A stretch of 64,000 nt of DNA from assembly GCA_903861005.1 (NCBI GenBank), contig CAIOSP010000045.1, positions 1 to 64,000 of the forward strand. The letters run 5' to 3'. How positions within the stretch are numbered: the stretch's first letter is position 1; each line of letters begins with the position of its first letter. The notes under the pieces were generated by a model that saw only the letters and a list, made by a program, of their open reading frames with translations, did no database searches and was not told where the DNA came from. Positions 1 to 64,000 of this stretch are shown piece after piece. This stretch comes from an uncultured Pseudomonadota bacterium. GTDB lineage: Bacteria; Myxococcota_A; UBA796; GCA-2862545. The translations under genes were made by a program, and so were the position numbers.

Positions 1-234
1 GCCAGTTGCTTTGAGCTCGACTTGTGGTCGATTGGCTCTCTATTTACGCAAGACCGCCGCCGGACGTGCCGACGACAATCTCTACCACTACGACCACTTT
101 CGTGGTTTGCCATTTACTGATTGCTTTTCAAAGACCGAACGCCCACCGAGGTGGTTGTTCTGCGCCGCGTTGACCGTCTGACCGGTTCGCCGCAGCCCGC
201 GCCTCTTAATGGGGCAGGCGGCTGCGCGCAAGCA
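1..234. other. Non-coding left edge
   Basis: No gene is supported here. One plus-strand frame is open from base 2 to a stop at 179-181, but its third positions are rich in A and T, unlike the strongly G/C-ended codons of the real genes. The stretch is visibly less GC-rich than the rest of the window and contains a small hairpin near bases 93-106. It lies downstream of the minus-strand DUF2752 gene. Confidence 0.5.
191..226 (-). terminator. Hairpin downstream of the DUF2752 gene, weak terminator candidate
   Basis: CGCAGCC at 191-197 pairs with GGCTGCG at 220-226, and GCCT at 201-204 with AGGC at 216-219, leaving a 3-base bulge. It lies just past the stop of the minus-strand gene that ends at 235. 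No T-run follows on the minus strand, so rho-independent termination is doubtful. Confidence 0.3.
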
Positions 235-717
235 TCAGACTTTCATCATCGCGATTTTCCAGATCCAACCGAGCATCATCGCGGTGACGAAGGCGACCGC
301 GAGCTGGGGCTCGTGCGGACGCAGCGCGTCGCCGATCCGACGCCAACGTCCGCGCGGCCAGGCCGCATCCGCAAGGCTGACCCCTGCGACAGCGGCGTCC
401 ACGACGAACAGGAACGCGGCAAAAGGCTGGTTCCATAGGCCTTGCAGCACCCGTCCATCCGCGAGCAACGCGAACGTCGTGGTGGCGCCGCACATGGGAC
501 AGGGCCAGCCGGTCACCGCGAGGAACGTGCAAGGCTGCAGACCGAGCTGCAGGTGCGTGGAGTGACCGCTCGCCGATGGATCCAGCCACCGCGCAACGAG
601 CAGGACGCCGAGCGCGCCCACGCCCACCACCAGCGACGCCACACGCGCCTGGTTGGCGGTGGTGCGCGACACGTCCGCCGCCTGCGACGCCGAGGTGGCC
701 GCAGGCTGGTCGCTCAC
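235..717 (-). CDS. DUF2752 family membrane protein
   Basis: This is a 160-residue inner-membrane protein of the DUF2752 family, whose biochemical role is unknown. The family hallmark is visible around residues 70-85: a CPMCGATTTF motif between hydrophobic segments. Hydrophobic stretches near residues 26-43, 60-85 and 98-115 and a last one near 140-158 suggest three or four membrane passes. The N-terminus is a polar Ser/Ala/Thr-rich tail. The start is a GTG that overlaps the zapA stop (GTGA), so translation is probably coupled. It is the last gene of the smc-ftsY-zapA run. No cell-division link for DUF2752 is established, so the co-location is only suggestive. Confidence 0.8.
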   Translation of the reverse strand: MSDQPAATSASQAADVSRTTANQARVASLVVGVGALGVLLVARWLDPSASGHSTHLQLGLQPCTFLAVTGWPCPMCGATTTFALLADGRVLQGLWNQPFAAFLFVVDAAVAGVSLADAAWPRGRWRRIGDALRPHEPQLAVAFVTAMMLGWIWKIAMMKV

Positions 718-1025
718 GCCCCTGCCCCGTCCGTCTCGTCGCCATCCGGGCCACCGGCCTCGGACTCAAGCAGCAGCGTGGCCGCGGCGAGCTCGCGATC
801 CAGATCCGACAGATCTGTGTCGACCTGCCGCTGCAAGCGGCGGAAGTCGCTCGCGATGTTGAGCGCGGCGAGCAACGCGATCGTGTAGTCGTCGAGCGTG
901 CGCGTGCTGCCCGAGACCTCGCGCATGCGCGCGTCGACGTAGCGGGCGACCTCATGGAGATCGACGTCGTCTTGATCGCTGCGGACCGTGTAAGTCTGGC
1001 CGCGAAGCTGGATGCTGACCTTCAC
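714..1025 (-). CDS. zapA: Cell division protein ZapA
   Basis: A 103-residue protein matching ZapA in length and layout. ZapA binds FtsZ and promotes bundling of Z-ring filaments at midcell. The N-terminal beta part begins KVSIQLRGQTYTVRSD and is followed by VARYVDARMREV, the usual ZapA globular head. A long helix from about residue 45 onward contains the typical ALLAALNIASDF segment and continues as a predicted coiled coil to about residue 90. The C-terminus is an acidic, probably disordered tail. The start is GTG. The gene lies 48 bases downstream of ftsY and overlaps the DUF2752 gene by four bases. Identification rests on fold-level pattern and length; ZapA sequences are short and divergent. 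Confidence 0.85.
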   Translation of the reverse strand: MKVSIQLRGQTYTVRSDQDDVDLHEVARYVDARMREVSGSTRTLDDYTIALLAALNIASDFRRLQRQVDTDLSDLDRELAAATLLLESEAGGPDGDETDGAGA

Positions 1026-1073
1026 CGGACCCCCGAACGCCGTCTGGTTAACGCGATTCGCCCGCTCTGGCGG

Positions 1074-2186
1074 CTACAACAGCGCGTCGACGAATGCGTC
1101 GACCTCGAACGGGCGCAGGTCGTCCACGCCCTCCCCGATTCCGATCCACTTCACGGGCGTGTGCAGCTCATGCGCGATCGAGAAGACCATGCCGCCCTTT
1201 GCGGTGCCGTCGAGCTTGGTGACGACGACCCCGGTGATGGGCGTGGCCTCGTGGAAGGTGCGCGCCTGCGACATGGCGTTCTGGCCCATGGTGCCGTCCA
1301 GGACCAACATGGTCTCGTGCGGGGCGCCAGGCACCTTGCGGTCGATCACCTTGCGGATCTTGGTCAGCTCCTCCATGAGGGGCTTCTTGGTCTGCAGGCG
1401 GCCGGCGGTGTCGATGATCACCACCTGGGCGCCGCGCGACTTGGCGGCGTCGAGCGCGTCGAACACGACCGCCGCCGGATCCGCGCCCTCGCCCTGGCGC
1501 ACGATCTCGGCCCCCGCGCGATCCGCCCAGATCGCGAGCTGTTCCGCAGCGGCGGCCCGGTAGGTGTCCCCCGCGGCCACCAGCACCTTCTTGCCGTCCC
1601 GGACGAAGCGCGCGGCGAGCTTGCCGATGGTGGTGGTCTTGCCGCTGCCGTTGACCCCCACGACCAGGATCACGAACGGCCCCTCCGCAGGCCCGGGCCC
1701 AAACGGGGCCGAGACCGACGAGAGCATGGTGCGGAGATCGTCGCGCAGGCCCGCGCGCAGCACGGCGCCATCGGTCGTGCCGCCCCGCACCCGCGCGCGG
1801 AGGCTGTCGAGCACTCGCTCGGTGGTGGCCAAGCCGACGTCGGAGGTCAGGAGGGTCTCCTCCAGCTCCGTCAGCATCGCCTCATCGACCACGCGACCGA
1901 ACAAGCCGTCGAAGCGGGTGGAGAGCGCCTCTCGCGTGCGCGACATCCGGTCCCGCAGGCGCGCGGTCAGTCCTGTAGGCCCTTCCGCGACGATCGACGG
2001 CGGCAGCGCGATGCGGGGGACGTCCGGCCGCTGCGCGTGCTCAAGCCGGCGACGCGCGCGACGGCGCAGGAGGGCCCAGGTGCCTAGCCCCAGCACGACG
2101 GCGCCACCCAACAGGAGCGGCGCGAGCGGTCCGGTCGGATCGAGCGGCGGCACATCGGCGATCAGCGCGAGTCCAGGCAGCACCAT
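1074..2186 (-). CDS. ftsY: Signal recognition particle receptor FtsY
   Basis: FtsY is the membrane-associated SRP receptor GTPase that docks ribosome-SRP complexes at the Sec translocon. The chosen ATG at 2186 gives 370 residues, and a GTG immediately after it is an alternative; GGGAGG lies just upstream. An N-terminal hydrophobic anchor (about residues 22-42) is followed by a basic Arg-rich stretch and then the NG domain. Seen in order: GVNGSGKTTTIGKLA (G1), DTYRAAAAEQL, DTAGRLQTKKPLMEEL (G3) and TKLDGTAKGG (G4/G5), all characteristic of SRP GTPases. The membrane anchor replaces the long acidic A domain of E. coli FtsY, as in several other phyla. It follows smc closely (stop at 2194), so the two are probably co-transcribed, an arrangement seen in many bacteria. 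Confidence 0.96.
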   Translation of the reverse strand: MVLPGLALIADVPPLDPTGPLAPLLLGGAVVLGLGTWALLRRRARRRLEHAQRPDVPRIALPPSIVAEGPTGLTARLRDRMSRTREALSTRFDGLFGRVVDEAMLTELEETLLTSDVGLATTERVLDSLRARVRGGTTDGAVLRAGLRDDLRTMLSSVSAPFGPGPAEGPFVILVVGVNGSGKTTTIGKLAARFVRDGKKVLVAAGDTYRAAAAEQLAIWADRAGAEIVRQGEGADPAAVVFDALDAAKSRGAQVVIIDTAGRLQTKKPLMEELTKIRKVIDRKVPGAPHETMLVLDGTMGQNAMSQARTFHEATPITGVVVTKLDGTAKGGMVFSIAHELHTPVKWIGIGEGVDDLRPFEVDAFVDALL

Positions 2187-2193
2187 GTCCTCC

Positions 2194-5100
2194 CTAGTCC
2201 ACTCGGACCGACACCAGGGTGGAGACACCCGGGGTCGGCATGGTCACACCATATAGGGTGTCGGCGCACTCCATGGTCTTGCGGTTGTGCGTCACGACCA
2301 GGAACTGGGTCTTGTCGCACATCTGCCGGAGCATGTCGTTGAAGCGGGCGCCGTTCGCCTCGTCGAGCGGGGCGTCCACCTCGTCGAGCACGCAGAAGGG
2401 CGACGGCTTCACCGAGAACAGCGCCAGCAGCAGCGCGATCGCGGTCATCGCCTTCTCACCACCCGACAGGAGCGACAGGGTCTGGAGGCGCTTGCCCGGC
2501 GGACGGACGACGACCTCGACGCCCGTCTCCAGCAGATCCTCCTCCTGCGTCAGCTGCAGTCGCGCCTCACCGCCGCCGACCAGGTTGGGGTAGGCCGTCT
2601 TGAAGGCCTCGTTCACCCGGTCGAAGGTCTCGCGGAACTGCTCGCGGCAGGTCTTGTTCATCTTGGCGATCGCCGACTTCAGGCTGTTGACCGACTCGTC
2701 GAGGTCGGCGCGCTGGCCGTCGAGCTCCTTGTAGCGGCCGGCGAGCTCCGTGTACTCCTCGAGCGCGGTCAGGTTGACGTCGCCGAGCGAGGACAGCTGC
2801 CGACGGTGCTCCTCGATGCGGGTGACGAAGTCCTTGATGACAACCTCGTCGTCGAGCATCTCGGGCCGGATGATCAGGGCGCCGACCGCATCCACCTTGC
2901 GCTCGCCCACCTCCACGGGCTCGCGGACGTCGTCAGGCGGCTCCAACACCAGGCCGCTGCGCGCGATGAGCTGCTCGAGCGCGGCGGGCAGGTCGAGCTG
3001 GTAGCGCTCCTCGATGCGGGCGCGGAGGGACTCCAGCTCCCCCACCGCCGCCTGATGACGCTGCTCGGCAGCCAGCAAGTCGGCGCGCGCCTGGGTGAGC
3101 GCGGCTTCCTCCTCCCTAAGGGTAGACACGAGGGTGTCGTAGGCGACGCGGACGGAGGTCATGCGCTCGCGGGCCGCGTCCAGCCGGACGACCGCGATCT
3201 GGCGCTCATCCGCCCGCTGGTTGGCGCGCTCGTTGGCGTCCCGCAGGGCTTCAAGTGCCGCGGCGCGCAGCATCTCGATCTCGCCCAGGCGCTGCCTGGC
3301 GCCCTCGATCCGCACGGACGTCGTCTCCCGCTCGCGAACGGACGCGGCGGAGGTGGCCTCGGCGGCGGCGCGCCGCTCCCGCAAGGACGCGAGGGCCGAG
3401 TCCGCGTCGGTCAGGGTCTGACGGGCGGCGTCGGCCGAGGCCTCACGCTCCAGCAGGCGGGCGCGGGTGGCGGCCAAGGCGCCCTCGGCGTCAGCGGCGC
3501 GGGTCAGCACGGCGTCCAGCCGGGCGATCTGCTCGGCGAGCGCCGCGGAGACCTCGGCCAGAGACCGCTCCAGCGTCTCCCGCTCGCTCGTCAGCACGAT
3601 CACGCGCTCATCCAGGGCCCGCTTGGACTCCTCCGCGCCGTCGCGCTCGGCCTGGACGCGCACGACGACCAGATCCTCCGCCGCGCGCTCGCGGGTGCAG
3701 ACGGCGACCGCCTCGCGGCCCTCCATCAGGTCCATCGCCTCGCGATCGGCGCGACGGCGCGACTTCTCGAGCGCGACGCGGAGCCCGTCCGTCTCTTCGC
3801 GAAGCCGCTCGCGGCGCACGGCGACGTCGGCCGTGGTGGCGCGGACCGCCTCCCATGCTTGGAGACGCGCCGCCTCCAGCTTGGCCGCGACCTCGACCCG
3901 GCGGGCCTCGCGCTCAGCCTCGAACACCGTCCGGCGCTCGGCCTGGCGGGCGACCAGTGACTCGCGCACCTTGGCCAGCCCCGCGTCTGCCTCACCACGG
4001 GCACGGACCACCTGCTCGTCGCGCCCCGCGACCCGCGTCGCCAGCTCAGCCTCGAACGCCGCGCGCGCCGCGCCCCGACCTTCGGCGCGCTGCTGGCGGA
4101 GATCGCGGATCCGCGCCTCACCCGCCGCGCGCACGGACGCGATGAGCGTCGCGACGCGCTCGCGGGCCAAACGCTCCGAGGCGTCCACCTGCTCAGCGGC
4201 CTTGCGCGCCGCGATGGAGCCGGCCTCGACCCGCGCACGCCCGGCCGTCACCTCGCCCTCACCGACCGCGACGTCCGCGCTGCGGGCGTCCAAGTCCGCC
4301 CGCGCCTGATCCAGCGCGGCCTGACGCGCGACCGCAGCCTCAGCCTCTTCGCCCGCGCTGCCCAGATGGACGACGCCGTCGGAGTCGACCCGCTCGCCGC
4401 TCTCACGCACAACCGCCGCGCCGCCGGTCTTGACGTGGTGCGCGAGCGCCGCCTCCAGCGTGTCGACCACGGCCACGCCGGCCATCAACGCGTCGAGCGA
4501 AGCCGCGCGCCCCGCCAGGATCACCCGGGCCCGGCCAGCCTTGCGCGCCGCCGCCGCCGCCCGGCCGAGCACGCCGTCGCCGAGCGCCGGGAGCAGCAGG
4601 CGATCGCCGACCAGGGTCGACACCGTCGCCGGATCCACGCCCGCCTTCTTCAGGGCGTCGAGGAGCCGCGGCGCGTCTGGCACGGCGTCCTTCACGGCGC
4701 GACCGCCGGCATCGCGCGAGCCCGCCGCGGCCTCTTCGGCCTCCATCGCGGCGATCCGGCCCTCGACCTCGCGGCGACGCTTCACGGCCATCGCCATGCG
4801 GGCGTCGGCGTCCTGCAGCGCCGCGCGCGCCTCGGTCAGGCGCGCCTCGGCCTGGTCTCGACGCTCTCGGGCCGCGGCGATCTCAGCGGTGACCGAGGCC
4901 ATGCCCTCCTTCTCGGCCGCGTCCAGCTCTTTGGTGGCGGTCGCGACGGCCTGATCGATGGCCTGCTCCCGCGCGGCCTCGTCACGCGCGAGCGAGGCCT
5001 CCGTCTGGGTGCGCCACTGCCCGAGCGCCGAATCCGCGCCGCTGCGCGCGGCCTCGGTCGCGGCGCGCGCCGCCTGCTCGGCCCTGGCCACCTCGTGGCG

Positions 5101-6744
5101 CTCCTTGTCTTCGGTCTCGGAGAGCGCGCGTGCGGCGGCGCGCTCCAGGTCGCGGACCCGGTTCTCTTCCTGCTGCGCCACGCGCCCGACGCGCGCCGCA
5201 ACCTCTTCGTCGGCCTGACCCGCGGTGGCCTCGGCGGCCGCCATCGCTTCGGCGAGCGCCTTCTGCGCGCCGTCGAGGTCCGCCTCAGCCTTCCGGACCG
5301 AGTCCCTGGCGTGCAGATCGCGACGTACCCGCGACTCCAGCTCCTCGGCCGCCGCCGCACGACGGGCGTCGATCTCGGCGATCTTTCCGCTTCGATCTTC
5401 GAGCACGCTGCGCGCGACCGCGATGCGCTTGTCCAGGATGATGCGCTCGTCGGCGGATGCGTCCAGGCGCCCACGAACCAGCGCGATACGCTCGGGCAGC
5501 TCGATCGCGCGCGCCTTGAGGGACTCCACCCGGGCCGTGCGCTCGGCCCGCTCGGCCGCGGCCTCGCCCGCCGCCGCCTCCGCCGAACGCGACTCCACCC
5601 GCGCCTCGTCGCGCGCCGACGAGGTCTCCGTCAATCGAACCCGCGCCCCGGCGGCCAGCGAGGTGGCGCCACCCAGGGCAGCGTCAACGTCTTTCAGCTC
5701 GGTCTCAGCGGCGCGACCGGACTCCTCGGCCTGGGCCAGGCGACGTGCGTCGTCCTCCAGGTCCTCGCGCGCGCGGTCAAACTGGGTGCCGAGCTCGTTG
5801 GCGCGCTGCTCCTGAAGCTGGGCGGTGGCGAGCGCCTCGCGCCGCTGGGCGTCGATCTCGGCCAGCGTCTCGCGGGCGTCCTCGGCGGCGGCGGTGGCGA
5901 CGTCGACCTCGCCCTGGCGCAGGATGACGTCGTCGGTCTTGGCGATCACGGACGCGTCGAGCGTCGTGACCTTGGTGCCCAGTTCGGTGAGGCGGCCGCC
6001 CACCTCCTCGCGGACCTCGGCCAGATCGGCCTGCTTAGCCAGCGCGAGAAGGATCTCCTCCTGACGGACGAGCGCGCGGAGCTGCCGGAAGCGGGCCGCC
6101 TTGATGACCTGCTTCTCTAAGGTAGAGAGGCGCCGGAACATCTCGTCGGACACGTCGGCGGCGCGGTCGAGCTGGGTGGAGGTGGCCTCCAGCTTCTGGC
6201 GCGCCTCTTCGCGGCGCTTCTTGTAGCGGACGATGCCGGCGGCTTCGTCGATCAGCGCGCGGCGGTCTTCCGGGCTGGCGGAGACGATCTTGTCGATGCG
6301 ACCCTGCTCGATGAAGCTGTACAGGTCGTTGCCGATGCCCGTGTCCATGATCAGGTCGAGGATGTCCTTGCGGCGCACCCGGGTCTGGTTGATCAGGTAC
6401 TCAGACGCGCCAGACCGGTAGAGTCGGCGGGCGATCTGGACTTCCGTGTAGCGGGCGTAGTCGCCGGGGAACGGGTCGCCGCCTTCGGACGTGAAGGTGA
6501 TCGCCACCTCGGCGTAGCCGACGGGCTTGCGGTCGGACGACCCCGCGAAGATGACGTCCTGCATGTCGTCGCCGCGCAGGCTGCGGGCCGACTGCTCGCC
6601 GATGCACCAGCGGAGCGCGTCAATGACGTTGCTCTTGCCGCACCCGTTGGGCCCGACCACGCACGAGATCCCATGCCCGAACGCGAACACCGTTCGGTCC
6701 GCGAAGGACTTGAACCCGTGCAGCTCGAGCCGCGTGATGCGCAT
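2194..6744 (-). CDS. smc: Chromosome segregation ATPase SMC, unusually long
   Basis: SMC is the ATPase of the condensin that organises and segregates the chromosome with ScpA and ScpB. The N-terminal head carries Walker A (GPNGCGKSN, residues 31-39) and the Q-loop region. The C-terminal head has the ABC signature (LSLLSGGEKAM, near 1423-1433) and Walker B (CVLDEVDAPLDEA, near 1450). A hinge-like region lies at about residues 680-800. The protein is 1516 residues, against about 1150-1200 for typical bacterial SMC. The excess lies in the two coiled-coil arms (about 170-680 and 800-1310), which are rich in Ala, Glu and Arg. The start is ATG with GAGG four bases upstream. No scpA or scpB is in the window. 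It heads the ftsY-zapA run. Confidence 0.97.
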   Translation of the reverse strand: MRITRLELHGFKSFADRTVFAFGHGISCVVGPNGCGKSNVIDALRWCIGEQSARSLRGDDMQDVIFAGSSDRKPVGYAEVAITFTSEGGDPFPGDYARYTEVQIARRLYRSGASEYLINQTRVRRKDILDLIMDTGIGNDLYSFIEQGRIDKIVSASPEDRRALIDEAAGIVRYKKRREEARQKLEATSTQLDRAADVSDEMFRRLSTLEKQVIKAARFRQLRALVRQEEILLALAKQADLAEVREEVGGRLTELGTKVTTLDASVIAKTDDVILRQGEVDVATAAAEDARETLAEIDAQRREALATAQLQEQRANELGTQFDRAREDLEDDARRLAQAEESGRAAETELKDVDAALGGATSLAAGARVRLTETSSARDEARVESRSAEAAAGEAAAERAERTARVESLKARAIELPERIALVRGRLDASADERIILDKRIAVARSVLEDRSGKIAEIDARRAAAAEELESRVRRDLHARDSVRKAEADLDGAQKALAEAMAAAEATAGQADEEVAARVGRVAQQEENRVRDLERAAARALSETEDKERHEVARAEQAARAATEAARSGADSALGQWRTQTEASLARDEAAREQAIDQAVATATKELDAAEKEGMASVTAEIAAARERRDQAEARLTEARAALQDADARMAMAVKRRREVEGRIAAMEAEEAAAGSRDAGGRAVKDAVPDAPRLLDALKKAGVDPATVSTLVGDRLLLPALGDGVLGRAAAAARKAGRARVILAGRAASLDALMAGVAVVDTLEAALAHHVKTGGAAVVRESGERVDSDGVVHLGSAGEEAEAAVARQAALDQARADLDARSADVAVGEGEVTAGRARVEAGSIAARKAAEQVDASERLARERVATLIASVRAAGEARIRDLRQQRAEGRGAARAAFEAELATRVAGRDEQVVRARGEADAGLAKVRESLVARQAERRTVFEAEREARRVEVAAKLEAARLQAWEAVRATTADVAVRRERLREETDGLRVALEKSRRRADREAMDLMEGREAVAVCTRERAAEDLVVVRVQAERDGAEESKRALDERVIVLTSERETLERSLAEVSAALAEQIARLDAVLTRAADAEGALAATRARLLEREASADAARQTLTDADSALASLRERRAAAEATSAASVRERETTSVRIEGARQRLGEIEMLRAAALEALRDANERANQRADERQIAVVRLDAARERMTSVRVAYDTLVSTLREEEAALTQARADLLAAEQRHQAAVGELESLRARIEERYQLDLPAALEQLIARSGLVLEPPDDVREPVEVGERKVDAVGALIIRPEMLDDEVVIKDFVTRIEEHRRQLSSLGDVNLTALEEYTELAGRYKELDGQRADLDESVNSLKSAIAKMNKTCREQFRETFDRVNEAFKTAYPNLVGGGEARLQLTQEEDLLETGVEVVVRPPGKRLQTLSLLSGGEKAMTAIALLLALFSVKPSPFCVLDEVDAPLDEANGARFNDMLRQMCDKTQFLVVTHNRKTMECADTLYGVTMPTPGVSTLVSVRVD

Positions 6745-7015
6745 GACGCCTCGACGCCCCTGGTTGGTGGGGACAAACCGGGGCTACGGTAGCGTCTAGC
6801 AGCCTGCCGCGCACCCCCTTGGCAGGCAGTTGATTCGCCACCGCCCTCCCCTCCGACGCAACTTGTTCGAAGGGAGGCACCCGATCGGGGTCCCCTTTGT
6901 GCGACATTGAGTCCAAGTTCAGTTGAACATGCGCGCGTTGAGCCTGTCGTGGCTCTTCCCCCCCTTGCCTTGGCGGACCTCAACGCGCGCATCTCCCCTT
7001 TGCCTCGGAGTCTTT

Positions 7016-7186
7016 TTGCAATCCCAGCCATTCCGCCCCGCCGTGATCGCCGCCGCGCTCGCCTTCCAGGCGCAGTCCAAGGTCGTTCCGCACGGGATCC
7101 GGAAGCTGGGCCAGCGGGCCGCCGCGCGCGTGATGCGCTGGCTGGACGACCGCCGCGAGAAGATGGACGCCGAGCTGCTCGACTAA
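7016..7186 (+). CDS. Small basic protein of unknown function
   Basis: A 56-residue product not recognised from any family. The proposed start is TTG at 7016, preceded by GGAG at 7007-7010 with a five-base spacer. The frame stays open upstream to 6923, but the upstream codons lack the genome's G/C-ended bias, whereas every codon from about 7040 onward fits it. The peptide has a short hydrophobic segment (PAVIAAALAF) followed by a basic, helix-forming C-terminal half ending RRKMDAELLD-like (RREKMDAELLD). It stands alone between divergent smc and convergent nucleoside transporter genes. Codon usage is the main evidence that it is real. An opposite-strand frame (6980-7192) looks like its shadow. 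Confidence 0.55.
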   Translation: MQSQPFRPAVIAAALAFQAQSKVVPHGIRKLGQRAAARVMRWLDDRREKMDAELLD

Positions 7187-7200
7187 AGCCACGTCGGCCC

Positions 7201-7268
7201 GACGGGATCGATCGTTCGATCCGTCAGGCTAGAGGCTCGGCTGGCGCAGACCGGACGGACCGGTCCGT
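7201..7268. terminator. Two hairpins between convergent genes
   Basis: GACGGGATCGA (7201-7211) pairs with TCGATCCGTC (7216-7225) across a TCGT loop with one bulged G. A second element, ACGGACCGGTCCGT at 7255-7268, is a perfect 14-base palindrome. They separate the small gene ending at 7186 from the transporter ending at 7272. Neither has a T-run, so a role in bidirectional termination or mRNA end protection is a guess. Confidence 0.35.
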
Positions 7269-7271
7269 GCC

Positions 7272-8681
7272 CTACAGCAGCACGCCGACCACGGCGGCGG
7301 TCATGCAGTTCACCAACATGCCGGCGACCATGGCCTTCAGGCCCAGGCTGGCCAGCTCACCGCGACGCTCGGGCGCCATCGCCCCGATCCCGCCGAGCTG
7401 GATGCCGATGCTGGCGAAGTTCGAGAACCCGCAGAGCGCGTAGCTGGCGATGACCGCCGTGCGCTCCGAGAGCACCAGCGGCGTCGTGCCGTCGACGATT
7501 TGGCCGAGGTGGAAGAAGGCGACGAACTCGGTCAGCACGACCTTCTCGCCCAGCAGCTGACCGACCGTGGCGCACTCCTGGAGCGGCACGCCCATCAGGA
7601 AGGCCAGCGGGAAGAAGACCCACCCGAAGATGTGGGCCAGGTCCATGGGGGCGGCGTGGACGCCCGCCGCGCAGGTGTAGCCGAGGGTGGTGACGTCGCC
7701 GCAGAAGACCACCGGCACCGCGCCGATCGAGAAGTCGACCATCTTCACCAGCGCGACGAACGCGATCAGCATGGCGCCCACGTTGATCGCCAGGGACATG
7801 CCGTCCGTGGCGCCCAGCGCGGCGGCCTCGATCACGTTCGACGCCGCGTTCGGCATCTCGATCTTCACCTCACCACGGGTCTTGGGGACCTCGGTCTCCG
7901 GCACCATCACCTTGGCGATGGCGATGGTGGCCGGCGCCGCGATGATCGACGCGATCATCAGGTGTCCGGCAATACCCGGGATGCCGTGGAGGAACTTCAC
8001 GTACGCGCCCATCACACCGCCCGCGACGGTGCCAAAGCCGCCCACCATCACGCACATCAGCTCGGACCGCGTCATCGTGGCGACGAACGGCCGCACCAGC
8101 AGCGGCGCCTCGGTCTGGCCCACGAAGATGTTGGCCGCCGTCGAGAGGCTCTCCGCGCCGCTCGTCCCGAAGGTCTTGACCATCACCCGGGCCATGACCC
8201 GGACGATGAACTGCATGATGCCCAGGTGGTACATCACGCTCATGAGCGCCGAGAAGAAGATGATGGTGGGCAGGATCCAGAACGCGAAGCTCTTCATGGG
8301 GGGCGACACCACCCCCGCGAAGGTCTGGAGCTTGCCTTCCACCATGATCTCGTGCGGCTCGATGGTGCCGAACAGGAAGTTCGCGCCGTCCTCGGTGAAG
8401 GCCAGCAGGCGGTTCACACCCGAGTCCATCACCGTGTAGAAGAAGTTGGAGACCACCGGCGACAGGATGATCAAGGCGGCCGCGAACTGAAACGCCGTGC
8501 CCCAAAGCACCGGGCGCCAGTCCACCTTGCGGTCCCGCTCCCGAAGCAGCCAGGCGAGCCCTACGAAGCCGAACACACCGGCCAGCGACATCAGCCGCTG
8601 CCCGATCGGGGTGGGAGAGTGGACCAGCCCCTGTCCGTCCATGGCGAAGGCCATCTGCATCCACAACGCCGGAAACAACAT
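7272..8681 (-). CDS. Concentrative nucleoside transporter (CNT/NupC family)
   Basis: A 469-residue polytopic inner-membrane protein of the concentrative nucleoside transporter family, which imports nucleosides with H+ or Na+. The diagnostic family segment GQTEAPLLVRPF is present, followed by FGTVAGGVMGAY and later NVGAMLIAF, ALCGFSNFASIGIQLGG and GMLVNCMTAAVVG, all in the expected order. The N-terminal region is extended compared with E. coli NupC (about 400 residues) and resembles longer CNTs. ATG at 8681 is chosen over the upstream frame because GGAG lies eight bases before it and the protein then begins with a hydrophobic segment. It is divergent from the hydrolase at 8783. Cation and nucleoside specificity cannot be read from the sequence. 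Confidence 0.9.
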   Translation of the reverse strand: MLFPALWMQMAFAMDGQGLVHSPTPIGQRLMSLAGVFGFVGLAWLLRERDRKVDWRPVLWGTAFQFAAALIILSPVVSNFFYTVMDSGVNRLLAFTEDGANFLFGTIEPHEIMVEGKLQTFAGVVSPPMKSFAFWILPTIIFFSALMSVMYHLGIMQFIVRVMARVMVKTFGTSGAESLSTAANIFVGQTEAPLLVRPFVATMTRSELMCVMVGGFGTVAGGVMGAYVKFLHGIPGIAGHLMIASIIAAPATIAIAKVMVPETEVPKTRGEVKIEMPNAASNVIEAAALGATDGMSLAINVGAMLIAFVALVKMVDFSIGAVPVVFCGDVTTLGYTCAAGVHAAPMDLAHIFGWVFFPLAFLMGVPLQECATVGQLLGEKVVLTEFVAFFHLGQIVDGTTPLVLSERTAVIASYALCGFSNFASIGIQLGGIGAMAPERRGELASLGLKAMVAGMLVNCMTAAVVGVLL

Positions 8682-8782
8682 GTGCGGCTCTCCAAGACTA
8701 AAAAGGCGCGGCGACTCTACCGCGGCAACCTCCGCAAGTCGCGTTACCATTGGGTCGTGCCCGTACGAGGTGTCCCTTGTCC

Positions 8783-9670
8783 ATGCCGCCGCCCCTCCCG
8801 GACCGGATCCAGAGGCAGCTGCCCTCAAACGTCGAGCGCCAGATGGTGCGCATCGACGGACGCGAGATGCACGTCATGACCCAGGGTGAGGGGCGGACCG
8901 TCCTTCTCCTGCACGGCAACCCCACTTGGTCTTTCCTGTGGCGCAAGGTGTTCAAGGCACTGGAGGGCAAGCCCTACCGGCTGGTCGCCCCCGACCTCAT
9001 GGGCCTAGGCCTCTCCAGCCGCATCCCGACCAACCAGCACACCCTGTTCAACCACGGGCGCTGGATCACAGACCTGATCGACCTGATGGACCTAAGGGAC
9101 CTTGTCTTCGTAGGCCAGGACTGGGGCGGGCCGATCGGCGTGCGCGCGCTCGCCGAGCGACCGGACCGGCTGGCGGGCATGGTCATCCTCAACACCGTGC
9201 TCGGCCCGCCCAAGGCGGACTTCAAGCCGACCGCCTTTCACAAGTTCGCCCGACAGCCGATCGTGAGCGACGTGGCGTTCCGCCTGCTGGGGTACCCGCA
9301 GCGCGCGCTCGACCGAGCGCAGGGTGATCGCAGCAGCATCCAGGGTGACGTCGCCTTCGCCTACAAGTGGCCGCTGCGCGCGCCGTGGTTGAACCAAGCG
9401 CCCCTCGCGCTCGCGCGCATGGTGCCGGACTCGCACGACCACGTCAGCGTGCCGCAGCTCCAGATGATCGCGGACTTCGTCTCCACCTGGAGCGGACCGT
9501 CGGCGATCGTGTGGGGAGACAAGGATCCGGTGCTCGGTCGCGTCCGCACGCACGTCGAGCGATCGATCCCGCACGCGCGCGTCACGCGCACGCAGGCTGG
9601 ACACTTTCTGCAGGAAGAAGTGCCCACGGAGATCGCCGCCGCGATCGAGGACGTCGCGTCTCGGATCTGA
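8783..9670 (+). CDS. Alpha/beta hydrolase, haloalkane dehalogenase-like
   Basis: A 295-residue alpha/beta-hydrolase resembling haloalkane dehalogenases, which cleave carbon-halogen bonds via an Asp nucleophile. Seen with numbering from ATG 8783: oxyanion/halide region HGNPTWSFLWR (Asn46), nucleophile elbow GQDWGGPIG (Asp113 followed by Trp114), acid Asp248 in WGDKDPVLG and base His274 in AGHFLQEE. An Asp nucleophile with the neighbouring Trp and an Asn in the HGNPTW motif is the dehalogenase pattern, not that of a serine esterase. OleB-type beta-lactone decarboxylases share it, so the natural substrate is uncertain. An in-frame TTG at 8777, six bases after GAGG, may be the true start. It is divergent from the transporter and probably monocistronic. 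Confidence 0.82.
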   Translation: MPPPLPDRIQRQLPSNVERQMVRIDGREMHVMTQGEGRTVLLLHGNPTWSFLWRKVFKALEGKPYRLVAPDLMGLGLSSRIPTNQHTLFNHGRWITDLIDLMDLRDLVFVGQDWGGPIGVRALAERPDRLAGMVILNTVLGPPKADFKPTAFHKFARQPIVSDVAFRLLGYPQRALDRAQGDRSSIQGDVAFAYKWPLRAPWLNQAPLALARMVPDSHDHVSVPQLQMIADFVSTWSGPSAIVWGDKDPVLGRVRTHVERSIPHARVTRTQAGHFLQEEVPTEIAAAIEDVASRI

Positions 9671-9999
9671 GACTAAGGTTCGCCAACGAAGCGTGGCCCA
9701 GCGACATGACGCGTCGACGACCGGCTCCCTAGTGTCTGCATGTTGACACGCTCGCGCGAACGCCTACCCCCCGTTTGTGGGTAGGCGCCGCGATGCGCAG
9801 CGTCGAGGCACACATCGCGAAGTTGTGGGATGCGTGGGACATTCTGGAGAAAGCCCTCCTAAAACAAGGGAGAAGCGGCGTGATTGTTCGCGCGTGTATT
9901 GGCACGCAACGTGCGGGCCCGCCGATCGTTCGCACAGCCCTCCTCATCGAAAACCGTGAATCGGCCTTCAGCTCCAATCCACTCCGCGCGAGGAATCCG
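9671..9999 (+). other. Intergenic region upstream of the Tad-type operon
   Basis: This 329-base stretch has no supported gene. A plus-strand frame continuous with cpaB is open from 9775, but it lacks the codon bias of the real gene and a ribosome-binding site. No Flp-like prepilin motif is found in it. It holds a sigma54-like element at 9900-9914 and the AGGA ribosome-binding site of cpaB at 9991-9994. Confidence 0.6.
9900..9914 (+). promoter_or_regulatory. Candidate sigma54 (RpoN) -24/-12 promoter for the Tad operon
   Basis: TGGCAC, five bases, then GTGC: the GG (9901-9902) and GC (9913-9914) are separated by exactly ten bases, the sigma54 spacing. The -12 part is GTGC instead of the consensus TTGC. 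Predicted initiation near 9926 would leave a leader of about 75 bases before the cpaB ATG. The same bases also form an inverted repeat (GCACG, CAA, CGTGC), so a repressor operator is an alternative reading. Confidence 0.4.
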
Positions 10000-10977
10000 A
10001 TGACCAGTCCATCCGGCGCAGAATCCACCGTCCCCATCACCCGAGCGCGCGGTCGTGCGATGCTCTTCGGCACGTTGTCGGTGCTGCTCGCATCCGCCAC
10101 CGCCTACACCGCTTGGTGGGTGGTGAGCGGCTACGAGAGTCGCCTCAACGAGGTGCAGCAGGACGCGGGCAACGTGATGATCGTGGTCGCGGCCAAGGAC
10201 CTGCGTCCTGGTCAGGTGATCACGCACGACGATGTGCGCATGGACAAGCGCCCCCCTGCGACGTCGCTGGACCAGCTCTTCTTTTCGATCGACACCGTGC
10301 TCGGCCAGACCGTCGGCGACAAGGTGCTGGTCGGTGAGCCTGTCCGGTTCGAGCGTCTCACCATCGGCGGCGCCGACCTGCACCTCAACGAGGTGATCGA
10401 TCCGGGCTCGCGCGCGGTCACCATCCGCGCGAGCCACGCGTCCGCCGTCGGCGGCCTGCTGCGCCCCGGCTACTTCGTCGACGTCATCGTCACGATCCGC
10501 CCGGACACCAAGGACCTCGCCGCCGACTGGGTGACCGAGACGATCTTGCAGGGGGTGCGCGTCATCGCGGTGAACGACGACGTCGTCACCAGCGTCGCGC
10601 TGGAGAAGGAGTCAGCCGGTCAGGAGCGCGCGCACGAGCGCGACGTGTTCGTCACGCTGGAGGTCGAGCCCGCAGAGGCTGAAGAGGTCGCGCTCGCCGC
10701 GTCCCGCGGTCAGATCGAGCTGGCGCTCCGCGCACGCGACGACTTCGCGCAGCTTGGACAGGATGGTCCGCTGATCACGAACGCGCTGCTCGGGCTCCCT
10801 CAGCCGGTCGTTCAGGCGCAGGAACGCCGCCTGGAGCGCAAGCGCTCCAACGCGGTCCGAATCGCACCCGCTCCTGTCGCCCCCGGCCAGAGCATGGAGA
10901 TCATCCGCGGTGGTCAGAGCACGATTGAGCAGTACGACGCGGAGGGACACCGCATCCCTGCACCGAGCCGGCGATGA
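10000..10977 (+). CDS. cpaB: Flp pilus assembly protein CpaB (RcpC)
   Basis: CpaB/RcpC is an inner-membrane-anchored periplasmic subunit of Tad (type IVc pilus) machines. The 325-residue product has a short cytoplasmic N-terminus, one membrane segment (AMLFGTLSVLLASATAYTAW, about residues 20-39) and then an SAF domain with the signature VVAAKDLRPGQVITHDDV. The RcpC-type domain follows (VTIRASHASAVGGLLRPGYF and VDVIVTI). ATG at 10000 is used because AGGA lies five to eight bases upstream and the reading frame before it has no coding bias. Its stop overlaps the next gene's ATG (ATGA), which indicates tight translational coupling. It is the first gene of the operon. No secretin gene (cpaC/rcpA), its usual partner, is nearby. 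Confidence 0.92.
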   Translation: MTSPSGAESTVPITRARGRAMLFGTLSVLLASATAYTAWWVVSGYESRLNEVQQDAGNVMIVVAAKDLRPGQVITHDDVRMDKRPPATSLDQLFFSIDTVLGQTVGDKVLVGEPVRFERLTIGGADLHLNEVIDPGSRAVTIRASHASAVGGLLRPGYFVDVIVTIRPDTKDLAADWVTETILQGVRVIAVNDDVVTSVALEKESAGQERAHERDVFVTLEVEPAEAEEVALAASRGQIELALRARDDFAQLGQDGPLITNALLGLPQPVVQAQERRLERKRSNAVRIAPAPVAPGQSMEIIRGGQSTIEQYDAEGHRIPAPSRR

Positions 10978-11813
10978 GCCAGCTCCCCACCGACGTTGCG
11001 GCAGCTCTGCCAACGCCGGCAACGACGGAGCCCACGCCCCGACGGATCGGCCTGGTTGTGGTGCTCGCCGCCAAGGGCGGCACCGGTGGAACGTTGATCG
11101 CCGCGCACTTGGCGGCGTCGCTCGCCGCTGAGAAGCGCGTGTGCCTCGTCGACCTCGACCTGTGCAAGGGCGACGTTGCGGGCGCGCTTGACCTGCACTC
11201 GGACCGGTCGATCAACCTGCTGCTGGATCGCATGGACAGTCTGGACCCGAACCTGCTCCGCGGGTCGGTGGAGGTGCACCCGAGCGGCCTGCACGTCCTC
11301 ATCCAGCCCTACGATCTGACCGACCTACATCAGATCAACGCCGACGAAACCACCAAGCTGCTCCTGTTCCTCCGCGAGCACTACGACGTGGTCATCGTGG
11401 ATGCCGGCAGCCGGATGGACGTGGTCAGCATGTCCGCCGCGCTCACCGCCGACGAGATCCTGTTGGTCAGCACCACCGATGTGCCGTCGCTGCGCGACGC
11501 GCAGCGGGTGCTCGGGCTGCTGCGTCACCTCGACGTCCGCCCGTCGAACGTTCGGCTGGTCCTCAACAAGGTGGAAGAGGGCTCTGGCGTGCCCGCAGCG
11601 GAGGTCGCCGCCCAGCTTCATGTCCCCGTCGCCGTCAGCCTCCCTGCGGACGTCGACGCCTGCTCACGCGTCGACACCCGCGGGCATCTGCTGTGGGAGG
11701 TCGCTCCGCACGCACGAATCACCCGCGCCCTTCAGTCGCTTTGGCACACGCTGCGCGGCGAGACCAATCACGCCTCCCATCGACTCTCTTGGCCGTGGTC
11801 CCACAAGCCGTGA
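10974..11813 (+). CDS. cpaE: CpaE/TadZ-like MinD/ParA-family ATPase
   Basis: A 279-residue ATPase of the MinD/ParA superfamily. In Tad systems this protein (CpaE/TadZ) localises the machine at the pole. The deviant Walker A reads AAKGGTGGTLIAAHLA: the first lysine is present, but the second lysine of the canonical KGGxGKT is Gly, as in known TadZ/CpaE proteins. DLDLCKGDVAGALD and VVIVDAGSRMD correspond to the switch and Walker B regions, and NKVEEGSG to the base-recognition loop. The protein lacks the N-terminal receiver-like domain of Caulobacter CpaE and is therefore shorter. It overlaps cpaB by four bases, and cpaF follows 28 bases later. Confidence 0.88.
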   Translation: MSQLPTDVAAALPTPATTEPTPRRIGLVVVLAAKGGTGGTLIAAHLAASLAAEKRVCLVDLDLCKGDVAGALDLHSDRSINLLLDRMDSLDPNLLRGSVEVHPSGLHVLIQPYDLTDLHQINADETTKLLLFLREHYDVVIVDAGSRMDVVSMSAALTADEILLVSTTDVPSLRDAQRVLGLLRHLDVRPSNVRLVLNKVEEGSGVPAAEVAAQLHVPVAVSLPADVDACSRVDTRGHLLWEVAPHARITRALQSLWHTLRGETNHASHRLSWPWSHKP

Positions 11814-11841
11814 ACCGCCCCCCTGCACCGAGGAACCGCCC

Positions 11842-13167
11842 ATGAGCAACCGCGTCGTCGACATGCTGCGCAAGGACGTGCACAGCTCCGACTCCGAATC
11901 GCCCTTCGAGAAGATCAAGCGCGACCTGCACGCCGAGCTGGTCGCTTCGCTCGACCTGGCGGTCGTCCAGTCCATGGCCCGACCCGAGCTGGAGGCGCAG
12001 TTGCGTCGCACGCTCACCGACATGGTGACCGCGCGCGCGCTCCCCGTCACCCGCGAGAACCAGGCAGAGGCCATCGAGGACATCCTCGACGAGGTGCTTG
12101 GCTTTGGTCCGCTGGAGCGCCTGCTCCGCCAGACCGGCATCACCGACATCTTGGTGAACGGCGCGAACGTCGTCTACGTCGAGCGCAACGGCGTGCTGGA
12201 GCTCACCAACGTGAAGTTCCGCGACGACACGCACCTGATGCACGTCATCGACCGCATCGTCGGCGCGGTCGGGCGTCGCATCGACGAGTCGACGCCGATG
12301 GTCGACGCGCGTCTGCCGGACGGCAGCCGCTTCAACGCAGTCATCCCGCCTGCCTCGCTCGACGGCCCCATGGTCTCGATCCGTCGGTTCGGGATCAACC
12401 CGATCCGCCGCGAGGATCTGGTGCGCCTGGGCGCCATCCCCGAGCCCCTGATGCAGATGCTTGAGGCTTGCGTCCGCGCCAAGCTCAACATCCTGGTGAG
12501 CGGTGGCACCGGCAGCGGCAAGACCACGCTTCTCAACGTGCTGTCTGGCTTCATCCCGGCCACTGAGCGCATCGTCACCGTGGAGGACGCCGCCGAGCTG
12601 CAGCTTCAGCAGCACCACGTCGTGCGTCTGGAGACTCGTCCGCCCAACCTTGAAGGCCTGGGCGAGATCACCCCTCGCGCGCTCGTCCGCAATGCACTGC
12701 GCATGCGCCCCGACCGAATCATCGTCGGTGAGATCCGCGGCGACGAGTCGATCGACATGCTCCAGGCGATGAACACGGGCCATGAGGGATCGATCTCGAC
12801 CATCCACGCGAACAGCCCTCGCCACGCGCTCAGCCGCCTGCAGGCGATGGTGGGGCTGGGCCTCGGCAACATGCCTGGACCCGCGATCCGCGAGATGATC
12901 TCCGACGCGCTCCACCTCGTGGTGCAGGTGCAGCGCCACACAGATGGTCGACGCCGCATCGTCTCCCTCACCGAGATCACCGGCCTGCAGAGCGGCACGC
13001 TCTCGACGCAGGAGATCTTCCGGTTCCGGCAGACCACCGTCGACGCCGCCGGCCACGTCCAGGGCTTCTTCGAGTCCACCGGTGTCCGTCCCACCTTCGC
13101 CGCCCGCCTCGCCGAGTACGGACTGGAGCTGCCTGAAGGCTCCCTCCAGTTCATCGCTCCGGCCTGA
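11842..13167 (+). CDS. cpaF: Tad secretion ATPase CpaF/TadA
   Basis: CpaF/TadA is the cytoplasmic hexameric ATPase that powers Tad pilus assembly and, in some systems, retraction. The product is 441 residues. The start is ATG 11842 with GAGGA seven bases upstream; the frame extends upstream only as a shadow of cpaE. The N-terminal region (residues 1-120) is the usual CpaF helical domain, containing [20 protein letters not shown]. The motor carries Walker [10 protein letters not shown] (about 218-226), [10 protein letters not shown] (Asp box), [15 protein letters not shown] (Walker B) and [18 protein letters not shown] (His box). All catalytic motifs are intact, so the machine is probably functional despite the missing partners. 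Confidence 0.96.
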
Positions 13168-13180
13168 TCAGGAGGTCACC

Positions 13181-14113
13181 ATGTTCGCCAACACACTCGC
13201 GTTCGGGCTCTTCGCCTTGGTGCTCGGCATCGCTGCGCTGATCTACTTCAGCGCCAACGCGCGCCGAAAGGCGGACACGCTCGAGCTCAGCCGTCGCCTG
13301 GGCGCGGGCGAGGCGCCGCGTCAGCTGGTCCGTATCCGCGAGGTAGACGGCGTCGGAAAGATCTTTGGATCGGTCGGGCTCTGGCTCCACACCCTGACGC
13401 TGCGCGCGGGCTCCCACGCGAGCGTGGGGTCGGTCGTCGCGACGTCCCTTCTCCTGGCGCTGGGCGGCGTGGGTGCGCTCGGTTGGGCGACCGGCGGCCT
13501 TCAGAGCCTCGCGGGGCTCGCGCTGGGCTTGATCCCGGTGCTCTGGCTGAAGCGCGAAGCCAAGGCGCGCGCCAAGCTCGTCACCTACCAGCTCCCCGAC
13601 GCGCTCGACCTGATGGCGCGCGCGCTGCGCTCGGGCCACGCCTTCTCCGAGGCGCTGCGCATGGCGGCGGTCGAGATGCCCGCGCCCATCGGCGAGGAGC
13701 TCGTGCCGGCCTCGGAAGAGCACCGCCTGGGCATCGACCTGCGCGAGATCCTCGAGGGCCTGATGCGCCGCATGCCCGACAGCTTTGAGATGCGCCTGTT
13801 CGCCAGCTCCGTGCTCCTGCACCGCGAGACCGGCGGCAACCTCATCGAGATCCTGGAGCAGCTCGGCGACACCGTGCGCGAGCGCGTGGTGTTCGATGAG
13901 AAGGTCCGGGCCATGACCGCCGAGGTCCGCATGTCGGCCATCATCTTGGAGCTTCTGCCCTTCTTCGCCGCCGCCGGCCTGTCGCTGTTCGTGCCTGGCT
14001 ACCTGCTGCCGTTGCTGGAGCCCGGGCTCGGACAGAGGCTGTTGGTGTTCGGTCTCGTCGCCATGACCACCGGCGTGCTGCTGATGCGCCGGATTGCGCG
14101 GGTGTCCGCATGA
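13181..14113 (+). CDS. tadB: Tad inner-membrane platform protein TadB
   Basis: TadB is one of two GspF-like inner-membrane platform proteins of Tad machines. The 310-residue product has an N-terminal membrane segment (about 5-25), a further pair (about 85-125), a cytoplasmic GspF-type domain with QLPDALDLMARALRSGHAF and the conserved RETGGNLIEILEQL, and two C-terminal membrane segments (about 255-305). This matches the family layout and usual length of about 310-320. AGGAGGT precedes ATG 13181. Its stop overlaps the start of tadC (ATGA). It should pair with TadC to form the platform bound by CpaF. Confidence 0.93.
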   Translation: MFANTLAFGLFALVLGIAALIYFSANARRKADTLELSRRLGAGEAPRQLVRIREVDGVGKIFGSVGLWLHTLTLRAGSHASVGSVVATSLLLALGGVGALGWATGGLQSLAGLALGLIPVLWLKREAKARAKLVTYQLPDALDLMARALRSGHAFSEALRMAAVEMPAPIGEELVPASEEHRLGIDLREILEGLMRRMPDSFEMRLFASSVLLHRETGGNLIEILEQLGDTVRERVVFDEKVRAMTAEVRMSAIILELLPFFAAAGLSLFVPGYLLPLLEPGLGQRLLVFGLVAMTTGVLLMRRIARVSA

Positions 14114-15021
14114 TCACCCTCCTCTCCCCCGCCGCCGCCGTCGCCGCGGGCTGCTTCCTCTCTGTCTTGGCCGCGACCGGAACGGTCTGGACGCTCACCC
14201 ACGCGCGCGCCGCGCCGCCTAGCCCCAAGCTACCTTCCGCGGTGATGACGCCGACGGACACCGCGCCGGTCGTGAGGACGCTTGGCACCTTGGCCGCGCC
14301 CTACGACCTGGTCGACCGCGAGACCGAGCGCGACCGCCTGGTGCAGGCCGGCTACGACGCCAACGCCGCGCTCCCCCTGTACTACGCGGTCCGCGCGGTG
14401 CTGGCGCTCGCGCTGCCGGGCCCCATGTGGCTGCTGTTCCGCCCACACCATCTGGCGCTGAGCCTGATGGTCGTCGTGCTCGCGGCAGGCGTCGGCTACT
14501 ACGCGCCGTCCTGGTTCGTGGCCTACCGTCGCCACGCTCGTCAGGACCGCATCCGCGCCGCGGTCCCCAACATGATCGACATGCTGGTCACCTGCGTGGA
14601 CGCGGGCCTCGGCATCGACGTCGCGCTGCGCCACGTCGCCCAGGAGATCGGCGTCGCGTCCGTCGAGCTGGCCGACGAGATCCATGTGCTCAACGTGCAG
14701 CTTGCGTCGGGCGTCTCTCGCCTGGACTCGCTGCGCACGCTTGAGCGTCGCACCGGCGTCGTGGAGCTGTCGGCGCTGGTGAACGTGCTCGGCGTCGTCG
14801 AGCGCTTCGGCTCGGGCATCGCCCAGTCGCTGCGCGCGCACGCCCAGCTCACCCGCCGTCGTCGCGCGCTGAACGCGGAGACCAAGGCGGCCCGCGCGTC
14901 GCCCGCGCTGACCGTCGTGATGGTCATCTTCATCCTCCCTGCGCTCTTCGTGGTGCTGCTCGGCCCGGCGGCGGTCCAGCTCGGCCACATGTTCTTCCCC
15001 CACGCGGCCGGAGGTCTGTGA
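14110..15021 (+). CDS. tadC: Tad inner-membrane platform protein TadC
   Basis: The second GspF-like platform protein, 303 residues. It has an N-terminal membrane helix, a central hydrophobic pair (about 95-140), a cytoplasmic domain with VPNMIDMLVTCVDAGLGIDV and the conserved GSGIAQSLRAHA segment, and a C-terminal membrane helix (TVVMVIFILPALFVVLLG). The order and the internal GspF repeat relation to TadB are as expected. It starts on an ATGA overlap with tadB and ends on an overlap with tadG, so the whole operon appears to be translated in a coupled way. Confidence 0.93.
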   Translation: MITLLSPAAAVAAGCFLSVLAATGTVWTLTHARAAPPSPKLPSAVMTPTDTAPVVRTLGTLAAPYDLVDRETERDRLVQAGYDANAALPLYYAVRAVLALALPGPMWLLFRPHHLALSLMVVVLAAGVGYYAPSWFVAYRRHARQDRIRAAVPNMIDMLVTCVDAGLGIDVALRHVAQEIGVASVELADEIHVLNVQLASGVSRLDSLRTLERRTGVVELSALVNVLGVVERFGSGIAQSLRAHAQLTRRRRALNAETKAARASPALTVVMVIFILPALFVVLLGPAAVQLGHMFFPHAAGGL

Positions 15022-16304
15022 TGAAACCCGCGCGCTCAGCGGAGGGCCGACCTTCGCGCGCCGATCGAAGCCCCATCCTCTCCCGTCGCGGGAACTACTC
15101 GCTGCTCCTCGCCGTCGCGCTGATCGCGGTGCTGGGGTTCGCCGCGCTGACGATCGACATCGGGTATGTGCTGCTGGCGCAGGCGCAGGCGCAGGGCGTC
15201 GCGGACGCGGCGTCGCAGGCGGCGCTGATCATGCTCCGCCAGACCGGCGATCAGAACGAGGCGCGCAACGCCGCCGCCGAGATCGTGAGCGTCAATGGGG
15301 TCGCCGGCCACAGCCCCACGCTCGACAGCGTCCAGTTCGGCGCGTGGGACGACTCGCTCTCCAACCCACAGTTCCAGCTTGGCGCGGCCAGACCCAACGC
15401 GGTGCGGGTCACCGTGTCGCGGCAGGGCGGGAACGCCATCGGCTACCTGTTCGCGAAGCTGTTCGGATACACCACCTTCGGCGTCCAGCGGACCGCGACG
15501 TCCGCGACCCGCAGCCTGCAGTTCGCGATCGTGCTCGACGTCACCGGCAGCTGGGGCGAACGCGACTTCAGGAACGCCCGCACCGCCGTGCTGACCGCGT
15601 TCGACATGATCTCGCAGAGTGCGAGCGACGTCGACGAGGTGGGGATGAGCATCTTCACCAACCGCTACGCGTGGGAGTACACGCCGTTCACGAACGTCGC
15701 GGTCCCGTCCAACGCGGCGGCGGTGCGCGCCAACTGGTCCTTGCTCAACATCGCCAGCAAGGCCGGGCGCGACGTCAACCACAGCGACGGCAATGACTGC
15801 GTCCTGAACAACTCCGCGAACGCCAACAACTTCAACAGCCCAGTCGGCGGGTGCTACCCGGCGATGCCGCGCGAGTACACGGACGAGTCGGGCACCGACC
15901 ACTCCACGGGCATGCTGCTCGCCAAGCGCATGTTCGAGAATGCGTCGGGCGGCGCCAACTACCGCGCGATGATCGTGCTGACCGATGGACGTCCGAACAC
16001 GCTCGGCGCGACGTCGGGCAACATCCGGCGCAGCCAGGGCTACGTCGAGGCGCGCTGGCCCGAATACCTGGGCCCGGTGCCCCGCTCCATCCCGGAGGTA
16101 CGTGCCGCCAGCGTGGCGGCCTCCAACAGCCTGTGGAATGACTACAAGGTCAACACCTGGGTCGTGTCGCTCATCGAGGACGACCCGATGATGCCCCAGA
16201 TGGCCCACGGGGACGGCTACTACGTGCGGACGAACAGTTCGACCGAGCTGGCCCGCATCTTCGCGCAGATCGTGAGCGAGATCCCGCTCGCGATCGTGCA
16301 GTGA
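15021..16304 (+). CDS. tadG: TadG-like pseudopilin with von Willebrand factor A domain
   Basis: A 427-residue TadG-type protein. TadG proteins are envelope components or minor pseudopilins of Tad systems. An N-terminal pilin-like hydrophobic helix (LLLAVALIAVLGFAALTIDI, near residues 30-50) follows a basic leader. A vWA domain begins near residue 165 with the metal site DVTGSWGERD (first Ser of DxSxS replaced by Thr) and continues through STGMLLAKRMF and AMIVLTDGRPNT. Several Cys-containing loops suggest secretion. ATG 15021 is chosen (GGAGG six bases upstream); a GTG three bases earlier overlaps the tadC stop. Ends overlap the next gene. The vWA domain could mediate adhesion or surface contact; that is inference. 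Confidence 0.85.
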   Translation: MKPARSAEGRPSRADRSPILSRRGNYSLLLAVALIAVLGFAALTIDIGYVLLAQAQAQGVADAASQAALIMLRQTGDQNEARNAAAEIVSVNGVAGHSPTLDSVQFGAWDDSLSNPQFQLGAARPNAVRVTVSRQGGNAIGYLFAKLFGYTTFGVQRTATSATRSLQFAIVLDVTGSWGERDFRNARTAVLTAFDMISQSASDVDEVGMSIFTNRYAWEYTPFTNVAVPSNAAAVRANWSLLNIASKAGRDVNHSDGNDCVLNNSANANNFNSPVGGCYPAMPREYTDESGTDHSTGMLLAKRMFENASGGANYRAMIVLTDGRPNTLGATSGNIRRSQGYVEARWPEYLGPVPRSIPEVRAASVAASNSLWNDYKVNTWVVSLIEDDPMMPQMAHGDGYYVRTNSSTELARIFAQIVSEIPLAIVQ

Positions 16305-16741
16305 GACGCACCATGCGACACTTCACGCCACGCCGTGGCTCTGCCGCGATCGAATTCGCGCTCACCTTGCCGATCTGGCTCGGCATCATCTTCGCGCTGA
16401 TCGACTTTGGCTACCTGTTCTACCGGTACTCGGCGCTGGACAACGCCGCGAACGTCGGCTGCCGCGACGGCGCGATCGTCGACCCCGGCGACACCGACCA
16501 GCACATCGGCCTGGTGATCGCGCGCGCGTCGGACCGCATGCGCGAGGTGCTCACCGCGCTCGGCGACCCCGACTGCTTGACCTGCGTGTTCCAGGCTTAC
16601 ACCCTTGGCACGCCGCCACAGCGCAGCCTGGTCTGCGTCGTGACCCGTGACTTTGAACCCATGCTCGGCATCTTCGTGGGGCAACGGACGCTCACGACGG
16701 TGCAGGTCGCCCGACTCGAGTGGCAGAGGGAGGCCCCATGA
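16301..16741 (+). CDS. tadE: TadE-like pseudopilin (first copy)
   Basis: A 146-residue TadE-family pseudopilin. The N-terminus carries the typical basic residues followed by the pilin-like helix GSAAIEFALTLPIWLGIIFA with a conserved Glu at the fifth position of the helix, the hallmark used by the TadV-type prepilin peptidase. The remainder is a short periplasmic domain with four cysteines (GCRDGAI, PDCLTC, LVCVV). GTG at 16301 overlaps the tadG stop; an in-frame ATG at 16313 is an alternative start. Overlaps the second TadE by four bases. The peptidase needed to process it is not encoded nearby. Confidence 0.87.
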   Translation: MRRTMRHFTPRRGSAAIEFALTLPIWLGIIFALIDFGYLFYRYSALDNAANVGCRDGAIVDPGDTDQHIGLVIARASDRMREVLTALGDPDCLTCVFQAYTLGTPPQRSLVCVVTRDFEPMLGIFVGQRTLTTVQVARLEWQREAP

Positions 16742-17175
16742 TCCGCGGACCCCACAGCGCGCGACGTCGCGGCGTCGCGGCGATCGAATTCGCGCTGACC
16801 GTCCCGTTCCTGCTGGCGGTGGTGCTGGGCGTGGTGGAATTCAGCCTGCTCATGCACCGCACGCACGTGATGCAGCGCGCGTCCCTGGACGCCTGCCGCA
16901 CGGGCGCGAGCGTGCTGGAGGGTGTCACCCCGACGGGCGACCAGATCGAAGCGGCCGCCATCTCCGAGGCGCGCTTCGCGCTCGGCGCCGCAGGGCTCCC
17001 GTGCGGCGTGGGCTGTGTGATCGGGGCCGACTGGCACCGCGTGAACCGCAAGTGGATGATGCTGACCGTCACGATCGACGTGCCCTACGCCGGCGTGACG
17101 GGCTTGGTGCCGAACCTGCCCGCGACCTCGCATGGCGAGTTCAGCATGATCACCCAACAGCAGAAGCCTGAGTAG
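16738..17175 (+). CDS. tadE: TadE-like pseudopilin (second copy)
   Basis: A second TadE-family protein of 145 residues, clearly related in layout to its upstream neighbour: basic leader (RRRGVAAIEFALTVPFLLAV), the same AAIEFALT core with the key Glu, a conserved Cys at about residue 55 (LDACRTGASV) and a Cys pair (LPCGVGC). ATG 16738 overlaps the previous stop (ATGA). It closes the operon; about 200 bases of non-coding sequence follow before the radical SAM gene. Two tandem TadE genes plus TadG are a common minor-pilin set, but a major Flp pilin is absent here. Confidence 0.86.
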   Translation: MIRGPHSARRRGVAAIEFALTVPFLLAVVLGVVEFSLLMHRTHVMQRASLDACRTGASVLEGVTPTGDQIEAAAISEARFALGAAGLPCGVGCVIGADWHRVNRKWMMLTVTIDVPYAGVTGLVPNLPATSHGEFSMITQQQKPE

Positions 17176-17379
17176 CGGCAGGGGCCTTTGAACGCGCCGC
17201 GCCGCGCGACAGACCCCACTTCGCCCCGCGAGCGGTCGAGCCGTAACGAGCGCGTCCCTCGCGCAAACCTCGCCTCCGGCGACCTCCTTTGACACCACGC
17301 CTAGACGGCGGGCCCCCGAACTCGGTATCCTCTCCGCTTGCGCGCACGGAATGGCGCCAAGGCCACCCCGAGGGACCCG

Positions 17380-18837
17380 ATGAACGTCCGCACCGCGCCT
17401 AAGGTCACGATCGTCCGGTTCGCACCCTGGATGACCTTCCAGAACTCTCACCCGCATGACCTCATGTGGCCGTGCGCCGTGCTCTACGCGGCGGGCATCG
17501 CCCGCAAGAAGGGCTGGAACGTCGACGTCTGCGACCTGCACGTCGAGCCGCTCAAGCGCGACGAGATCGTCGACCGCATCACCAGCACCAACCCGGACCT
17601 GGTCCTGCTCGACACCATGACCCCCACCGCCGGTCTGGCCTTCGAGGTCGCGGCGCTGGTCGCCGAGCGTCGCCCCAACCTGCAGATCGTGGGCGTCGGT
17701 CAGCACGCGAGCGAGGCCACCGACCACCTGCTCCGTGACGGCACCGCCTACACCGGCGTGCTGCGCGGCGAGTACGAGGAGGCCTTTGGCGAGCTGCTCG
17801 ACGGCGCCACCCTAGCCTCCATCGACGGCAGCGTGGTGCGGGGCCCGGACGGCCTGATCACCAACGGCAACCGCCGCGAGATCAGCGATGTCGACGGCCT
17901 GCCGCTGATCGACCCGCGCGGCATCCCCACCGACCGCTACCGCATGCGCAGCGTGTCGGTCCCCCAGATGGGCCGCGTGCGCTGGGGCAACCTGCTCACC
18001 AGCCGCGGCTGCCCCTACCCCTGCACGTTCTGCTCGCCGACGCTGCGCCAGTCCTACGGCCGCGGCTACCGCGCCCACAGCGCCGAGCGCGTCGTGGACG
18101 ACATGGCCCGCCTGCACACCGACCACGGCATCACCGCCTGGTACATGATCGACGACGTGTTTAGCCTCAACAAGCAGCGCGTCATCGACATCTGCGACGG
18201 CCTGGCCAAGAAGAAGCTGCCGATGCACTGGACCATCCAGACCCGCGCCGACCTGCTCGACAAGGACGTCTGTGACGCCCTGGTCCGCGGCGGCTGCACC
18301 GCGGTGAAGATGGGCATCGAGTCCGGCGTGCCCCGCATCCTCAAGCAGATCCGCAAGAACGAGACGGCGCCCGAGATGCTGGACGCGGCCCGCATGATAC
18401 GCAAGAGCGGCCTTCAGCTCACCGCCTACTACATGCTCGGACACCCGACCGAGACCCTGGACGACATCGCGGAGACCATGCGCTACGCGCGCGACATCGA
18501 CGCGGACATGATCCAGGTGGCGTTCCACACGCCGTACCCGGGCAGCAAGACCTGGGAAACCTACCGCGAGCGAATCACGGATCTCAACGAGCTCAACCAC
18601 TACGAGACGCAGCACCTCAACGCGTCCGAGGTGAGCAGCGAGGAGCTGGAGCGCCTGCAGCGCGAGTTCTACCTGAAGTACTACTTCTCTCCGCGCATCT
18701 TCACCCGGTACCTGAAGAACCGGCTGCTCTACCGGGCGACCGACCTGGGCGAGTGGGAGCTGGCATTCGGCTCGCTGAAGTACCTGCTCGGCGCCCGCGG
18801 CCTGGCCGACAAGACCAAGGAAAAGGCCCACGCGTGA
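17380..18837 (+). CDS. B12-binding-type radical SAM protein
   Basis: A 485-residue radical SAM enzyme of the class with an N-terminal cobalamin-binding-like Rossmann domain. The first 150 residues have the B12-domain pattern (PCAVLYAAGIARKKGW near the start, then PDLVLLDTMTPT and VGVGQHASEA). The radical SAM core begins with the cluster motif CPYPCTFC (CxxxCxxC) in TSRGCPYPCTFCSPTLRQ, followed by YMIDDVFSLNK and VKMGIESGVPRIL. The target is unknown; relatives act in lipid, hopanoid, cobalamin-dependent methylation or peptide modification. ATG 17380 is preceded by GAGGGA. A DPM1-like glycosyltransferase follows 37 bases downstream, so the two may act on a common lipid or glycan substrate (inference). 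Confidence 0.85.
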   Translation: MNVRTAPKVTIVRFAPWMTFQNSHPHDLMWPCAVLYAAGIARKKGWNVDVCDLHVEPLKRDEIVDRITSTNPDLVLLDTMTPTAGLAFEVAALVAERRPNLQIVGVGQHASEATDHLLRDGTAYTGVLRGEYEEAFGELLDGATLASIDGSVVRGPDGLITNGNRREISDVDGLPLIDPRGIPTDRYRMRSVSVPQMGRVRWGNLLTSRGCPYPCTFCSPTLRQSYGRGYRAHSAERVVDDMARLHTDHGITAWYMIDDVFSLNKQRVIDICDGLAKKKLPMHWTIQTRADLLDKDVCDALVRGGCTAVKMGIESGVPRILKQIRKNETAPEMLDAARMIRKSGLQLTAYYMLGHPTETLDDIAETMRYARDIDADMIQVAFHTPYPGSKTWETYRERITDLNELNHYETQHLNASEVSSEELERLQREFYLKYYFSPRIFTRYLKNRLLYRATDLGEWELAFGSLKYLLGARGLADKTKEKAHA

Positions 18838-18874
18838 GCGGCTCGTCGTCTCGACAACCGCGCGAGCGGCGGAC

Positions 18875-19615
18875 GTGAGCGGGACCGACCCCGTGGCGCT
18901 CCGCCCCTCCCCCCACGTGACCCTCGTGATCCCCACGTTCGACGAGCGGGAGAACGTACGGCCCCTGGTCGACCTGATCGACGCCGCGCTGGCCGGGCTC
19001 GACTGGGAGCTGGTGTTTGTCGACGACGATTCACCAGACGGCACGTCCGAGGCCATTCGGCAGATCGAAGCGCAGGACCCTCGGGTTCGCCTCCTGCACC
19101 GGGTCGGGCGGCGCGGGCTTTCGTCCGCCGTGCTTGAAGGCGCCGCGATGGCGCGCGCGCCCCGCGTCGCGGTGATGGACGCCGACCTCCAGCACGACCC
19201 CAGCACGCTCCGGCACATGCTGGAGCTGCACGCCAACGGCGTGGCCGAGGTGGTGGTCGCCAGCCGCTTTGAGGACGGCGCCACCTTGGCCGGGCTGAAG
19301 GGCTACCGCCGCTGGGTGACCAACCTGGGGATCCGCCTGGCGCAGCGCGCGTCCGGAATCCACCTCGGCGACCCCCTCTCCGGCTACTTCCTGGCGCCTC
19401 GCGACCTGTTCGCCGAGGCAGGCGACCGCGTGTCAGGCTTGGGCTTCAAGATCCTGCTCGACGTGCTGATGTCGGTGGATCGCTCCGTTCGCCTGCGTGA
19501 AGTGCCCACGCCGTTCCGGCCACGGGTGGCAGGACACAGCAAGCTGGGGCTCGATGTGATGGTCGACTACCTCCGACTGCTCTGGCATCACGCGCGGCGG
19601 CGCCGGACGCGGTAG
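18875..19615 (+). CDS. GT2 glycosyltransferase, polyprenol-phosphate mannosyltransferase-like
   Basis: A 246-residue family 2 glycosyltransferase of the dolichol/polyprenol-phosphate mannosyltransferase (DPM1) type, which loads a sugar from a nucleotide donor onto a polyprenyl phosphate. The GT-A core is clear: VTLVIPTFDERENVRPLVD, FVDDDSPDGTSE, GLSSAVLEGA and the metal-binding VAVMDADLQHDP (DxD). Later SRFEDGATLAG, DPLSGYFLAPRD and GHSKLG match DPM1-type enzymes. There are no C-terminal membrane helices, unlike many bacterial relatives. The start is GTG at 18875. It lies just after the radical SAM gene on the same strand. Donor and lipid acceptor are not determinable. Confidence 0.85.
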   Translation: MSGTDPVALRPSPHVTLVIPTFDERENVRPLVDLIDAALAGLDWELVFVDDDSPDGTSEAIRQIEAQDPRVRLLHRVGRRGLSSAVLEGAAMARAPRVAVMDADLQHDPSTLRHMLELHANGVAEVVVASRFEDGATLAGLKGYRRWVTNLGIRLAQRASGIHLGDPLSGYFLAPRDLFAEAGDRVSGLGFKILLDVLMSVDRSVRLREVPTPFRPRVAGHSKLGLDVMVDYLRLLWHHARRRRTR

Positions 19616-19635
19616 ATTCCGACGGTGGGGTCCCC

Positions 19636-21597
<1,962 letters not shown>

Positions 21598-21603
21598 TCG
21601 CAC

Positions 21604-23409
21604 GTGTCCGCCCTGTCCCACGGTCGTACGCTCCCTCGCCTCGCGGTCCTCGCGTGGGCGGTGTGGGGCGTGGCGGCGCGCGCCGGGGAGGACGACGTGG
21701 GCCGAGACCCCGCCGCGGAAGTGGTCGCCGACCTGCTCCAGCACGCCCACGACGGGTCGCTCGACACCGCATGGATCGAGGCGCACATCCGGCCCCGGCC
21801 GATCGGCTGGTCGAACACCGCGCGCACGGCGTGGATGCACGCGCTCGCCCCTGAGGGCCCGCTCACGCTCGCGCTCCAGCGCGCGGGCGGCATCGTTCAT
21901 GTGTCGCGCGAGGAGGGCCCGGCGCGTGTCGTGGTCGACGGCGCTCCCCTGCTGTCGTTCCTGGTGGACACCACCGCAGAGCCCGTGATCGTGGGCGTCG
22001 AACCCACCACCTGCTCGTCGTGTGATGAGCGGACTCGCTTCGTCCGAGATCTCCTGGCGGACATTCGCCGACGCGGGGCGATCGGCCAGCGTCTTCGCGT
22101 GGGCGTGGAGTTGGACGTGGGAACCTGGATGGAGGCCCACCACGAGCTGGACGACCGGCACTGGGCGGAGTGGCTGGACCAGTGGATCCGGACCGACGCC
22201 GACGTGGCCGAGAAGCTGGCGGAGGCCACCGTGATCGACCGCGAGGGCGATCTGATCCGGCTGCGCTACGCCGACGGCGCCGAGGACACCTGGCGGGTCA
22301 CGTGGCACGGCTCGAGCGGCTGGCGCATCGACTACGCCACGCTCGCCGAGTCGTCCGCGCTGCGCTTCTCAGACGACGAGGCGCTCGCGTGGCGCAAGCC
22401 TGAGACCGCGTCGGACGTGACGCTGCGCACCTGGCGTCCCTCCTCCCGCACGCTGGCCGACGGCGCGGGACGCGTGGTCGGACAGGGCGCGGTGGGCGCC
22501 GCCTACGACCCCTGGACAGGCACGGTGGTGATGGCGGTGATCAGCGCTGACCGCGCCGCGTCTGCGATCTTCCGGGTCGACCCCACGTCGGGCGACGTGG
22601 TCGGCCGCACGGCGCTGCCGCTGTTCGACGCGGACGCGGCCTACCCCGCCGGCTCCTGGTACCGGCGCTGGCAGTTCGCGCTCGCGCCGGACGGACAGCG
22701 CGCGGCGGTCGTCACGCCGGACGGCGTGCTCATCGCCGACCTGGCGGCTGGGACGACCAGCCGACTGGCCAAGCACCCCAGCCGGGTCACGGCGCTCGCC
22801 TTCGCGCCTGACGGCACGCTCGTCGAGGGCCTGTCCGACAGCCGGCTCGTGTGGGGCGCGGACACCTGGGCCTTCGGCGACGGCGGTCCGGTGCTGGCGA
22901 TCCACGCCGACCGTCGCGCGCTGTCGGTGGTGACCGGGCACGGCGAGGTCTGGCAGGTCGATCGCAAGACGGGCCAGAGCGACCGGCGCTGGACCGCGTG
23001 CGGAGGCAGCGCCACCGACGCCGCATTCCGCGAGCGTGACGAGAGCTGGCTGGTGAGCTGCGCGTCCGGAGCCCCCCGCACCCACGAGCTGGTGCCGTGG
23101 TTCCGGGGCGACGTCTACGGCTGGGGGAGCGCCGGGGCCGGCGGCGGGGGCACCGCCTGGACCGGTGACGGCAACCACTATGCAGTGCCCGGGCCGGACG
23201 GCCTCGGCGTCACGGTGTGGGACGACCTGCAGAACCGCCCGGAGGTTGGCCTCGGGCTCACCCCGCTCCGCTCCGCCACGTTTGACCTGGGCGGCGCTCA
23301 TCTGCTCGGTCTGACCATCGACGGCGACGTCGTCTGGTGGGACCTGATCGCGGCGCGCCGCCTGCACTTCCTCGCCATCCGCGAAGACCTGGACGGGAGA
23401 TCTCCTTGA
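21604..23409 (+). CDS. Secreted beta-propeller-like protein of unknown function
   Basis: A 601-residue protein with an N-terminal signal-like segment (LPRLAVLAWAVWGVAARA). No family is recognised with confidence. Residues 60-200 form an uncharacterised domain with a Cys pair (TTCSSCDERTRF) and VELDVGTWMEAHHEL. From about residue 260 to the end there are recurrent WD40/quinoprotein-like strands, for example LAPDGQRAAVVTPDGVLIAD, VTALAFAPDGTLVEG and VTGHGEVWQVDRKTG, suggesting a beta-propeller. Start is GTG 21604. Its stop overlaps the TTG start of the phosphatase gene. A sensor or periplasmic scaffold role is a guess. Confidence 0.75.
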   Translation: MSALSHGRTLPRLAVLAWAVWGVAARAGEDDVGRDPAAEVVADLLQHAHDGSLDTAWIEAHIRPRPIGWSNTARTAWMHALAPEGPLTLALQRAGGIVHVSREEGPARVVVDGAPLLSFLVDTTAEPVIVGVEPTTCSSCDERTRFVRDLLADIRRRGAIGQRLRVGVELDVGTWMEAHHELDDRHWAEWLDQWIRTDADVAEKLAEATVIDREGDLIRLRYADGAEDTWRVTWHGSSGWRIDYATLAESSALRFSDDEALAWRKPETASDVTLRTWRPSSRTLADGAGRVVGQGAVGAAYDPWTGTVVMAVISADRAASAIFRVDPTSGDVVGRTALPLFDADAAYPAGSWYRRWQFALAPDGQRAAVVTPDGVLIADLAAGTTSRLAKHPSRVTALAFAPDGTLVEGLSDSRLVWGADTWAFGDGGPVLAIHADRRALSVVTGHGEVWQVDRKTGQSDRRWTACGGSATDAAFRERDESWLVSCASGAPRTHELVPWFRGDVYGWGSAGAGGGGTAWTGDGNHYAVPGPDGLGVTVWDDLQNRPEVGLGLTPLRSATFDLGGAHLLGLTIDGDVVWWDLIAARRLHFLAIREDLDGRSP

Positions 23410-23843
23410 AGTTGTTGATGGTGTGCAGCGGCAACATCTGCCGCTCCCCGATTGCCGAGGCGATCGCCCCGATGCTCGGGGATCGCATGGGGCTCGATGT
23501 TCGCGCCAAATCAGCCGGGACGCTCGGGCTGGTCGACCGGCCCGCCGACGCGAAGTCCGTCGCGGTCTGCCGCGAGATCGGCTTGGACCTGCGCACGCAT
23601 CGGTCCCAGCCGATCTCCCAGGAGCTGGTCGCCTGGGCGGACCGCATCCTGGTGATGGAGCTCAACCACGCCGGTCACGTGCGCGAGTTCTTCCCCGACG
23701 GCGCCGACAAGGTGCTGCAGCTGGGCCCGTTCGCGGGCCTCGCGGAGATCCCAGACCCCATCGGCGGCTGGACCTTCCAGTTCCGTCGCTGCCGAGATCA
23801 GATCCAACGCGGCCTGGAAGAGTTCCTCAAGCGCGCGGGCTGA
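23406..23843 (+). CDS. Low-molecular-weight protein phosphatase
   Basis: A 145-residue low-molecular-weight phosphatase of the tyrosine/arginine phosphatase family. The P-loop CSGNICRSP gives nucleophile Cys7 and Arg13 of the CX5R motif; the general acid is Asp117 in IPDPIGG. Sequences ending with DPxGG and a C-terminal helix such as CRDQIQRGLEEFLKRAG resemble YwlE-type enzymes. In YwlE the P-loop residue is Thr and selects phosphoarginine; here it is Ile11, which fits phosphotyrosine better. Start is TTG at 23406, overlapping the previous stop (TTGA) with GGGAG six bases upstream; the in-frame ATG further along would remove the P-loop context. It is convergent with a Ser/Thr kinase gene. Confidence 0.9.
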   Translation: MKLLMVCSGNICRSPIAEAIAPMLGDRMGLDVRAKSAGTLGLVDRPADAKSVAVCREIGLDLRTHRSQPISQELVAWADRILVMELNHAGHVREFFPDGADKVLQLGPFAGLAEIPDPIGGWTFQFRRCRDQIQRGLEEFLKRAG

Positions 23844-23852
23844 CCGAGCGAC

Positions 23853-25334
23853 CTACTTCCACTTCCAGTGCTCGAAGTCCCAGATGCGCTTGATCTCCTT
23901 GCCGGCGGGCAGGTCGAGCGCGACGGTCACGCGGCGGCCGTCGGGAGACACCACGCTGATGATGTAGCGGCCCGCCGGGAAGCTGCGAGGCTCTCCGTAG
24001 GGCGGCAGCAGCAGGGCGCCGTTCACGTACACGTCGGCCTTCTGCACGGCGCCCAGGGTCAGCATGCCGGACGGCGTGTTCGCCACAGGCGCATTGGCCG
24101 CGGGCGCGGGCTCCACGGTGGGAGGTGGCGTGGAGGGCGCGACGGCGGCCGGCTCGACGGGGACGGGACGGTCCGGCGGCGAAGGCGTGGGGTCCGGGTG
24201 CGAGGCGAGCATGCGGTACAGGCCAAACCCGACGACGAACGCGATCACCACGACGGTCATTCCAGCGAGGCCGGACAACAACATGGTGTCGCGATGTTCG
24301 CGGGTGCCGTCGAGCGAGAAGCCGCTGGGGCTGGGGCGGCTCTCGGAATTGGCGGCCTGGTCGGCCTGGACTGCGACCCGCTTGGGCTGCTCGCGCCGCT
24401 GGATGGCGTCGACCTCGGCGAAGAAGCCGGACATCTCGTCGCGCACGGTGACCGGGTCCGGGAGCAGATCCGACAGCGCCCGACCAAAGTCGGCGGCGGT
24501 CGCGAAGCGCTCGCGCGGGTGACGGGCGAGCGCGCGCTGGAGCACCTTGATCAGCGGCGAGTACTGGGCGTCCAACGTGGGGACGACACGCGACGCGTGA
24601 TCCTCGGACAGCAGCCTTCGGATGTCCTCTTCGGCGTAGCCCTTGAACATGGAGCGGCGAGCGGCCATCTCCCACAGCACAATACCCAACGCGAAGATGT
24701 CCGCGTTCGGGCCAATGCGTTCGCCGACCGCCTGCTCGGGGGCCATGTAGCCCCAGGTGCCCTTCACGGTGCCGGAGCGCTCGTTGCGCAGGCGGCCCTT
24801 GCTGATCCCAAAGTCGAGGATCTTCACGCCGCCTTCGGCCGTCACCATCACGTTGGACGGCTTGATGTCGCGGTGGATCAGGCCCAGCGGCTGCCCAGCG
24901 CCGTCCGATGCCTGGTGGGCAAAGTGGAGCCCCTCACAGGCTTGTCTTCCGATTTCGCAGAGCACGTGAAGCGGGATGACCAGATCATGGCGCGCGGCGG
25001 TGGAGATGACCTTCGAGAGCGTGAGGCCCTCGACGTACTCCATCACGATGAACCAGCGGTCCTTGTCCTCGGCGAAGTCCACGATCTGCACGAGGTTCTG
25101 GTGCCGCATCTGGGCGCCCAGCCGGGCCTCATTGATGAACAGCTCGCGGAACGTGTTCGAGTTCGCGAAGTCCGGCAGGATCACCTTGAGCGCGAAGCGC
25201 GGGCTCACGCCGCCATACACGTCGCGGCGCGCCTCAAAGACCAGCGCCATCCCACCCTTTGAGAGCGGGCGGACAATACGGTACCGCCCGATCGTATCGG
25301 GGATTCCGGCCGTGCCTGTTGCGGTCTCAGTCAT
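23853..25334 (-). CDS. Membrane Ser/Thr protein kinase with PEGA-like C-terminus
   Basis: A 493-residue Hanks-type Ser/Thr kinase. Gly loop and Lys region: RYRIVRPLSKGGMALVFEA and FALKVILPDF. Catalytic loop HRDIKPSNVMV, DFG in KILDFGISKG, APE in GTWGYMAPEQA, all intact, so it should be active. After the kinase (to about 290) come a linker, one membrane helix (MTVVVIAFVVGFGLY, about 355-370), a Pro-rich extracytoplasmic linker and a PEGA-like domain (GMLTLGAVQKADVYVNGALL onward). This layout is frequent in Myxococcota. The plus-strand LMW phosphatase ends ten bases away, convergently; whether they share substrates is unknown. Confidence 0.92.
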   Translation of the reverse strand: MTETATGTAGIPDTIGRYRIVRPLSKGGMALVFEARRDVYGGVSPRFALKVILPDFANSNTFRELFINEARLGAQMRHQNLVQIVDFAEDKDRWFIVMEYVEGLTLSKVISTAARHDLVIPLHVLCEIGRQACEGLHFAHQASDGAGQPLGLIHRDIKPSNVMVTAEGGVKILDFGISKGRLRNERSGTVKGTWGYMAPEQAVGERIGPNADIFALGIVLWEMAARRSMFKGYAEEDIRRLLSEDHASRVVPTLDAQYSPLIKVLQRALARHPRERFATAADFGRALSDLLPDPVTVRDEMSGFFAEVDAIQRREQPKRVAVQADQAANSESRPSPSGFSLDGTREHRDTMLLSGLAGMTVVVIAFVVGFGLYRMLASHPDPTPSPPDRPVPVEPAAVAPSTPPPTVEPAPAANAPVANTPSGMLTLGAVQKADVYVNGALLLPPYGEPRSFPAGRYIISVVSPDGRRVTVALDLPAGKEIKRIWDFEHWKWK

Positions 25335-25405
25335 AAAGTGCCGTTCGGTCGCGCGACCGTATCACGCCGATCCGCGGGTGGTAGCCCGTCGCACGCACGC
25401 TGATC

Positions 25406-27130
25406 CTACATGCGCTTCAAAGGCTTGATCCCAAGCAGATCCAGGCCCAACTCCATCGCGCGCGCGGTCGCGATGACGAGGGTGAGTCTGGACGCCCGGA
25501 CGGCGGGTTCGACGTCGTCACGAAGGACGGGACAGTCCAGGTAGAACTTGGCGAAGAGCTGCGCTGTCCCGAACACGTGGTCCGCGAGGAGGTTGGGGCG
25601 CGCGGTAGACGCCGCCGCGACGATCACCTCGGGCAGGCCCAAGAGCGCCAGGATCAGCTCGCGCTCGGTGGGATGCGTGATCTCGACGGGGACGGGCTCG
25701 TAGCCCTCCAGCCCACCCTTGCGCAGGATGCTGTGGCAGCGCGCGTGTGCGTACATCAAGTACGGCGCGGTGTTGCCCTGGAACGCCAGCATCTTGTCCC
25801 ACTCGAACACCACATCGGACTGCGGGTTCTGGGACAGATCGGCGTACTTCACGGCGCCGACGCCGACCGCCTCCGCGATCAGCACGCGCTCGGACTCCGG
25901 GATCATGTCGGAGCGCTGGTCGACCACGACGCGCGCGCGCCGCGCCGCCTCATCGAGCACGTCGACGAGGTTGACGGTCTGACCGCTCCGCGTCGACGCG
26001 ACCGCGCCGTCCGCGAACTTCAGCATGCCGAACCAGACATGGCGGAAGTCCAGGTCGACGCCCATCTTCCTGGCGGCGGCGAACACCTGCTGGAAGTGCT
26101 GCTGCTGCCGGACGTCGGTGACGTAGACGACGCGCTCGGGGTTCCACGTGGCGATGCGGTGCTGCACGGTCGCCAAATCGGTGGTGCCGTAGAGCGACGC
26201 GCCGTCCCGCTTGCGGATCAGCAGCGGCTTGTCCTTGAGCTGCTCGTCGTCCGGGAAGGCCACCACGATAGCGCCCTGCGACTCGTTCGCGATGCCGCGC
26301 TCGATCAGGCCATCGACCAACGCGTCGAGCTCGTCGCCGTAGGCGCTCTCGCCCAAGACCACGTCGAAGTGAACGCCCAGCCGATCGTAGACGGTCTGGA
26401 ACTCGCGCATGGACGCCGCGCAGAACTCGGCCCACAGGACCCGGTTCGCCTCGTCGCCCGCCTGGAGCTTCACGGTCTCGGCGCGCGCCTCATCGGCGAG
26501 CGTGGGGTGGGACTCCACCTCGGTCCCGAACTTCTGGTAGATGCGCTGAAGCTCAGCGATCGGATCCTCGGCGTAGGCCGACTCGTCCCGCCACAGACGC
26601 CACGCCACGATCAGCTTGCCGAACTGGGTGCCCCAGTCGCCGACGTGGTTGTCGCTGATCACGTTCCAGCCCAGGAACCGGTGCAGGCGGTCGAGCGAAT
26701 TGCCGATGATGGTCGAGCGCAGGTGCCCGACGTGCATGCGCTTGGCGATGTTCGGCGAGCTGTAGTCGATGACAAGCGTGCGACCGTCACCCGGGGTGGG
26801 CACGCCGAAGCGCGCGTCCGCGGCCCGCTGCGCGATCTCCTGACCCAACCAGGCGTCGGTCAGACGGAAGTTCAGGAAGCCCGGTCCCGCGACCTCAGCG
26901 CCGCCGACCGCCGGGTGCGGCGGCAGCTTCTCCAGAATGGCCGACGCCACGGCGCGCGGGTTCTGGCGGAGGTGCTTGGCCAGCCGGAACGCGTGGTTGC
27001 TCTGGTAGTCGCCGTGACGCGGGTCCGCGGTGGGGACCGGCGGCTCCTGGGCCAGCTCCACGTCGCCGTAGCCAGCGGCCGCCGAGGCTTCACGAACGAG
27101 TTCAGTCAGCAGATCGACGACGCTGGACAA
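25406..27130 (-). CDS. argS: Arginyl-tRNA synthetase
   Basis: ArgRS charges tRNA-Arg with arginine. The 574-residue product has an N-terminal Add1-type domain (HGDYQSNHAFRLAKHLRQNP), the class I HIGH motif as SSPNIAKRMHVGHLRSTIIG, a typical DNHVGDWGTQFGKLI, and a C-terminal helical anticodon-binding domain ending LGLDLLGIKPLKRM. The KMSKS equivalent is degenerate (STRSGQTVNL), as in many ArgRS enzymes. The start is TTG, with GGGAGG four bases upstream; no ATG lies near. The short gap to the kinase gene (71 bases) suggests the two may share a transcript. Confidence 0.96.
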   Translation of the reverse strand: MSSVVDLLTELVREASAAAGYGDVELAQEPPVPTADPRHGDYQSNHAFRLAKHLRQNPRAVASAILEKLPPHPAVGGAEVAGPGFLNFRLTDAWLGQEIAQRAADARFGVPTPGDGRTLVIDYSSPNIAKRMHVGHLRSTIIGNSLDRLHRFLGWNVISDNHVGDWGTQFGKLIVAWRLWRDESAYAEDPIAELQRIYQKFGTEVESHPTLADEARAETVKLQAGDEANRVLWAEFCAASMREFQTVYDRLGVHFDVVLGESAYGDELDALVDGLIERGIANESQGAIVVAFPDDEQLKDKPLLIRKRDGASLYGTTDLATVQHRIATWNPERVVYVTDVRQQQHFQQVFAAARKMGVDLDFRHVWFGMLKFADGAVASTRSGQTVNLVDVLDEAARRARVVVDQRSDMIPESERVLIAEAVGVGAVKYADLSQNPQSDVVFEWDKMLAFQGNTAPYLMYAHARCHSILRKGGLEGYEPVPVEITHPTERELILALLGLPEVIVAAASTARPNLLADHVFGTAQLFAKFYLDCPVLRDDVEPAVRASRLTLVIATARAMELGLDLLGIKPLKRM

Positions 27131-27231
27131 AGGCCCTCCCGGCCGGGGCGACCGACTAACACCCCGAGCCTACATACGTCGGACAGCAGGTCGTCCCCAG
27201 GTGCGGTAGTCTCTGTGGGCTCGGAGTGCCG

Positions 27232-29595
27232 ATGTCGATTGCCCGCGTGACGCCCTTGCTGTTCGTGCTCGCCTGCGCCTCGGGTGGATCGGGCGGCGGT
27301 AAGGACAAGTCCGACACCGACGGGAGCGGCGGTGACCCCATCCCCACCTGCCTCGCGCCCTCCTGGTCCGCGCCCTACACCACGCCCGGCGTCACGCCGC
27401 TCATCCCGCTGCGCCGCACCAAGGACGCCGGTACGGCCGTCCGCTTTGAGATGCGCCCGCTCGTGCTCTACGGCGTCGGCGAAGGCTCGGTCCGCGTGGA
27501 CGTGACCGGCCGCTTCTTGCTCGCCGACGTGGACGGCAACCCGCTCAAGACCCCGTTCGACGTCACCGAGGCCGACCTGCCGCTCACCGTGCTGGTGACG
27601 GCCCCGCGCGGCGGCGTCGGTCAGGTCGACGCCACGCCGCTGGGCGTCGCCGAGGGCGGCGCGTGCGCGCCCGCCAGCCAGCCGCTCGCCACGCTCGACG
27701 CGCCCGATCTGGCCGGCGAACCGAGCCCCGACGTGCCCCACCTTCGCACGGTGGACCTATTCCGCGAGGACGAGCGCGTGGGTGTCCTCGTCGACCCGAC
27801 CCTGCACCTGGATCGCGTGGGCCTGGACGCCGACGTGGCGATCGTCGCGCACCGCACGCCCGACGAGTGGGCGCTGGACAACACACTGGTGGACGTGTCC
27901 GGCGGCACCGAGCCGCTCAGCGTCGACGCGGCCGACCCGTCGAACGCGCGGGTGATCGCCTGGGCGCCGCCCACGGACGGCGGCAACGGCGACCCGATGT
28001 CCTACGACGTGGTCGTCGACTGGGGCAAGGACGGGCACCTCGACCCGGGCGATCTGATCGACGGGTTCGGCGCGCAGGCCGGGTTCTGGGTGGCGAAGGA
28101 CCTGTCGGCCCCGGGGCCGTACACGCCGCAGATGGCGCGTACCTCAGGCGGCAACTGGCTCGACGAGGAGATCTGGTGGCCCACCGATCTGCCGGAGGCG
28201 CTCAAGCCCGCCCCGCTGATCGTCATCAGCCACGGCAACGGTCACGACTACCGCTGGTACGGCTTCATCGGCGCGCACCTGGCCTCGTACGGCTTCGTCG
28301 TGATGTCGCACACGAACAACACGGGCCCCGGCATCCTCACCGCCAGCCGCACCACGCTCGCGAACACCGACTGGCTGCTCGGGCACCGCGACACCGCGCT
28401 CGACGGCGCGCTCACCGGCCTGATCGACCCGCACCGCATCGGCTGGATCGGCCACAGCCGCGGCGGCGAGGGCGTCGTCCGCGCGTTCCAGCGCCTAGCG
28501 GGCGGGGCCGAGCCGTTCACGGTCACGAACTACACGTTGGATGACATCAAGGCGATCACCTCGATCGCACCCACCGTGTTCGACGGCATCAAGAAGGCGA
28601 GCCCCGGCGACCGCCCCTACATGCTGATGAACGGCGGCGCCGACGGCGACGTCACTGGCGGCGCAGACTGCCCGCTCTGCCAGTCCTTCCGCATCGCCAG
28701 CGTGGGCTTAGACGACGTGGTGATGGCCACCTTCCACGGCGCGTCGCACAACGTCTTCCACGACGGCGTGAACTCGTTCGACGAGGGCATCGGGCCCAAC
28801 CGGCTGTCGCGCGACCAGCTCCACCCGTCGGAGCTCACCTATCTGCTCTCGTTCTTCTCCTGGGAGGTGAAGGGCAACGAGGCCTACCGCGAGGTCTTCT
28901 CGCGCAACCCCAACGGCTGGCGCCCGGTCGGCATCCCGGTCGACAACACCGTGGCCGTCAGCCTGCGCGACGCGCCCGACGCCGGCTCGTGGTGGGTCGA
29001 CGACTACCAGAACGACGACGGCAACGACGTCAGCACCTCGGGTGGTACGGTGGAGGCGACCGGCCTCGACCTGCTGGAGGGCATGCTCGACGACCGCGAC
29101 ATGCAGTTCGGCTGGAACGGCAACGACCTGATGAACGGCATGACGCTGGTGTCCGGCGACGGATGGGAGCGCGGCCTCGTGATGCGCTGGACCACCGACG
29201 CCAGCTACACGGAGCGCCTCACCGATCCGCTCGACGTGACCGGCTACCGCGAGGTCGCGATGCGCGTGTCGCAGATGACCCGCAGCCCCGGCACCGTGGC
29301 GCTGTCGGGTGAGCTCAGCTTCGTGGTCGAGCTGGAGGATGCGGACGGCCACACGGTGAGCCACAACACCGCGGACTACGGCGGCGTGACCGACCCGTAC
29401 CCGCGCGACGGCCTGGGCGCGGGCCAGGGCTGGGCGAACGAGTGGAACTCGGTGCGGATCCCGCTGCGCGACTTCCGCGGCGAAGGTCAGGGCCTCGACA
29501 TGACGCGACTCGTCGCCGTCCGCCTAAAGTTCGGCGAGTCGGTCGGCTCGCCCACGGGCCAGATCGGCTTCGACGATCTGCACTTCGCGCCGTAG
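27232..29595 (+). CDS. Surface lipoprotein with alpha/beta-hydrolase domain
   Basis: A 787-residue predicted lipoprotein. The signal peptide ends in lipobox VLAC (Cys15), followed by a Gly/Asp-rich tether with a DTD element. Residues 50-300 are an uncharacterised beta-rich region. A hydrolase domain follows: PLIVISHGNGHDYRWYGF (oxyanion loop), then the nucleophile elbow GWIGHSRGGEG (Ser409), RPYMLMNGGADGDV and a candidate His in FHGASHNVFHDG. The last 200 residues resemble a beta-sandwich carbohydrate-binding-like domain. ATG 27232 is chosen because GGAG lies five bases upstream. Substrate is unknown; polyester, lipid or glycan-ester cleavage are possible. Opposite the argS gene, 101 bases away. 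Confidence 0.78.
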   Translation: MSIARVTPLLFVLACASGGSGGGKDKSDTDGSGGDPIPTCLAPSWSAPYTTPGVTPLIPLRRTKDAGTAVRFEMRPLVLYGVGEGSVRVDVTGRFLLADVDGNPLKTPFDVTEADLPLTVLVTAPRGGVGQVDATPLGVAEGGACAPASQPLATLDAPDLAGEPSPDVPHLRTVDLFREDERVGVLVDPTLHLDRVGLDADVAIVAHRTPDEWALDNTLVDVSGGTEPLSVDAADPSNARVIAWAPPTDGGNGDPMSYDVVVDWGKDGHLDPGDLIDGFGAQAGFWVAKDLSAPGPYTPQMARTSGGNWLDEEIWWPTDLPEALKPAPLIVISHGNGHDYRWYGFIGAHLASYGFVVMSHTNNTGPGILTASRTTLANTDWLLGHRDTALDGALTGLIDPHRIGWIGHSRGGEGVVRAFQRLAGGAEPFTVTNYTLDDIKAITSIAPTVFDGIKKASPGDRPYMLMNGGADGDVTGGADCPLCQSFRIASVGLDDVVMATFHGASHNVFHDGVNSFDEGIGPNRLSRDQLHPSELTYLLSFFSWEVKGNEAYREVFSRNPNGWRPVGIPVDNTVAVSLRDAPDAGSWWVDDYQNDDGNDVSTSGGTVEATGLDLLEGMLDDRDMQFGWNGNDLMNGMTLVSGDGWERGLVMRWTTDASYTERLTDPLDVTGYREVAMRVSQMTRSPGTVALSGELSFVVELEDADGHTVSHNTADYGGVTDPYPRDGLGAGQGWANEWNSVRIPLRDFRGEGQGLDMTRLVAVRLKFGESVGSPTGQIGFDDLHFAP

Positions 29596-29601
29596 CGGCC
29601 C

Positions 29602-31908
29602 TCAGGGCACGCAGGTGCCCTGGCTCGGTCGGCACGTCAGGCTGGAGTGCTCGCCCAGGTCCCAGCGGACGTCGGCCGGGTCGCCCACCGCCAGATCGTC
29701 TGACTCGTTCTCGAACGCGTCGACGCCCATGTCGACGTCGGCCAAGGTCAGCGTGTCTACGCCTGGCGAGGTGCTGTCGAGCCCGAACCAGATCCCGCCG
29801 CCCACCGGCGCCAGGTTCAAGTGGAACGCGCCCGAGTTCACGACCAGCGACGTCGCGGCGTCCGGCTCCACCGCCACCACGCCCTGCACGGTCGCCTCGT
29901 TTGAGCTGACGACGCAGCCCGTCAGCGTCAGGCTGCCGCCGATCTGACGGATCGCCGGGCCCACGTCCGCCCGATTGGACGTGATGTGCACGTTGTCCAC
30001 CGTGGTCGAGCAGTGGTCGAGCCACAGGCCGCCCGCCGTCACGCCGATGTGCCGGAGCAGCTCGGCGCCGTCCAAGCTCACCTGCCCGCCGTGCGCCGCG
30101 ATCCCCGCGACGCCATCCGACGCCTCGTTGCCGTCGAAGGTGCCGCCGATCACGTCGAACGTCCGCACGCGCACGTCGGCGGCGCCCACGTCCCCGCCCG
30201 AGTTGTCGGTGGCGTCCACGTCGTCGAACGTGAGCGCGCCGTTCGCGCTGTCGGCCGACACGCCCGCCACCCCCGCCGAGAAGTTGGCGGTGAGCCGCAC
30301 GCGCGTCAGCGACGTCGTGATGAAGTCCTCAAGCCGGATGCCGCCGGTGACCGTCCCGCGGTTGTTGCCCACCGTCAGATCAGCCAGCACCGGCGACTCG
30401 CCGGTCAGCCAGAGCGCGCCGACGCCGTCGGACGCGCCGTTCCCGATGAACGTGCTGGTCGACACGCTCACGCTGTCCGTGGTCGCGTCCACGCCGCCCG
30501 CGCCCGCGTCCGCCTGGTTGGAGCGGAAGGTGCAGGAGGTCACTGTGAGCGAGCCGCGCGTGTCGGGCATAAACAGCGCCGCCCGTCCGCCCGTGTTCTC
30601 GGCGAAGGTGACGTCGTCCAGGGTCAGGTCGACGCCGACCGCCAGCACCGCCGACGCGCCCGCGTCCGACGTGTTCACGTCGAACGTGGCGGCCGTGATG
30701 AGCGCGTCGATCGCCGGCGTGGGGTCGGAGTCGATCACCCGCACCGGCGCGCCCACGGTGCGTGAGCGCGACACACCCCCGCCCGTCCAGTGCAGCTCGC
30801 TGTCGTGCACGTCGACCAGCGCGCCGTCCGACGGGCTGTCGCTGACGAGGTTGCGGATCAGGATCGGGTGCACCCACACGGTGGCGGGCGCGCCGTCGGC
30901 CGCGTCTGCGTAGATCGCCGAGCCGCTCTCCTCGGCCACCGCGTCCTCCACCGTCACTGCGATCGCGTCGAGCGAGGCGCCGTGCAGCAGGATCGCGGCG
31001 CCGCGCTGAGCGCGTGGGCCGCTGATCGTCAGATCGCGCAGCACCAGCGACGCCCCCGGACCCGCCCAGAAGGCGCCGCCTTCGTCCGCCGTGCCGCCTT
31101 CGATCGGTGTGGTGTCCAACGTGAGCGTCCCGCCCTGGATCAGGGCCACGCCGCCGCGTCGTGTCGGGCCCACCGCCGTGCCGGTCCCGCCTTGGAGCGT
31201 GATGCCGTCGATCGACACCGCGCCGGACGTCACCGTGATCAGGCTGCCGTCGGCCACGCCAAGGCTGACTTCGCTCGGACCACCCTGCCCGTGGATCGTG
31301 AGGTCGTGATCGATCTGGATGACGCCCGGGGCAGCGCCCGCGCACACGTAGATCGTGTCGCCAGAGGCGGACGCGGCCGCCGCCTCTCCGACGGTCGCGT
31401 AGTCGCCGCCACCGAGCACCGCGACCAAGCCCGCCTCGGTGGTGGTCGCGTCGCAGTCGTCGTTGAACCCGTTGCACTTCTCGGGCGCGCCGGGCTTCAC
31501 GTTGGGGTTGCGGTCATCACAGTCCGTGCCGCCGGTCGGCACGCTCGGGAGGCCGTCGCCGTCCGCGTCGGCGCCGTCCACGCCGTCGCAGTTCTGGTCG
31601 ATCGCGTCGCCCGCGTTGTCGGGCGTGCCCGGGCCCCGGATCGTCGGGTCGTCGTCGTTGCAGTCGGTGCCGCCGCTCGCGATGCTGGCGGCCAGGTCAC
31701 CGTCGTCATCCACGCCGTCCACGCCGTCGCAGGACGTGTCGATCCCGTCACCGAACGGATCAGGCGCGCCCGGGTAGACGCTGGCCTTGGCGTCGTCGCA
31801 GTCTCCTTGCACGGCGGAGACGCCGTCCCCGTCGGCGTCGTCTTTGAGCGGCGAACCGCACGCCACGAGCGCCAGGGTCAGCGGCCAGAGGATCGGGGCT
31901 GCGCGCAT
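29602..31908 (-). CDS. MopE-like lipoprotein with beta-helix domain
   Basis: A 768-residue predicted surface lipoprotein: lipobox in LALVAC (Cys17). Residues 25-150 hold three MopE-type Asp/Cys repeats of the form DxDGDGxxxxxGxDCDD...NxxCDGxDG, thought to bind Ca or metal ions in this family. The rest consists of repeating short strands (LTLDDVTF, LTVTSCTFRSN, VSVSTSTFIGN and similar) typical of a right-handed parallel beta-helix, seen in adhesins and polysaccharide lyases. No catalytic residues are apparent. ATG 31908 has GAGGGAG five bases upstream; the frame before it is not used. It is convergent, by six bases, with the lipoprotein hydrolase gene. Confidence 0.85.
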   Translation of the reverse strand: MRAAPILWPLTLALVACGSPLKDDADGDGVSAVQGDCDDAKASVYPGAPDPFGDGIDTSCDGVDGVDDDGDLAASIASGGTDCNDDDPTIRGPGTPDNAGDAIDQNCDGVDGADADGDGLPSVPTGGTDCDDRNPNVKPGAPEKCNGFNDDCDATTTEAGLVAVLGGGDYATVGEAAAASASGDTIYVCAGAAPGVIQIDHDLTIHGQGGPSEVSLGVADGSLITVTSGAVSIDGITLQGGTGTAVGPTRRGGVALIQGGTLTLDTTPIEGGTADEGGAFWAGPGASLVLRDLTISGPRAQRGAAILLHGASLDAIAVTVEDAVAEESGSAIYADAADGAPATVWVHPILIRNLVSDSPSDGALVDVHDSELHWTGGGVSRSRTVGAPVRVIDSDPTPAIDALITAATFDVNTSDAGASAVLAVGVDLTLDDVTFAENTGGRAALFMPDTRGSLTVTSCTFRSNQADAGAGGVDATTDSVSVSTSTFIGNGASDGVGALWLTGESPVLADLTVGNNRGTVTGGIRLEDFITTSLTRVRLTANFSAGVAGVSADSANGALTFDDVDATDNSGGDVGAADVRVRTFDVIGGTFDGNEASDGVAGIAAHGGQVSLDGAELLRHIGVTAGGLWLDHCSTTVDNVHITSNRADVGPAIRQIGGSLTLTGCVVSSNEATVQGVVAVEPDAATSLVVNSGAFHLNLAPVGGGIWFGLDSTSPGVDTLTLADVDMGVDAFENESDDLAVGDPADVRWDLGEHSSLTCRPSQGTCVP

Positions 31909-31968
31909 GGAGACTCCCTCGTCCACCTGGGAGCTTCTACCATACCCGCCGCGCGGATGGCGCCCCGG

Positions 31969-33249
31969 TCAGGGGAGCACGGACGCCAGGACCTCGAACG
32001 CGCGCGCGCGATCTTCCGGCGCGACGTAGACGCGTGCGATGCTGTGCTCGTCGGCGTAGCGCTCGAACACCTGGCTCGCGTCGGTGAGCTTCTCGACCTT
32101 GGCGGTCGGCTGGCCCGGCAAGCGCATCTTCACGTAGAGCGTGCCGTCCACGTCCGCGCGGCGCGCGGCGGCGTAGCGCGACAGGCGCCCGGTGGACTCG
32201 CTGTCGATGTAGTCGATGCCTTCGCGCTGGAGCAGCGCGCGCTCAGTGTCGATGCGCACCTGCGGCAGCGTCCCGTGCCGCTCGACGACGCGACGGTACG
32301 GGGCCCGCTCGACGATACGGCGCGCCCACGGGTTCGAGGACCCACGCATGTGGGCCTCCAGGGCGACGTCGTCCAGGTACAGGTACTTGTCGAGGTCGGT
32401 GGAGATCGACCACTCGCCCGACTGCGTCACGTAGGCCTTCAGCATCTCCTCGTACACCACCGACGTGTGGTGGAAGTAGACCTGCAGGAACATGTGGTGC
32501 CGCGCGACCAGGAAGTGCTCGAACGCGTAGAGCGCGCCGGAGTCCAGGGCGAGGCAGACCTGACCGTGGGCCGTGTGCGCCGTGAGGTGCGAGACGATCC
32601 AGCGCACGTCGATCATGCCGTACTGGGCGCCGGTATAGTAGGCGTCGCGCGGCAGGTAGTCGAGGCGGTCGGCGTCGAGCTCCGACGAGATGATCTGCGA
32701 GAGCAGGCGCCGATGGTCCAGGCCGCCGTCGCGGAAGAAGTCGTCTTCCACGCGCACGTCATGGCTGATCAGCGCGGCGACGTGGCGCGAGGTGCACGGG
32801 AAGGACTGGTCGATCGCGCGGCCCAAGCTGGTGTGCTGCAGGATGGCGATCGTGAAGTCTTCATGCGACGCGTGGCCGCTGCGGGTACCCCGATACCAGG
32901 AGATCCCCAAGCCGGACACGTCGGGCATGGCGAACTCGGTGCAGTGGCTGAAGGGCCCGTGGCCGAGGTCGTGGCAGAGCGCCGCCAGACGCACGGCCGC
33001 GCGGAAGCGGGCGCGCGCGTTCGGGTCCTCGAACTGCCAGTCCCGGTAGGCGCGGTCGAACGCGGTGCCCGCGACCTGCATCACGCCCAGCACGTGGGCA
33101 AAGCGGCTGTGGGTGGCGCCCGGGAACGCCAGAAAGCTGAAGCCCACCTGCTTGAGCATGCGCAGGCGCTGGACGAAGGGCTGGTGGATCAGCTGCGACT
33201 CGGACTCGTCGAGCTCGATGGCGCCGTGGATCGGGTCGCGCACTTCCAT
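31969..33249 (-). CDS. HD-domain phosphohydrolase, dNTPase/SAMHD1-like
   Basis: A 426-residue HD-superfamily phosphohydrolase. It begins with the family opening MEVRDPIHGAIEL and continues with FPGATHSRFAHVLGV and the HD pair in AALCHDLGHGPFSH. Further family segments are SSELDADRLDYLPRDAYYTG and AYEEMLKAYVT-like (VYEEMLKAYV). These match SAMHD1/YdhJ-type enzymes, whose members include dNTP triphosphohydrolases. ATG 33249 was preferred over an in-frame extension to 33618 because GGAG lies nearby and the protein then starts at the conserved domain edge. It lies 38 bases downstream of the MFS gene on the same strand. Nucleotide substrate is not proven. Confidence 0.88.
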   Translation of the reverse strand: MEVRDPIHGAIELDESESQLIHQPFVQRLRMLKQVGFSFLAFPGATHSRFAHVLGVMQVAGTAFDRAYRDWQFEDPNARARFRAAVRLAALCHDLGHGPFSHCTEFAMPDVSGLGISWYRGTRSGHASHEDFTIAILQHTSLGRAIDQSFPCTSRHVAALISHDVRVEDDFFRDGGLDHRRLLSQIISSELDADRLDYLPRDAYYTGAQYGMIDVRWIVSHLTAHTAHGQVCLALDSGALYAFEHFLVARHHMFLQVYFHHTSVVYEEMLKAYVTQSGEWSISTDLDKYLYLDDVALEAHMRGSSNPWARRIVERAPYRRVVERHGTLPQVRIDTERALLQREGIDYIDSESTGRLSRYAAARRADVDGTLYVKMRLPGQPTAKVEKLTDASQVFERYADEHSIARVYVAPEDRARAFEVLASVLP

Positions 33250-33287
33250 GCCGTGGACTCCGTGAGCGCGGACTAGCACGGCCTGGC

Positions 33288-34502
33288 CTACAGGGCGCCC
33301 TGCGCCACCAACGCGCCCAGAAGCAGCAGCGCCGACGCGATCGCGAACGGCAGGCCCGGCATCGAGAACGGCGCGTTCGGCCCTACGCCCCAGGTGAAGC
33401 TGGCCGCGAAGAGCCCGGGCGCGATCAGGTCGGCCATGCTGCGCAGCGCGCCCGTCGCGCCCTGGAGCGCACCCTGCTCGTTGGTCGCTACGGTCTGGCT
33501 CATGGTCGCCTGCACGGCGGCGTTGGTGAAGCCTGCCGGCATCTGGATCACCAGCGCGATCCAGAACCACGTCCCGGACGGCCCGTAGGCCATCGCCGCG
33601 AACCCGATCGACCCGCACAGCAGGCCGATGCGCATGGCCCAGCGCTCGCCCAGCATACGCACCGCAGGCCCGACGAGCACGCCGCCGACCACCATGGAAG
33701 ACACGCCCACGCCGCCCAGCGCCAGGCCGACATCACGCGGCGACCAGTGCCAACGGTAGCCCGCGAACAGCACGAACATCGACGGCCACACCACGTTGGC
33801 CACCGCGCCCAGGAAGGTGACCACCGACAGCGCGCGGAGGCCCGGACGGCTGCCGAGGAAGCGCACGGCGCCCCACGGGTTGGCGCTCTTGAAGGTGAAC
33901 GGCCGACGGTTCTCGGGCGCCAGCGACTCCGGCAGCACCCACAGCCCGTAAGCAAAGTTCAACAGCGCGAGGCCGGCCGCCACCCAGAACGGGAGCTTGG
34001 GATCGCCATCCCCCAGCAGGCCGCCGACCACGGGCCCCAGGATAAACCCGAGCCCGAAGGCGGCGGACAGCATCCCGAACGCCTTGGCGCGGCCCTCAGG
34101 CGGCGTCACGTCGGCGATGTAGGCGCTGGCGGTGGAGATGTTCGCCGACGCGATGCCCGACACAACGCGAGCCGCCACCAGCCAGGCCAGGCTGCGCGAC
34201 AAGGCGATCAGGGCGAAGCTGATCGACAGGCCCAGCGTCGAGAAGAGCACGACGGGCCTGCGCCCGAAGCGGTCCGAGAGCGCGCCCAGCACAGGCATCG
34301 CCAGCAGCTGCATGGCCGCCCAGACGGTGGTCACGATGCCGGTGAAGGTGGCCGCTCGACCGTAATCTCCGCCTTCAAACTGCACGACGAGGCGGGGAAG
34401 CACCGGCACCACCAGCCCGAAGGCGAGCATGTCCAGCGTCACCGTCACGAAGATGAAGGCGACGGCAGCGCGCCGGCTGGCCTTTCCGGTCGTCTCGTTC
34501 AT
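33288..34502 (-). CDS. MFS drug/H+ antiporter, Tet-like
   Basis: A 404-residue major facilitator with about 12 membrane helices, closest by motif to the TetA/Bcr drug-export group. Visible: TVTLDMLAFGLVVPVLPRLV (helix 1 with the conserved Asp), GALSDRFGRRPVVLFSTLG (motif A), SAYIADVTPPEGRAKAFGM and GFILGPVVGGLLGD (motif C of antiporters). Such proteins export small molecules in exchange for protons; substrate cannot be inferred. ATG 34502 has GGAGA seven bases upstream. Divergent from the pseudokinase-PP2C gene, with inverted repeats between them. No drug-resistance regulator is adjacent. Confidence 0.88.
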   Translation of the reverse strand: MNETTGKASRRAAVAFIFVTVTLDMLAFGLVVPVLPRLVVQFEGGDYGRAATFTGIVTTVWAAMQLLAMPVLGALSDRFGRRPVVLFSTLGLSISFALIALSRSLAWLVAARVVSGIASANISTASAYIADVTPPEGRAKAFGMLSAAFGLGFILGPVVGGLLGDGDPKLPFWVAAGLALLNFAYGLWVLPESLAPENRRPFTFKSANPWGAVRFLGSRPGLRALSVVTFLGAVANVVWPSMFVLFAGYRWHWSPRDVGLALGGVGVSSMVVGGVLVGPAVRMLGERWAMRIGLLCGSIGFAAMAYGPSGTWFWIALVIQMPAGFTNAAVQATMSQTVATNEQGALQGATGALRSMADLIAPGLFAASFTWGVGPNAPFSMPGLPFAIASALLLLGALVAQGAL

Positions 34503-34526
34503 CCCTGCTCTCCGCCGCCCCGCTAA

Positions 34527-34546
34527 CGCAGGTCCCACGACCTGCG
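34527..34546. promoter_or_regulatory. Inverted repeat between the MFS and PP2C genes
   Basis: CGCAGGT at 34527-34533 and ACCTGCG at 34540-34546 form a perfect 7-6-7 inverted repeat, 24 bases upstream of the MFS start. A smaller hairpin (CCCCT, GTG, AGGGG) lies near 34575-34588. Either could be an operator in the divergent promoter region; no binding protein is known. Confidence 0.4.
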
Positions 34547-34621
34547 GCGGGGAAACCACATTCCGGGCGTGGGACACCCCTGTGAGGGGGGCAAGCGGTC
34601 CGACCGTGTTAACGGCGGCCG

Positions 34622-36499
34622 ATGCGCCCCATCCTCCAGACCCACGGCCTGACCCCAGGCACCACGCTCTACCACTCGGCGTTCGGCTTCGCGCGCGTCG
34701 AGTCGGCGGACGACGACGGCGTGACGTTGTCGTGGGAGCGGGACGGCGGGCACCTGCCGCGCAAGGTCCGCAACGAGAACCTCCGCCGCGTCTACTCGGT
34801 GTGCGGCGCGGACGGCTTCTTCCACCGGGCCGTCGTCAATAAAGACGCCCTCCGCACGGTCCTGCACGAGCGCCCGGCCGACGCGCTGGTCTGGCTGCTC
34901 GACGACCTCGCGGCCCCGCAGCGCCTGCGCGACATCATGGACTGGCTGGTCGGCCGCGAGCTGTTCACCGCCAAGACCTTCGTGCGGTGGTGGGGATCCG
35001 CCGAGTCGCTGGTGAAGTCCGACCCTCGCCTGTCTCTTGAGGGCGAGTGGCTGCACCTGCGCACTGAGTCCGCCCCGGCCATGGTCCAGCTGGCTCCCAC
35101 CGCGGTCGCCCCCGAGGCCGAGGAGATGGAACTCACGAGCATCGTGCAGCGCGGTCCGCTCGACGAAGAGGTCGAGGTCCACGACCACGGCACCGACGAG
35201 ATCGCGATCTTCGTTCCGCTGGCGCCCGTTCCCCTCGCTGACGCCGCCCCGCCGCCCCGCGCGCTCGCCGCGCTCGGTCGCGCCATGGCCGAGGCGCTGG
35301 CGCTCTGCCACGGGCAGGGTCGCGTCGCCAACCCCACCAGCGAGTCGTCGATCCTCAACCCGGACGGCTCGATCCGCTTTGAGGACAACGGGCCGTCGAG
35401 CGCGCCGTGGGCCGAAGAGCCCTCGCCCGAGGCCGACATCCGCGCCGCCGCTGTCGTGCTCCTCGAGGTCTGCCTGGGCCGCTCGCTCCCCGCGATCACC
35501 GACCCGGCCGAGGTCCTCCCGCACGTCCGCCACCGCGTCCCGGACCTGCCCCCGTCCACGCTCGCGCCGCTCTTCGCCGCCATGCGCGCCACGCCCGCCC
35601 AGCGCCCCACCGCCCTGGCCTGGGCCCGCCAGTGGGCCAGCGTGCAGGCCGCCGAGCTCGACCGCGCCCGCGCCTATGACGCTCAGGCCCACGTGCGCGT
35701 TGGCTACGACAGCCACATCGGCCGGGTCAAGCTGCTGCTCAGCCAGACCAACCAGGACGCGCTGTTCGTCGGCGTCCGCGGCAACCACGCGCTGCTCGTG
35801 CTTGCCGACGGCATCAGCATCGCCGACGCCGGTCGCGGCGACATCGCCTCCTGGCTCGCCGTGCAGGCCATCGCGCGCATGTGGCAGGCCGTGCCCGCCG
35901 AGCGCATCGTCGAGCAGCGCCTGCTGGACCGCGCGCTGCACCTGGCCAACCGCGCCATCTGCGACCACGCCCTGCGCGCCGCCGGCGGCGACCTCACCGG
36001 CCGTATGCCGATGGGCACCACGCTCACGGCGGCCGTCATCTCGGGCAACCGCGTGCATCTGGCCTGGCTGGGCGACAGCCGCGCCTACCTGGTCGGCCCG
36101 TGGGGCGTGTCGCTGCTCACCGCAGACGACAACGTGAGCGGCGAGCGCTTCCTGTCGTGGTGCGACGCCGACGCGCGGTCCTGGAACTCGGACGGCCACG
36201 CGCTGGTCCGCTACCTCGGTCACTTCGACGAGGGCGCGCAGCCTGCCCCCTTCCCCGCCCACCACACGTCGTTCGTGCTGCGGTCGGAGGAGCGCCTGGT
36301 GCTCTGCACCGACGGCATCACCGACTACGTCGACCCGCGTGAGGGCGAGGTGGCCGATCGCATCGGCCACGCCGCGATGAACCTGTCCCCCGACGCGGCC
36401 TGTCGTGCGCTGGTCACGGCCGCCAACGAGCGCGGCGGCGGCGACAACGCGACCATGATCATCGCCGAAGCGGACGAGCGGGGCGTCGAGCTCTGGTAG
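34622..36499 (+). CDS. PP2C-type phosphatase fused to a pseudokinase-like module
   Basis: A 625-residue fusion. Residues 1-60 are an SH3-like segment; residues 60-150 contain AKTFVRWWGSAESLVKSDPRL, resembling an accessory domain seen with GreA-type proteins. Residues 185-350 follow the order of a kinase C-lobe: ALALCHGQGRVANPTSESSI (HRD region, catalytic Asp lost), FEDNG at 253-257 (a DFG-like site), ADIRAAAVVLLEVCLGR and TPAQRPTALAWARQW. From about 360 a PP2C phosphatase: NQDALFVG, VLADGISIADAG, MGTTLTAAVI, AWLGDSRAYLV, VLCTDGITDYV and GGGDNATMII, with the metal-binding Asp residues present. PP2C dephosphorylates Ser/Thr. The pseudokinase call is by eye and could be wrong. Confidence 0.8.
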   Translation: MRPILQTHGLTPGTTLYHSAFGFARVESADDDGVTLSWERDGGHLPRKVRNENLRRVYSVCGADGFFHRAVVNKDALRTVLHERPADALVWLLDDLAAPQRLRDIMDWLVGRELFTAKTFVRWWGSAESLVKSDPRLSLEGEWLHLRTESAPAMVQLAPTAVAPEAEEMELTSIVQRGPLDEEVEVHDHGTDEIAIFVPLAPVPLADAAPPPRALAALGRAMAEALALCHGQGRVANPTSESSILNPDGSIRFEDNGPSSAPWAEEPSPEADIRAAAVVLLEVCLGRSLPAITDPAEVLPHVRHRVPDLPPSTLAPLFAAMRATPAQRPTALAWARQWASVQAAELDRARAYDAQAHVRVGYDSHIGRVKLLLSQTNQDALFVGVRGNHALLVLADGISIADAGRGDIASWLAVQAIARMWQAVPAERIVEQRLLDRALHLANRAICDHALRAAGGDLTGRMPMGTTLTAAVISGNRVHLAWLGDSRAYLVGPWGVSLLTADDNVSGERFLSWCDADARSWNSDGHALVRYLGHFDEGAQPAPFPAHHTSFVLRSEERLVLCTDGITDYVDPREGEVADRIGHAAMNLSPDAACRALVTAANERGGGDNATMIIAEADERGVELW

Positions 36500-36512
36500 G
36501 CGCGCCCCGGCG

Positions 36513-37151
36513 CTACCCGATCGACTTGTAGACCCGCGCTGCGGCGACCGACACCAGACCATCCTCCTCGGGGATGTAGCCGGTGAGCGCGCCGCCGTAG
36601 ACGCAGCCGGAGTCCAGGCCAATCACCCACGGGCGACCGTCACGCTCACGCCGGACCAACCCGCGCACCGCGTCGTGCCCAAAGATCACGCGGCGCTCGC
36701 CCACGTACTGGTCGGCCCAGTGCGGCGACACGTCCTCGTCGGGGAAGCGGCGCATGGTGATCGCCATGCGAAAGGTGGTCGCCGCCAAGTCACCCGACGG
36801 GTGGACGCCCGCGTGGACGACCGTGAAGCCCGCCACGTCCTCGATCCAGGTGGGCATGGCGGCCAGGTGTGCGCGCCAGTCTGGATCGGCCGCGTCGAGC
36901 GCCGCAGCGCAGGCGGCGCCGTGCTTGTCATGCGGCCGTCGGCCGTTGACCACGTCGGCAAGGCGCTGATCATGGTTGCCGCGCACCGCAGCGCCGCCGC
37001 TCGCGGCGACCAGCTTCCACACACCCGCAGGGTCCGGCCCCTTAGTGTAGAGGTCGCCGACGTAGACCACGCGATCTGGACCGACCCGCTGCAGGAGCAG
37101 GTCGAGTTCGCGGGAGCAGCCGTGGACATCGCCGATGACGAGGGTGCGCAT
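36513..37151 (-). CDS. Calcineurin-like metallophosphatase (PrpA/ApaH-like)
   Basis: A 212-residue metallophosphatase of the PPP/ApaH-like group. All five metal-site motifs are present in order: GDVHGC, GDLYTKGPD, GNHDQRL, VVHAGVHP and FGHD. These enzymes hydrolyse phosphoproteins or diadenosine polyphosphates. The motif GDxxxKGPD is typical of bacterial PrpA/PrpB and ApaH relatives. ATG 37151 has GGAGG upstream (spacing about five bases); the upstream in-frame extension has no coding bias. Convergent with the PP2C fusion gene, leaving 13 bases between stops, so two phosphatases of unrelated folds adjoin. Confidence 0.9.
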   Translation of the reverse strand: MRTLVIGDVHGCSRELDLLLQRVGPDRVVYVGDLYTKGPDPAGVWKLVAASGGAAVRGNHDQRLADVVNGRRPHDKHGAACAAALDAADPDWRAHLAAMPTWIEDVAGFTVVHAGVHPSGDLAATTFRMAITMRRFPDEDVSPHWADQYVGERRVIFGHDAVRGLVRRERDGRPWVIGLDSGCVYGGALTGYIPEEDGLVSVAAARVYKSIG

Positions 37152-37512
37152 GGACAACCTCCTAACGTGAACCACGCGCGCACCACCGCTACACAATCAC
37201 CCCACGTCCAGCTTACGTTTTGTCCGGACGACACGGTCGACGCCCCAACCATGGGAGCGAGGGCGATGTCACCGCCCAGGAAGCCGCGATGCCCTCCCCC
37301 CCAGGGGCCGCTGGAAGTCCTGCTGACGCCGCACGCCACGCGACCTGCGGGGCTACCCCGCGCCGAGGCGTACCTGCGCCGCGCGCGCACGAACGGTGGC
37401 GGGCGCCACGCGCTGCACCCAGAGACCGTCGCGCCGGCCGCAGTTCCGCGACCTGGGCTACCGTTCACCGACGACACGTTCACCCGAGGAGCTTGCTGGA
37501 GAAGGGTTTACA
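37152..37512. other. Non-coding region upstream of the metallophosphatase
   Basis: No gene is supported in about 360 bases. Several frames are open because of high GC, but none shows consistent G/C-ended codons with a ribosome-binding site. The segment from 37190 to 37225 is locally less GC-rich (around GCTTACGTTTTGTCC) and is the likely promoter region for the minus-strand phosphatase gene. The right part may be further decayed P-type ATPase sequence but is not recognisable. Confidence 0.5.
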
Positions 37513-37755
37513 CGGGCTGTCGGACACTCCTGTCGCCCCGCCAACCTGATGGTCGGGCTGACCGCGCTGGTCGCAGGGGTCGCGTTAGCACTCCCGTACT
37601 TGCCGAGGGGCGGGTGGTTCGACCTGGTGCCGCTCAACCCCGAGATCCTGGCCGCGGTGCTGGGGATCACGGCGGCGTACCTGGTGGCGACCGAGGCCGC
37701 GAAGCGCGTGTTCTTTCGCCGCTTCACGCCCTCGGTCGGGCTCAAGGCCGCTTGA
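37513..37755 (+). pseudogene. Remnant of the C-terminus of a P-type ATPase (MgtA-like)
   Basis: The reading frame ending at 37755 encodes about 75 residues that match the final membrane helices of magnesium-type P-type ATPases by pattern: a helix ending ALALPYLP, then FDLVPL, a second helix LAAVLGITAAYLVATEAA and the terminal KRVFFRRF. The phosphorylation DKTGT motif and all other domains are missing. An in-frame ATG at 37549 has no ribosome-binding site. The 3' end overlaps the OmpA-like gene by 14 bases. The alternative is a small free-standing membrane protein. Confidence 0.55.
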
Positions 37756-39616
37756 GGATCACAAACACCACGCGGCGGTTGCGGGCGCGACCGCTGTCGG
37801 TGGCGTTGCTGGCGACCGGGTCCACCTCGCCGTACCCGCGCGACACCAGCCGGTCGGCGTTCACACCCTTCTCGATCAGGTAGCGCACCACCGACGCCGC
37901 CCGTCGACCCGACAGCTCGACGTTGTAGGCGCCTGAACCGATCGCGTCGGTGTGTCCGGCGACCTCCACCGTCAGATCGAAGCGACGCATGGTCGCCGCG
38001 ACCTCGTCGAGCAGCGGGAAGGACACGGCCTCGATGACGTCGGAGTTGAACTCGAAGTGGATCTCCTCGAGCGTGACGACCTCGTCGTGGGTCACCTCGA
38101 CCTGCGTCGGCGCCAGCACGATCTCCACCACCACCTCGCCCCCGGCCGGGACGATCACGTCGCGCTGGATGAGGCCCGCGCCGGGCGCGGTCACGAACAG
38201 CGCGTGGGTTCCGGCGCCCACTTCCTCGGCGCCCGATCCGCTCGCGTCCACAGGGAAGGTCGGCTGGTCGACGCAGCCGACGTCTGCGCCCTTCCACTCG
38301 GCGCTGACGCCGGTGACCGGGTTGTGCTGGGCGTCGACCACGCGCAGGATCACGCGGCCCTCGTGCGCGCGGATGAGCGCGACGGGCAGCGGCATCACCG
38401 CGCCCTCGGCCAAGGCGCCCGCTTCGGCGCTCCCAGACAGGCAGCCGACAGCGGCGTCGGCGCGCCACGTCGACGTCGGCGTCAGGTTGGCCAGCCGGGT
38501 CGGCGCGTCGGTCGACACCGCCGCGCGCGCCTCACCACCGGAGGTCGGCGTGAGGGTGAGCGCAGCGCCCGAGAGCGGCGCTCCCTTCCAGGTGGCGCGG
38601 ACGTCGAGCGCCGCGAGCGCGTCCGGGCAGCCGTCGTCGTCCTTCCAGCCGTTCACGACCTCAGCGTCGACCGGGCACGCGTCGTCCGGATCGAGGAAGC
38701 CGTCCTTGTCCTGATCGCCGGGACCGTCGGCCTTCACGCGACCAAAGCCGGCGCCCACAAACACACGCCACGCGCCCGCGCCGACGCCGGGCGACACGCC
38801 CATCGACGCGCCGCCGAGCAGGTACGCGCCCTGCGTCCAGCGGTGGCGCGCGGTGAGTAGAAGCTCCGCGGGCGTCTCGGTGCCGATCTGCCCCGCCTTC
38901 ACGAACGGCGCCGACACGCGCGCCTCCAGCGTCACGCCCGTGGCGCTGTCCGCGAGCACGCCCACGCCGAGGCCCGCGACGAACGCGTCCGAACCGTGCA
39001 CGTTCACCGCCTCGACGGCGGGGTTGAGCTGCGCGCCCGCGTCCGCCGTGACCGTGAACCGATCGAGCGCGTACGAGGCCGCGACGCTCGCGCCGCCCGC
39101 GACGGTGCGCTGCCCGAGGAACTCACGCGACGCGCCCGTCGGCAGATCGAGGTGGCCTTCGATCCCCAAGCCCAGGGCCAGGTCGCCCGCCTTCGGACGC
39201 AGCAGCGCGATCATCGTGCTCGCCCGCAGGTCGCCCACGTCCACCCCGTTGGGCCCGTCGACGCCGCGCGATGCAAAGACCAGCGGCAGCGCCACGTCGA
39301 AGCGAACCCGCTCGTGGACGGCGACGCCCGCCGACACGTTGAGCGCGAACAGGTCGGTCAGCCACGGCGACCGCTCGGCACGGCCATCCTTGAAGACGGT
39401 GGTCTGCGCGAGCAGGCCCTGCGCGAACTCGAACACACCGCCGGCGAACCACTCGCCGCCGCGGAAGCGACCGGGGCGCTGCACCAGGAGCGGGTCGCGC
39501 GCGTCGCCGTCGAGCGCGGCGATCTGGAGCGCGTGCGCGTCGAACCCTTCCTGCGCGCTCGCCACAAGCGGCAACGCGATCAGGCACACGACGGGCGCCA
39601 GCAGGGCGCGGCTCAT
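37742..39616 (-). CDS. OmpA-family outer-membrane protein
   Basis: A 624-residue protein. Signal peptide: LLAPVVCLIALPLVASAQ, cleavage after ASA. Residues 25-330 form a beta-rich region likely to be an outer-membrane barrel. A calcium-binding thrombospondin-3-like segment, DQDKDGFLDPDDACP, follows, then Ig-like stretches. The C-terminal OmpA domain, VTLEEIHFEFNSDVIEA onward, contains GHTDAIGSGAYNVELSGRRA and SGRARNRRVVFVI, the peptidoglycan (diaminopimelate)-binding signature with Asp and Arg. It should anchor the outer membrane to the wall. ATG 39616 overlaps the stop of the upstream MYXO-CTERM-like gene (ATGA), so the two are translationally coupled and probably act together at the surface. 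Confidence 0.9.
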   Translation of the reverse strand: MSRALLAPVVCLIALPLVASAQEGFDAHALQIAALDGDARDPLLVQRPGRFRGGEWFAGGVFEFAQGLLAQTTVFKDGRAERSPWLTDLFALNVSAGVAVHERVRFDVALPLVFASRGVDGPNGVDVGDLRASTMIALLRPKAGDLALGLGIEGHLDLPTGASREFLGQRTVAGGASVAASYALDRFTVTADAGAQLNPAVEAVNVHGSDAFVAGLGVGVLADSATGVTLEARVSAPFVKAGQIGTETPAELLLTARHRWTQGAYLLGGASMGVSPGVGAGAWRVFVGAGFGRVKADGPGDQDKDGFLDPDDACPVDAEVVNGWKDDDGCPDALAALDVRATWKGAPLSGAALTLTPTSGGEARAAVSTDAPTRLANLTPTSTWRADAAVGCLSGSAEAGALAEGAVMPLPVALIRAHEGRVILRVVDAQHNPVTGVSAEWKGADVGCVDQPTFPVDASGSGAEEVGAGTHALFVTAPGAGLIQRDVIVPAGGEVVVEIVLAPTQVEVTHDEVVTLEEIHFEFNSDVIEAVSFPLLDEVAATMRRFDLTVEVAGHTDAIGSGAYNVELSGRRAASVVRYLIEKGVNADRLVSRGYGEVDPVASNATDSGRARNRRVVFVILKRP

Positions 39617-40524
39617 CGGCCACCCCCACGGGCCGTGCGGCGACGGGCGAACAGCACGCCCAGGCCGATCCACGGCATCGGCGATGTGCCGGTCGCGGTG
39701 TTGCAGCCGGCCCAAGCCAGCCCGCCGTCCAGGTAAGACTCGCCGTGATCCACATCGTCGGTGTCGGCCGCGTCGGTGTCGTCCGCGGAGTCATCGCCAA
39801 TGTCGGTCTCGCCGGTGTCGACGTCGGTGTCGGCGGCTGTGTCCGCGGGCACATCGGTGTCCGCGTCGGTGTCCGAAGATGCGTCCGTGTCTGCCGCCGT
39901 GTCGGCGTCCGCAGGCACGTCGGTGTCGGTGCCGCAGTGGCCGTCGGAGTCGAGGTCATCCGGGTTGTCGAGCGGGCACGGGTCGCACGCGTCGGCCACG
40001 CCGTCGCCATCCGCGTCGGCGTGATCGTCGCCCTGGGAGCACCCGTCGCAGCCGTCGGGCACGCCGTCCTGATCGGCGTCCTGGTGGTCGTCAAACGTGG
40101 GGCAGAGATCGCACGCGTCGCCGACGCCGTCGCCGTCGCCGTCTGCCTGATCGCCGTTGGCGGCGCCCACGCAGTTGTCGCAGCTATCGCCGATGCAGTC
40201 GTCGTCCGCGTCCACGGCGAGCCCCGCGGCGTCGTCACAGACCGCGGGCTGCGCGTCAAACGGCGTGATGTCCGCGAGCTCGTCGCAGTAACCGCCGTCC
40301 TCCGCGGAGCAGTACCCGACCAGCGGATCCCAGGTCAGGCACGCGCCTTCGTCCACCAGGAGCAAGCCGTTGCAGTTGAGGTCCGCGTGCGCGGGGTTGA
40401 TCTGAAGGCACTGGTCCCCGGACGCCGCGCTCGCGGAGGAGGCAGCGAGACACGCCATGAGCCACAACGCCACACCAGGCCGCGGCGATCGCCTCGCCGT
40501 CGTCCCCAACACCAACCCCGACAT
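39613..40524 (-). CDS. Secreted thrombospondin-3-repeat protein with MYXO-CTERM-like tail
   Basis: A 303-residue exoprotein. Signal peptide region GVALWLMACLAASSASA, then a Cys-rich segment and thrombospondin type 3-like calcium repeats (DADDDCIGDSCDNC, DGDGDGVGDACDLCP, DADGDGVADACDPCP). A low-complexity Asp/Thr/Ala linker follows (repeats such as TDTDVPADTAADTDVDTGE). The C-terminus reads AGCNTATGTSPMPWIGLGVL followed by FARRR, the Cys, hydrophobic and Arg pattern of MYXO-CTERM sorting tags, which are processed and lead to surface attachment in Myxococcus. ATG 40524 is preferred (GGGAG seven bases upstream) over a start at 40584. It is the first gene of a two-gene operon with the OmpA-like protein. 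Confidence 0.87.
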   Translation of the reverse strand: MSGLVLGTTARRSPRPGVALWLMACLAASSASAASGDQCLQINPAHADLNCNGLLLVDEGACLTWDPLVGYCSAEDGGYCDELADITPFDAQPAVCDDAAGLAVDADDDCIGDSCDNCVGAANGDQADGDGDGVGDACDLCPTFDDHQDADQDGVPDGCDGCSQGDDHADADGDGVADACDPCPLDNPDDLDSDGHCGTDTDVPADADTAADTDASSDTDADTDVPADTAADTDVDTGETDIGDDSADDTDAADTDDVDHGESYLDGGLAWAGCNTATGTSPMPWIGLGVLFARRRTARGGGR

Positions 40525-40652
40525 ACGCGCGCTCCCGTCCGGCGTGGCAGTCGCCGGGCCACCCTTCAGTTCGGTACGTCCCATCCAAACCTTAGCGAAC
40601 CGCGCGGCGGCGGTTCGTCACAGTTGGCCATCAGGCGGTCCCCGCCGCGAGA

Positions 40653-42164
40653 TCACGAGACGGGCGCGCCGAGCAGCTCCGCGATGCGCTCGCCGATCAT
40701 GAGCGACGGCAAGTGCGTGTTGCTCGACGGGATCTCTGGGATCAAGCTCGCGTCTGCGACATGAAGCCCCTCGACCCCATGGACGCGGCCGTGCCCGTCC
40801 GTGGCAGCCATCGGATCGCCGTCCGCGCCCATCGGTACCGTGCCGCACGGGTGGTAGCCCGAGCCCGAGAAGCGCCGGATCCAGCCGTCGATGGTCGCGG
40901 CGTCCTTGAGCTTGGCCTTGCCGGGGATGATGTGCCGCGCGATCGCGCGCATGACCGGCTGCTCGGCGATCTCACGCACCTGCTCCAGCACGCTCACCGC
41001 CGTCGCCCGATCGCGGTCGTCGTCGAGCAGCGCGGAGGTGATCAACGGCGACGAGCCAGGACGCACCGACGGGAACTGGATCGAGCCCACGCCAAACGGC
41101 TTGCCGATCGAGAACATCAGCGACACCGCCGGGAAGGTCACCCAGGGGAACGGCACCTTGGAGCCGGGCTGGATCTGCACGTCGCCGGGCACGGGCGTGG
41201 TGCCGGTGGAGATGCGACACATGTTCTGGATCAGCGGGTCGCTGCGCTTCATCTTGCCCCACTTGGGGAGGAAGAAGACCGCAGAGCCGGGGTGGTCGAG
41301 CAGTCGGCTGCCGATGCCCTCGTTGATCGCCACGGGCTCCACCGCCAGGCGCTCCAGCTCCGCGCGCGGCCCCACGCCCGACCGCAGCAGGATCATCGGC
41401 GTCAGGAAGCAGCCTGCACAGAGGATGACGCGATCGGCGTCGAGCGTGCGCTGCGCGCCCGTCGCGTCACGCACGACCAGCCCCACCACGTGCGTGCCGC
41501 GGAAGCGCACCACGATCGCTTCGGTCTGCGCGAGCAGGCGGAAGTTGGGACGCTTGCGCACGTCCGGCGTCAGCCAGGCCTCCGCTGCAGAGATCCGTCG
41601 CCCGTCGATCTTGTTCATCGCGTGGGGGCCGACGCCGGTGGCGCCAGGCGCGTTGTGATCGTCGCAGTCTGCGTGACCAAGGCCGCGACACGCCTCCACG
41701 AACGCAGCCTGCCAGGGCGTCCACTCCTCGGCCGGGTGACGGCGGATCGGCAGCGGCCCCGAGCGCCCGTGCCACGGCGTGTCGTGATCCAGGTCCGTCT
41801 CCAGGCGACGGAAGGCCGGCAGCACCTTGTCCCACGACCAGTCCGTCAGGCCGAGCTCCGCCCACGCGTCAAAGTCCTGGGGCTGCCCGCGGATGGCGAT
41901 GCAGGTGTTCACCGCGGACGAGCCACCGACCACGCGGCCGCGCGGCATCGGCATGTTCACCTGCTGCGAGTTGGGCGAGTGGCGAAAACCCCAGTCGTGG
42001 GACGTGAGCGCGTTGTGCCGACCGTCGGCCAGATCCGCGGGGAGCGCCTCGGGCTTGTAGTCCGGGCCCGCCTCCACCAGGGTGATCTCGTCGTCGGCGC
42101 GCTCCGACAGCCGCGCCGCCAGCACGCACCCGGAAGCCCCCGCACCCACGATCACCGTCCTCAC
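40653..42164 (-). CDS. GMC-family FAD oxidoreductase
   Basis: A 503-residue glucose-methanol-choline oxidoreductase, which oxidises alcohols using FAD. The dinucleotide-binding motif VIVGAGASGCVLAARLSE is at the N-terminus, with EAGPDY a little later. The GMC signatures are PRGRVVGGSSAVNTCIAIRG and CAGCFLTPMILLRSGVGP. Near the C-terminus, GSGYHPCGTVPMG carries the first catalytic His and PEIPSSNTHLPSLMIGERIA the second (His or Asn pair). The length fits the family. The substrate (choline, polyol or other alcohol) is unknown. It is divergent from a TetR regulator gene 99 bases away, which probably controls it. Confidence 0.92.
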   Translation of the reverse strand: MRTVIVGAGASGCVLAARLSERADDEITLVEAGPDYKPEALPADLADGRHNALTSHDWGFRHSPNSQQVNMPMPRGRVVGGSSAVNTCIAIRGQPQDFDAWAELGLTDWSWDKVLPAFRRLETDLDHDTPWHGRSGPLPIRRHPAEEWTPWQAAFVEACRGLGHADCDDHNAPGATGVGPHAMNKIDGRRISAAEAWLTPDVRKRPNFRLLAQTEAIVVRFRGTHVVGLVVRDATGAQRTLDADRVILCAGCFLTPMILLRSGVGPRAELERLAVEPVAINEGIGSRLLDHPGSAVFFLPKWGKMKRSDPLIQNMCRISTGTTPVPGDVQIQPGSKVPFPWVTFPAVSLMFSIGKPFGVGSIQFPSVRPGSSPLITSALLDDDRDRATAVSVLEQVREIAEQPVMRAIARHIIPGKAKLKDAATIDGWIRRFSGSGYHPCGTVPMGADGDPMAATDGHGRVHGVEGLHVADASLIPEIPSSNTHLPSLMIGERIAELLGAPVS

Positions 42165-42195
42165 GCTCGCCTCCAGACGCCGGGCTCCCTCCTAC

Positions 42196-42248
42196 CGCGG
42201 CGGCGCGCCCGCCGCGCTCGAATGGGCTAGGTCGACCATGTCGCGACC
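42196..42248. promoter_or_regulatory. Inverted repeats in the GMC-TetR divergent promoter
   Basis: Two repeats lie between the divergent genes. CGCGGCGG (42196-42203) and CCGCCGCG (42209-42216) form an 8-5-8 inverted repeat. GGTCG (42230-42234) and CGACC (42244-42248) form a 5-9-5 repeat beginning 34 bases before the tetR ATG. The second has the size and placement of a TetR-family operator, which is only inference. Confidence 0.4.
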
Positions 42249-42263
42249 GCGTCGGAGCCCTCC

Positions 42264-42893
42264 ATGGTCACAGAGTCCCGCCTGCCGAACACGGTGCAAC
42301 GCATCCTCGATGCGGCCACGCGGGTGGTCGGTGCACGCGGCCTGGACGCCACCACCCTGGCGGACGTGGCCCGCGCGGCCGGCGTGCCGTTCGGCCTGAT
42401 GCGCTACCACTTTCGCAGCAAGGAGCACCTGCTGATCGAGGCGCAGCGCGCGACGTTCCGGCGCGTCCACGAGCGCTTCGAGGACCGCTTCGCCCGCGGT
42501 GAGGGTGGTGTAGGCACCGCGATGGAGGCGCTCGACGCGCTATGGCACGCGGTCCGCGATCTGCACGCGTGGGCGCCCTTCATGGTGCAGACCATGGCGG
42601 TCTCCGCGCGCGATCCCGCGCTGGGCGAGCGGATGGCAGACTTCAATGCGGAGTCCTCGGCCCGCGTGGAGCTGGGCCTCGTCCGGCTGTTCACCGATCA
42701 GCTCGATCGGCTGGTGCTGCCGCCTGACCGTCTGGCGCGCGCCGTACGCACTGGACTCTACGGGCTGGTCGTCGAGCTCGCCTTCGCCCGCACGGAGGAG
42801 GAGCGCGCCGCCGTGGACCAGACCTACCTGGACGTGCGCGCCCTGCTGGAGCGCGTGGTCATCGACGCCGTCCAGGCCGAGGACATCCATTAG
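42264..42893 (+). CDS. TetR-family transcriptional regulator
   Basis: A 209-residue TetR-family repressor. The N-terminal helix-turn-helix is clear: RILDAATRVVGARGLDATTL then ADVARAAGVPFGLMRYHFRS, with KEHLLIEA after it. The C-terminal part is an all-helical ligand-binding domain without a recognisable ligand signature. ATG 42264 follows GGAG (spacing about six bases). Its divergent placement against the GMC oxidoreductase suggests that it controls that gene and itself; it could also control the following Fe-S protein gene 13 bases downstream. Confidence 0.9.
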   Translation: MVTESRLPNTVQRILDAATRVVGARGLDATTLADVARAAGVPFGLMRYHFRSKEHLLIEAQRATFRRVHERFEDRFARGEGGVGTAMEALDALWHAVRDLHAWAPFMVQTMAVSARDPALGERMADFNAESSARVELGLVRLFTDQLDRLVLPPDRLARAVRTGLYGLVVELAFARTEEERAAVDQTYLDVRALLERVVIDAVQAEDIH

Positions 42894-42906
42894 CCGCCCA
42901 TCCCCG

Positions 42907-43623
42907 ATGCCTCCGTGGGCGCAGGACGCCCTGGGCGACTTTGCGCCGGTCGGGCTGAACGTGTGCGGCGTCGCGGACGGCGCACCATGGCAGCACGTCC
43001 TGCCGGGCTGTCGGTCGGTGCTGGTGGTCGGCAGCGGCGGCACCACGTTGTGGGACGGCTTCATCCGCTGGGCCGCCGATCAGCCGGCGCGACTGGAGCT
43101 CGACGGGCCGCTGGACGCGCGCGTGGTCGAGGCGATCGCCGCGGTCCCTGCGGACCCCTCTCGCCGCTGGATCCGCTGCGCCGCCGACGACGGGCAGAAG
43201 GTCGACTTCCGGTCTCTCGCGCGGGACGCCGGGCTGGGTCACCCGAGCCGACTCGGCCTGCTCCTCCACCCCACCTACGGGCCCTGGATCGCGCTGCGCG
43301 CCGCCTGCTTCACCACCGACGCGCTCCCGGTCACCGGTCCGCTGGTGACGCCCACGCCCTGTGAGGGCTGCGCGGCGCCGTGCACCGCGGCGTGCCCTGT
43401 GGGCGCGATCGGCCCCGGCGGCTGGTCCTTCGCACCGTGCGTCGGCTTTCAGGAGCGCGATCCCACCTGCCACGGCGGCTGCCTCGCGCGGGCGGCGTGT
43501 GTGGTCGGCCGCGAGCACGCCTACGGGGACGTGCAGCACCGCTACCACCAGCACACGGCGGGACGGCGAGAGTTGCTGCAGGCCCTCAGACCAGGAGCGC
43601 GCGAGCCAGATCGGTCGTCGTGA
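42907..43623 (+). CDS. Short QueG-like iron-sulfur protein
   Basis: A 238-residue protein related to epoxyqueuosine reductase (QueG) but much shorter. It has GPWIALRAACFTTDALP, like the QueG central region, then a cluster motif PCEGCAAPCTAACPVGAI with Cys152, Cys155, Cys159 and Cys163 in CxxCxxxCxxxCP spacing. Four more cysteines follow at 178, 188, 192 and 198, and may bind a second cluster. QueG's N-terminal cobalamin-binding region and C-terminal HEAT-like part are not recognisable, so function is uncertain; these small paralogues are common and unassigned. It starts 13 bases after tetR. The tail overlaps the convergent CBS gene by 38 bases. Confidence 0.75.
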   Translation: MPPWAQDALGDFAPVGLNVCGVADGAPWQHVLPGCRSVLVVGSGGTTLWDGFIRWAADQPARLELDGPLDARVVEAIAAVPADPSRRWIRCAADDGQKVDFRSLARDAGLGHPSRLGLLLHPTYGPWIALRAACFTTDALPVTGPLVTPTPCEGCAAPCTAACPVGAIGPGGWSFAPCVGFQERDPTCHGGCLARAACVVGREHAYGDVQHRYHQHTAGRRELLQALRPGAREPDRSS

Positions 43624-43996
43624 CGATGCCCACGAGCGTGTCGCCGTCGACCACCGGCACCGCGTGGTAGCGCCCGAGCGCGAAGCGCTCGACGACGTCG
43701 CGCACGCGCGCGGAGACCGGCACGGTGTCGACCATGTGGGTCATCAGCTTGTCGACGGTCGACACCTCGTCGAGGATGACGCCGGTGTCATGGAGCTCGC
43801 GGGGGATGTCGCGGAGCACTTGCGCCAAGTCCGTGATCGACAGCATGCCGACCAGCCGATTGTCGGACACGACGGGGACGTGGTGGAACCCGCCGTTGAG
43901 CATGCCGGTCCACACGTCGGTGAGGCTGTCCTCCACGCGCACGGCCCACGGGTTTGGCGTCATCAGGCGACGAACATTGGCTTCCAGGTCAAGCAT
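43586..43996 (-). CDS. CBS-domain protein
   Basis: A 136-residue protein made of two CBS domains. Start MLDLEANVRRLMTPNPW; first unit ends FHHVPVVSDNRLVGMLSITD, second unit VDKLMTHMVDTVPVSARVRD then YHAVPVVDGDTLVGIVTTTD. Paired CBS domains form a Bateman module that binds adenosine nucleotides and regulates partner proteins. No fused effector is present, so it may act in trans. GGAGG lies six bases before ATG 43996. The DksA-like gene ends one base upstream, so the two are likely one operon. Confidence 0.9.
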   Translation of the reverse strand: MLDLEANVRRLMTPNPWAVRVEDSLTDVWTGMLNGGFHHVPVVSDNRLVGMLSITDLAQVLRDIPRELHDTGVILDEVSTVDKLMTHMVDTVPVSARVRDVVERFALGRYHAVPVVDGDTLVGIVTTTDLARALLV

Positions 43997-43997
43997 C

Positions 43998-44330
43998 TTA
44001 GCCCTCCGCGCAGTCGGTGCAGAGCGCGACCTCGGGCAGGATCGCCAAGCGCCCCGGGGCGATCGACGACTCGCAGCGCGCGCACACGCCGTAGGTGCCC
44101 GCGTCCAGGCGGTCGAGCGCGCCGCGGATCGCGGCCAGCTCAGCGCGGCCAGCGTCGTCCAAGCGCTCCAGAACCTCGTCGCCGGCGGTGAAGGACACGC
44201 GGTCCTCGAAGTCCGCATCAAGACGCCCATCCTGGGCGCGCAGGTGGGTGTTGATCGCGCCGTGACGGCGTGAGATTGCCTCGAGCTTGGACAGCAGAGC
44301 CGTGCGAGCCTGACCGACATCGACGGGCAT
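43998..44330 (-). CDS. TraR/DksA-type zinc-finger protein
   Basis: A 110-residue TraR/DksA-family protein, relatives of which bind the RNA polymerase secondary channel and alter transcription in response to ppGpp. The N-terminal half is helical; the C-terminal zinc finger has CARCESSIAPGRLAILPEVA then CTDC, with Cys83, Cys86, Cys104 and Cys107. It is shorter than E. coli DksA (151). ATG 44330 is preceded by GGAGG and five bases; the upstream frame extension to 44528 is not coding in character. A sigma54-like site lies about 56-70 bases upstream, on the same strand. The CBS gene follows directly. Confidence 0.88.
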   Translation of the reverse strand: MPVDVGQARTALLSKLEAISRRHGAINTHLRAQDGRLDADFEDRVSFTAGDEVLERLDDAGRAELAAIRGALDRLDAGTYGVCARCESSIAPGRLAILPEVALCTDCAEG

Positions 44331-44385
44331 GAAAGCCTCCCCGGGTCGCGCAGAGCGATGAAGTCGCGACCACACTGGAACGGAA

Positions 44386-44400
44386 GCACTGACCGTGCCA
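44386..44400 (-). promoter_or_regulatory. Candidate sigma54 promoter upstream of the DksA-like gene
   Basis: On the minus strand the sequence reads TGGCAC, five bases, GTGC, with GG at 44399-44398 and GC at 44387-44386, ten bases apart. This is the same arrangement as at 9900-9914. Initiation would fall near 44374, about 44 bases before the ATG. The -12 element is GTGC, not TTGC, so this is a weak match. Confidence 0.35.
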
Positions 44401-44540
44401 CCCAGGCCCCATCCGGCCTTCCCAGGAGCCGCAGACGCGTCGATTCTGACCGTTCGCGACGTCATCTTTCGGCACGGTCGGCGTACGCGGGTGGGCGCGC
44501 GACCCGGGCCGACTATGGGGCGAGTCACCTCGGAGCCCCC

Positions 44541-45086
44541 ATGATCAAGAAGGCCGTCAGCGTCGCCCAGCGCCTCGCGTTTGGCTCAGCCCCCACCGAT
44601 GTCCCGCCCTCGCTCGACGCGATCGCGCTCACCCGACTCGATGGGTCGCCGCTGGAGGCTGCGCAGACCCAGGGCAAGGTGCTGCTTTTCGTGAACGTGG
44701 CCAGCAAGTGCGGCCTGACGCCGCAGTACGAGGGCCTCGTCGCGCTCCAGGAGAAGTACCGCGACCGCGGCTTGGTGGTGATCGGCACGCCGTGCAACCA
44801 GTTCCTCTTCCAGGAACCGGGCTCGTCCGACGAGATCGCCAGCTTCTGCTCGCTGACCTACGGCGTCGACTTCCCGCTTCTGGAGAAGCAGGCCGTCAAC
44901 GGTGGCAAGCGCAGCGACCTCTACAAGTGGCTCATCGGCAGCGGCGTGGGCGGCGGCGGCGACATCAACTGGAACTTCGAGAAGTTCCTGGTGGGCCGTG
45001 AGGGCGCCGTCGTCGCGCGGTTCGCGCCCACCACCAAGCCTGAGGCCGCCGAGGTGGTCGCCGCGATCGAGGCCGCGCTGGGCTGA
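44541..45086 (+). CDS. Glutathione peroxidase-family protein
   Basis: A 181-residue peroxidase of the glutathione peroxidase family, reducing hydroperoxides with glutathione or thioredoxin. The catalytic segment NVASKCGLTPQYEGL contains Cys57 (Cys, not selenocysteine); GTPCNQFLFQEPG and INWNFEKFLV supply the Gln and Trp of the catalytic group. The usual resolving Cys is at the GTPCNQ position (Cys85). The N-terminal 30 residues are a short extension without a signal peptide. ATG 44541 follows CGGAG with a five-base spacer. It opens a plus-strand pair with the YhhN gene. Confidence 0.92.
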   Translation: MIKKAVSVAQRLAFGSAPTDVPPSLDAIALTRLDGSPLEAAQTQGKVLLFVNVASKCGLTPQYEGLVALQEKYRDRGLVVIGTPCNQFLFQEPGSSDEIASFCSLTYGVDFPLLEKQAVNGGKRSDLYKWLIGSGVGGGGDINWNFEKFLVGREGAVVARFAPTTKPEAAEVVAAIEAALG

Positions 45087-45118
45087 TCGGTTAGGGCGCG
45101 GGGGCCGTGGAGGTCCCC

Positions 45119-45868
45119 GTGAAGCCTGCCGACTCTTGGCTGTTCCCGTTCGTGGGCATCGCGCTGATCGAGCTCGGCGCGGAGATTGCGGGCGCGCAGG
45201 ACGTCGCCTTCGTCACCAAGTCCACGCTCCTGCCGCTGCTCGGCGTGTGGTTCTTCTCCCGCCTGTCCGGCAAGATCGTGCCGCCGTTCAACGGCATGCT
45301 GACCGTGTTCGCCGGTTCCTGGCTGGGCGACGTGTCGCTGATGCTGGCCCCGACGAGCGACACCGACCTGACGGTGCTGGGTGTCCACAAGAACGCGGCC
45401 TGGTTCCTGATGGGCGTGGCGGCCTTCTTCGTGGTCCACCTGCGCCTGATCCGCATCTACCGCGCGGTGGACCGCACGGACCTGCCCGGCCCTTGGACCA
45501 CGAACAAGCTGGCGTTCGCGCCGCTCGTGCTGTACGGCGCGGGCCTGTTCACCGCGCTCATCCCGGGGCTCATGGCCGACCCGGTGAAGTCCACGGTGGT
45601 GCTGCCGGTCACGATCTACGGCACGCTGCTGATGACGATGGTCGCGTTTGCGATCAACCGCCACGGTCGCGTCGACCCAGCCAGCTTTCGCCTGACGCTC
45701 GGCGGCGCCGCGGTCTTCCTGCTGTCCGACTCGCTGATCGGCCTGACGATCCTGCTCCCCGGCGGCGGGCTCCCGCTCGCGGGCTTCTGGATCATGCTGA
45801 CCTACTTGATCGCCGAGTTCCTCATCGCCGCAGGCATCGTCCGTCAGCTTGAGGCGCCGCTCATCTGA
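45119..45868 (+). CDS. YhhN-family membrane protein (lysoplasmalogenase-like)
   Basis: A 249-residue polytopic membrane protein of the YhhN/TMEM86 family, with about eight hydrophobic segments. Mammalian TMEM86 proteins are lysoplasmalogenases that cleave vinyl-ether lysolipids. Typical segments here are FVTKSTLLPLLGVWFF, FAGSWLGDVSLML and MVAFAINRHGRVD, and, later, AVFLLSDSLIGLTIL. GTG 45119 is preferred over an upstream GTG because GGAGG lies five bases before it. Myxobacteria make ether lipids, which would fit, but activity is not shown. Its end overlaps the convergent thioesterase by 25 bases. Confidence 0.82.
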   Translation: MKPADSWLFPFVGIALIELGAEIAGAQDVAFVTKSTLLPLLGVWFFSRLSGKIVPPFNGMLTVFAGSWLGDVSLMLAPTSDTDLTVLGVHKNAAWFLMGVAAFFVVHLRLIRIYRAVDRTDLPGPWTTNKLAFAPLVLYGAGLFTALIPGLMADPVKSTVVLPVTIYGTLLMTMVAFAINRHGRVDPASFRLTLGGAAVFLLSDSLIGLTILLPGGGLPLAGFWIMLTYLIAEFLIAAGIVRQLEAPLI

Positions 45869-46275
45869 AGCAGGGCGGCCCGCACGTCGGCCGGGAACGG
45901 GGCCTTCGCGCCCGCGCCATAGTCGAAGCACACGATGCGACCGTCGCCCTCCGCGGCGATCCGACCCAGCGCGGTGCTGTAGACCGCGAACGGCATGGTG
46001 AACCGGTCGTCGCCGAGCTCGGTGACGCCCACGCCCACGTGCACCACGTCGGGGAAGCGAAGCGGCGCGCGGTAGACCGCGGTCTGCTTCGCGAGGATCG
46101 GCCCTACGCCGGACTTCCCGTCGGTGCCGAGCCAGCCCACCCGCGCGAAGAGCGCGATGCGCGCGGACTCGAACCAGCGCAGATAGGCCGTGTTGTTCAC
46201 GTGCTGAAACGCGTCCATCTCACCCCAGGCCACGGTGACCGGGACAACCACGGGGAAACGGACGGGGTCGAGCAT
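45844..46275 (-). CDS. Acyl-CoA thioesterase (4HBT/YbgC type)
   Basis: A 143-residue hot-dog-fold thioesterase. The signature WGEMDAFQHVNNTAYLRW includes the catalytic Asp near residue 21 and matches the 4-hydroxybenzoyl-CoA thioesterase/YbgC group. These hydrolyse short or aromatic acyl-CoAs. It lies eight bases downstream of a tiny basic-protein gene whose ending contains its ribosome-binding site (GAGG), so the two are probably co-transcribed. Natural substrate unknown. Confidence 0.88.
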   Translation of the reverse strand: MLDPVRFPVVVPVTVAWGEMDAFQHVNNTAYLRWFESARIALFARVGWLGTDGKSGVGPILAKQTAVYRAPLRFPDVVHVGVGVTELGDDRFTMPFAVYSTALGRIAAEGDGRIVCFDYGAGAKAPFPADVRAALLQMSGASS

Positions 46276-46283
46276 GGTGACCT

Positions 46284-46463
46284 CTACTTCTTCTTCTTGG
46301 CCTTCTTCTGCGACAGCGACTTGGGCGTGTCGGGGTTGCGGAAGCCGGGGCGGAGGACGTGGTCCGAGTCATGCGACAGCGCGACGGGCTTGACCGGCGA
46401 GCGCTTGACGGGGGCGGCGGGCGCAGGGGTTTCGGTGGACTCGGGCGTGGTCTCGTCAGACAT
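46284..46463 (-). CDS. Small lysine-tailed protein
   Basis: A 59-residue protein of unknown function, too short for usual gene calling. It begins MSDETTPESTETPAPAAPVK, has a middle part with DSDHVLRPGFRNPD and ends in SQKKAKKKK. The codons show the strong G/C third-position bias, and AGGAG lies five bases before the ATG. The acidic, Pro-rich N-terminus and lysine tail suggest an unstructured nucleic-acid-binding or membrane-associated peptide, but this is a guess. It precedes the thioesterase gene by eight bases. Confidence 0.65.
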   Translation of the reverse strand: MSDETTPESTETPAPAAPVKRSPVKPVALSHDSDHVLRPGFRNPDTPKSLSQKKAKKKK

Positions 46464-46494
46464 GGGTGCTCCTGGTGGGGCGGGGTTTAACGCC

Positions 46495-47286
46495 TCAGCG
46501 CGCGGCGGGAGCGCCGGACGTGCTGGTGACGTTCATCCCCCACGGCGGAGAGGCGTTTGTCAGCCAGCCTGCGACGCACTTGAGGTGCAGCGCGCTGAAG
46601 GTCACGCCGTCCTTGTGGCCGGTCCAGACGTAGTCGCCGGGCCCGACGCCCGCCGTGATCACGCCGCCGTCCGTCGACGTGGCCGTGAGGCGCCGGTCGG
46701 GGAGCACCATCGAGTTGAAGTAAACGGGGCCGAGGTCCGGGTGGATCGGCGGGTCGATCATCACGGTGGCGTCGGGCTCGCCCGGCGCGTACACGCCGCC
46801 TGGGTTGGGCGCGGTGACCGTGGTGACCATCTGGCATCGGGTCGTGTCGTGCGCGTCCTGCCCGACCACCCCCGCCAGCAGGTCGGCGAGGTTCCACGAC
46901 ACCGACTGGAAGGTCACGTCCGCGACGTCCGCGACGTCGAGGTGGAAGGTGGCCGTCAGGCTCGGGAAGTGCTCCGGCTGGGTCAGCGCGACCGTCACGT
47001 CTGCGCCCTCTGGCAGGCCCTCCAGGCGAAACGCGTAGCCGTCGGCGGCGCTGACCGGGGCCTGGATCTCCGGCGCCTCCAGGACGTACACCAGGCCGCC
47101 TTCGATGTCGTCCTGCTCCTCCACCTGCCCGAAGGTCGGCATGTCGAAGAAGAAGGCGTGGCCCGACACCGCGCGGGGGCCGTCACCCCACGCGAGCGCG
47201 AGGTCCGTGTCCGCGTCGGTGTCTCCTGCGGGGAGCGGTTCCCGCGCGCACGCGAACCCCAGCGCCAAGCCCATCCACGCGCGCAT
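46495..47286 (-). CDS. Lipoprotein of unknown function with DTD linker
   Basis: A 263-residue predicted lipoprotein: signal peptide with lipobox GFAC (Cys13), then a short DTDADTD tether. The rest is beta-rich, with no domain recognised (segments such as HAFFFDMPTFGQVEEQDD and VFNSMVLPDRRL-like). Two cysteines lie in the second half (DTTRCQMV and LKCVAGW). ATG 47286 has GGGAGG four bases upstream; the frame before it is not coding. It may be a secreted or surface protein, and shares the Asp/Thr linker style with other surface proteins here. Confidence 0.75.
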   Translation of the reverse strand: MRAWMGLALGFACAREPLPAGDTDADTDLALAWGDGPRAVSGHAFFFDMPTFGQVEEQDDIEGGLVYVLEAPEIQAPVSAADGYAFRLEGLPEGADVTVALTQPEHFPSLTATFHLDVADVADVTFQSVSWNLADLLAGVVGQDAHDTTRCQMVTTVTAPNPGGVYAPGEPDATVMIDPPIHPDLGPVYFNSMVLPDRRLTATSTDGGVITAGVGPGDYVWTGHKDGVTFSALHLKCVAGWLTNASPPWGMNVTSTSGAPAAR

Positions 47287-47305
47287 CGCGCCTCCCTGAG
47301 CGGAG

Positions 47306-48322
47306 CTACATCCGCTCCACGCGCCCATCCGAGTGCCTCGCGAACCGCCCGGCGTCACGCGGGTGCACCGGATCGTCGCCACCCCACGGCCAGCCGCCGA
47401 AGCGCGTGCGCTGGTAGTCGCTGAACGCCTGCTGAAGCTCAAGCCGAGTGTTCATCACGAACGGACCGTGCTGCGCCACGGGCTCCGCGATCGGTCGCCC
47501 CTGAAGCAGCAGCAGGTCCGACGGCGTGTCGCCGTTCTCGATTAGCACGTCCTGATCCGGGCGCAGACGGATGCCCACCTTGGGCGAGACGGCCTGACCC
47601 GCCACCTTCACCGCGCCGCCCGCGAACAGATTGAGCGTGCGGCGGGTCGACGCGGCGGCCGCCGCGGGGAGCGTCCAGCGCGCGCCGGCCGGCATCCGGA
47701 TCGACCAGATCGCCACGTCGGCGTCGGCGCGGCTGGCCCAGGAGCGCGGCGGCGGCGACGGCGGGGTGGCGTCGCCGTACCGGCCCGCGATCACGGTGAC
47801 CTCGGTCACCACGCCGTTCGCGTCCGGCACATTCACCACCGGGATGTGCTCCGCCCACAGCATGGCGAAGTGCGGCGGGACCATCTTGTCCTCGGCGGGC
47901 AGGTTGATCCAGATCTGGAAAAGCTCCAGCGGGTTGGGCCGGTCGGTGTTGAGCATCGGGAACATCTCGGAGTGCACGACGCCCTCGCCCGCCGTCATCC
48001 ACTGGACGTCACCGGGGCCGAAGCGCGCCGCCGAGCCGAGCGAGTCGGAGTGGTCGATGAAGCCCTTGCGAATGACCGTGATGGTCTCGAAGCCACGGTG
48101 CGGGTGCGACGGGAACCCTGGGACGGTGCGCCCATGGTACATCCGCCAGCCGTCCTTGCCCTCGAAGTCCTGGCCCAGGTTGCGGCCCGCCAGCGACGCG
48201 GCCGGCGCCATACGCTCGGTGCCCGCCGGGTAGGCGTCGTCGTGGTGGACGCAGAACAGGAACGGGTCGTTGGTCCCCCAGACGAAGCCCAGCGGATGGA
48301 TCGACACGATCGGGTCGGACAC
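47306..48322 (-). CDS. Pirin-family protein
   Basis: A 338-residue bicupin of the pirin family. The N-terminal cupin carries the metal-binding motif PSHPHRGFETITVIRKGFID, with TAGEGVVHSEMF supplying His and Glu. The C-terminal cupin is also present (LNLFAGGAVKVAGQAVS). Pirins include quercetin dioxygenase-like enzymes and redox regulators. The product is somewhat longer than the usual 230-290 residues. GTG 48322 is preferred because GAGG is five bases before it; a GTG two codons earlier is possible. It stands 19 bases upstream of the lipoprotein gene on the same strand. Confidence 0.88.
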   Translation of the reverse strand: MSDPIVSIHPLGFVWGTNDPFLFCVHHDDAYPAGTERMAPAASLAGRNLGQDFEGKDGWRMYHGRTVPGFPSHPHRGFETITVIRKGFIDHSDSLGSAARFGPGDVQWMTAGEGVVHSEMFPMLNTDRPNPLELFQIWINLPAEDKMVPPHFAMLWAEHIPVVNVPDANGVVTEVTVIAGRYGDATPPSPPPRSWASRADADVAIWSIRMPAGARWTLPAAAAASTRRTLNLFAGGAVKVAGQAVSPKVGIRLRPDQDVLIENGDTPSDLLLLQGRPIAEPVAQHGPFVMNTRLELQQAFSDYQRTRFGGWPWGGDDPVHPRDAGRFARHSDGRVERM

Positions 48323-48391
48323 GGGCACCTCACAAAGTGAAGCGCCCTCCTACACACGCCCGACCGGATCGACCCGCCGCGCGGGGCGAGA

Positions 48392-49051
48392 TCAGACGAG
48401 CGGCTGCCCCGTGGCGCGCACCGACGCGAGCGGCGCGAGCTCACCGGGGCGACGCCCCTCCAGGTAGGCCGACACGGTGGCGAGGCCCGCGACGCGTGCG
48501 TGGAAGGCGGCCAGCGTCGGGAACTTCTCGAGCAGGTTCGGGTCGACGCTCAGGTGGCCGTCGATCGCGTTGAACACGGCGAAGTCGGCGATCGTGGGCG
48601 CGCCGCCGACGAAGTACGCGTTGTCGCCCAGCAGCCGCGCGAAGCGGGCCAGATGCAGCGGCACGACGTCGTCGAAGTAGCGGTTCAGCGCGGCCGGGTC
48701 CTTGCCCTTGTTCGGGCCGAACGCGAGCGGCGAGATGGCGTTCGCCAGGTCGTGCGCGGTGTCGATGGCGATGTCGATGTGGAGCGCGTCGTCCGACGTC
48801 TGGCCGTAGAGCTGGAACGTGCGGCCCAGGTGGCGGAGGATGGACGCGGACTGCGGGATGGCGCGCTCGGCGCCGCCCTTGCGCTCAAAGAGCACGGGGA
48901 GCTGGCCGAGCGGCGTGCTGGGCTTCACCGACATCCAGTTGCCGACGGGCGTGTCGGTCCAGCTGGCCGCCACGTAGGCGAGGACGAGGCGGGCAGGCTC
49001 AGCGCGGCCGCGCAGCGGGAAGTAGAGCAGCTCATACTTGGTCTCAGGCAA
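48392..49051 (-). CDS. Glutathione S-transferase
   Basis: A 219-residue GST of the soluble type. The N-terminal thioredoxin fold starts YELLYFPLRGRAEPARLVLA, resembling eukaryote-like sigma/alpha classes, with PLGQLPVLFERKG and QSASILRHLGR matching the glutathione-binding loop (cis-Pro and Ser/Gln). The C-terminal helical domain includes PTIADFAVFNAID with the N-capping box. Start is TTG at 49051 with GGAGG four bases upstream. It sits near the glutathione peroxidase and pirin genes in a redox-related stretch. Confidence 0.88.
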   Translation of the reverse strand: MPETKYELLYFPLRGRAEPARLVLAYVAASWTDTPVGNWMSVKPSTPLGQLPVLFERKGGAERAIPQSASILRHLGRTFQLYGQTSDDALHIDIAIDTAHDLANAISPLAFGPNKGKDPAALNRYFDDVVPLHLARFARLLGDNAYFVGGAPTIADFAVFNAIDGHLSVDPNLLEKFPTLAAFHARVAGLATVSAYLEGRRPGELAPLASVRATGQPLV

Positions 49052-49132
49052 GGGACCTCCGGGTGCGCCTGGATAGGCCCCGTCGCGCGCCGGTCAAGGC
49101 CTGAGCGCGCAATCTCCGCGCGAGCGCGCGCC

Positions 49133-50296
49133 TCACCAGATCAGACGGACCTTGCCGTCGGCCCCGTTGCCAGACACGAGGCCGCCAAAGCCGACGCCCG
49201 CGCCGATCAGCGGCAAGGCCGCCAGTCGACCGCTACCGCTGGCCAGGGTCACGGTGGTGGCGCCCGGCGCCGCGTACGACGACCCGCCGCCGCCGCCGCC
49301 AGCGCAGTAGGTCCAGATGAACCCGGCGCCGCCGCCGCCGAACCAGCCGCTGCCGCCGCCGCCGCCGCCGCCGTTCCCCTGCCCGCCGCCCTGCTGCCAG
49401 CGGCTGGCGCCGCCCGTGGTGTCGCAGGTGCTGTTCACGCCGCGCGCCACGCCGCCCGAGAGCGCGCCGCCGGCGGTTCCGGCGCACACCAGGGACGCTG
49501 TGCCGGTCGCCGTGCCGCCGCCGCCGCCCGCGGTGGGCGTGCCGCCCGCGCCACCCGTGGCCGACGTGCAGAAGGGATAGGCCGAGGAGCCGAAGTTCAC
49601 GCCCGCGTCGCCCGTGGCGCCCCCGCCCGCGCCGCCCGCGCCGCCGACCCAGCAACCCGAGCAGCCGTCGCTCCCGCCGCCGCCGCCGCCCGCCGCCACC
49701 ACCAGGACGGTCGCGCCGCGCGACACGATCGACGCGCCGCCGCCGTTGCCCGGCATCACGCCGCCCTCGGCGACCTCGATGGTGAGCGTCTCACCGGGCG
49801 TGACCGTGAGCGTGGCCTGCACGGCGCCCGCGCCGCCGCCGTTCGCGTTGGCCTGCACGCCGCCAGCGCCGCCGCCGCCCCACGCCTCGACCACCACCGA
49901 CGTCGCGCCCGCGGGCACGATCGCGAGGTGAAGCCCGGGAGTCCAGAACTCGTCGATGGGGATGGGCAGATCGGTGTCGACGACGTCGGTGTCGATCACG
50001 TCCGTGTCCGCGACGTCGGTGTCGACCACGTCGGTGTCCACGACGCCGCTGTCGGTGTCGGTCGCGTCCGTGTCGGGCGGGACCGTGTCGTCGGTGTCGG
50101 CCGCGTCGGTGTCCGCCAGCTCCGTGCAGTCGGGCGACAGCGCGCAGTCCTCGTCGCCGCAGTCAAACGTGCCGTCGCGATCGTTGTCGATCCGATCGAG
50201 GCACTCGCCCGCCGCGTCGCCCTCAATGGAGCCGGTGAGGCTGACCTCCGCGCAGGAGGCGAGCAGCACACACAGGACGGGCCATGAGAGGCGCAT
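49133..50296 (-). CDS. Glycine-rich surface lipoprotein with DTD linker
   Basis: A 387-residue lipoprotein: lipobox LASC (Cys15). Residues 25-55 hold one Asp/Cys repeat (LDRIDNDRDGTFDCGDEDC). A long Asp-Thr linker follows, with units such as DTDVVDTDVADTDVIDTD, then a C-terminal glycine-rich domain (about residues 118-387). The Gly domain starts at PAGATSVVVEAWGGGGAGG and ends GNGADGKVRLIW, a pattern seen in other Gly-rich extracellular proteins. Several Cys pairs may crosslink it. The function may be adhesion or matrix structure, but is unproven. On DNA level the linker and the Gly region are highly repetitive. It precedes no close partner; carB lies 102 bases upstream on the same strand. 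Confidence 0.85.
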   Translation of the reverse strand: MRLSWPVLCVLLASCAEVSLTGSIEGDAAGECLDRIDNDRDGTFDCGDEDCALSPDCTELADTDAADTDDTVPPDTDATDTDSGVVDTDVVDTDVADTDVIDTDVVDTDLPIPIDEFWTPGLHLAIVPAGATSVVVEAWGGGGAGGVQANANGGGAGAVQATLTVTPGETLTIEVAEGGVMPGNGGGASIVSRGATVLVVAAGGGGGGSDGCSGCWVGGAGGAGGGATGDAGVNFGSSAYPFCTSATGGAGGTPTAGGGGGTATGTASLVCAGTAGGALSGGVARGVNSTCDTTGGASRWQQGGGQGNGGGGGGGSGWFGGGGAGFIWTYCAGGGGGGSSYAAPGATTVTLASGSGRLAALPLIGAGVGFGGLVSGNGADGKVRLIW

Positions 50297-50397
50297 GGAG
50301 GCTCCACAGAACGCACAAAGGGCGGGGCGCCAACGTAGCGCGACCCGCCCTCATCGGTCCACCGGAACACAGGGGCGCGAACGCCCCCGTGGCCGCC

Positions 50398-53300
50398 TCA
50401 CACCTTGGTGTACGTGCCCGGGCCCATGGCCTGCAGCGGACGCACCGTCCGGTCGCCGGTCTGGAGCCAGCGGATGGCCTCGACCGCCGCGCGGGCCGCC
50501 GCGAGGCCGGTCAGCACGGGCACGCCGTGGCGGAGGCCCGCCATGCGCATGCGGCCTTCGTCTTCGCGGTTGGCGCGACCACGCGGCTGGTTAAGCACCA
50601 GCTGGATGTCGCCGCCGAGGATCCGGTCGACCATGCTCTCGCCCGCGTCGTTGACGCGCGGGACGGTGACGCAGTCGAAGCCGTTGTCGCGGAGGTAGGT
50701 GGCCGTGCCTTCGGTGCCGGCGATCTGAAAGCCCATCTCGACGAGCTCGCGCGCGATCTCAGGCAGAAGGGGCTTGAGGCGGTTGCGCGTGCTGAACAGC
50801 ACCGTGCCCTTGGTGGGGAGCGGCGTGCCCGAGCTGATGAGCGCCTTGCCGTAGGCCTCGCCGAACGTCACGCCCACGCCCATGACCTCACCGGTCGAGC
50901 GCATCTCCGGGCCCAGGACGCCGTCGCTGCCCGGGATCTTGCGCCACGGGAAGACAGGGGCCTTGAGGTACCAGAGGCCGTCACGCGCGCCGTGCTTGGG
51001 CGCGATGTCGGCGAGCTTCTCGCCCAGGCTGACGCGCGTGGCGAGCTTGGCGAGCGGCAGGCCGGTGGCCTTGGCGACGAACGGCAGCGTGCGGCTGGCG
51101 CGCGGATTCACCTCGAGGACATAGATCTCGCCCTCGTGGATGGCGAACTGCACGTTCATCGCGCCGATGACGCCCAACTCCAGCGCGACGCGGGTGGTGA
51201 TCGCGATCACCTCCTCGCGGTGGGCCGCGGTGATGACGCGCGCGGGCAGAATGCCGGAGGAGTCGCCAGAGTGGACGCCCGCCTCTTCGATGTGCTCGGT
51301 GATGCCTCCGATGAACACGTCCGTGCCGTCGGCGATCGCGTCGACGTCGTACTCGACGGCGCCGTCGAGGAAGCGGTCGAGCAGGACCGCGCGCTCGTTG
51401 CTGCTGTAAACGCCATCCGCCAGCGCCAGGTCAAGGTCCCGGTCCTCGTAGCAGATGTTCATGGAGCGGCCGCCGAGCACGTAGGACGGGCGGACGAGCA
51501 GCGGGTAGCCCAAGCGCTTGGCCACCATGCGGGCCTCGCTGGCGTCACGCGCGACCCAGCCCTGCGGCTGCTTGACGCCCAGGCGCGTGAGCAGCTCGTT
51601 GAAGCGCTCGCGGTCCTCGGCGATGTCGATCGCCTCCGCCGAGCTGCCCAGGATGGGTGCGCCGACGTCGTGGGCGATCTTGAGCGGCGTCTGTCCGCCG
51701 AACTGCAGGATCACGCCGCGGGGCTTCTCGTGGCGGACGATCGCCTGGACATGCTCTACGGTGCAGGGCTCGAAGTAGAGCTTATCCGACGTGTCGTAGT
51801 CCGTGGAGACGGTCTCGGGGTTGCAGTTGACCATCACCGACGTGAGGCCCGCTTCGCGGATCGCGTAGGAGGCGTGCACGCAGCAGTAGTCGAACTCCAG
51901 GCCCTGGCCGATGCGGTTGGGTCCGTTGCCGAGGATGATGACGCGGTCGCTGGGCGACGAGCCCGACTCGTCCTCGTCCTCGAACGTGGAGTACAGGTAC
52001 GGCGTGTGGCTCTCGAACTCGGCGGCGCAGGTGTCGACGCGCTTGTACACGCGCTCCATGCCCATGCCGGCGCGGTGCGCGGCGACGACCGACGTGGCCA
52101 GCCCCAACAGCTTGGCGATGCGCGCGTCCGACAGGCCGCGGCGCTTGGCGTTCTCCAGCGTGGCCTCATCGAGGTCCACCAGGCGACGGCCGCGCAGGTC
52201 GCGCTCGACCTCCACGATCTCGCGGATCTGCTCCAAGAACCACGGGTCGATCGCGTTGGACGCGTTGACGCGCTGGACGGACCAGCCGCGGGAGAGCGCC
52301 TCGAACACCGCGGCCAGACGGTCCGGCGTGGCGACCTCGAGGGCGTTGCGAAGCTGCGCCTCGGTCCAGCCGTTGGTGGTGGGCCAGCCGCCTTCGAGCG
52401 AATCGATGGCCTTGAGCAGCGCCTCCTGGAAGGTGCGGCCGATGCCCATGACCTCACCCACGGCGCGCATGGCAGTGCCGAGGTTGCGGTCGACCGAGCG
52501 TCCGAATTTTTCGAAGTTCCAACGGGGGATCTTCACGATCACGTAGTCGAGCACGGGCTCGAAGCACGCGGGCGTGACGCGGGTGATGTCGTTCGTGATC
52601 TCGTCGAGCGTGCCGCCGACCGCGAGCTGCGCCGCGATCTTGGCGATCGGGTAGCCGGTGGCCTTGGAGGCCAGGGCCGAGCTGCGCGACACGCGCGGGT
52701 TGATCTCGATGCAGATGACGTCGAAGTTGGTGGGGTTCACGGCGAACTGCACGTTCGCGCCGCCCGTGTCCACGCCGACGCGGCGGATGGCCGTGAGCGC
52801 CAGGTCCCTAAGGTGCTGGTACTCGCGGTCCGTGAGGGTCATGCACGGGGCGACGGTGATGGAGTCACCAGTGTGCACGCCCATCGGGTCGAAGTTCTCG
52901 ATCGAGCAGACGATGATGGCGTTGTCCGCCTGGTCACGCATGACCTCGAGCTCGAACTCCTTCCAGCCGAGGAGGCTGCGCTCGACCAGCACGTTGCCGA
53001 CTGGCGACAGGCGCAGGCCCTCGGCGACGATCTCGCGCAGCTCGGCCTCGTTGTTGGCGATGCCACCGCCGGCGCCGCCCAGGGTGAACGAGGGGCGCAC
53101 GATGGCCGGGTAGCCAGACTGCCCGGCGAGCCGGATCGCGTCTTCGATGGACTCGGCCACGCCGCCTTCCGCGACGGGCACGCCCACCTCCTTCATCGCG
53201 ACGCGGAAGGCCTCACGGTCCTCAGCGACGTGGATGGTGGCGGGGTCTGCACCGATCAGCTTTACGCCGTACTTGGTGAGGACGCCCTGCTCGTGCAGCT

Positions 53301-53616
53301 CCATGGCGAGGTTCAGGCCGGTCTGGCCGCCCACCGTGGAGAGGACCGCGTAGGGCTTTTCGGCCGCGATCACGGACTCGGCGAACTCCACCGTCAGCGG
53401 CTCCACGTAGGTGGCGTCGGCGGTGTTCTCGTCGGTCATGATGGTGGCGGGGTTGCTGTTGAGCAGCACGACCCGGTACCCGAGCTTCTGCAGGGCCTTG
53501 CAGGCCTGCGTACCCGAGTAGTCGAACTCACAGGCCTGACCGATGACGATCGGGCCGGAGCCGATGACGAGGATGGTCACACCCTCGGGGACACGTTCCG
53601 GGGTCTTCCTGGTCAC
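50398..53616 (-). CDS. carB: Carbamoyl-phosphate synthase large subunit
   Basis: CarB makes carbamoyl phosphate from bicarbonate, ATP and ammonia for arginine and pyrimidine synthesis. The 1072-residue length is standard. Two ATP-grasp halves are visible: [20 protein letters not shown] at the N-terminus and [20 protein letters not shown] at about 560, with [18 protein letters not shown] and [16 protein letters not shown] after each. The C-terminal allosteric domain runs from about 930 to 1072. Start GTG at 53616 overlaps the carA stop, so the subunits are translated in a coupled way. No oddity was noticed. Confidence 0.97.
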
Positions 53617-54698
53617 GAGCGTCCCTCCATCGCGAATGCGCGGAACCTTTGGAACAGGTGCCGGCTGTCATGTGGACCCGGGTTGGACTCCGGGTGGTAC
53701 TGCACGGCCATCACGCGCTTGCCCAGGTGCTGGAACCCGCTGATGGTGCCGTCGTTGAGGTGCGTGTGGGTGACCATGCCGCCCACCGCCGCCAAGCTGG
53801 CCGCCTCGACCGCGAACCCATGGTTCTGGGACGTGATCTCGACCTTGCCGGACAGCTCGTCGCGCACGGGCTGGTTGGCGCCGCGGTGACCGAACTTGAG
53901 CTTGTAGGTCTGAGCGCCGAGCGCCAGCGCCAGGAGCTGGTTGCCCAGGCAGATCCCCAGCGTGGGCATGGTGCCCACCACCTTAGAGAGGTTGGCGATG
54001 GCGCCCGGCAGCGCCGAGGGGTCACCTGGGCCGTTGCTCACGAACACCGCGTCGACGCCGGCCATCCAGGCCTCGGCCGAGTCGGTGATCGGGTGGACGC
54101 GCACGTAGGCGCCGGTGGCGGCCAGCAGGTGCAGGATGTTGTCCTTGCAGCCGCCGTCGATCACCGTCACGCGCCACGTGGGGTTCGCCGGATCCGCGAA
54201 CACGAAGGAGGCCTTGCGGCCCACCTCGCCCGCGAGAGCGCGCCCCTCCATGCCGGGCCAGTCCCGAATGGCGGCCTTGAGCGTGTCCAGGTCAGACCCG
54301 TCGGTGGAGATGACGGCCTTCATCGCGCCGGCGGTGCGCAGGTGCCGGACGAGCGCGCGGGTGTCGATCCCCGCGACGCCCGGCACGCCGTGCTTCACCA
54401 GGTACGACGACAGGTCACCCCGCGCGCGCCAGTTGCTGACCGTAGCCGAAAGGTCCCTGACGACGAACCCGGACGCCCAAACGCGGGCGGACTCGGGGTC
54501 CTCGTCATTGACACCAGTGTTCCCGATATGGGCCGACGTCATCGTGACAATTTGCTCGGCATAGGACGGGTCGGTCAGGATCTCCTGATACCCAGTCATG
54601 GCCGTGTTGAACACGGCCTCGCCGACACGGTGCACACGGGCACCGAAGCCACGACCGACGAATTGCCGACCGTCTTCGAGGAGTAGAACCCCCTCCAT
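53613..54698 (-). CDS. carA: Carbamoyl-phosphate synthase small subunit
   Basis: CarA is the glutamine amidotransferase subunit that supplies ammonia to CarB. The 361-residue product starts at ATG 54698 (GGAGG four bases upstream), giving [19 protein letters not shown], a standard start; the in-frame extension is not used. The amidotransferase domain contains [15 protein letters not shown], the nucleophile elbow [14 protein letters not shown] (Cys) and the His/Glu dyad in [11 protein letters not shown]. Length is close to the 370-380 residue average. A 72-base gap separates it from the membrane protein gene upstream. Confidence 0.97.
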
Positions 54699-54770
54699 TG
54701 CGCCTCCGGAGCGGGCGCGCGGTCTATGCCGAAAGAGGCGCCGCGTAAAGGCTCCATCCGACGTTCGCAC

Positions 54771-55505
54771 TCACCATGCTGGATCCGTCGCGTAACGACG
54801 CCCACATGCGCGGCACTGGAAAGTGTGGGTCCCCTTCCCGGCCGTGTCCTCGGAGGCCTCCCCCGATTGTGGGGGGAGGTAGAGCGCCCCCTCGGGCCTC
54901 TGCTCGCTGGTGACGGTCTCCAGACAGGCGAGGCGGCCGCAGCAGATGGGCCAGCGGGGCGCCACGCAGATGAACCGGCCCGGCGTCTGGGTCAGGTTCG
55001 CGAGGGTCCCGACGATGTCGAAGGCCTCAGGGGCTGCCACGTCGTGCGGCACCTCGTCGATCGCCGCGAGCCCCCGCTCCTCGGGCGTGACGGGACGGAG
55101 CACCGGCTCAGTGAACGCGCCGGTCGCGTCATGGCCGAACGCGCGGACCAGCGGGTCCACCTCAGCCATCAAGATCACCGGAGCGTCGAGCGCGGGATCG
55201 AACGCGTTGCGCGCGTGCCAGATCGCGTCGCTGACCCACGGCACAGGGCTGTCGCCCGGATCGAAGTCGGCGTGCTCGTCGACCACGTCCTCGAGCAGGT
55301 CACGCCACCACGTGCGTCCGAGGTACACGCACATCACGCCACCCGCGGCGCCGAGCGCGCACGCCGCGCCAACCGACCCCGGGATCACACCGACTGCACC
55401 CACGAGCGCGCCACCGACGCCCGCGAGGATGAGCACGAGACCCGCCGACGTGATGTCGCCACGGATGACGGCCGCGCGTGTCCAACTGCCGAGCTCTCGC
55501 GCCAT
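54771..55505 (-). CDS. Membrane protein with C-terminal zinc-ribbon-like cysteines
   Basis: A 244-residue protein, not recognised. Start [16 protein letters not shown]; two adjacent hydrophobic segments (about residues 20-42 and 45-62, rich in Gly/Ala/Val) form a hairpin. A soluble domain follows, with a Cys-rich end: [15 protein letters not shown] and then [14 protein letters not shown], giving at least two CxxC-like pairs in a zinc-ribbon arrangement. GGAGG lies five bases before ATG 55505; an extension upstream on this frame overlaps the H1-like gene and is not coding. It is the gene immediately upstream of carA on the same strand. Confidence 0.7.
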
Positions 55506-55988
55506 GCGCTCCTCCCAATCCCAGCCGTGTACCAGAGACGAACGCCGCCCACACGCGCGCCGCGCCACGGTCGCGCGCAACACGCTCCCGCGATGTGAAT
55601 GTAGCGCGCCGCGACACGCCGCGGGTTCGGCGCACGGTGATCTCGAAGCGTGTCTGCGCGACGCGCGTCGACGATCGCACGACGCGCCACGCTGAGCGAA
55701 GCGGTCCAGAAAACCTGACCCCCCTCGGCGACAATCGCGCGTCGTATTGGGCACCGCATTCGATCGATCATCGACGGAAAAAATCAACGCGCGCGCCACG
55801 CGTGTGCTCACGCACCACATCCGATCACGATCAACGCGCGTCAACGTACGCCGAGAAAACATCGACGCGCGCTGCGCGCGCTCGCAATCTTCGATCACAC
55901 GTGTTGCCATCGCTTGACGCTGATCGATCTGCGGACGAGTATTCGTGCAGCGTGTCAACTCCGACACGCACTGATGCGGAGGGGCCAC
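55506..55988. other. Non-coding region upstream of the H1-like gene
   Basis: This 483-base stretch has no supported gene and is visibly less GC-rich, with A-tracts such as GGAAAAAATC. The H1-like gene starts at 55989 on the plus strand, the membrane protein ends the region on the minus strand. A weak sigma70-like pair, TTGACG (55915-55920) and GAGTAT (55938-55943), spaced 17 bases, is possible but fits the -10 consensus poorly. Direct repeats at 55784-55872 are listed separately. Confidence 0.5.
55784..55872 (+). repeat. Three direct repeats upstream of the H1-like gene
   Basis: The 11-base motif ATCAACGCGCG occurs at 55784-55794 and 55831-55841, with a variant ATCGACGCGCG at 55862-55872. 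Spacings are 47 and 31 bases. Their position about 120-200 bases before the H1-like start suggests binding sites for a regulator, which is inference. Confidence 0.5.
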
Positions 55989-56657
55989 ATGGCTGACGAA
56001 ACCGGAACTCAACCCACCCCCGAGGTCGCGCCTGCGGCCGCTGCTCCTGCGAAGCCGAAGAAGGCCGCAGTGAAGAAGCCGGCGGCGAAGAAGCCGGCCG
56101 CCAAGAAGGCCGCCGCCAAGAAGCCCGCCGCCAAGAAGCCCGCCGCCAAGAAGGCTGCCAAGAAGCCGGCCGCCAAGAAGGCCGCCGCCAAGAAGCCGGC
56201 CGCCAAGAAGGCCGCCGCCAAGAAGCCGGCCGCCAAGAAGGTCGCGAAGAAGGTCGCGAAGAAGCCGGCCAAGAAGGTCGCCAAGAAGCCCGTGAAGAAG
56301 GTGGCCAAGAAGGCCGTCAAGAAGGCCGCGCCCAAGAAGGCCGTGAAGAAGACCGCCAAGAAGGCCGCGCCCAAGAAGGCCGCCGCCAAGAAGGCCGCGC
56401 CCAAGAAGGCCGTGAAGAAGACCGCCAAGAAGACCGCCAAGAAGGCCGCGCCCAAGAAGGCCGCCGCCAAGAAGGCCGCGCCCAAGAAGGCCGCTGCCAA
56501 GAAGGCCGCGCCCAAGAAGGCCGCCGCCAAGAAGGCCGCGCCCAAGAAGGCCGCCGCCAAGAAGGCCGCGCCCAAGAAGGCCGCGCCCAAGAAGGCCGCG
56601 CCCAAGAAGGCCGCCGCCAAGAAGGCCACGCCGCCCCCAGTGGCGCCGACGACCTGA
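55989..56657 (+). CDS. Histone H1-like Lys/Ala-rich DNA-binding protein
   Basis: A 222-residue basic protein. After [20 protein letters not shown] it consists almost wholly of KKPAAKK, KKAAAKK and KKAAPKK repeats, ending PPPVAPTT. This is the composition of bacterial histone H1-like proteins such as AlgP, HctB and Myxococcus-type Lys-rich proteins, which compact DNA and may regulate genes. No globular domain is present. ATG 55989 follows GGAGGGG with a four-base spacer. A strong terminator follows at 56708-56744. Underlying DNA repeats make its length prone to change. Confidence 0.92.
56048..56634 (+). repeat. Tandem codon repeats in the H1-like gene
   Basis: The coding DNA is a mosaic of near-identical units such as GCCGCCAAGAAG and CCCAAGAAGGCCGCGCC in variable order, in multiples of three bases. 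The longest uniform tract, of 30-base units with CGCGCCCAAGAAGGCCGCC, lies from about 56446 to 56620. Repeat number can change without loss of frame. Confidence 0.85.
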
Positions 56658-56707
56658 GTCATCCGTCCCTTCGGGGACGAAGTGGACCCCGCGAGGGGCC
56701 ACACCGC

Positions 56708-56744
56708 AAGGCCCTCGAGCACAGCTCGGGGGCCTTGTTCTTTT
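56708..56744 (+). terminator. Rho-independent terminator of the H1-like gene
   Basis: AAGGCCCTCGAGC (56708-56720) pairs with GCTCGGGGGCCTT (56724-56736) across an ACA loop: 13 pairs with one G-T, followed by GTTCTTTT. It lies 50 bases after the stop codon. This is the best terminator in the window. Confidence 0.9.
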
Positions 56745-56773
56745 AGGGTCCGCGCGCGCTCGTTCGAGGGACG

Positions 56774-57372
56774 ATGCGATTTCGCCACCGCATGCGGGAC
56801 GGCCTCACCGCTCAAGCCTGCATGCCGCTCCGCGCGACCGTCGCTCGCGTCCTCGTCGTGCTGCTCGCGCTGGCGTGCTGGCGTGCTGGCGTGCTGGCGT
56901 GCTGGCGTGCTGGCGTGCTGGCGACGGAAAGACGGACGCAGGCGTCGGCAAGGCCTGCGTCGACGCCACCCAGATCCTCGAGGACGGCGCGCCGACCGGG
57001 TTCGTCCGATGCGCCGACGGCGCGATCGATCGCGTGACGGACGTCTGGACTGCCTGCGCGGACTGATCGGCGGATGAGGCCTGCGTGCCTCTGACGCTGC
57101 TGGAGGACGTCGGGTGGGTCGACCGCGCCTGCGCACCCGCGACCTGTCGGTCGTCGGCGGACTGCGCGAGCGACGAGTGCGGCCTGAACGTGTGGCAGAG
57201 CGGCGAGTGCCCGGTCATCGCCCGCCTGGCGGGCCGCGCCCCCCAAGACGCCCGCCGCTCCGACGCAGCGTGCGGCGGCGTCGAGTGCCTCATACAGTGG
57301 GACGACGCCGGGCCCTGGATGTGCGACATCCTGTTCTGCGACGGCACGGCGGACACCGACCCGGCGCCGTGA
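56774..57372 (+). pseudogene. Decaying or phase-variable lipoprotein gene
   Basis: A lipoprotein-like signal (VARVLVVLLALAC) runs from ATG 56774 or 56822 and reaches the octanucleotide repeat at 56873-56920 in one frame. The following protein, DGKTDAGVGKACVDATQILE onward, is in another frame: 5 or 8 repeat copies would join them. The downstream frame has a TGA at 57064-57066, then continues (SADEACVPLTLLEDVGW to DGTADTDPAP) to a stop at 57370-57372. The final part has spaced Cys residues (CRSSADCASDECG) but places where Cys would be expected are Gly and Arg (LAGRAPQDARRSDAAC). A broken gene is the simplest reading; sequencing error is possible. Confidence 0.65.
56873..56920 (+). repeat. Six perfect copies of an 8-base repeat
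   Basis: GCGTGCTG is repeated six times without change from 56873 to 56920. Because eight is not a multiple of three, each gain or loss changes the reading frame of the overlapping signal-peptide gene. Such octanucleotide tracts at the 5' end of genes are a known basis for phase variation in other bacteria. Confidence 0.9.
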
Positions 57373-57420
57373 CCGTCGCGGGAGGACGGACCGCGCCCGT
57401 CCTCCCGCGGCGCGCGCCCG

Positions 57421-59478
57421 CTACGAGACGTCGAAGCGGTCGAACTCCATCACGAACTGGCCGCGACCGCGCGTGCTGCTGCGCAGGTCCGTGGCGTAGC
57501 CGATCAGAGGCGAGAGCCCGCACTCCGCGGCGATGCTCGTCATGCCGGCCTCGGCCTCGTGGCCCAGGATGGTGGCGCCGCGGGACTGCAGGTCACCGAG
57601 CACACCGCCGGTGTTCTCGTCGGGGACCACGACCTCCATCTTCATGATGGGCTGCATGACCACGCCGCCTGCCTTGCCCATGGCCTCGCGCACGGCCTGC
57701 GCGGCCGCGATGCGCAGCGCCTGCGGATTGGACGACGCACCGAACGTGAGGACACGCTCCACGCGCACGTAGACGTCCTGCAGCGGGCTGCCCTCGACGG
57801 GGCCGCTGGTGGCCGCGTCCTTGGCGCCCAGCTCGACCGCGTTGCGCTGGTCGTTCGTGGGCTCGTAGCCCGCGGGCTCCCACTGGGCGGTGGCGGTGTC
57901 GATGAGCATGCCCGCGCCGCGCTCGCGCGGGCTGACCTCGGCGACGACGTCGGCGCGCAGGTGCAAGACCTGGTTGCCCGCGTCGATCTGCCGGTCCACG
58001 CCGCCGGTGTGGCGGACGGTGTTGCGGATGGTCTCGCGGTGCACGACCTGGGGGCGGCCGACGCGCAGCTTGAGGTTGAACTCACGCTCCATGCGCTCGA
58101 ACGCGATCTGCAGGTGCAGCTCGCCCATGCCCGACAGCAGCCGCTGACCGGTCTCGGCGTCCTCGTGGTAGCGCAGCGTCGGGTCCTCTTCGGCGATCTT
58201 GCCGAGCACCTCGATCATCTTGTCTTCGTCGCCGCCGGAGTCGGGCTCAACGCCCAAGCTGATCACGGGCTGACGCGCGTCGATGCGCTCCAGGATCACC
58301 GGATTCGCAGGGTCGCAGATCGTGTCGCCGGTGGAGGCCCAGCGCAGGCCCGCGATGAGCACGATCTGACCGGCGACGGCGTGCTCGATGCGGCCCTTCT
58401 TGTTGGCGTCCACGTCGAAGATGCGCGCGACGCGCTCCTCGATGTCGCGACCCGGCAGCGAGATGAGATCGCCGGGCGCCATGCTGCCCCGGTAGATGCG
58501 CGCGAACACGTGGCGGCGGCCCTCGAAGAGCTGGACCTTGAAGGCGAGCGCGCAGAGCGGGCCCTCAGAGTCCATTTCGACGTCGACGTGCGTGCCGTCC
58601 GGCAGCGTGCCCACCGACGGCGGACGCTCCAGCGGCGACGGCATGAGCTTGAGCACCGCGTCGAGCATGGGCTGGACGCCCCAGTTGCGCAGCGCGCTGC
58701 CGCCGAACGCGGGGCGGATGGTGCCCGCGATGTGCTGGCGCCGGAGCGCGGCCCACAGCTGGTCCTGCGAGATGGTCTCGCCCGACAGGTACTGGTCGGC
58801 GAGCGCGTCGTCGTGGTCGGCGAGCGCGGAGATCAGCGTGTCGCGGGCATCCGACAGGATGAGCAGCTCGTCCTCGTCCGGGGCGCGGGTGGTGACGACC
58901 TCACCCTTCTCGCCGCTGAACGCGTAGACCAGCTCCTCGATGACGTGGAGTACGGTGAGGTTGGACTGCGGCACCGTGATGGGCACGGCCAGATCGCCGA
59001 ACTTCCGCTTGAGCGACGCGAGCGCGCGGTCGAAGTCCGCGCCGGGGCGGTCCATCTTGTTCACGAACACGAAGCGCGGCACCGCGAACTTGTTCGCCTG
59101 ACGCCACACGGTCTCGGTCTGGGGCTCGACACCGCGCACACCGTCCATGACGATGACCGCACCGTCGAGGACGCGCATGGAGCGCTCGACCTCGATCGTG
59201 AAGTCGACGTGCCCGGGCGTGTCGACGATCTGGATCAGGTGACCCTTCCACGGGCACTGCGTGACCGCAGCGGTGATCGTGATGCCGTGAGCCTGCTCCT
59301 CGGCCATCCAGTCCATGTGGGCCGCGCCCTCATGGACCTCGCCGATGCGGTGCAGCGCGCCCGTGTAGTAGAGCACGCGCTCCGACAGGGTGGTCTTGCC
59401 CGCGTCCACGTGCGCCGCGATGCCGATGTTGCGGACCCTCGTGAGATCCATCGAAGGTCCGGGTTGCGCCTTGGCCAT
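57421..59478 (-). CDS. fusA: Elongation factor G paralogue
   Basis: A 685-residue translational GTPase of the EF-G family. G1 [10 protein letters not shown]3 DTPGH, G4 NKMD and the switch segment [11 protein letters not shown] are intact. Domains II to V follow ([20 protein letters not shown] in domain V). In domain IV the usual GGRGQYG loop is replaced by [20 protein letters not shown], so it is not the standard elongation EF-G. Spirochaetes, Planctomycetes and Deltaproteobacteria have split EF-G pairs (spdEFG1 for translocation, spdEFG2 for recycling); this could be one, but assignment needs a tree. ATG 59478 follows GGGAG with a five-base spacer. No ribosomal protein gene is nearby. Confidence 0.85.
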
Positions 59479-59539
59479 GCCGTCTCCCAGGGCGGGCGGG
59501 CTAACGGACAACGGCCAGATCGGCCACCGGCAGCGTCCC

Positions 59540-59695
59540 TTACAGGAGCGGGTAGAGGAACGGCGCCAGCGTGGCCGTGTTCCCAAGGGCCAGCAGCGCC
59601 GCTACGGCGAGCAGCACCAGGATGGGGATCGCCCACCACTTCTTCTCCTCGCGGAGGAACTGCAGGTACTGACGCCACCAGGCGGGTCTCGCCAA
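59540..59695 (-). CDS. DUF5989-like small membrane protein
   Basis: A 51-residue single-pass protein: aromatic/basic N-terminus ([20 protein letters not shown]), a hydrophobic helix ([17 protein letters not shown]) and a short C-terminus ending LAPFLYPLL. This matches the pattern of DUF5989 proteins, of unknown function and often found beside membrane-protein operons. The start is TTG at 59695 with GGAGG six bases before it; an in-frame extension to 59776 lacks such a site. It lies between the fusA paralogue and the VWA gene. Confidence 0.75.
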
Positions 59696-59742
59696 CAGAC
59701 ACCTCCCCACCCGCCCTAACCGCTGGCGGGGCGCGGGCACGC

Positions 59743-61983
59743 TCAGCGCATGCCCGCCCGACGGCGCACAATCCACGCCGCGCCCGCGAGCAGGCCGATG
59801 AGGCCGACCAGGCCTGGGCTGCGCCAGAGGGCCACCTCACGGCGGTCCCAGACGGTGCGGCCCGCGCTCTCATCCCGCGCGATGGGACCGTGCTCCCCGG
59901 CCCCGTAGAAGGTGCCGCCGCCGCGCGCCGCGAGCCACTTCAGGAACCCGTCGTCCGGCGCGACCTCGTCGAGCTCCGGGTCGCGGTTGGTGACCGCGAA
60001 CACCGTGGCATCCGCGCCCAGCGTCGTGTCGCCGACCGTGACCTTGGCCTCGACCCGGTGGGCACCGCGGCGCTCGGGCTTGAACGTGAGGATGGCAGAG
60101 CCGTCGGCGCCGGTGTTGCCTTCGAGCTTGATGGTCTGGTCGCCGGACGTGACGGTCACCACCGCGTGCGCGCCCTCGAGCGGGCCGAAGTCGGTGCCAC
60201 GCGCGCCGACCACGATGCGGACATCGTCGCCCAGCGACACGTTCTCACGCGCCGTGTCGACGGTGATGCGCGCCGTAGAAGGGTCGGCGATGAGCCAGCG
60301 CATCGCGTTCTTCCAGAAGCGCAGGTAGGCCTGGTTGCCGCGGCCCTCCGCGGCCTCGAACAGCGACCAGCGCCAAGACGCGTCGACCGTCAGCGCCATG
60401 CTGCGACCGGCGCCCGCCTCGCGCACCGAGAGGATCGGCAGCGGCTTGCCCGACGCCGTCTTGAGCGTGGGGTGCGCGAGCAGCACGTCGGAGCCGGGGC
60501 GGATGTCGAGGCCGGTGTTGGTGCCGTCGAGCGGGAAGGTGCGCGCCCACCACGTCGCGTTCTCCGTCGGGTCGGACACGAGCCGCGTGACCGGGTGGCG
60601 CGCGCCGGCGGTGGTCAGCACCGGCCGAAACGGCACCTCGTCGGCGGGCGTGGCCGTGGCGGAGATGGTGACCGGGAGCACGTCCTCCAGCGGCGTGCCG
60701 CCGTACTTGCCGAGGTCGAAGGAGCGGTCGCCACCGACCATGACCAGGGCGTGCCCGTCCTTCACCACGAAGTCCTTGAGGTTCTGCAGCAGCTGGCTCT
60801 GATTGCCGCCCTCGAAGTACGGCTCGTAGTCAAAGTTCTGGAAGACCACGAGGTCGAACGTCTTGAGGTCCTCGGAGAACAGCTGCTGATACGGGAATTC
60901 GATCAGCGACAGCTCGTCCTGGCTCCAGCCTCGCGCCAGGTCGCGGCGCGTGCGCAGGATGAAGAAGGACACCAGGTCCACGCTCGGGTCGCCCTTGAGG
61001 AAGCGGCGGAGGAACTTCACGTCCCAGCTCGGCGCGCCGGCGACCTGCAGCACGCGGATCTTGTCGCGCACGACACGCACGACGACCGGCATTGAGTTGT
61101 TGGACGGCACCGCGTCGTCCTCGTAGTCGGGCACCTCGATCAGGTAGGCGAACCGGCCCGCCTTGTCGGGCGTGACCTCGAACGTGGCCTCGCCCTTGCC
61201 GTCGCCGTCGAGCACCACGTCCTTGGTGTGGACCACGGCGCCCTCCTTGGAGAGCTGCACGCGCACCATGCGCCCGCCAAAGCCGACGCCGCGCAGGGTC
61301 GCGTGCAGGCGGAAGGGCGCGTGCACGTAGGCGTAGCCGCCCGCGTCGACCGACTGCACGGCCAGGTCCCGCAGGTCCGACGCCGTGCCCACCTGGAACA
61401 CCGTCAGCGGCCCAGGCAGCTGCGGCGGCACCGGGTTCTCCCCGGCGCGCCAGTGCTGACGCAGCAGGCCGCGGTCCAGGCCGTCGCTGATGATCACGAC
61501 GCCCGCGAGCTTCTCACCGGCGAAGCGGTCCGACAGCGCGCGCAGCGCCGCGTCGAAGTCGGTGTCGGGCAGCGCGAAGGAGTCCGGCAGCCCCGCCGAC
61601 AGGTTGGCGCCGAAGTGGAAGACGTCGACGCCCTTGCCTTCGAGCGACGCGGCCAGCGCGGTCGCCTGCTCGCCACGGCTCCCGCCGCCTTCGCGCACGC
61701 CCATCGACGCGGATGCGTCCACCAGCACGGCCACGCGACCGGGCTCCGTGCGCCCCTGCTCCTCCACCCACACAGGCCGCGCCAGCGCGACGACCACGCC
61801 CGCGAGCGCGCCCGCCCACAGCGCGGCCTCCGCCAGGCGCGCCGCCGCGGCGCGGCGACCGGCCAGCGACGCGACCCACGCGACCAGCGCGGTGCCCGCC
61901 GCGACGACGACCACCCAGTCGGGCCCCGTCCACACGAGCGCGCCTGAGGGCCCGAGCGCCCCGCCGATCCACCAGTCGATCAC
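59743..61983 (-). CDS. Membrane protein with VWA and class I amidotransferase-like domains
   Basis: A 746-residue membrane protein of the type found in MoxR-associated operons. Two N-terminal membrane helices (about 18-60), a VWA domain beginning VAVLVDASASMGVRE with the DxSxS metal site, then LAGVVIISDGLDRG. Its central part has a Rossmann-like amidotransferase-type fold (RVLQVAGAPSWDVKFLRRFL and DGHALVMVGGDRSFD) without a catalytic Cys, then Ig-like repeats and a last membrane helix near 725. Start GTG at 61983 overlaps the stop of the DUF4159 gene (GTGA). Related proteins act in envelope stress or maturation; exact function is unknown. Confidence 0.82.
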   Translation of the reverse strand: MIDWWIGGALGPSGALVWTGPDWVVVVAAGTALVAWVASLAGRRAAAARLAEAALWAGALAGVVVALARPVWVEEQGRTEPGRVAVLVDASASMGVREGGGSRGEQATALAASLEGKGVDVFHFGANLSAGLPDSFALPDTDFDAALRALSDRFAGEKLAGVVIISDGLDRGLLRQHWRAGENPVPPQLPGPLTVFQVGTASDLRDLAVQSVDAGGYAYVHAPFRLHATLRGVGFGGRMVRVQLSKEGAVVHTKDVVLDGDGKGEATFEVTPDKAGRFAYLIEVPDYEDDAVPSNNSMPVVVRVVRDKIRVLQVAGAPSWDVKFLRRFLKGDPSVDLVSFFILRTRRDLARGWSQDELSLIEFPYQQLFSEDLKTFDLVVFQNFDYEPYFEGGNQSQLLQNLKDFVVKDGHALVMVGGDRSFDLGKYGGTPLEDVLPVTISATATPADEVPFRPVLTTAGARHPVTRLVSDPTENATWWARTFPLDGTNTGLDIRPGSDVLLAHPTLKTASGKPLPILSVREAGAGRSMALTVDASWRWSLFEAAEGRGNQAYLRFWKNAMRWLIADPSTARITVDTARENVSLGDDVRIVVGARGTDFGPLEGAHAVVTVTSGDQTIKLEGNTGADGSAILTFKPERRGAHRVEAKVTVGDTTLGADATVFAVTNRDPELDEVAPDDGFLKWLAARGGGTFYGAGEHGPIARDESAGRTVWDRREVALWRSPGLVGLIGLLAGAAWIVRRRAGMR

Positions 61984-62732
61984 TTGAGCCGCCGTTCCAG
62001 CATGAGCTGGCGGATGTGGGCCTGATCGTTCTTGTAGTCGGAGGTGAGCGCGTACATCATCAGGTTGATGCCGAGCTTGACCGCCTCGCGGCGCTGAGCC
62101 TCGCCGCCGGGGACGCAGGGGTAGCGGTAGGTGCCGGACTCGTCGCGATCGAGCGCGCCGGAGAGGTCGTTGCGGCTGTAGATCAGCGGGCACTGGTTGC
62201 CCACCGTCACGCCTTCGAGCCACGCCTCATGGTCCACACGGCCCGGCGCGCCTTCCAGCAGAAAGAAGGCTCGGTGCACCGGGTGGTCGCCAGGGAGCGG
62301 CGCGAGTGGGCGTGTCGGGAACAGCCGCTCGACCAGCGCCCGTACGGCGCTGTCCGCGGCCTTGGACTCGCCGCCGGTGGTGTCGTCGATCACCAGGAAG
62401 CCGCCGTACGCGAGGAACTGCGACAGCTGCTCGATCGCCTCGTCGCCGGGGATCGCGAAGCCGCCGTCGACCAGCAGGACGCAGAACGGGTGCGCGAACA
62501 GCGCGACGTCGTCGGGCTTGACCCACACGCTGCGCGGCTCGGCCTCGACCGAGGTGGACTGGACCAGATCGTAGAGCAGGCGCTTCCACGCGTCCGGTCG
62601 GGACAGCGAGCCCGCGCCCAGGTCCAGCTCTGCGATGTCGACGCGGCTGGCTGCCCCGAAGGACAGCCCTCGCGCAGGCCACGCCAACAGCGCGCCCGCG
62701 CCGAGCAGCAGGTTGCGACGCGTGAGCCTCAT
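61980..62732 (-). CDS. DUF4159 family protein
   Basis: A 250-residue protein with an N-terminal Tat-like signal (MRLTRRNLLLGAGALLAWPA, twin Arg at residues 5-6). The body matches DUF4159: ELDLGAGSLSRPDAWKRLL, ALFAHPFCVLLVDGGFAIPG, LVIDDTTGG and GDHPVHRAFFLLEG. DUF4159 proteins are typical companions of MoxR AAA ATPases, DUF58 proteins and VWA membrane proteins. The gene overlaps both neighbours by four bases (ATGA at the upstream, GTGA at the downstream junction), so translation is coupled. Confidence 0.88.
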   Translation of the reverse strand: MRLTRRNLLLGAGALLAWPARGLSFGAASRVDIAELDLGAGSLSRPDAWKRLLYDLVQSTSVEAEPRSVWVKPDDVALFAHPFCVLLVDGGFAIPGDEAIEQLSQFLAYGGFLVIDDTTGGESKAADSAVRALVERLFPTRPLAPLPGDHPVHRAFFLLEGAPGRVDHEAWLEGVTVGNQCPLIYSRNDLSGALDRDESGTYRYPCVPGGEAQRREAVKLGINLMMYALTSDYKNDQAHIRQLMLERRLK

Positions 62733-64000
62733 GTGGCCGCCCCCGTGAACGCGGCGAGCAGCGCGCCGGCGAGCAACAGCACCATCGACAGGCCCATCGC
62801 CGCCTCCGCCAGATCCTGGTGCCGCACGAACATCTCCGGGTCGAGCGCGGCCTCGACCGACGCCAGCGACTTGGTGCGCCGCACGTCGCTCTCCTCCGCG
62901 TCTAGGTTGACCGCGACCCAGCCGACGCGCGGACCGTCCGTCACGCGGACCTCGTACGCACCCGGCTTGTCGGCGGTGAACACCGCGCGACCGGACTGAA
63001 GCGTGGCGCGCACGGCGCTGCCGTCGGGCCCGCGCACGTCGACGTCGCTGATGCCGTCCGAGAGCGGGACCTCGACCCGCGCGCCGATGGTGGCCTCCAC
63101 CCGCGCGACGGCGCCGTCGGACTCAGCGCCGAGCCAGCCCGCGATGCGCTGCGTCAGGGGCACGAAGGCGGCCTGGAGCGGCAGGTTGCTCCAGCCGAGG
63201 TCGATGCTGCTGGTCCAGACCAGCACGTGGCCCTGGCCCACGTCGCGCGAGACGAGCGCCGGCACGCCGCCGGTGAAGCGCAGCAGCGTGCGCACGTCGC
63301 CCGAGTCCGCGTACGGCTCAAGCGTCATCACGCGCCACGCGCCGATGTGGGTGAACGCACCCCGGCCGCCGCGCGCGAACGGCTCGAAGGGCGCGCGTGA
63401 GGTGTCGGGCAGCTCGAGCGGGACGGGCTCCTCGGCGCGGTCCGCTAGGCTCTCGGGGCCGCGGAAGGGCGACGGCAGGAGGCCCGCGAGCGCCGCGTTG
63501 TACCGATCGGCGGTGATGTTGTCCCCGACCGAGATCACGACCGAACCGCCGCGGCGGACGAAGTCACGCAGTCGCGCGCCGAACGGGCCTGGGTCCGCGA
63601 CGTTGGCCAGGAAGACCAGGCGGTGCGTGGTGGGATCGAGCGCGCCCAGGCCCTTGGGGCTGACGACCTCGGGGACGACGCCGTTGCTGGATCCGCCCCA
63701 CGGCGCGAGCGCGCGCTCCAGGAAGTACACCTCGGAGCGGACGGGCGTGTCGCCAGGGTCGCCGTCGACGATGAGCACGCGCGACGCGCCGACCTGCGGG
63801 AGGTGGAACCACCGCGAGTCGTCGAGCGCGAGGTCAGGGTCATCACAGGTGACGCGCCCGACGCCGCTGGCCGCCTGACGTGGGATGGTGACGCGCGCCT
63901 CGGCCTCGCCGCCCGCGGGCGCGTCGACGAACACCGGGATGCTCTGGCCGTCTGGGAGCACGACCTCACACGGCGCCTCGCGGGTGGTGGGGCCGTAGTT
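62729..64000 (-). CDS. BatA/VWA-type membrane protein, truncated by the right edge
   Basis: The C-terminal 423 residues of a protein that continues beyond base 64000. The frame is open to the edge (upstream residues read NYGPTTREAPCEVVLPDG), so the GTG at 63961 is not necessarily the start. It contains a Rossmann-like segment (RVLIVDGDPGDTPVRSEVYF and VFLANVADPGPFG then GGSVVISVGDNI), a beta-rich region and C-terminal membrane helix (AAMGLSMVLLLAGALLAAFT). This is the layout of BatA-like proteins with an N-terminal VWA domain, which would lie outside. The stop overlaps the DUF4159 ATG. A MoxR ATPase and DUF58 gene are expected further right. Confidence 0.8.
   Translation of the reverse strand, partial: NYGPTTREAPCEVVLPDGQSIPVFVDAPAGGEAEARVTIPRQAASGVGRVTCDDPDLALDDSRWFHLPQVGASRVLIVDGDPGDTPVRSEVYFLERALAPWGGSSNGVVPEVVSPKGLGALDPTTHRLVFLANVADPGPFGARLRDFVRRGGSVVISVGDNITADRYNAALAGLLPSPFRGPESLADRAEEPVPLELPDTSRAPFEPFARGGRGAFTHIGAWRVMTLEPYADSGDVRTLLRFTGGVPALVSRDVGQGHVLVWTSSIDLGWSNLPLQAAFVPLTQRIAGWLGAESDGAVARVEATIGARVEVPLSDGISDVDVRGPDGSAVRATLQSGRAVFTADKPGAYEVRVTDGPRVGWVAVNLDAEESDVRRTKSLASVEAALDPEMFVRHQDLAEAAMGLSMVLLLAGALLAAFTGAAT

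Follow-up and report, generated by a model that had tools for sequence, protein, structure and literature searches.

How does a bacterial phosphatase come to carry part of a protein kinase that can no longer act as one, and what could such a part contribute? This question is raised by a gene in a stretch of 64,000 nucleotides of DNA from an uncultured bacterium (hereafter the window), for which a first-pass annotation had proposed a signalling phosphatase of the PP2C type controlled by a dead kinase or nucleotide-binding module. Our analysis confirms that the gene product is a PP2C joined to the lower half of a kinase, from which the ATP-binding half and all catalytic residues have been lost. 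The sections below describe the evidence for each domain, the distribution of the protein family and its neighbourhood, and then weigh what the kinase part may do.

Results

Gene and domain layout

The features of the locus are collected in Table 1. The 625-residue frame opens with an M-x-P-I start that is kept in most orthologues of the alignment. A Pfam scan of the whole protein matched PP2C-type families alone. In the AlphaFold model, the end of the kinase-type helix alpha-I lies about 10 residues ahead of the first PP2C strand, and the C-lobe directly abuts the phosphatase.

Orthologues fall into two length classes: one of about 600-625 aa, comprising the window genus, its nearest relative and family f4, and one of about 770-845 aa, with extra helices in place of the linker. 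Most family f1 orthologues have a helical stretch of about 200 aa at this position (for example, residues about 160-370 of L002), with a marginal match to ALF repeats; the window genus lacks it.

Table 1. Coordinates, strand and supporting evidence for the phosphatase gene, its domains and two neighbouring genes (window positions).
Feature	Position	Strand	Evidence or remark
Whole gene	34622..36499	+	625 aa, start ATG, stop TAG
N-terminal domain, residues 1-148	34622..35065	+	GreA-fusion model matches; AlphaFold secondary structure
Disordered linker, residues 149-199	35066..35218	+	pLDDT below 50; orthologue alignment
Non-catalytic kinase C-lobe without N-lobe, residues about 200-352	35219..35677	+	hhalign, PDB hmmsearch, Foldseek
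Catalytic loop, degenerate: ANPTSESS instead of HRDLKPEN, residues 236-243	35327..35350	+	Family counts
Alpha-F helix, residues 269-285, with invariant D272	35426..35476	+	30/30; helix in both AlphaFold models
PP2C phosphatase domain, residues 356-619, metal-site residues intact	35687..36478	+	PF13672, Foldseek 2cm1, 30/30 residues
HD-domain phosphohydrolase gene, dGTPase-like (HD + HD_assoc_2)	31969..33255	-	Divergent neighbour, conserved
MFS gene, between HD and phosphatase genes in the window genus	33288-34577	-	Gene order

A kinase C-lobe precedes the phosphatase

The Pfam kinase model found no match in the 29 members tested, even at E 1; since this model is blind to the C-lobe, we used profile-profile comparison. 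With hhalign, a profile of residues 196-352 from 30 orthologues was matched to 28 kinases of the same genome with a probability of 97.8% and E 1e-12, over template positions 93 to 251, which begin where the hinge ends and extend to alpha-I. Thirty column-shuffles of the same profile reached a maximum of 0.31%, and the PP2C and N-terminal profiles scored 0.3-0.4% against the same kinases. When the PDB was searched with the C-lobe profile using hmmsearch, the top matches were PAK4, PknA and PknE, followed by PknB, TRIB2 (Tribbles 2) and B-Raf, all in the register given by hhalign and with E 5e-4 and up.

AlphaFold models were built from 9-sequence alignments. For the full protein (mean pLDDT 81.8; pTM 0.66), the top Foldseek matches listed were PP2C alone. 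To address the kinase part, residues 1-355 were therefore modelled separately; this second model has a mean pLDDT of 77.4 and agrees with the full-length one. Both models contain helices at residues 212-231, 269-285, 295-305, 311-320 and 331-346, in the order alpha-E to alpha-I. Kinases made up all of the best 50 Foldseek matches listed for the shorter model (E 9e-6 to 2e-4, probability 1.00), and the TM scores over single kinase chains, 0.35-0.45, are those expected for one lobe.

Three partly independent tests, namely hhalign, the PDB profile search and Foldseek, underlie the fold assignment. The first-pass annotation had recognized the order of a kinase C-lobe in residues about 185-350 and had pointed to structure prediction of the N-terminal part; both the profile comparison and the predicted structure recover the lobe, with boundaries nearer 200-352. 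That a helical domain unrelated to kinases should resemble a C-lobe by chance is very improbable: that Pfam kinase models detect none of the order's members tested would fit such a resemblance, but the profile-profile and PDB-profile matches fall in register, the Foldseek matches are all kinases, and related proteins match PF00069 at E 5e-7 and 6.6e-6, under its cut-off.

Loss of catalysis and conservation of the core

The N-lobe is absent, not merely degenerate. The disordered linker takes its place, and no N-lobe with Gly-loop and Lys was found in the hhalign comparison with the 28 kinases, in which nothing aligned before template position 93. The catalytic loop has lost the three residues that the first-pass annotation had reported missing, the HRD Asp, the Lys and the Asn being replaced by P238, S240 and S243 in the window protein; across the family these residues occur in 0/30, 0/30 and 2/30 sequences, and the DFG Asp in 3/30. 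The structural residues, by comparison, are kept in 30/30 (alpha-E His, alpha-F Asp and the Arg before alpha-I), while the APE Glu is kept in 23 of the 30 orthologues and the activation segment is shortened.

Nucleotide binding, the other half of the original proposal, is unlikely in a protein that has neither an ATP-binding N-lobe nor the metal-binding motif. An intact but diverged kinase, or a nucleotide-binding one, was rejected on the counts for the HRD Asp, Lys and DFG Asp. It is exceedingly improbable that the lobe is an unorthodox active kinase or nucleotide-binding module: D255 still stands at the DFG Asp position of the window protein, and this D255-N-G resembles DFG in that protein only, against the lack of N-lobe, Gly-loop and Lys and the family-wide counts just given.

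The lobe appears to be maintained. Between the window gene and that of a 98% identical relative, the C-lobe shows 24 synonymous changes and 5 changed codons out of 153, and the PP2C domain 31 synonymous changes and 1 changed codon out of 264. These codon counts indicate that purifying selection acts on the C-lobe, more weakly than on the PP2C. Identity to orthologues is 23-42% for the C-lobe versus 31-54% for the whole protein.

The PP2C domain

The phosphatase assignment made at first reading, a PP2C with its metal-site Asp residues, is well founded. PF13672 matches the window protein at E 1.2e-13, and the domain matches PstP of Mycobacterium tuberculosis both by sequence and in Foldseek (2cm1, E 7.4e-15, TM 0.86 over the target). 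Invariant in 30/30 orthologues are D379, D396, G397, G484-D485-S486, D502, D564, D568, D608 and N609, among them the metal-site positions D379, D396/G397, D564 and D608. With 101.1 bits against the curated cut-off of 230, the protein is not a member of the NCBIfam Stp1/IreP equivalog NF033484. It shares the fold and metal ligands of the Stp1/IreP/PstP PP2Cs; however, their DGMGG motif becomes DGISxAxAGxGD in this family, and its PP2C clade is separate from the six other PP2Cs of its genome.

In many PP2Cs, the Arg of motif 1 binds phosphate. In this family, its usual position (374, ungapped) is occupied by S/T/G/M, and a K or R stands at 370 in 30/30. As the motif-1 Arg is missing from its usual place, phosphatase activity is predicted and likely, but not certain.

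The N-terminal domain

A GreA-associated N-terminus had been suspected, and the family bears this out: 21/29 members match PRK06330 ('transcript cleavage factor/unknown domain fusion'), with a best E of 9.7e-9, 5/29 match the GreA model PRK14720, and the window protein itself has two weak GreA-fusion matches in NCBIfam. An unnamed domain is common to this protein and the GreA-fusion proteins; unlike them, the window protein has no GreA domain itself in the Pfam scan of its whole length. The domain consists of a small beta-barrel (about 13-60) followed by a helical part that bears a conserved W-W motif. In hhalign, residues 9-62 scored 21.6% against RID and 23.5% against Tudor domains, with shuffle maxima of 7.4% and 0.6%, respectively, which is suggestive only of a Tudor/RID-like character for the first ~50 residues. 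A PDB profile search with the N-terminal domain returned chance matches only. Of 379 genomes of the phylum, 51 were found to carry the domain, each in a single copy and each belonging to the order; wherever the gene is complete, the domain sits in the phosphatase protein.

Distribution and wider family

The genomes of the close relatives are metagenome-assembled and carry the labels Myxococcales/Myxococcota, Deltaproteobacteria or Proteobacteria. At a threshold of E <= 1e-30, the protein is present in 53 of 71 genomes of the window's class, all belonging to one order (53/63) and including 21/21 in the family. All full-length orthologues read keep the C-lobe, and they span several family-level groups. 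One contig, L003 (CAMCWU010000091.1), is titled Klebsiella pneumoniae although its gene content places it with the order; it probably stems from a mislabelled metagenome bin. The plasmid collection gave no match.

The search for the same architecture in other genomes, which had been proposed with the first annotation, also led to fuller relatives in other families of the phylum. A query of C-lobe plus PP2C found 35 further genomes outside the order. The relatives read (20/35) are open frames of 600-790 aa, 13/20 of them with an N-terminal zinc-ribbon pattern, and all 20 have a fuller kinase-like region in which HRD is replaced (e.g. HLGLTPWN, HLRLTPW). Among the 19/20 that were aligned, the APE Glu and the alpha-I Arg are both kept in 19/19. 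Most score against a kinase profile, the best at E 5e-15, and three tested members give weak, sub-threshold matches to the Pfam kinase model. L155 shows an apparent HRD Asp, but the remaining loop residues are absent around it, and the match could be fortuitous.

L151-L170, from other families of the phylum, combine zinc ribbon, pseudokinase and PP2C, with HRD changed to HLR/HLG and acidic inserts before the APE motif, and belong to a larger, seemingly unnamed family. At L076:5071-6336, an ORF of about 420-445 aa encodes a C-lobe-like part and PP2C only, with no N-terminal domain and no HD neighbour.

In the midpoint-rooted PP2C tree, the 30 order members (100/99) and the 20 others (97/91) form two groups, joined at 100/100 and apart from the genome's six other PP2Cs. 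Every member of this clade read carries an inactive kinase region. An inactive kinase thus appears to have become fused to this PP2C clade long ago, and the C-lobe-only form is the most reduced version. We infer that the change ran from a fuller pseudokinase to a bare C-lobe.

Such a reduction series raises the possibility that the lobe is an evolutionary remnant, a fragment of a former kinase-phosphatase fusion that now serves as a spacer or folding aid without a partner role. Other families keep a fuller inactive kinase where the order has only the C-lobe, and the lobe's lower identity relative to the whole protein and its weaker selection relative to the PP2C point the same way. Its presence in every full-length orthologue read, its invariant core and the signs of purifying selection speak against it, and we regard a mere remnant as unlikely, though well worth keeping in mind.

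Neighbourhood

In 24 of 26 loci, the phosphatase gene has the HD-domain gene as its divergent neighbour; a homocysteine methyltransferase/MTHFR gene follows it in 16/26. In the families outside the order, no HD neighbour was found within the stretches read. In three f1 genomes (L058, L059, L060), a gene directly downstream or one gene away encodes a large Ser/Thr kinase whose HRD and DFG motifs are intact; these kinases are orthologous and are candidate partners in those genomes; the nearest kinase gene of the window is ~10 kb from the phosphatase gene. The kinase of L058, L059 and L060 measures 1000-1100 aa and has a long conserved C-terminal part with a P-loop-like GPAGSG.

In the window, a calcineurin-like phosphoesterase gene (ApaH/PrpE-like; 36513-37196, minus strand) is convergent with the phosphatase gene and is also found in the near relative L057. 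A surface-type protein with repeated DxDGDG / DCDD / CDGVDG motifs is encoded at 29602-31926 (minus strand).

Discussion

Judged from the sequence, the protein is probably a PP2C Ser/Thr phosphatase in which a non-catalytic C-lobe acts as an N-terminal docking or gating module. We favour this reading because C-lobes of the KIND type bind on their own, KIND being an independent C-lobe binding module (PMC3415841), and because N-terminal domains commonly set PP2C activity. It is consistent with the loss of catalysis alongside a structural core kept in 30/30, with the adjacent kinases of f1 and with retention in 53/63 genomes of the order; against it, an adjacent kinase occurs in few genomes, and none lies beside the window gene. 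Of the first-pass proposal, the fusion of a dead kinase module to PP2C stands on profiles, model and conservation, and control of the phosphatase by that module is plausible.

In mechanistic terms, the C-lobe would bind a partner through the surfaces that kinases use for docking, the partner most likely being a Ser/Thr kinase or its phospho-substrate. Binding would either bring a substrate to the PP2C active site or shift the PP2C regulatory helices, as the N-terminal domains of SpoIIE do; these domains gate the PP2C by docking on its switch helices (PMC5468089). The N-terminal GreA-fusion-type domain may be a second targeting module. The protein would then work like a KIND-bearing phosphatase or a regulated PP2C, not as a kinase.

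The lobe might instead gate the PP2C active site directly and be freed by a ligand or by the N-terminal domain, with no kinase partner. The close abutment of alpha-I and PP2C strand 1 would suit such autoinhibition, as would the gating of SpoIIE by its N-terminal domains (PMC5468089) and the reported activation of RsbU by partner binding (PMC12143880). Yet the data show no contact with the active site, and at a pTM of 0.66 domain placement is unreliable; we judge it distinctly unlikely. A more elaborate extension of docking describes a bacterial counterpart of KIND: in one bacterial phylum, a PP2C clade would have captured a kinase and inactivated it, and one order would have trimmed it to the docking lobe, which would recruit Ser/Thr kinases or their substrates to the phosphatase, while the GreA-fusion-type, Tudor/RID-like N-terminal domain would place the enzyme at RNA polymerase and the HD nucleotidase gene would be a link to nucleotide control. 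As a whole, this scenario is speculative, and we put it forward as a long shot.

A close parallel to the docking or gating module is KIND itself, a non-catalytic C-lobe without an N-lobe that in PTPN13 also stands N-terminally in a phosphatase (PMC3415841, PMC6615252). KIND, however, is eukaryotic and is joined to other domains and to a PTP phosphatase, unlike the PP2C found here, and the KIND of Spir lacks a kinase-type alpha-G, which the window model has (295-305). No KIND entries were found among the matches listed from the C-lobe PDB profile search and Foldseek. KIND and the bacterial C-lobe are likely of independent origin.

Pseudokinase and phosphatase also share one chain in the kinatases of kinetoplastids and other protists, but these have two pseudokinase domains, leucine-rich repeats and a dual-specificity phosphatase (PMC2175518). 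Bacterial fusions of the Pseudomonas type likewise unite PP2C and kinase fold, but with the PP2C at the N-terminus and a kinase domain reported as a kinase, not an inactive lobe (PMC1262709). The bacterial pseudokinase families ActPs1-3, GLW, CP1, DYD and DLHK have inactive Ser/Thr kinase folds; their description mentions no PP2C, and in the architectures compared none is presented without an N-lobe (PMC12599244).

The claim that the combination is not a named family holds in so far as no paper or family model for it was found in the open-access literature, Pfam or NCBIfam, although it may have been described elsewhere; the claim is tempered by related fusions such as the kinatases and PTPN13. 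The single ingredients, namely pseudokinases, regulatory domains of PP2Cs, fusions of kinase and phosphatase, and C-lobe-only domains, all have precedents; their combination appears to be new in the literature searched.

It is not yet settled how PP2C enzymes find their targets. One that bears just the docking half of a kinase would be a natural case in which to ask whether the C-lobe can serve bacteria as a self-contained recognition module, in the way that KIND serves eukaryotes. The gradation within a single phylum, from a fuller pseudokinase down to the C-lobe by itself, offers a rare view of the stepwise reduction of a kinase to a regulatory part.
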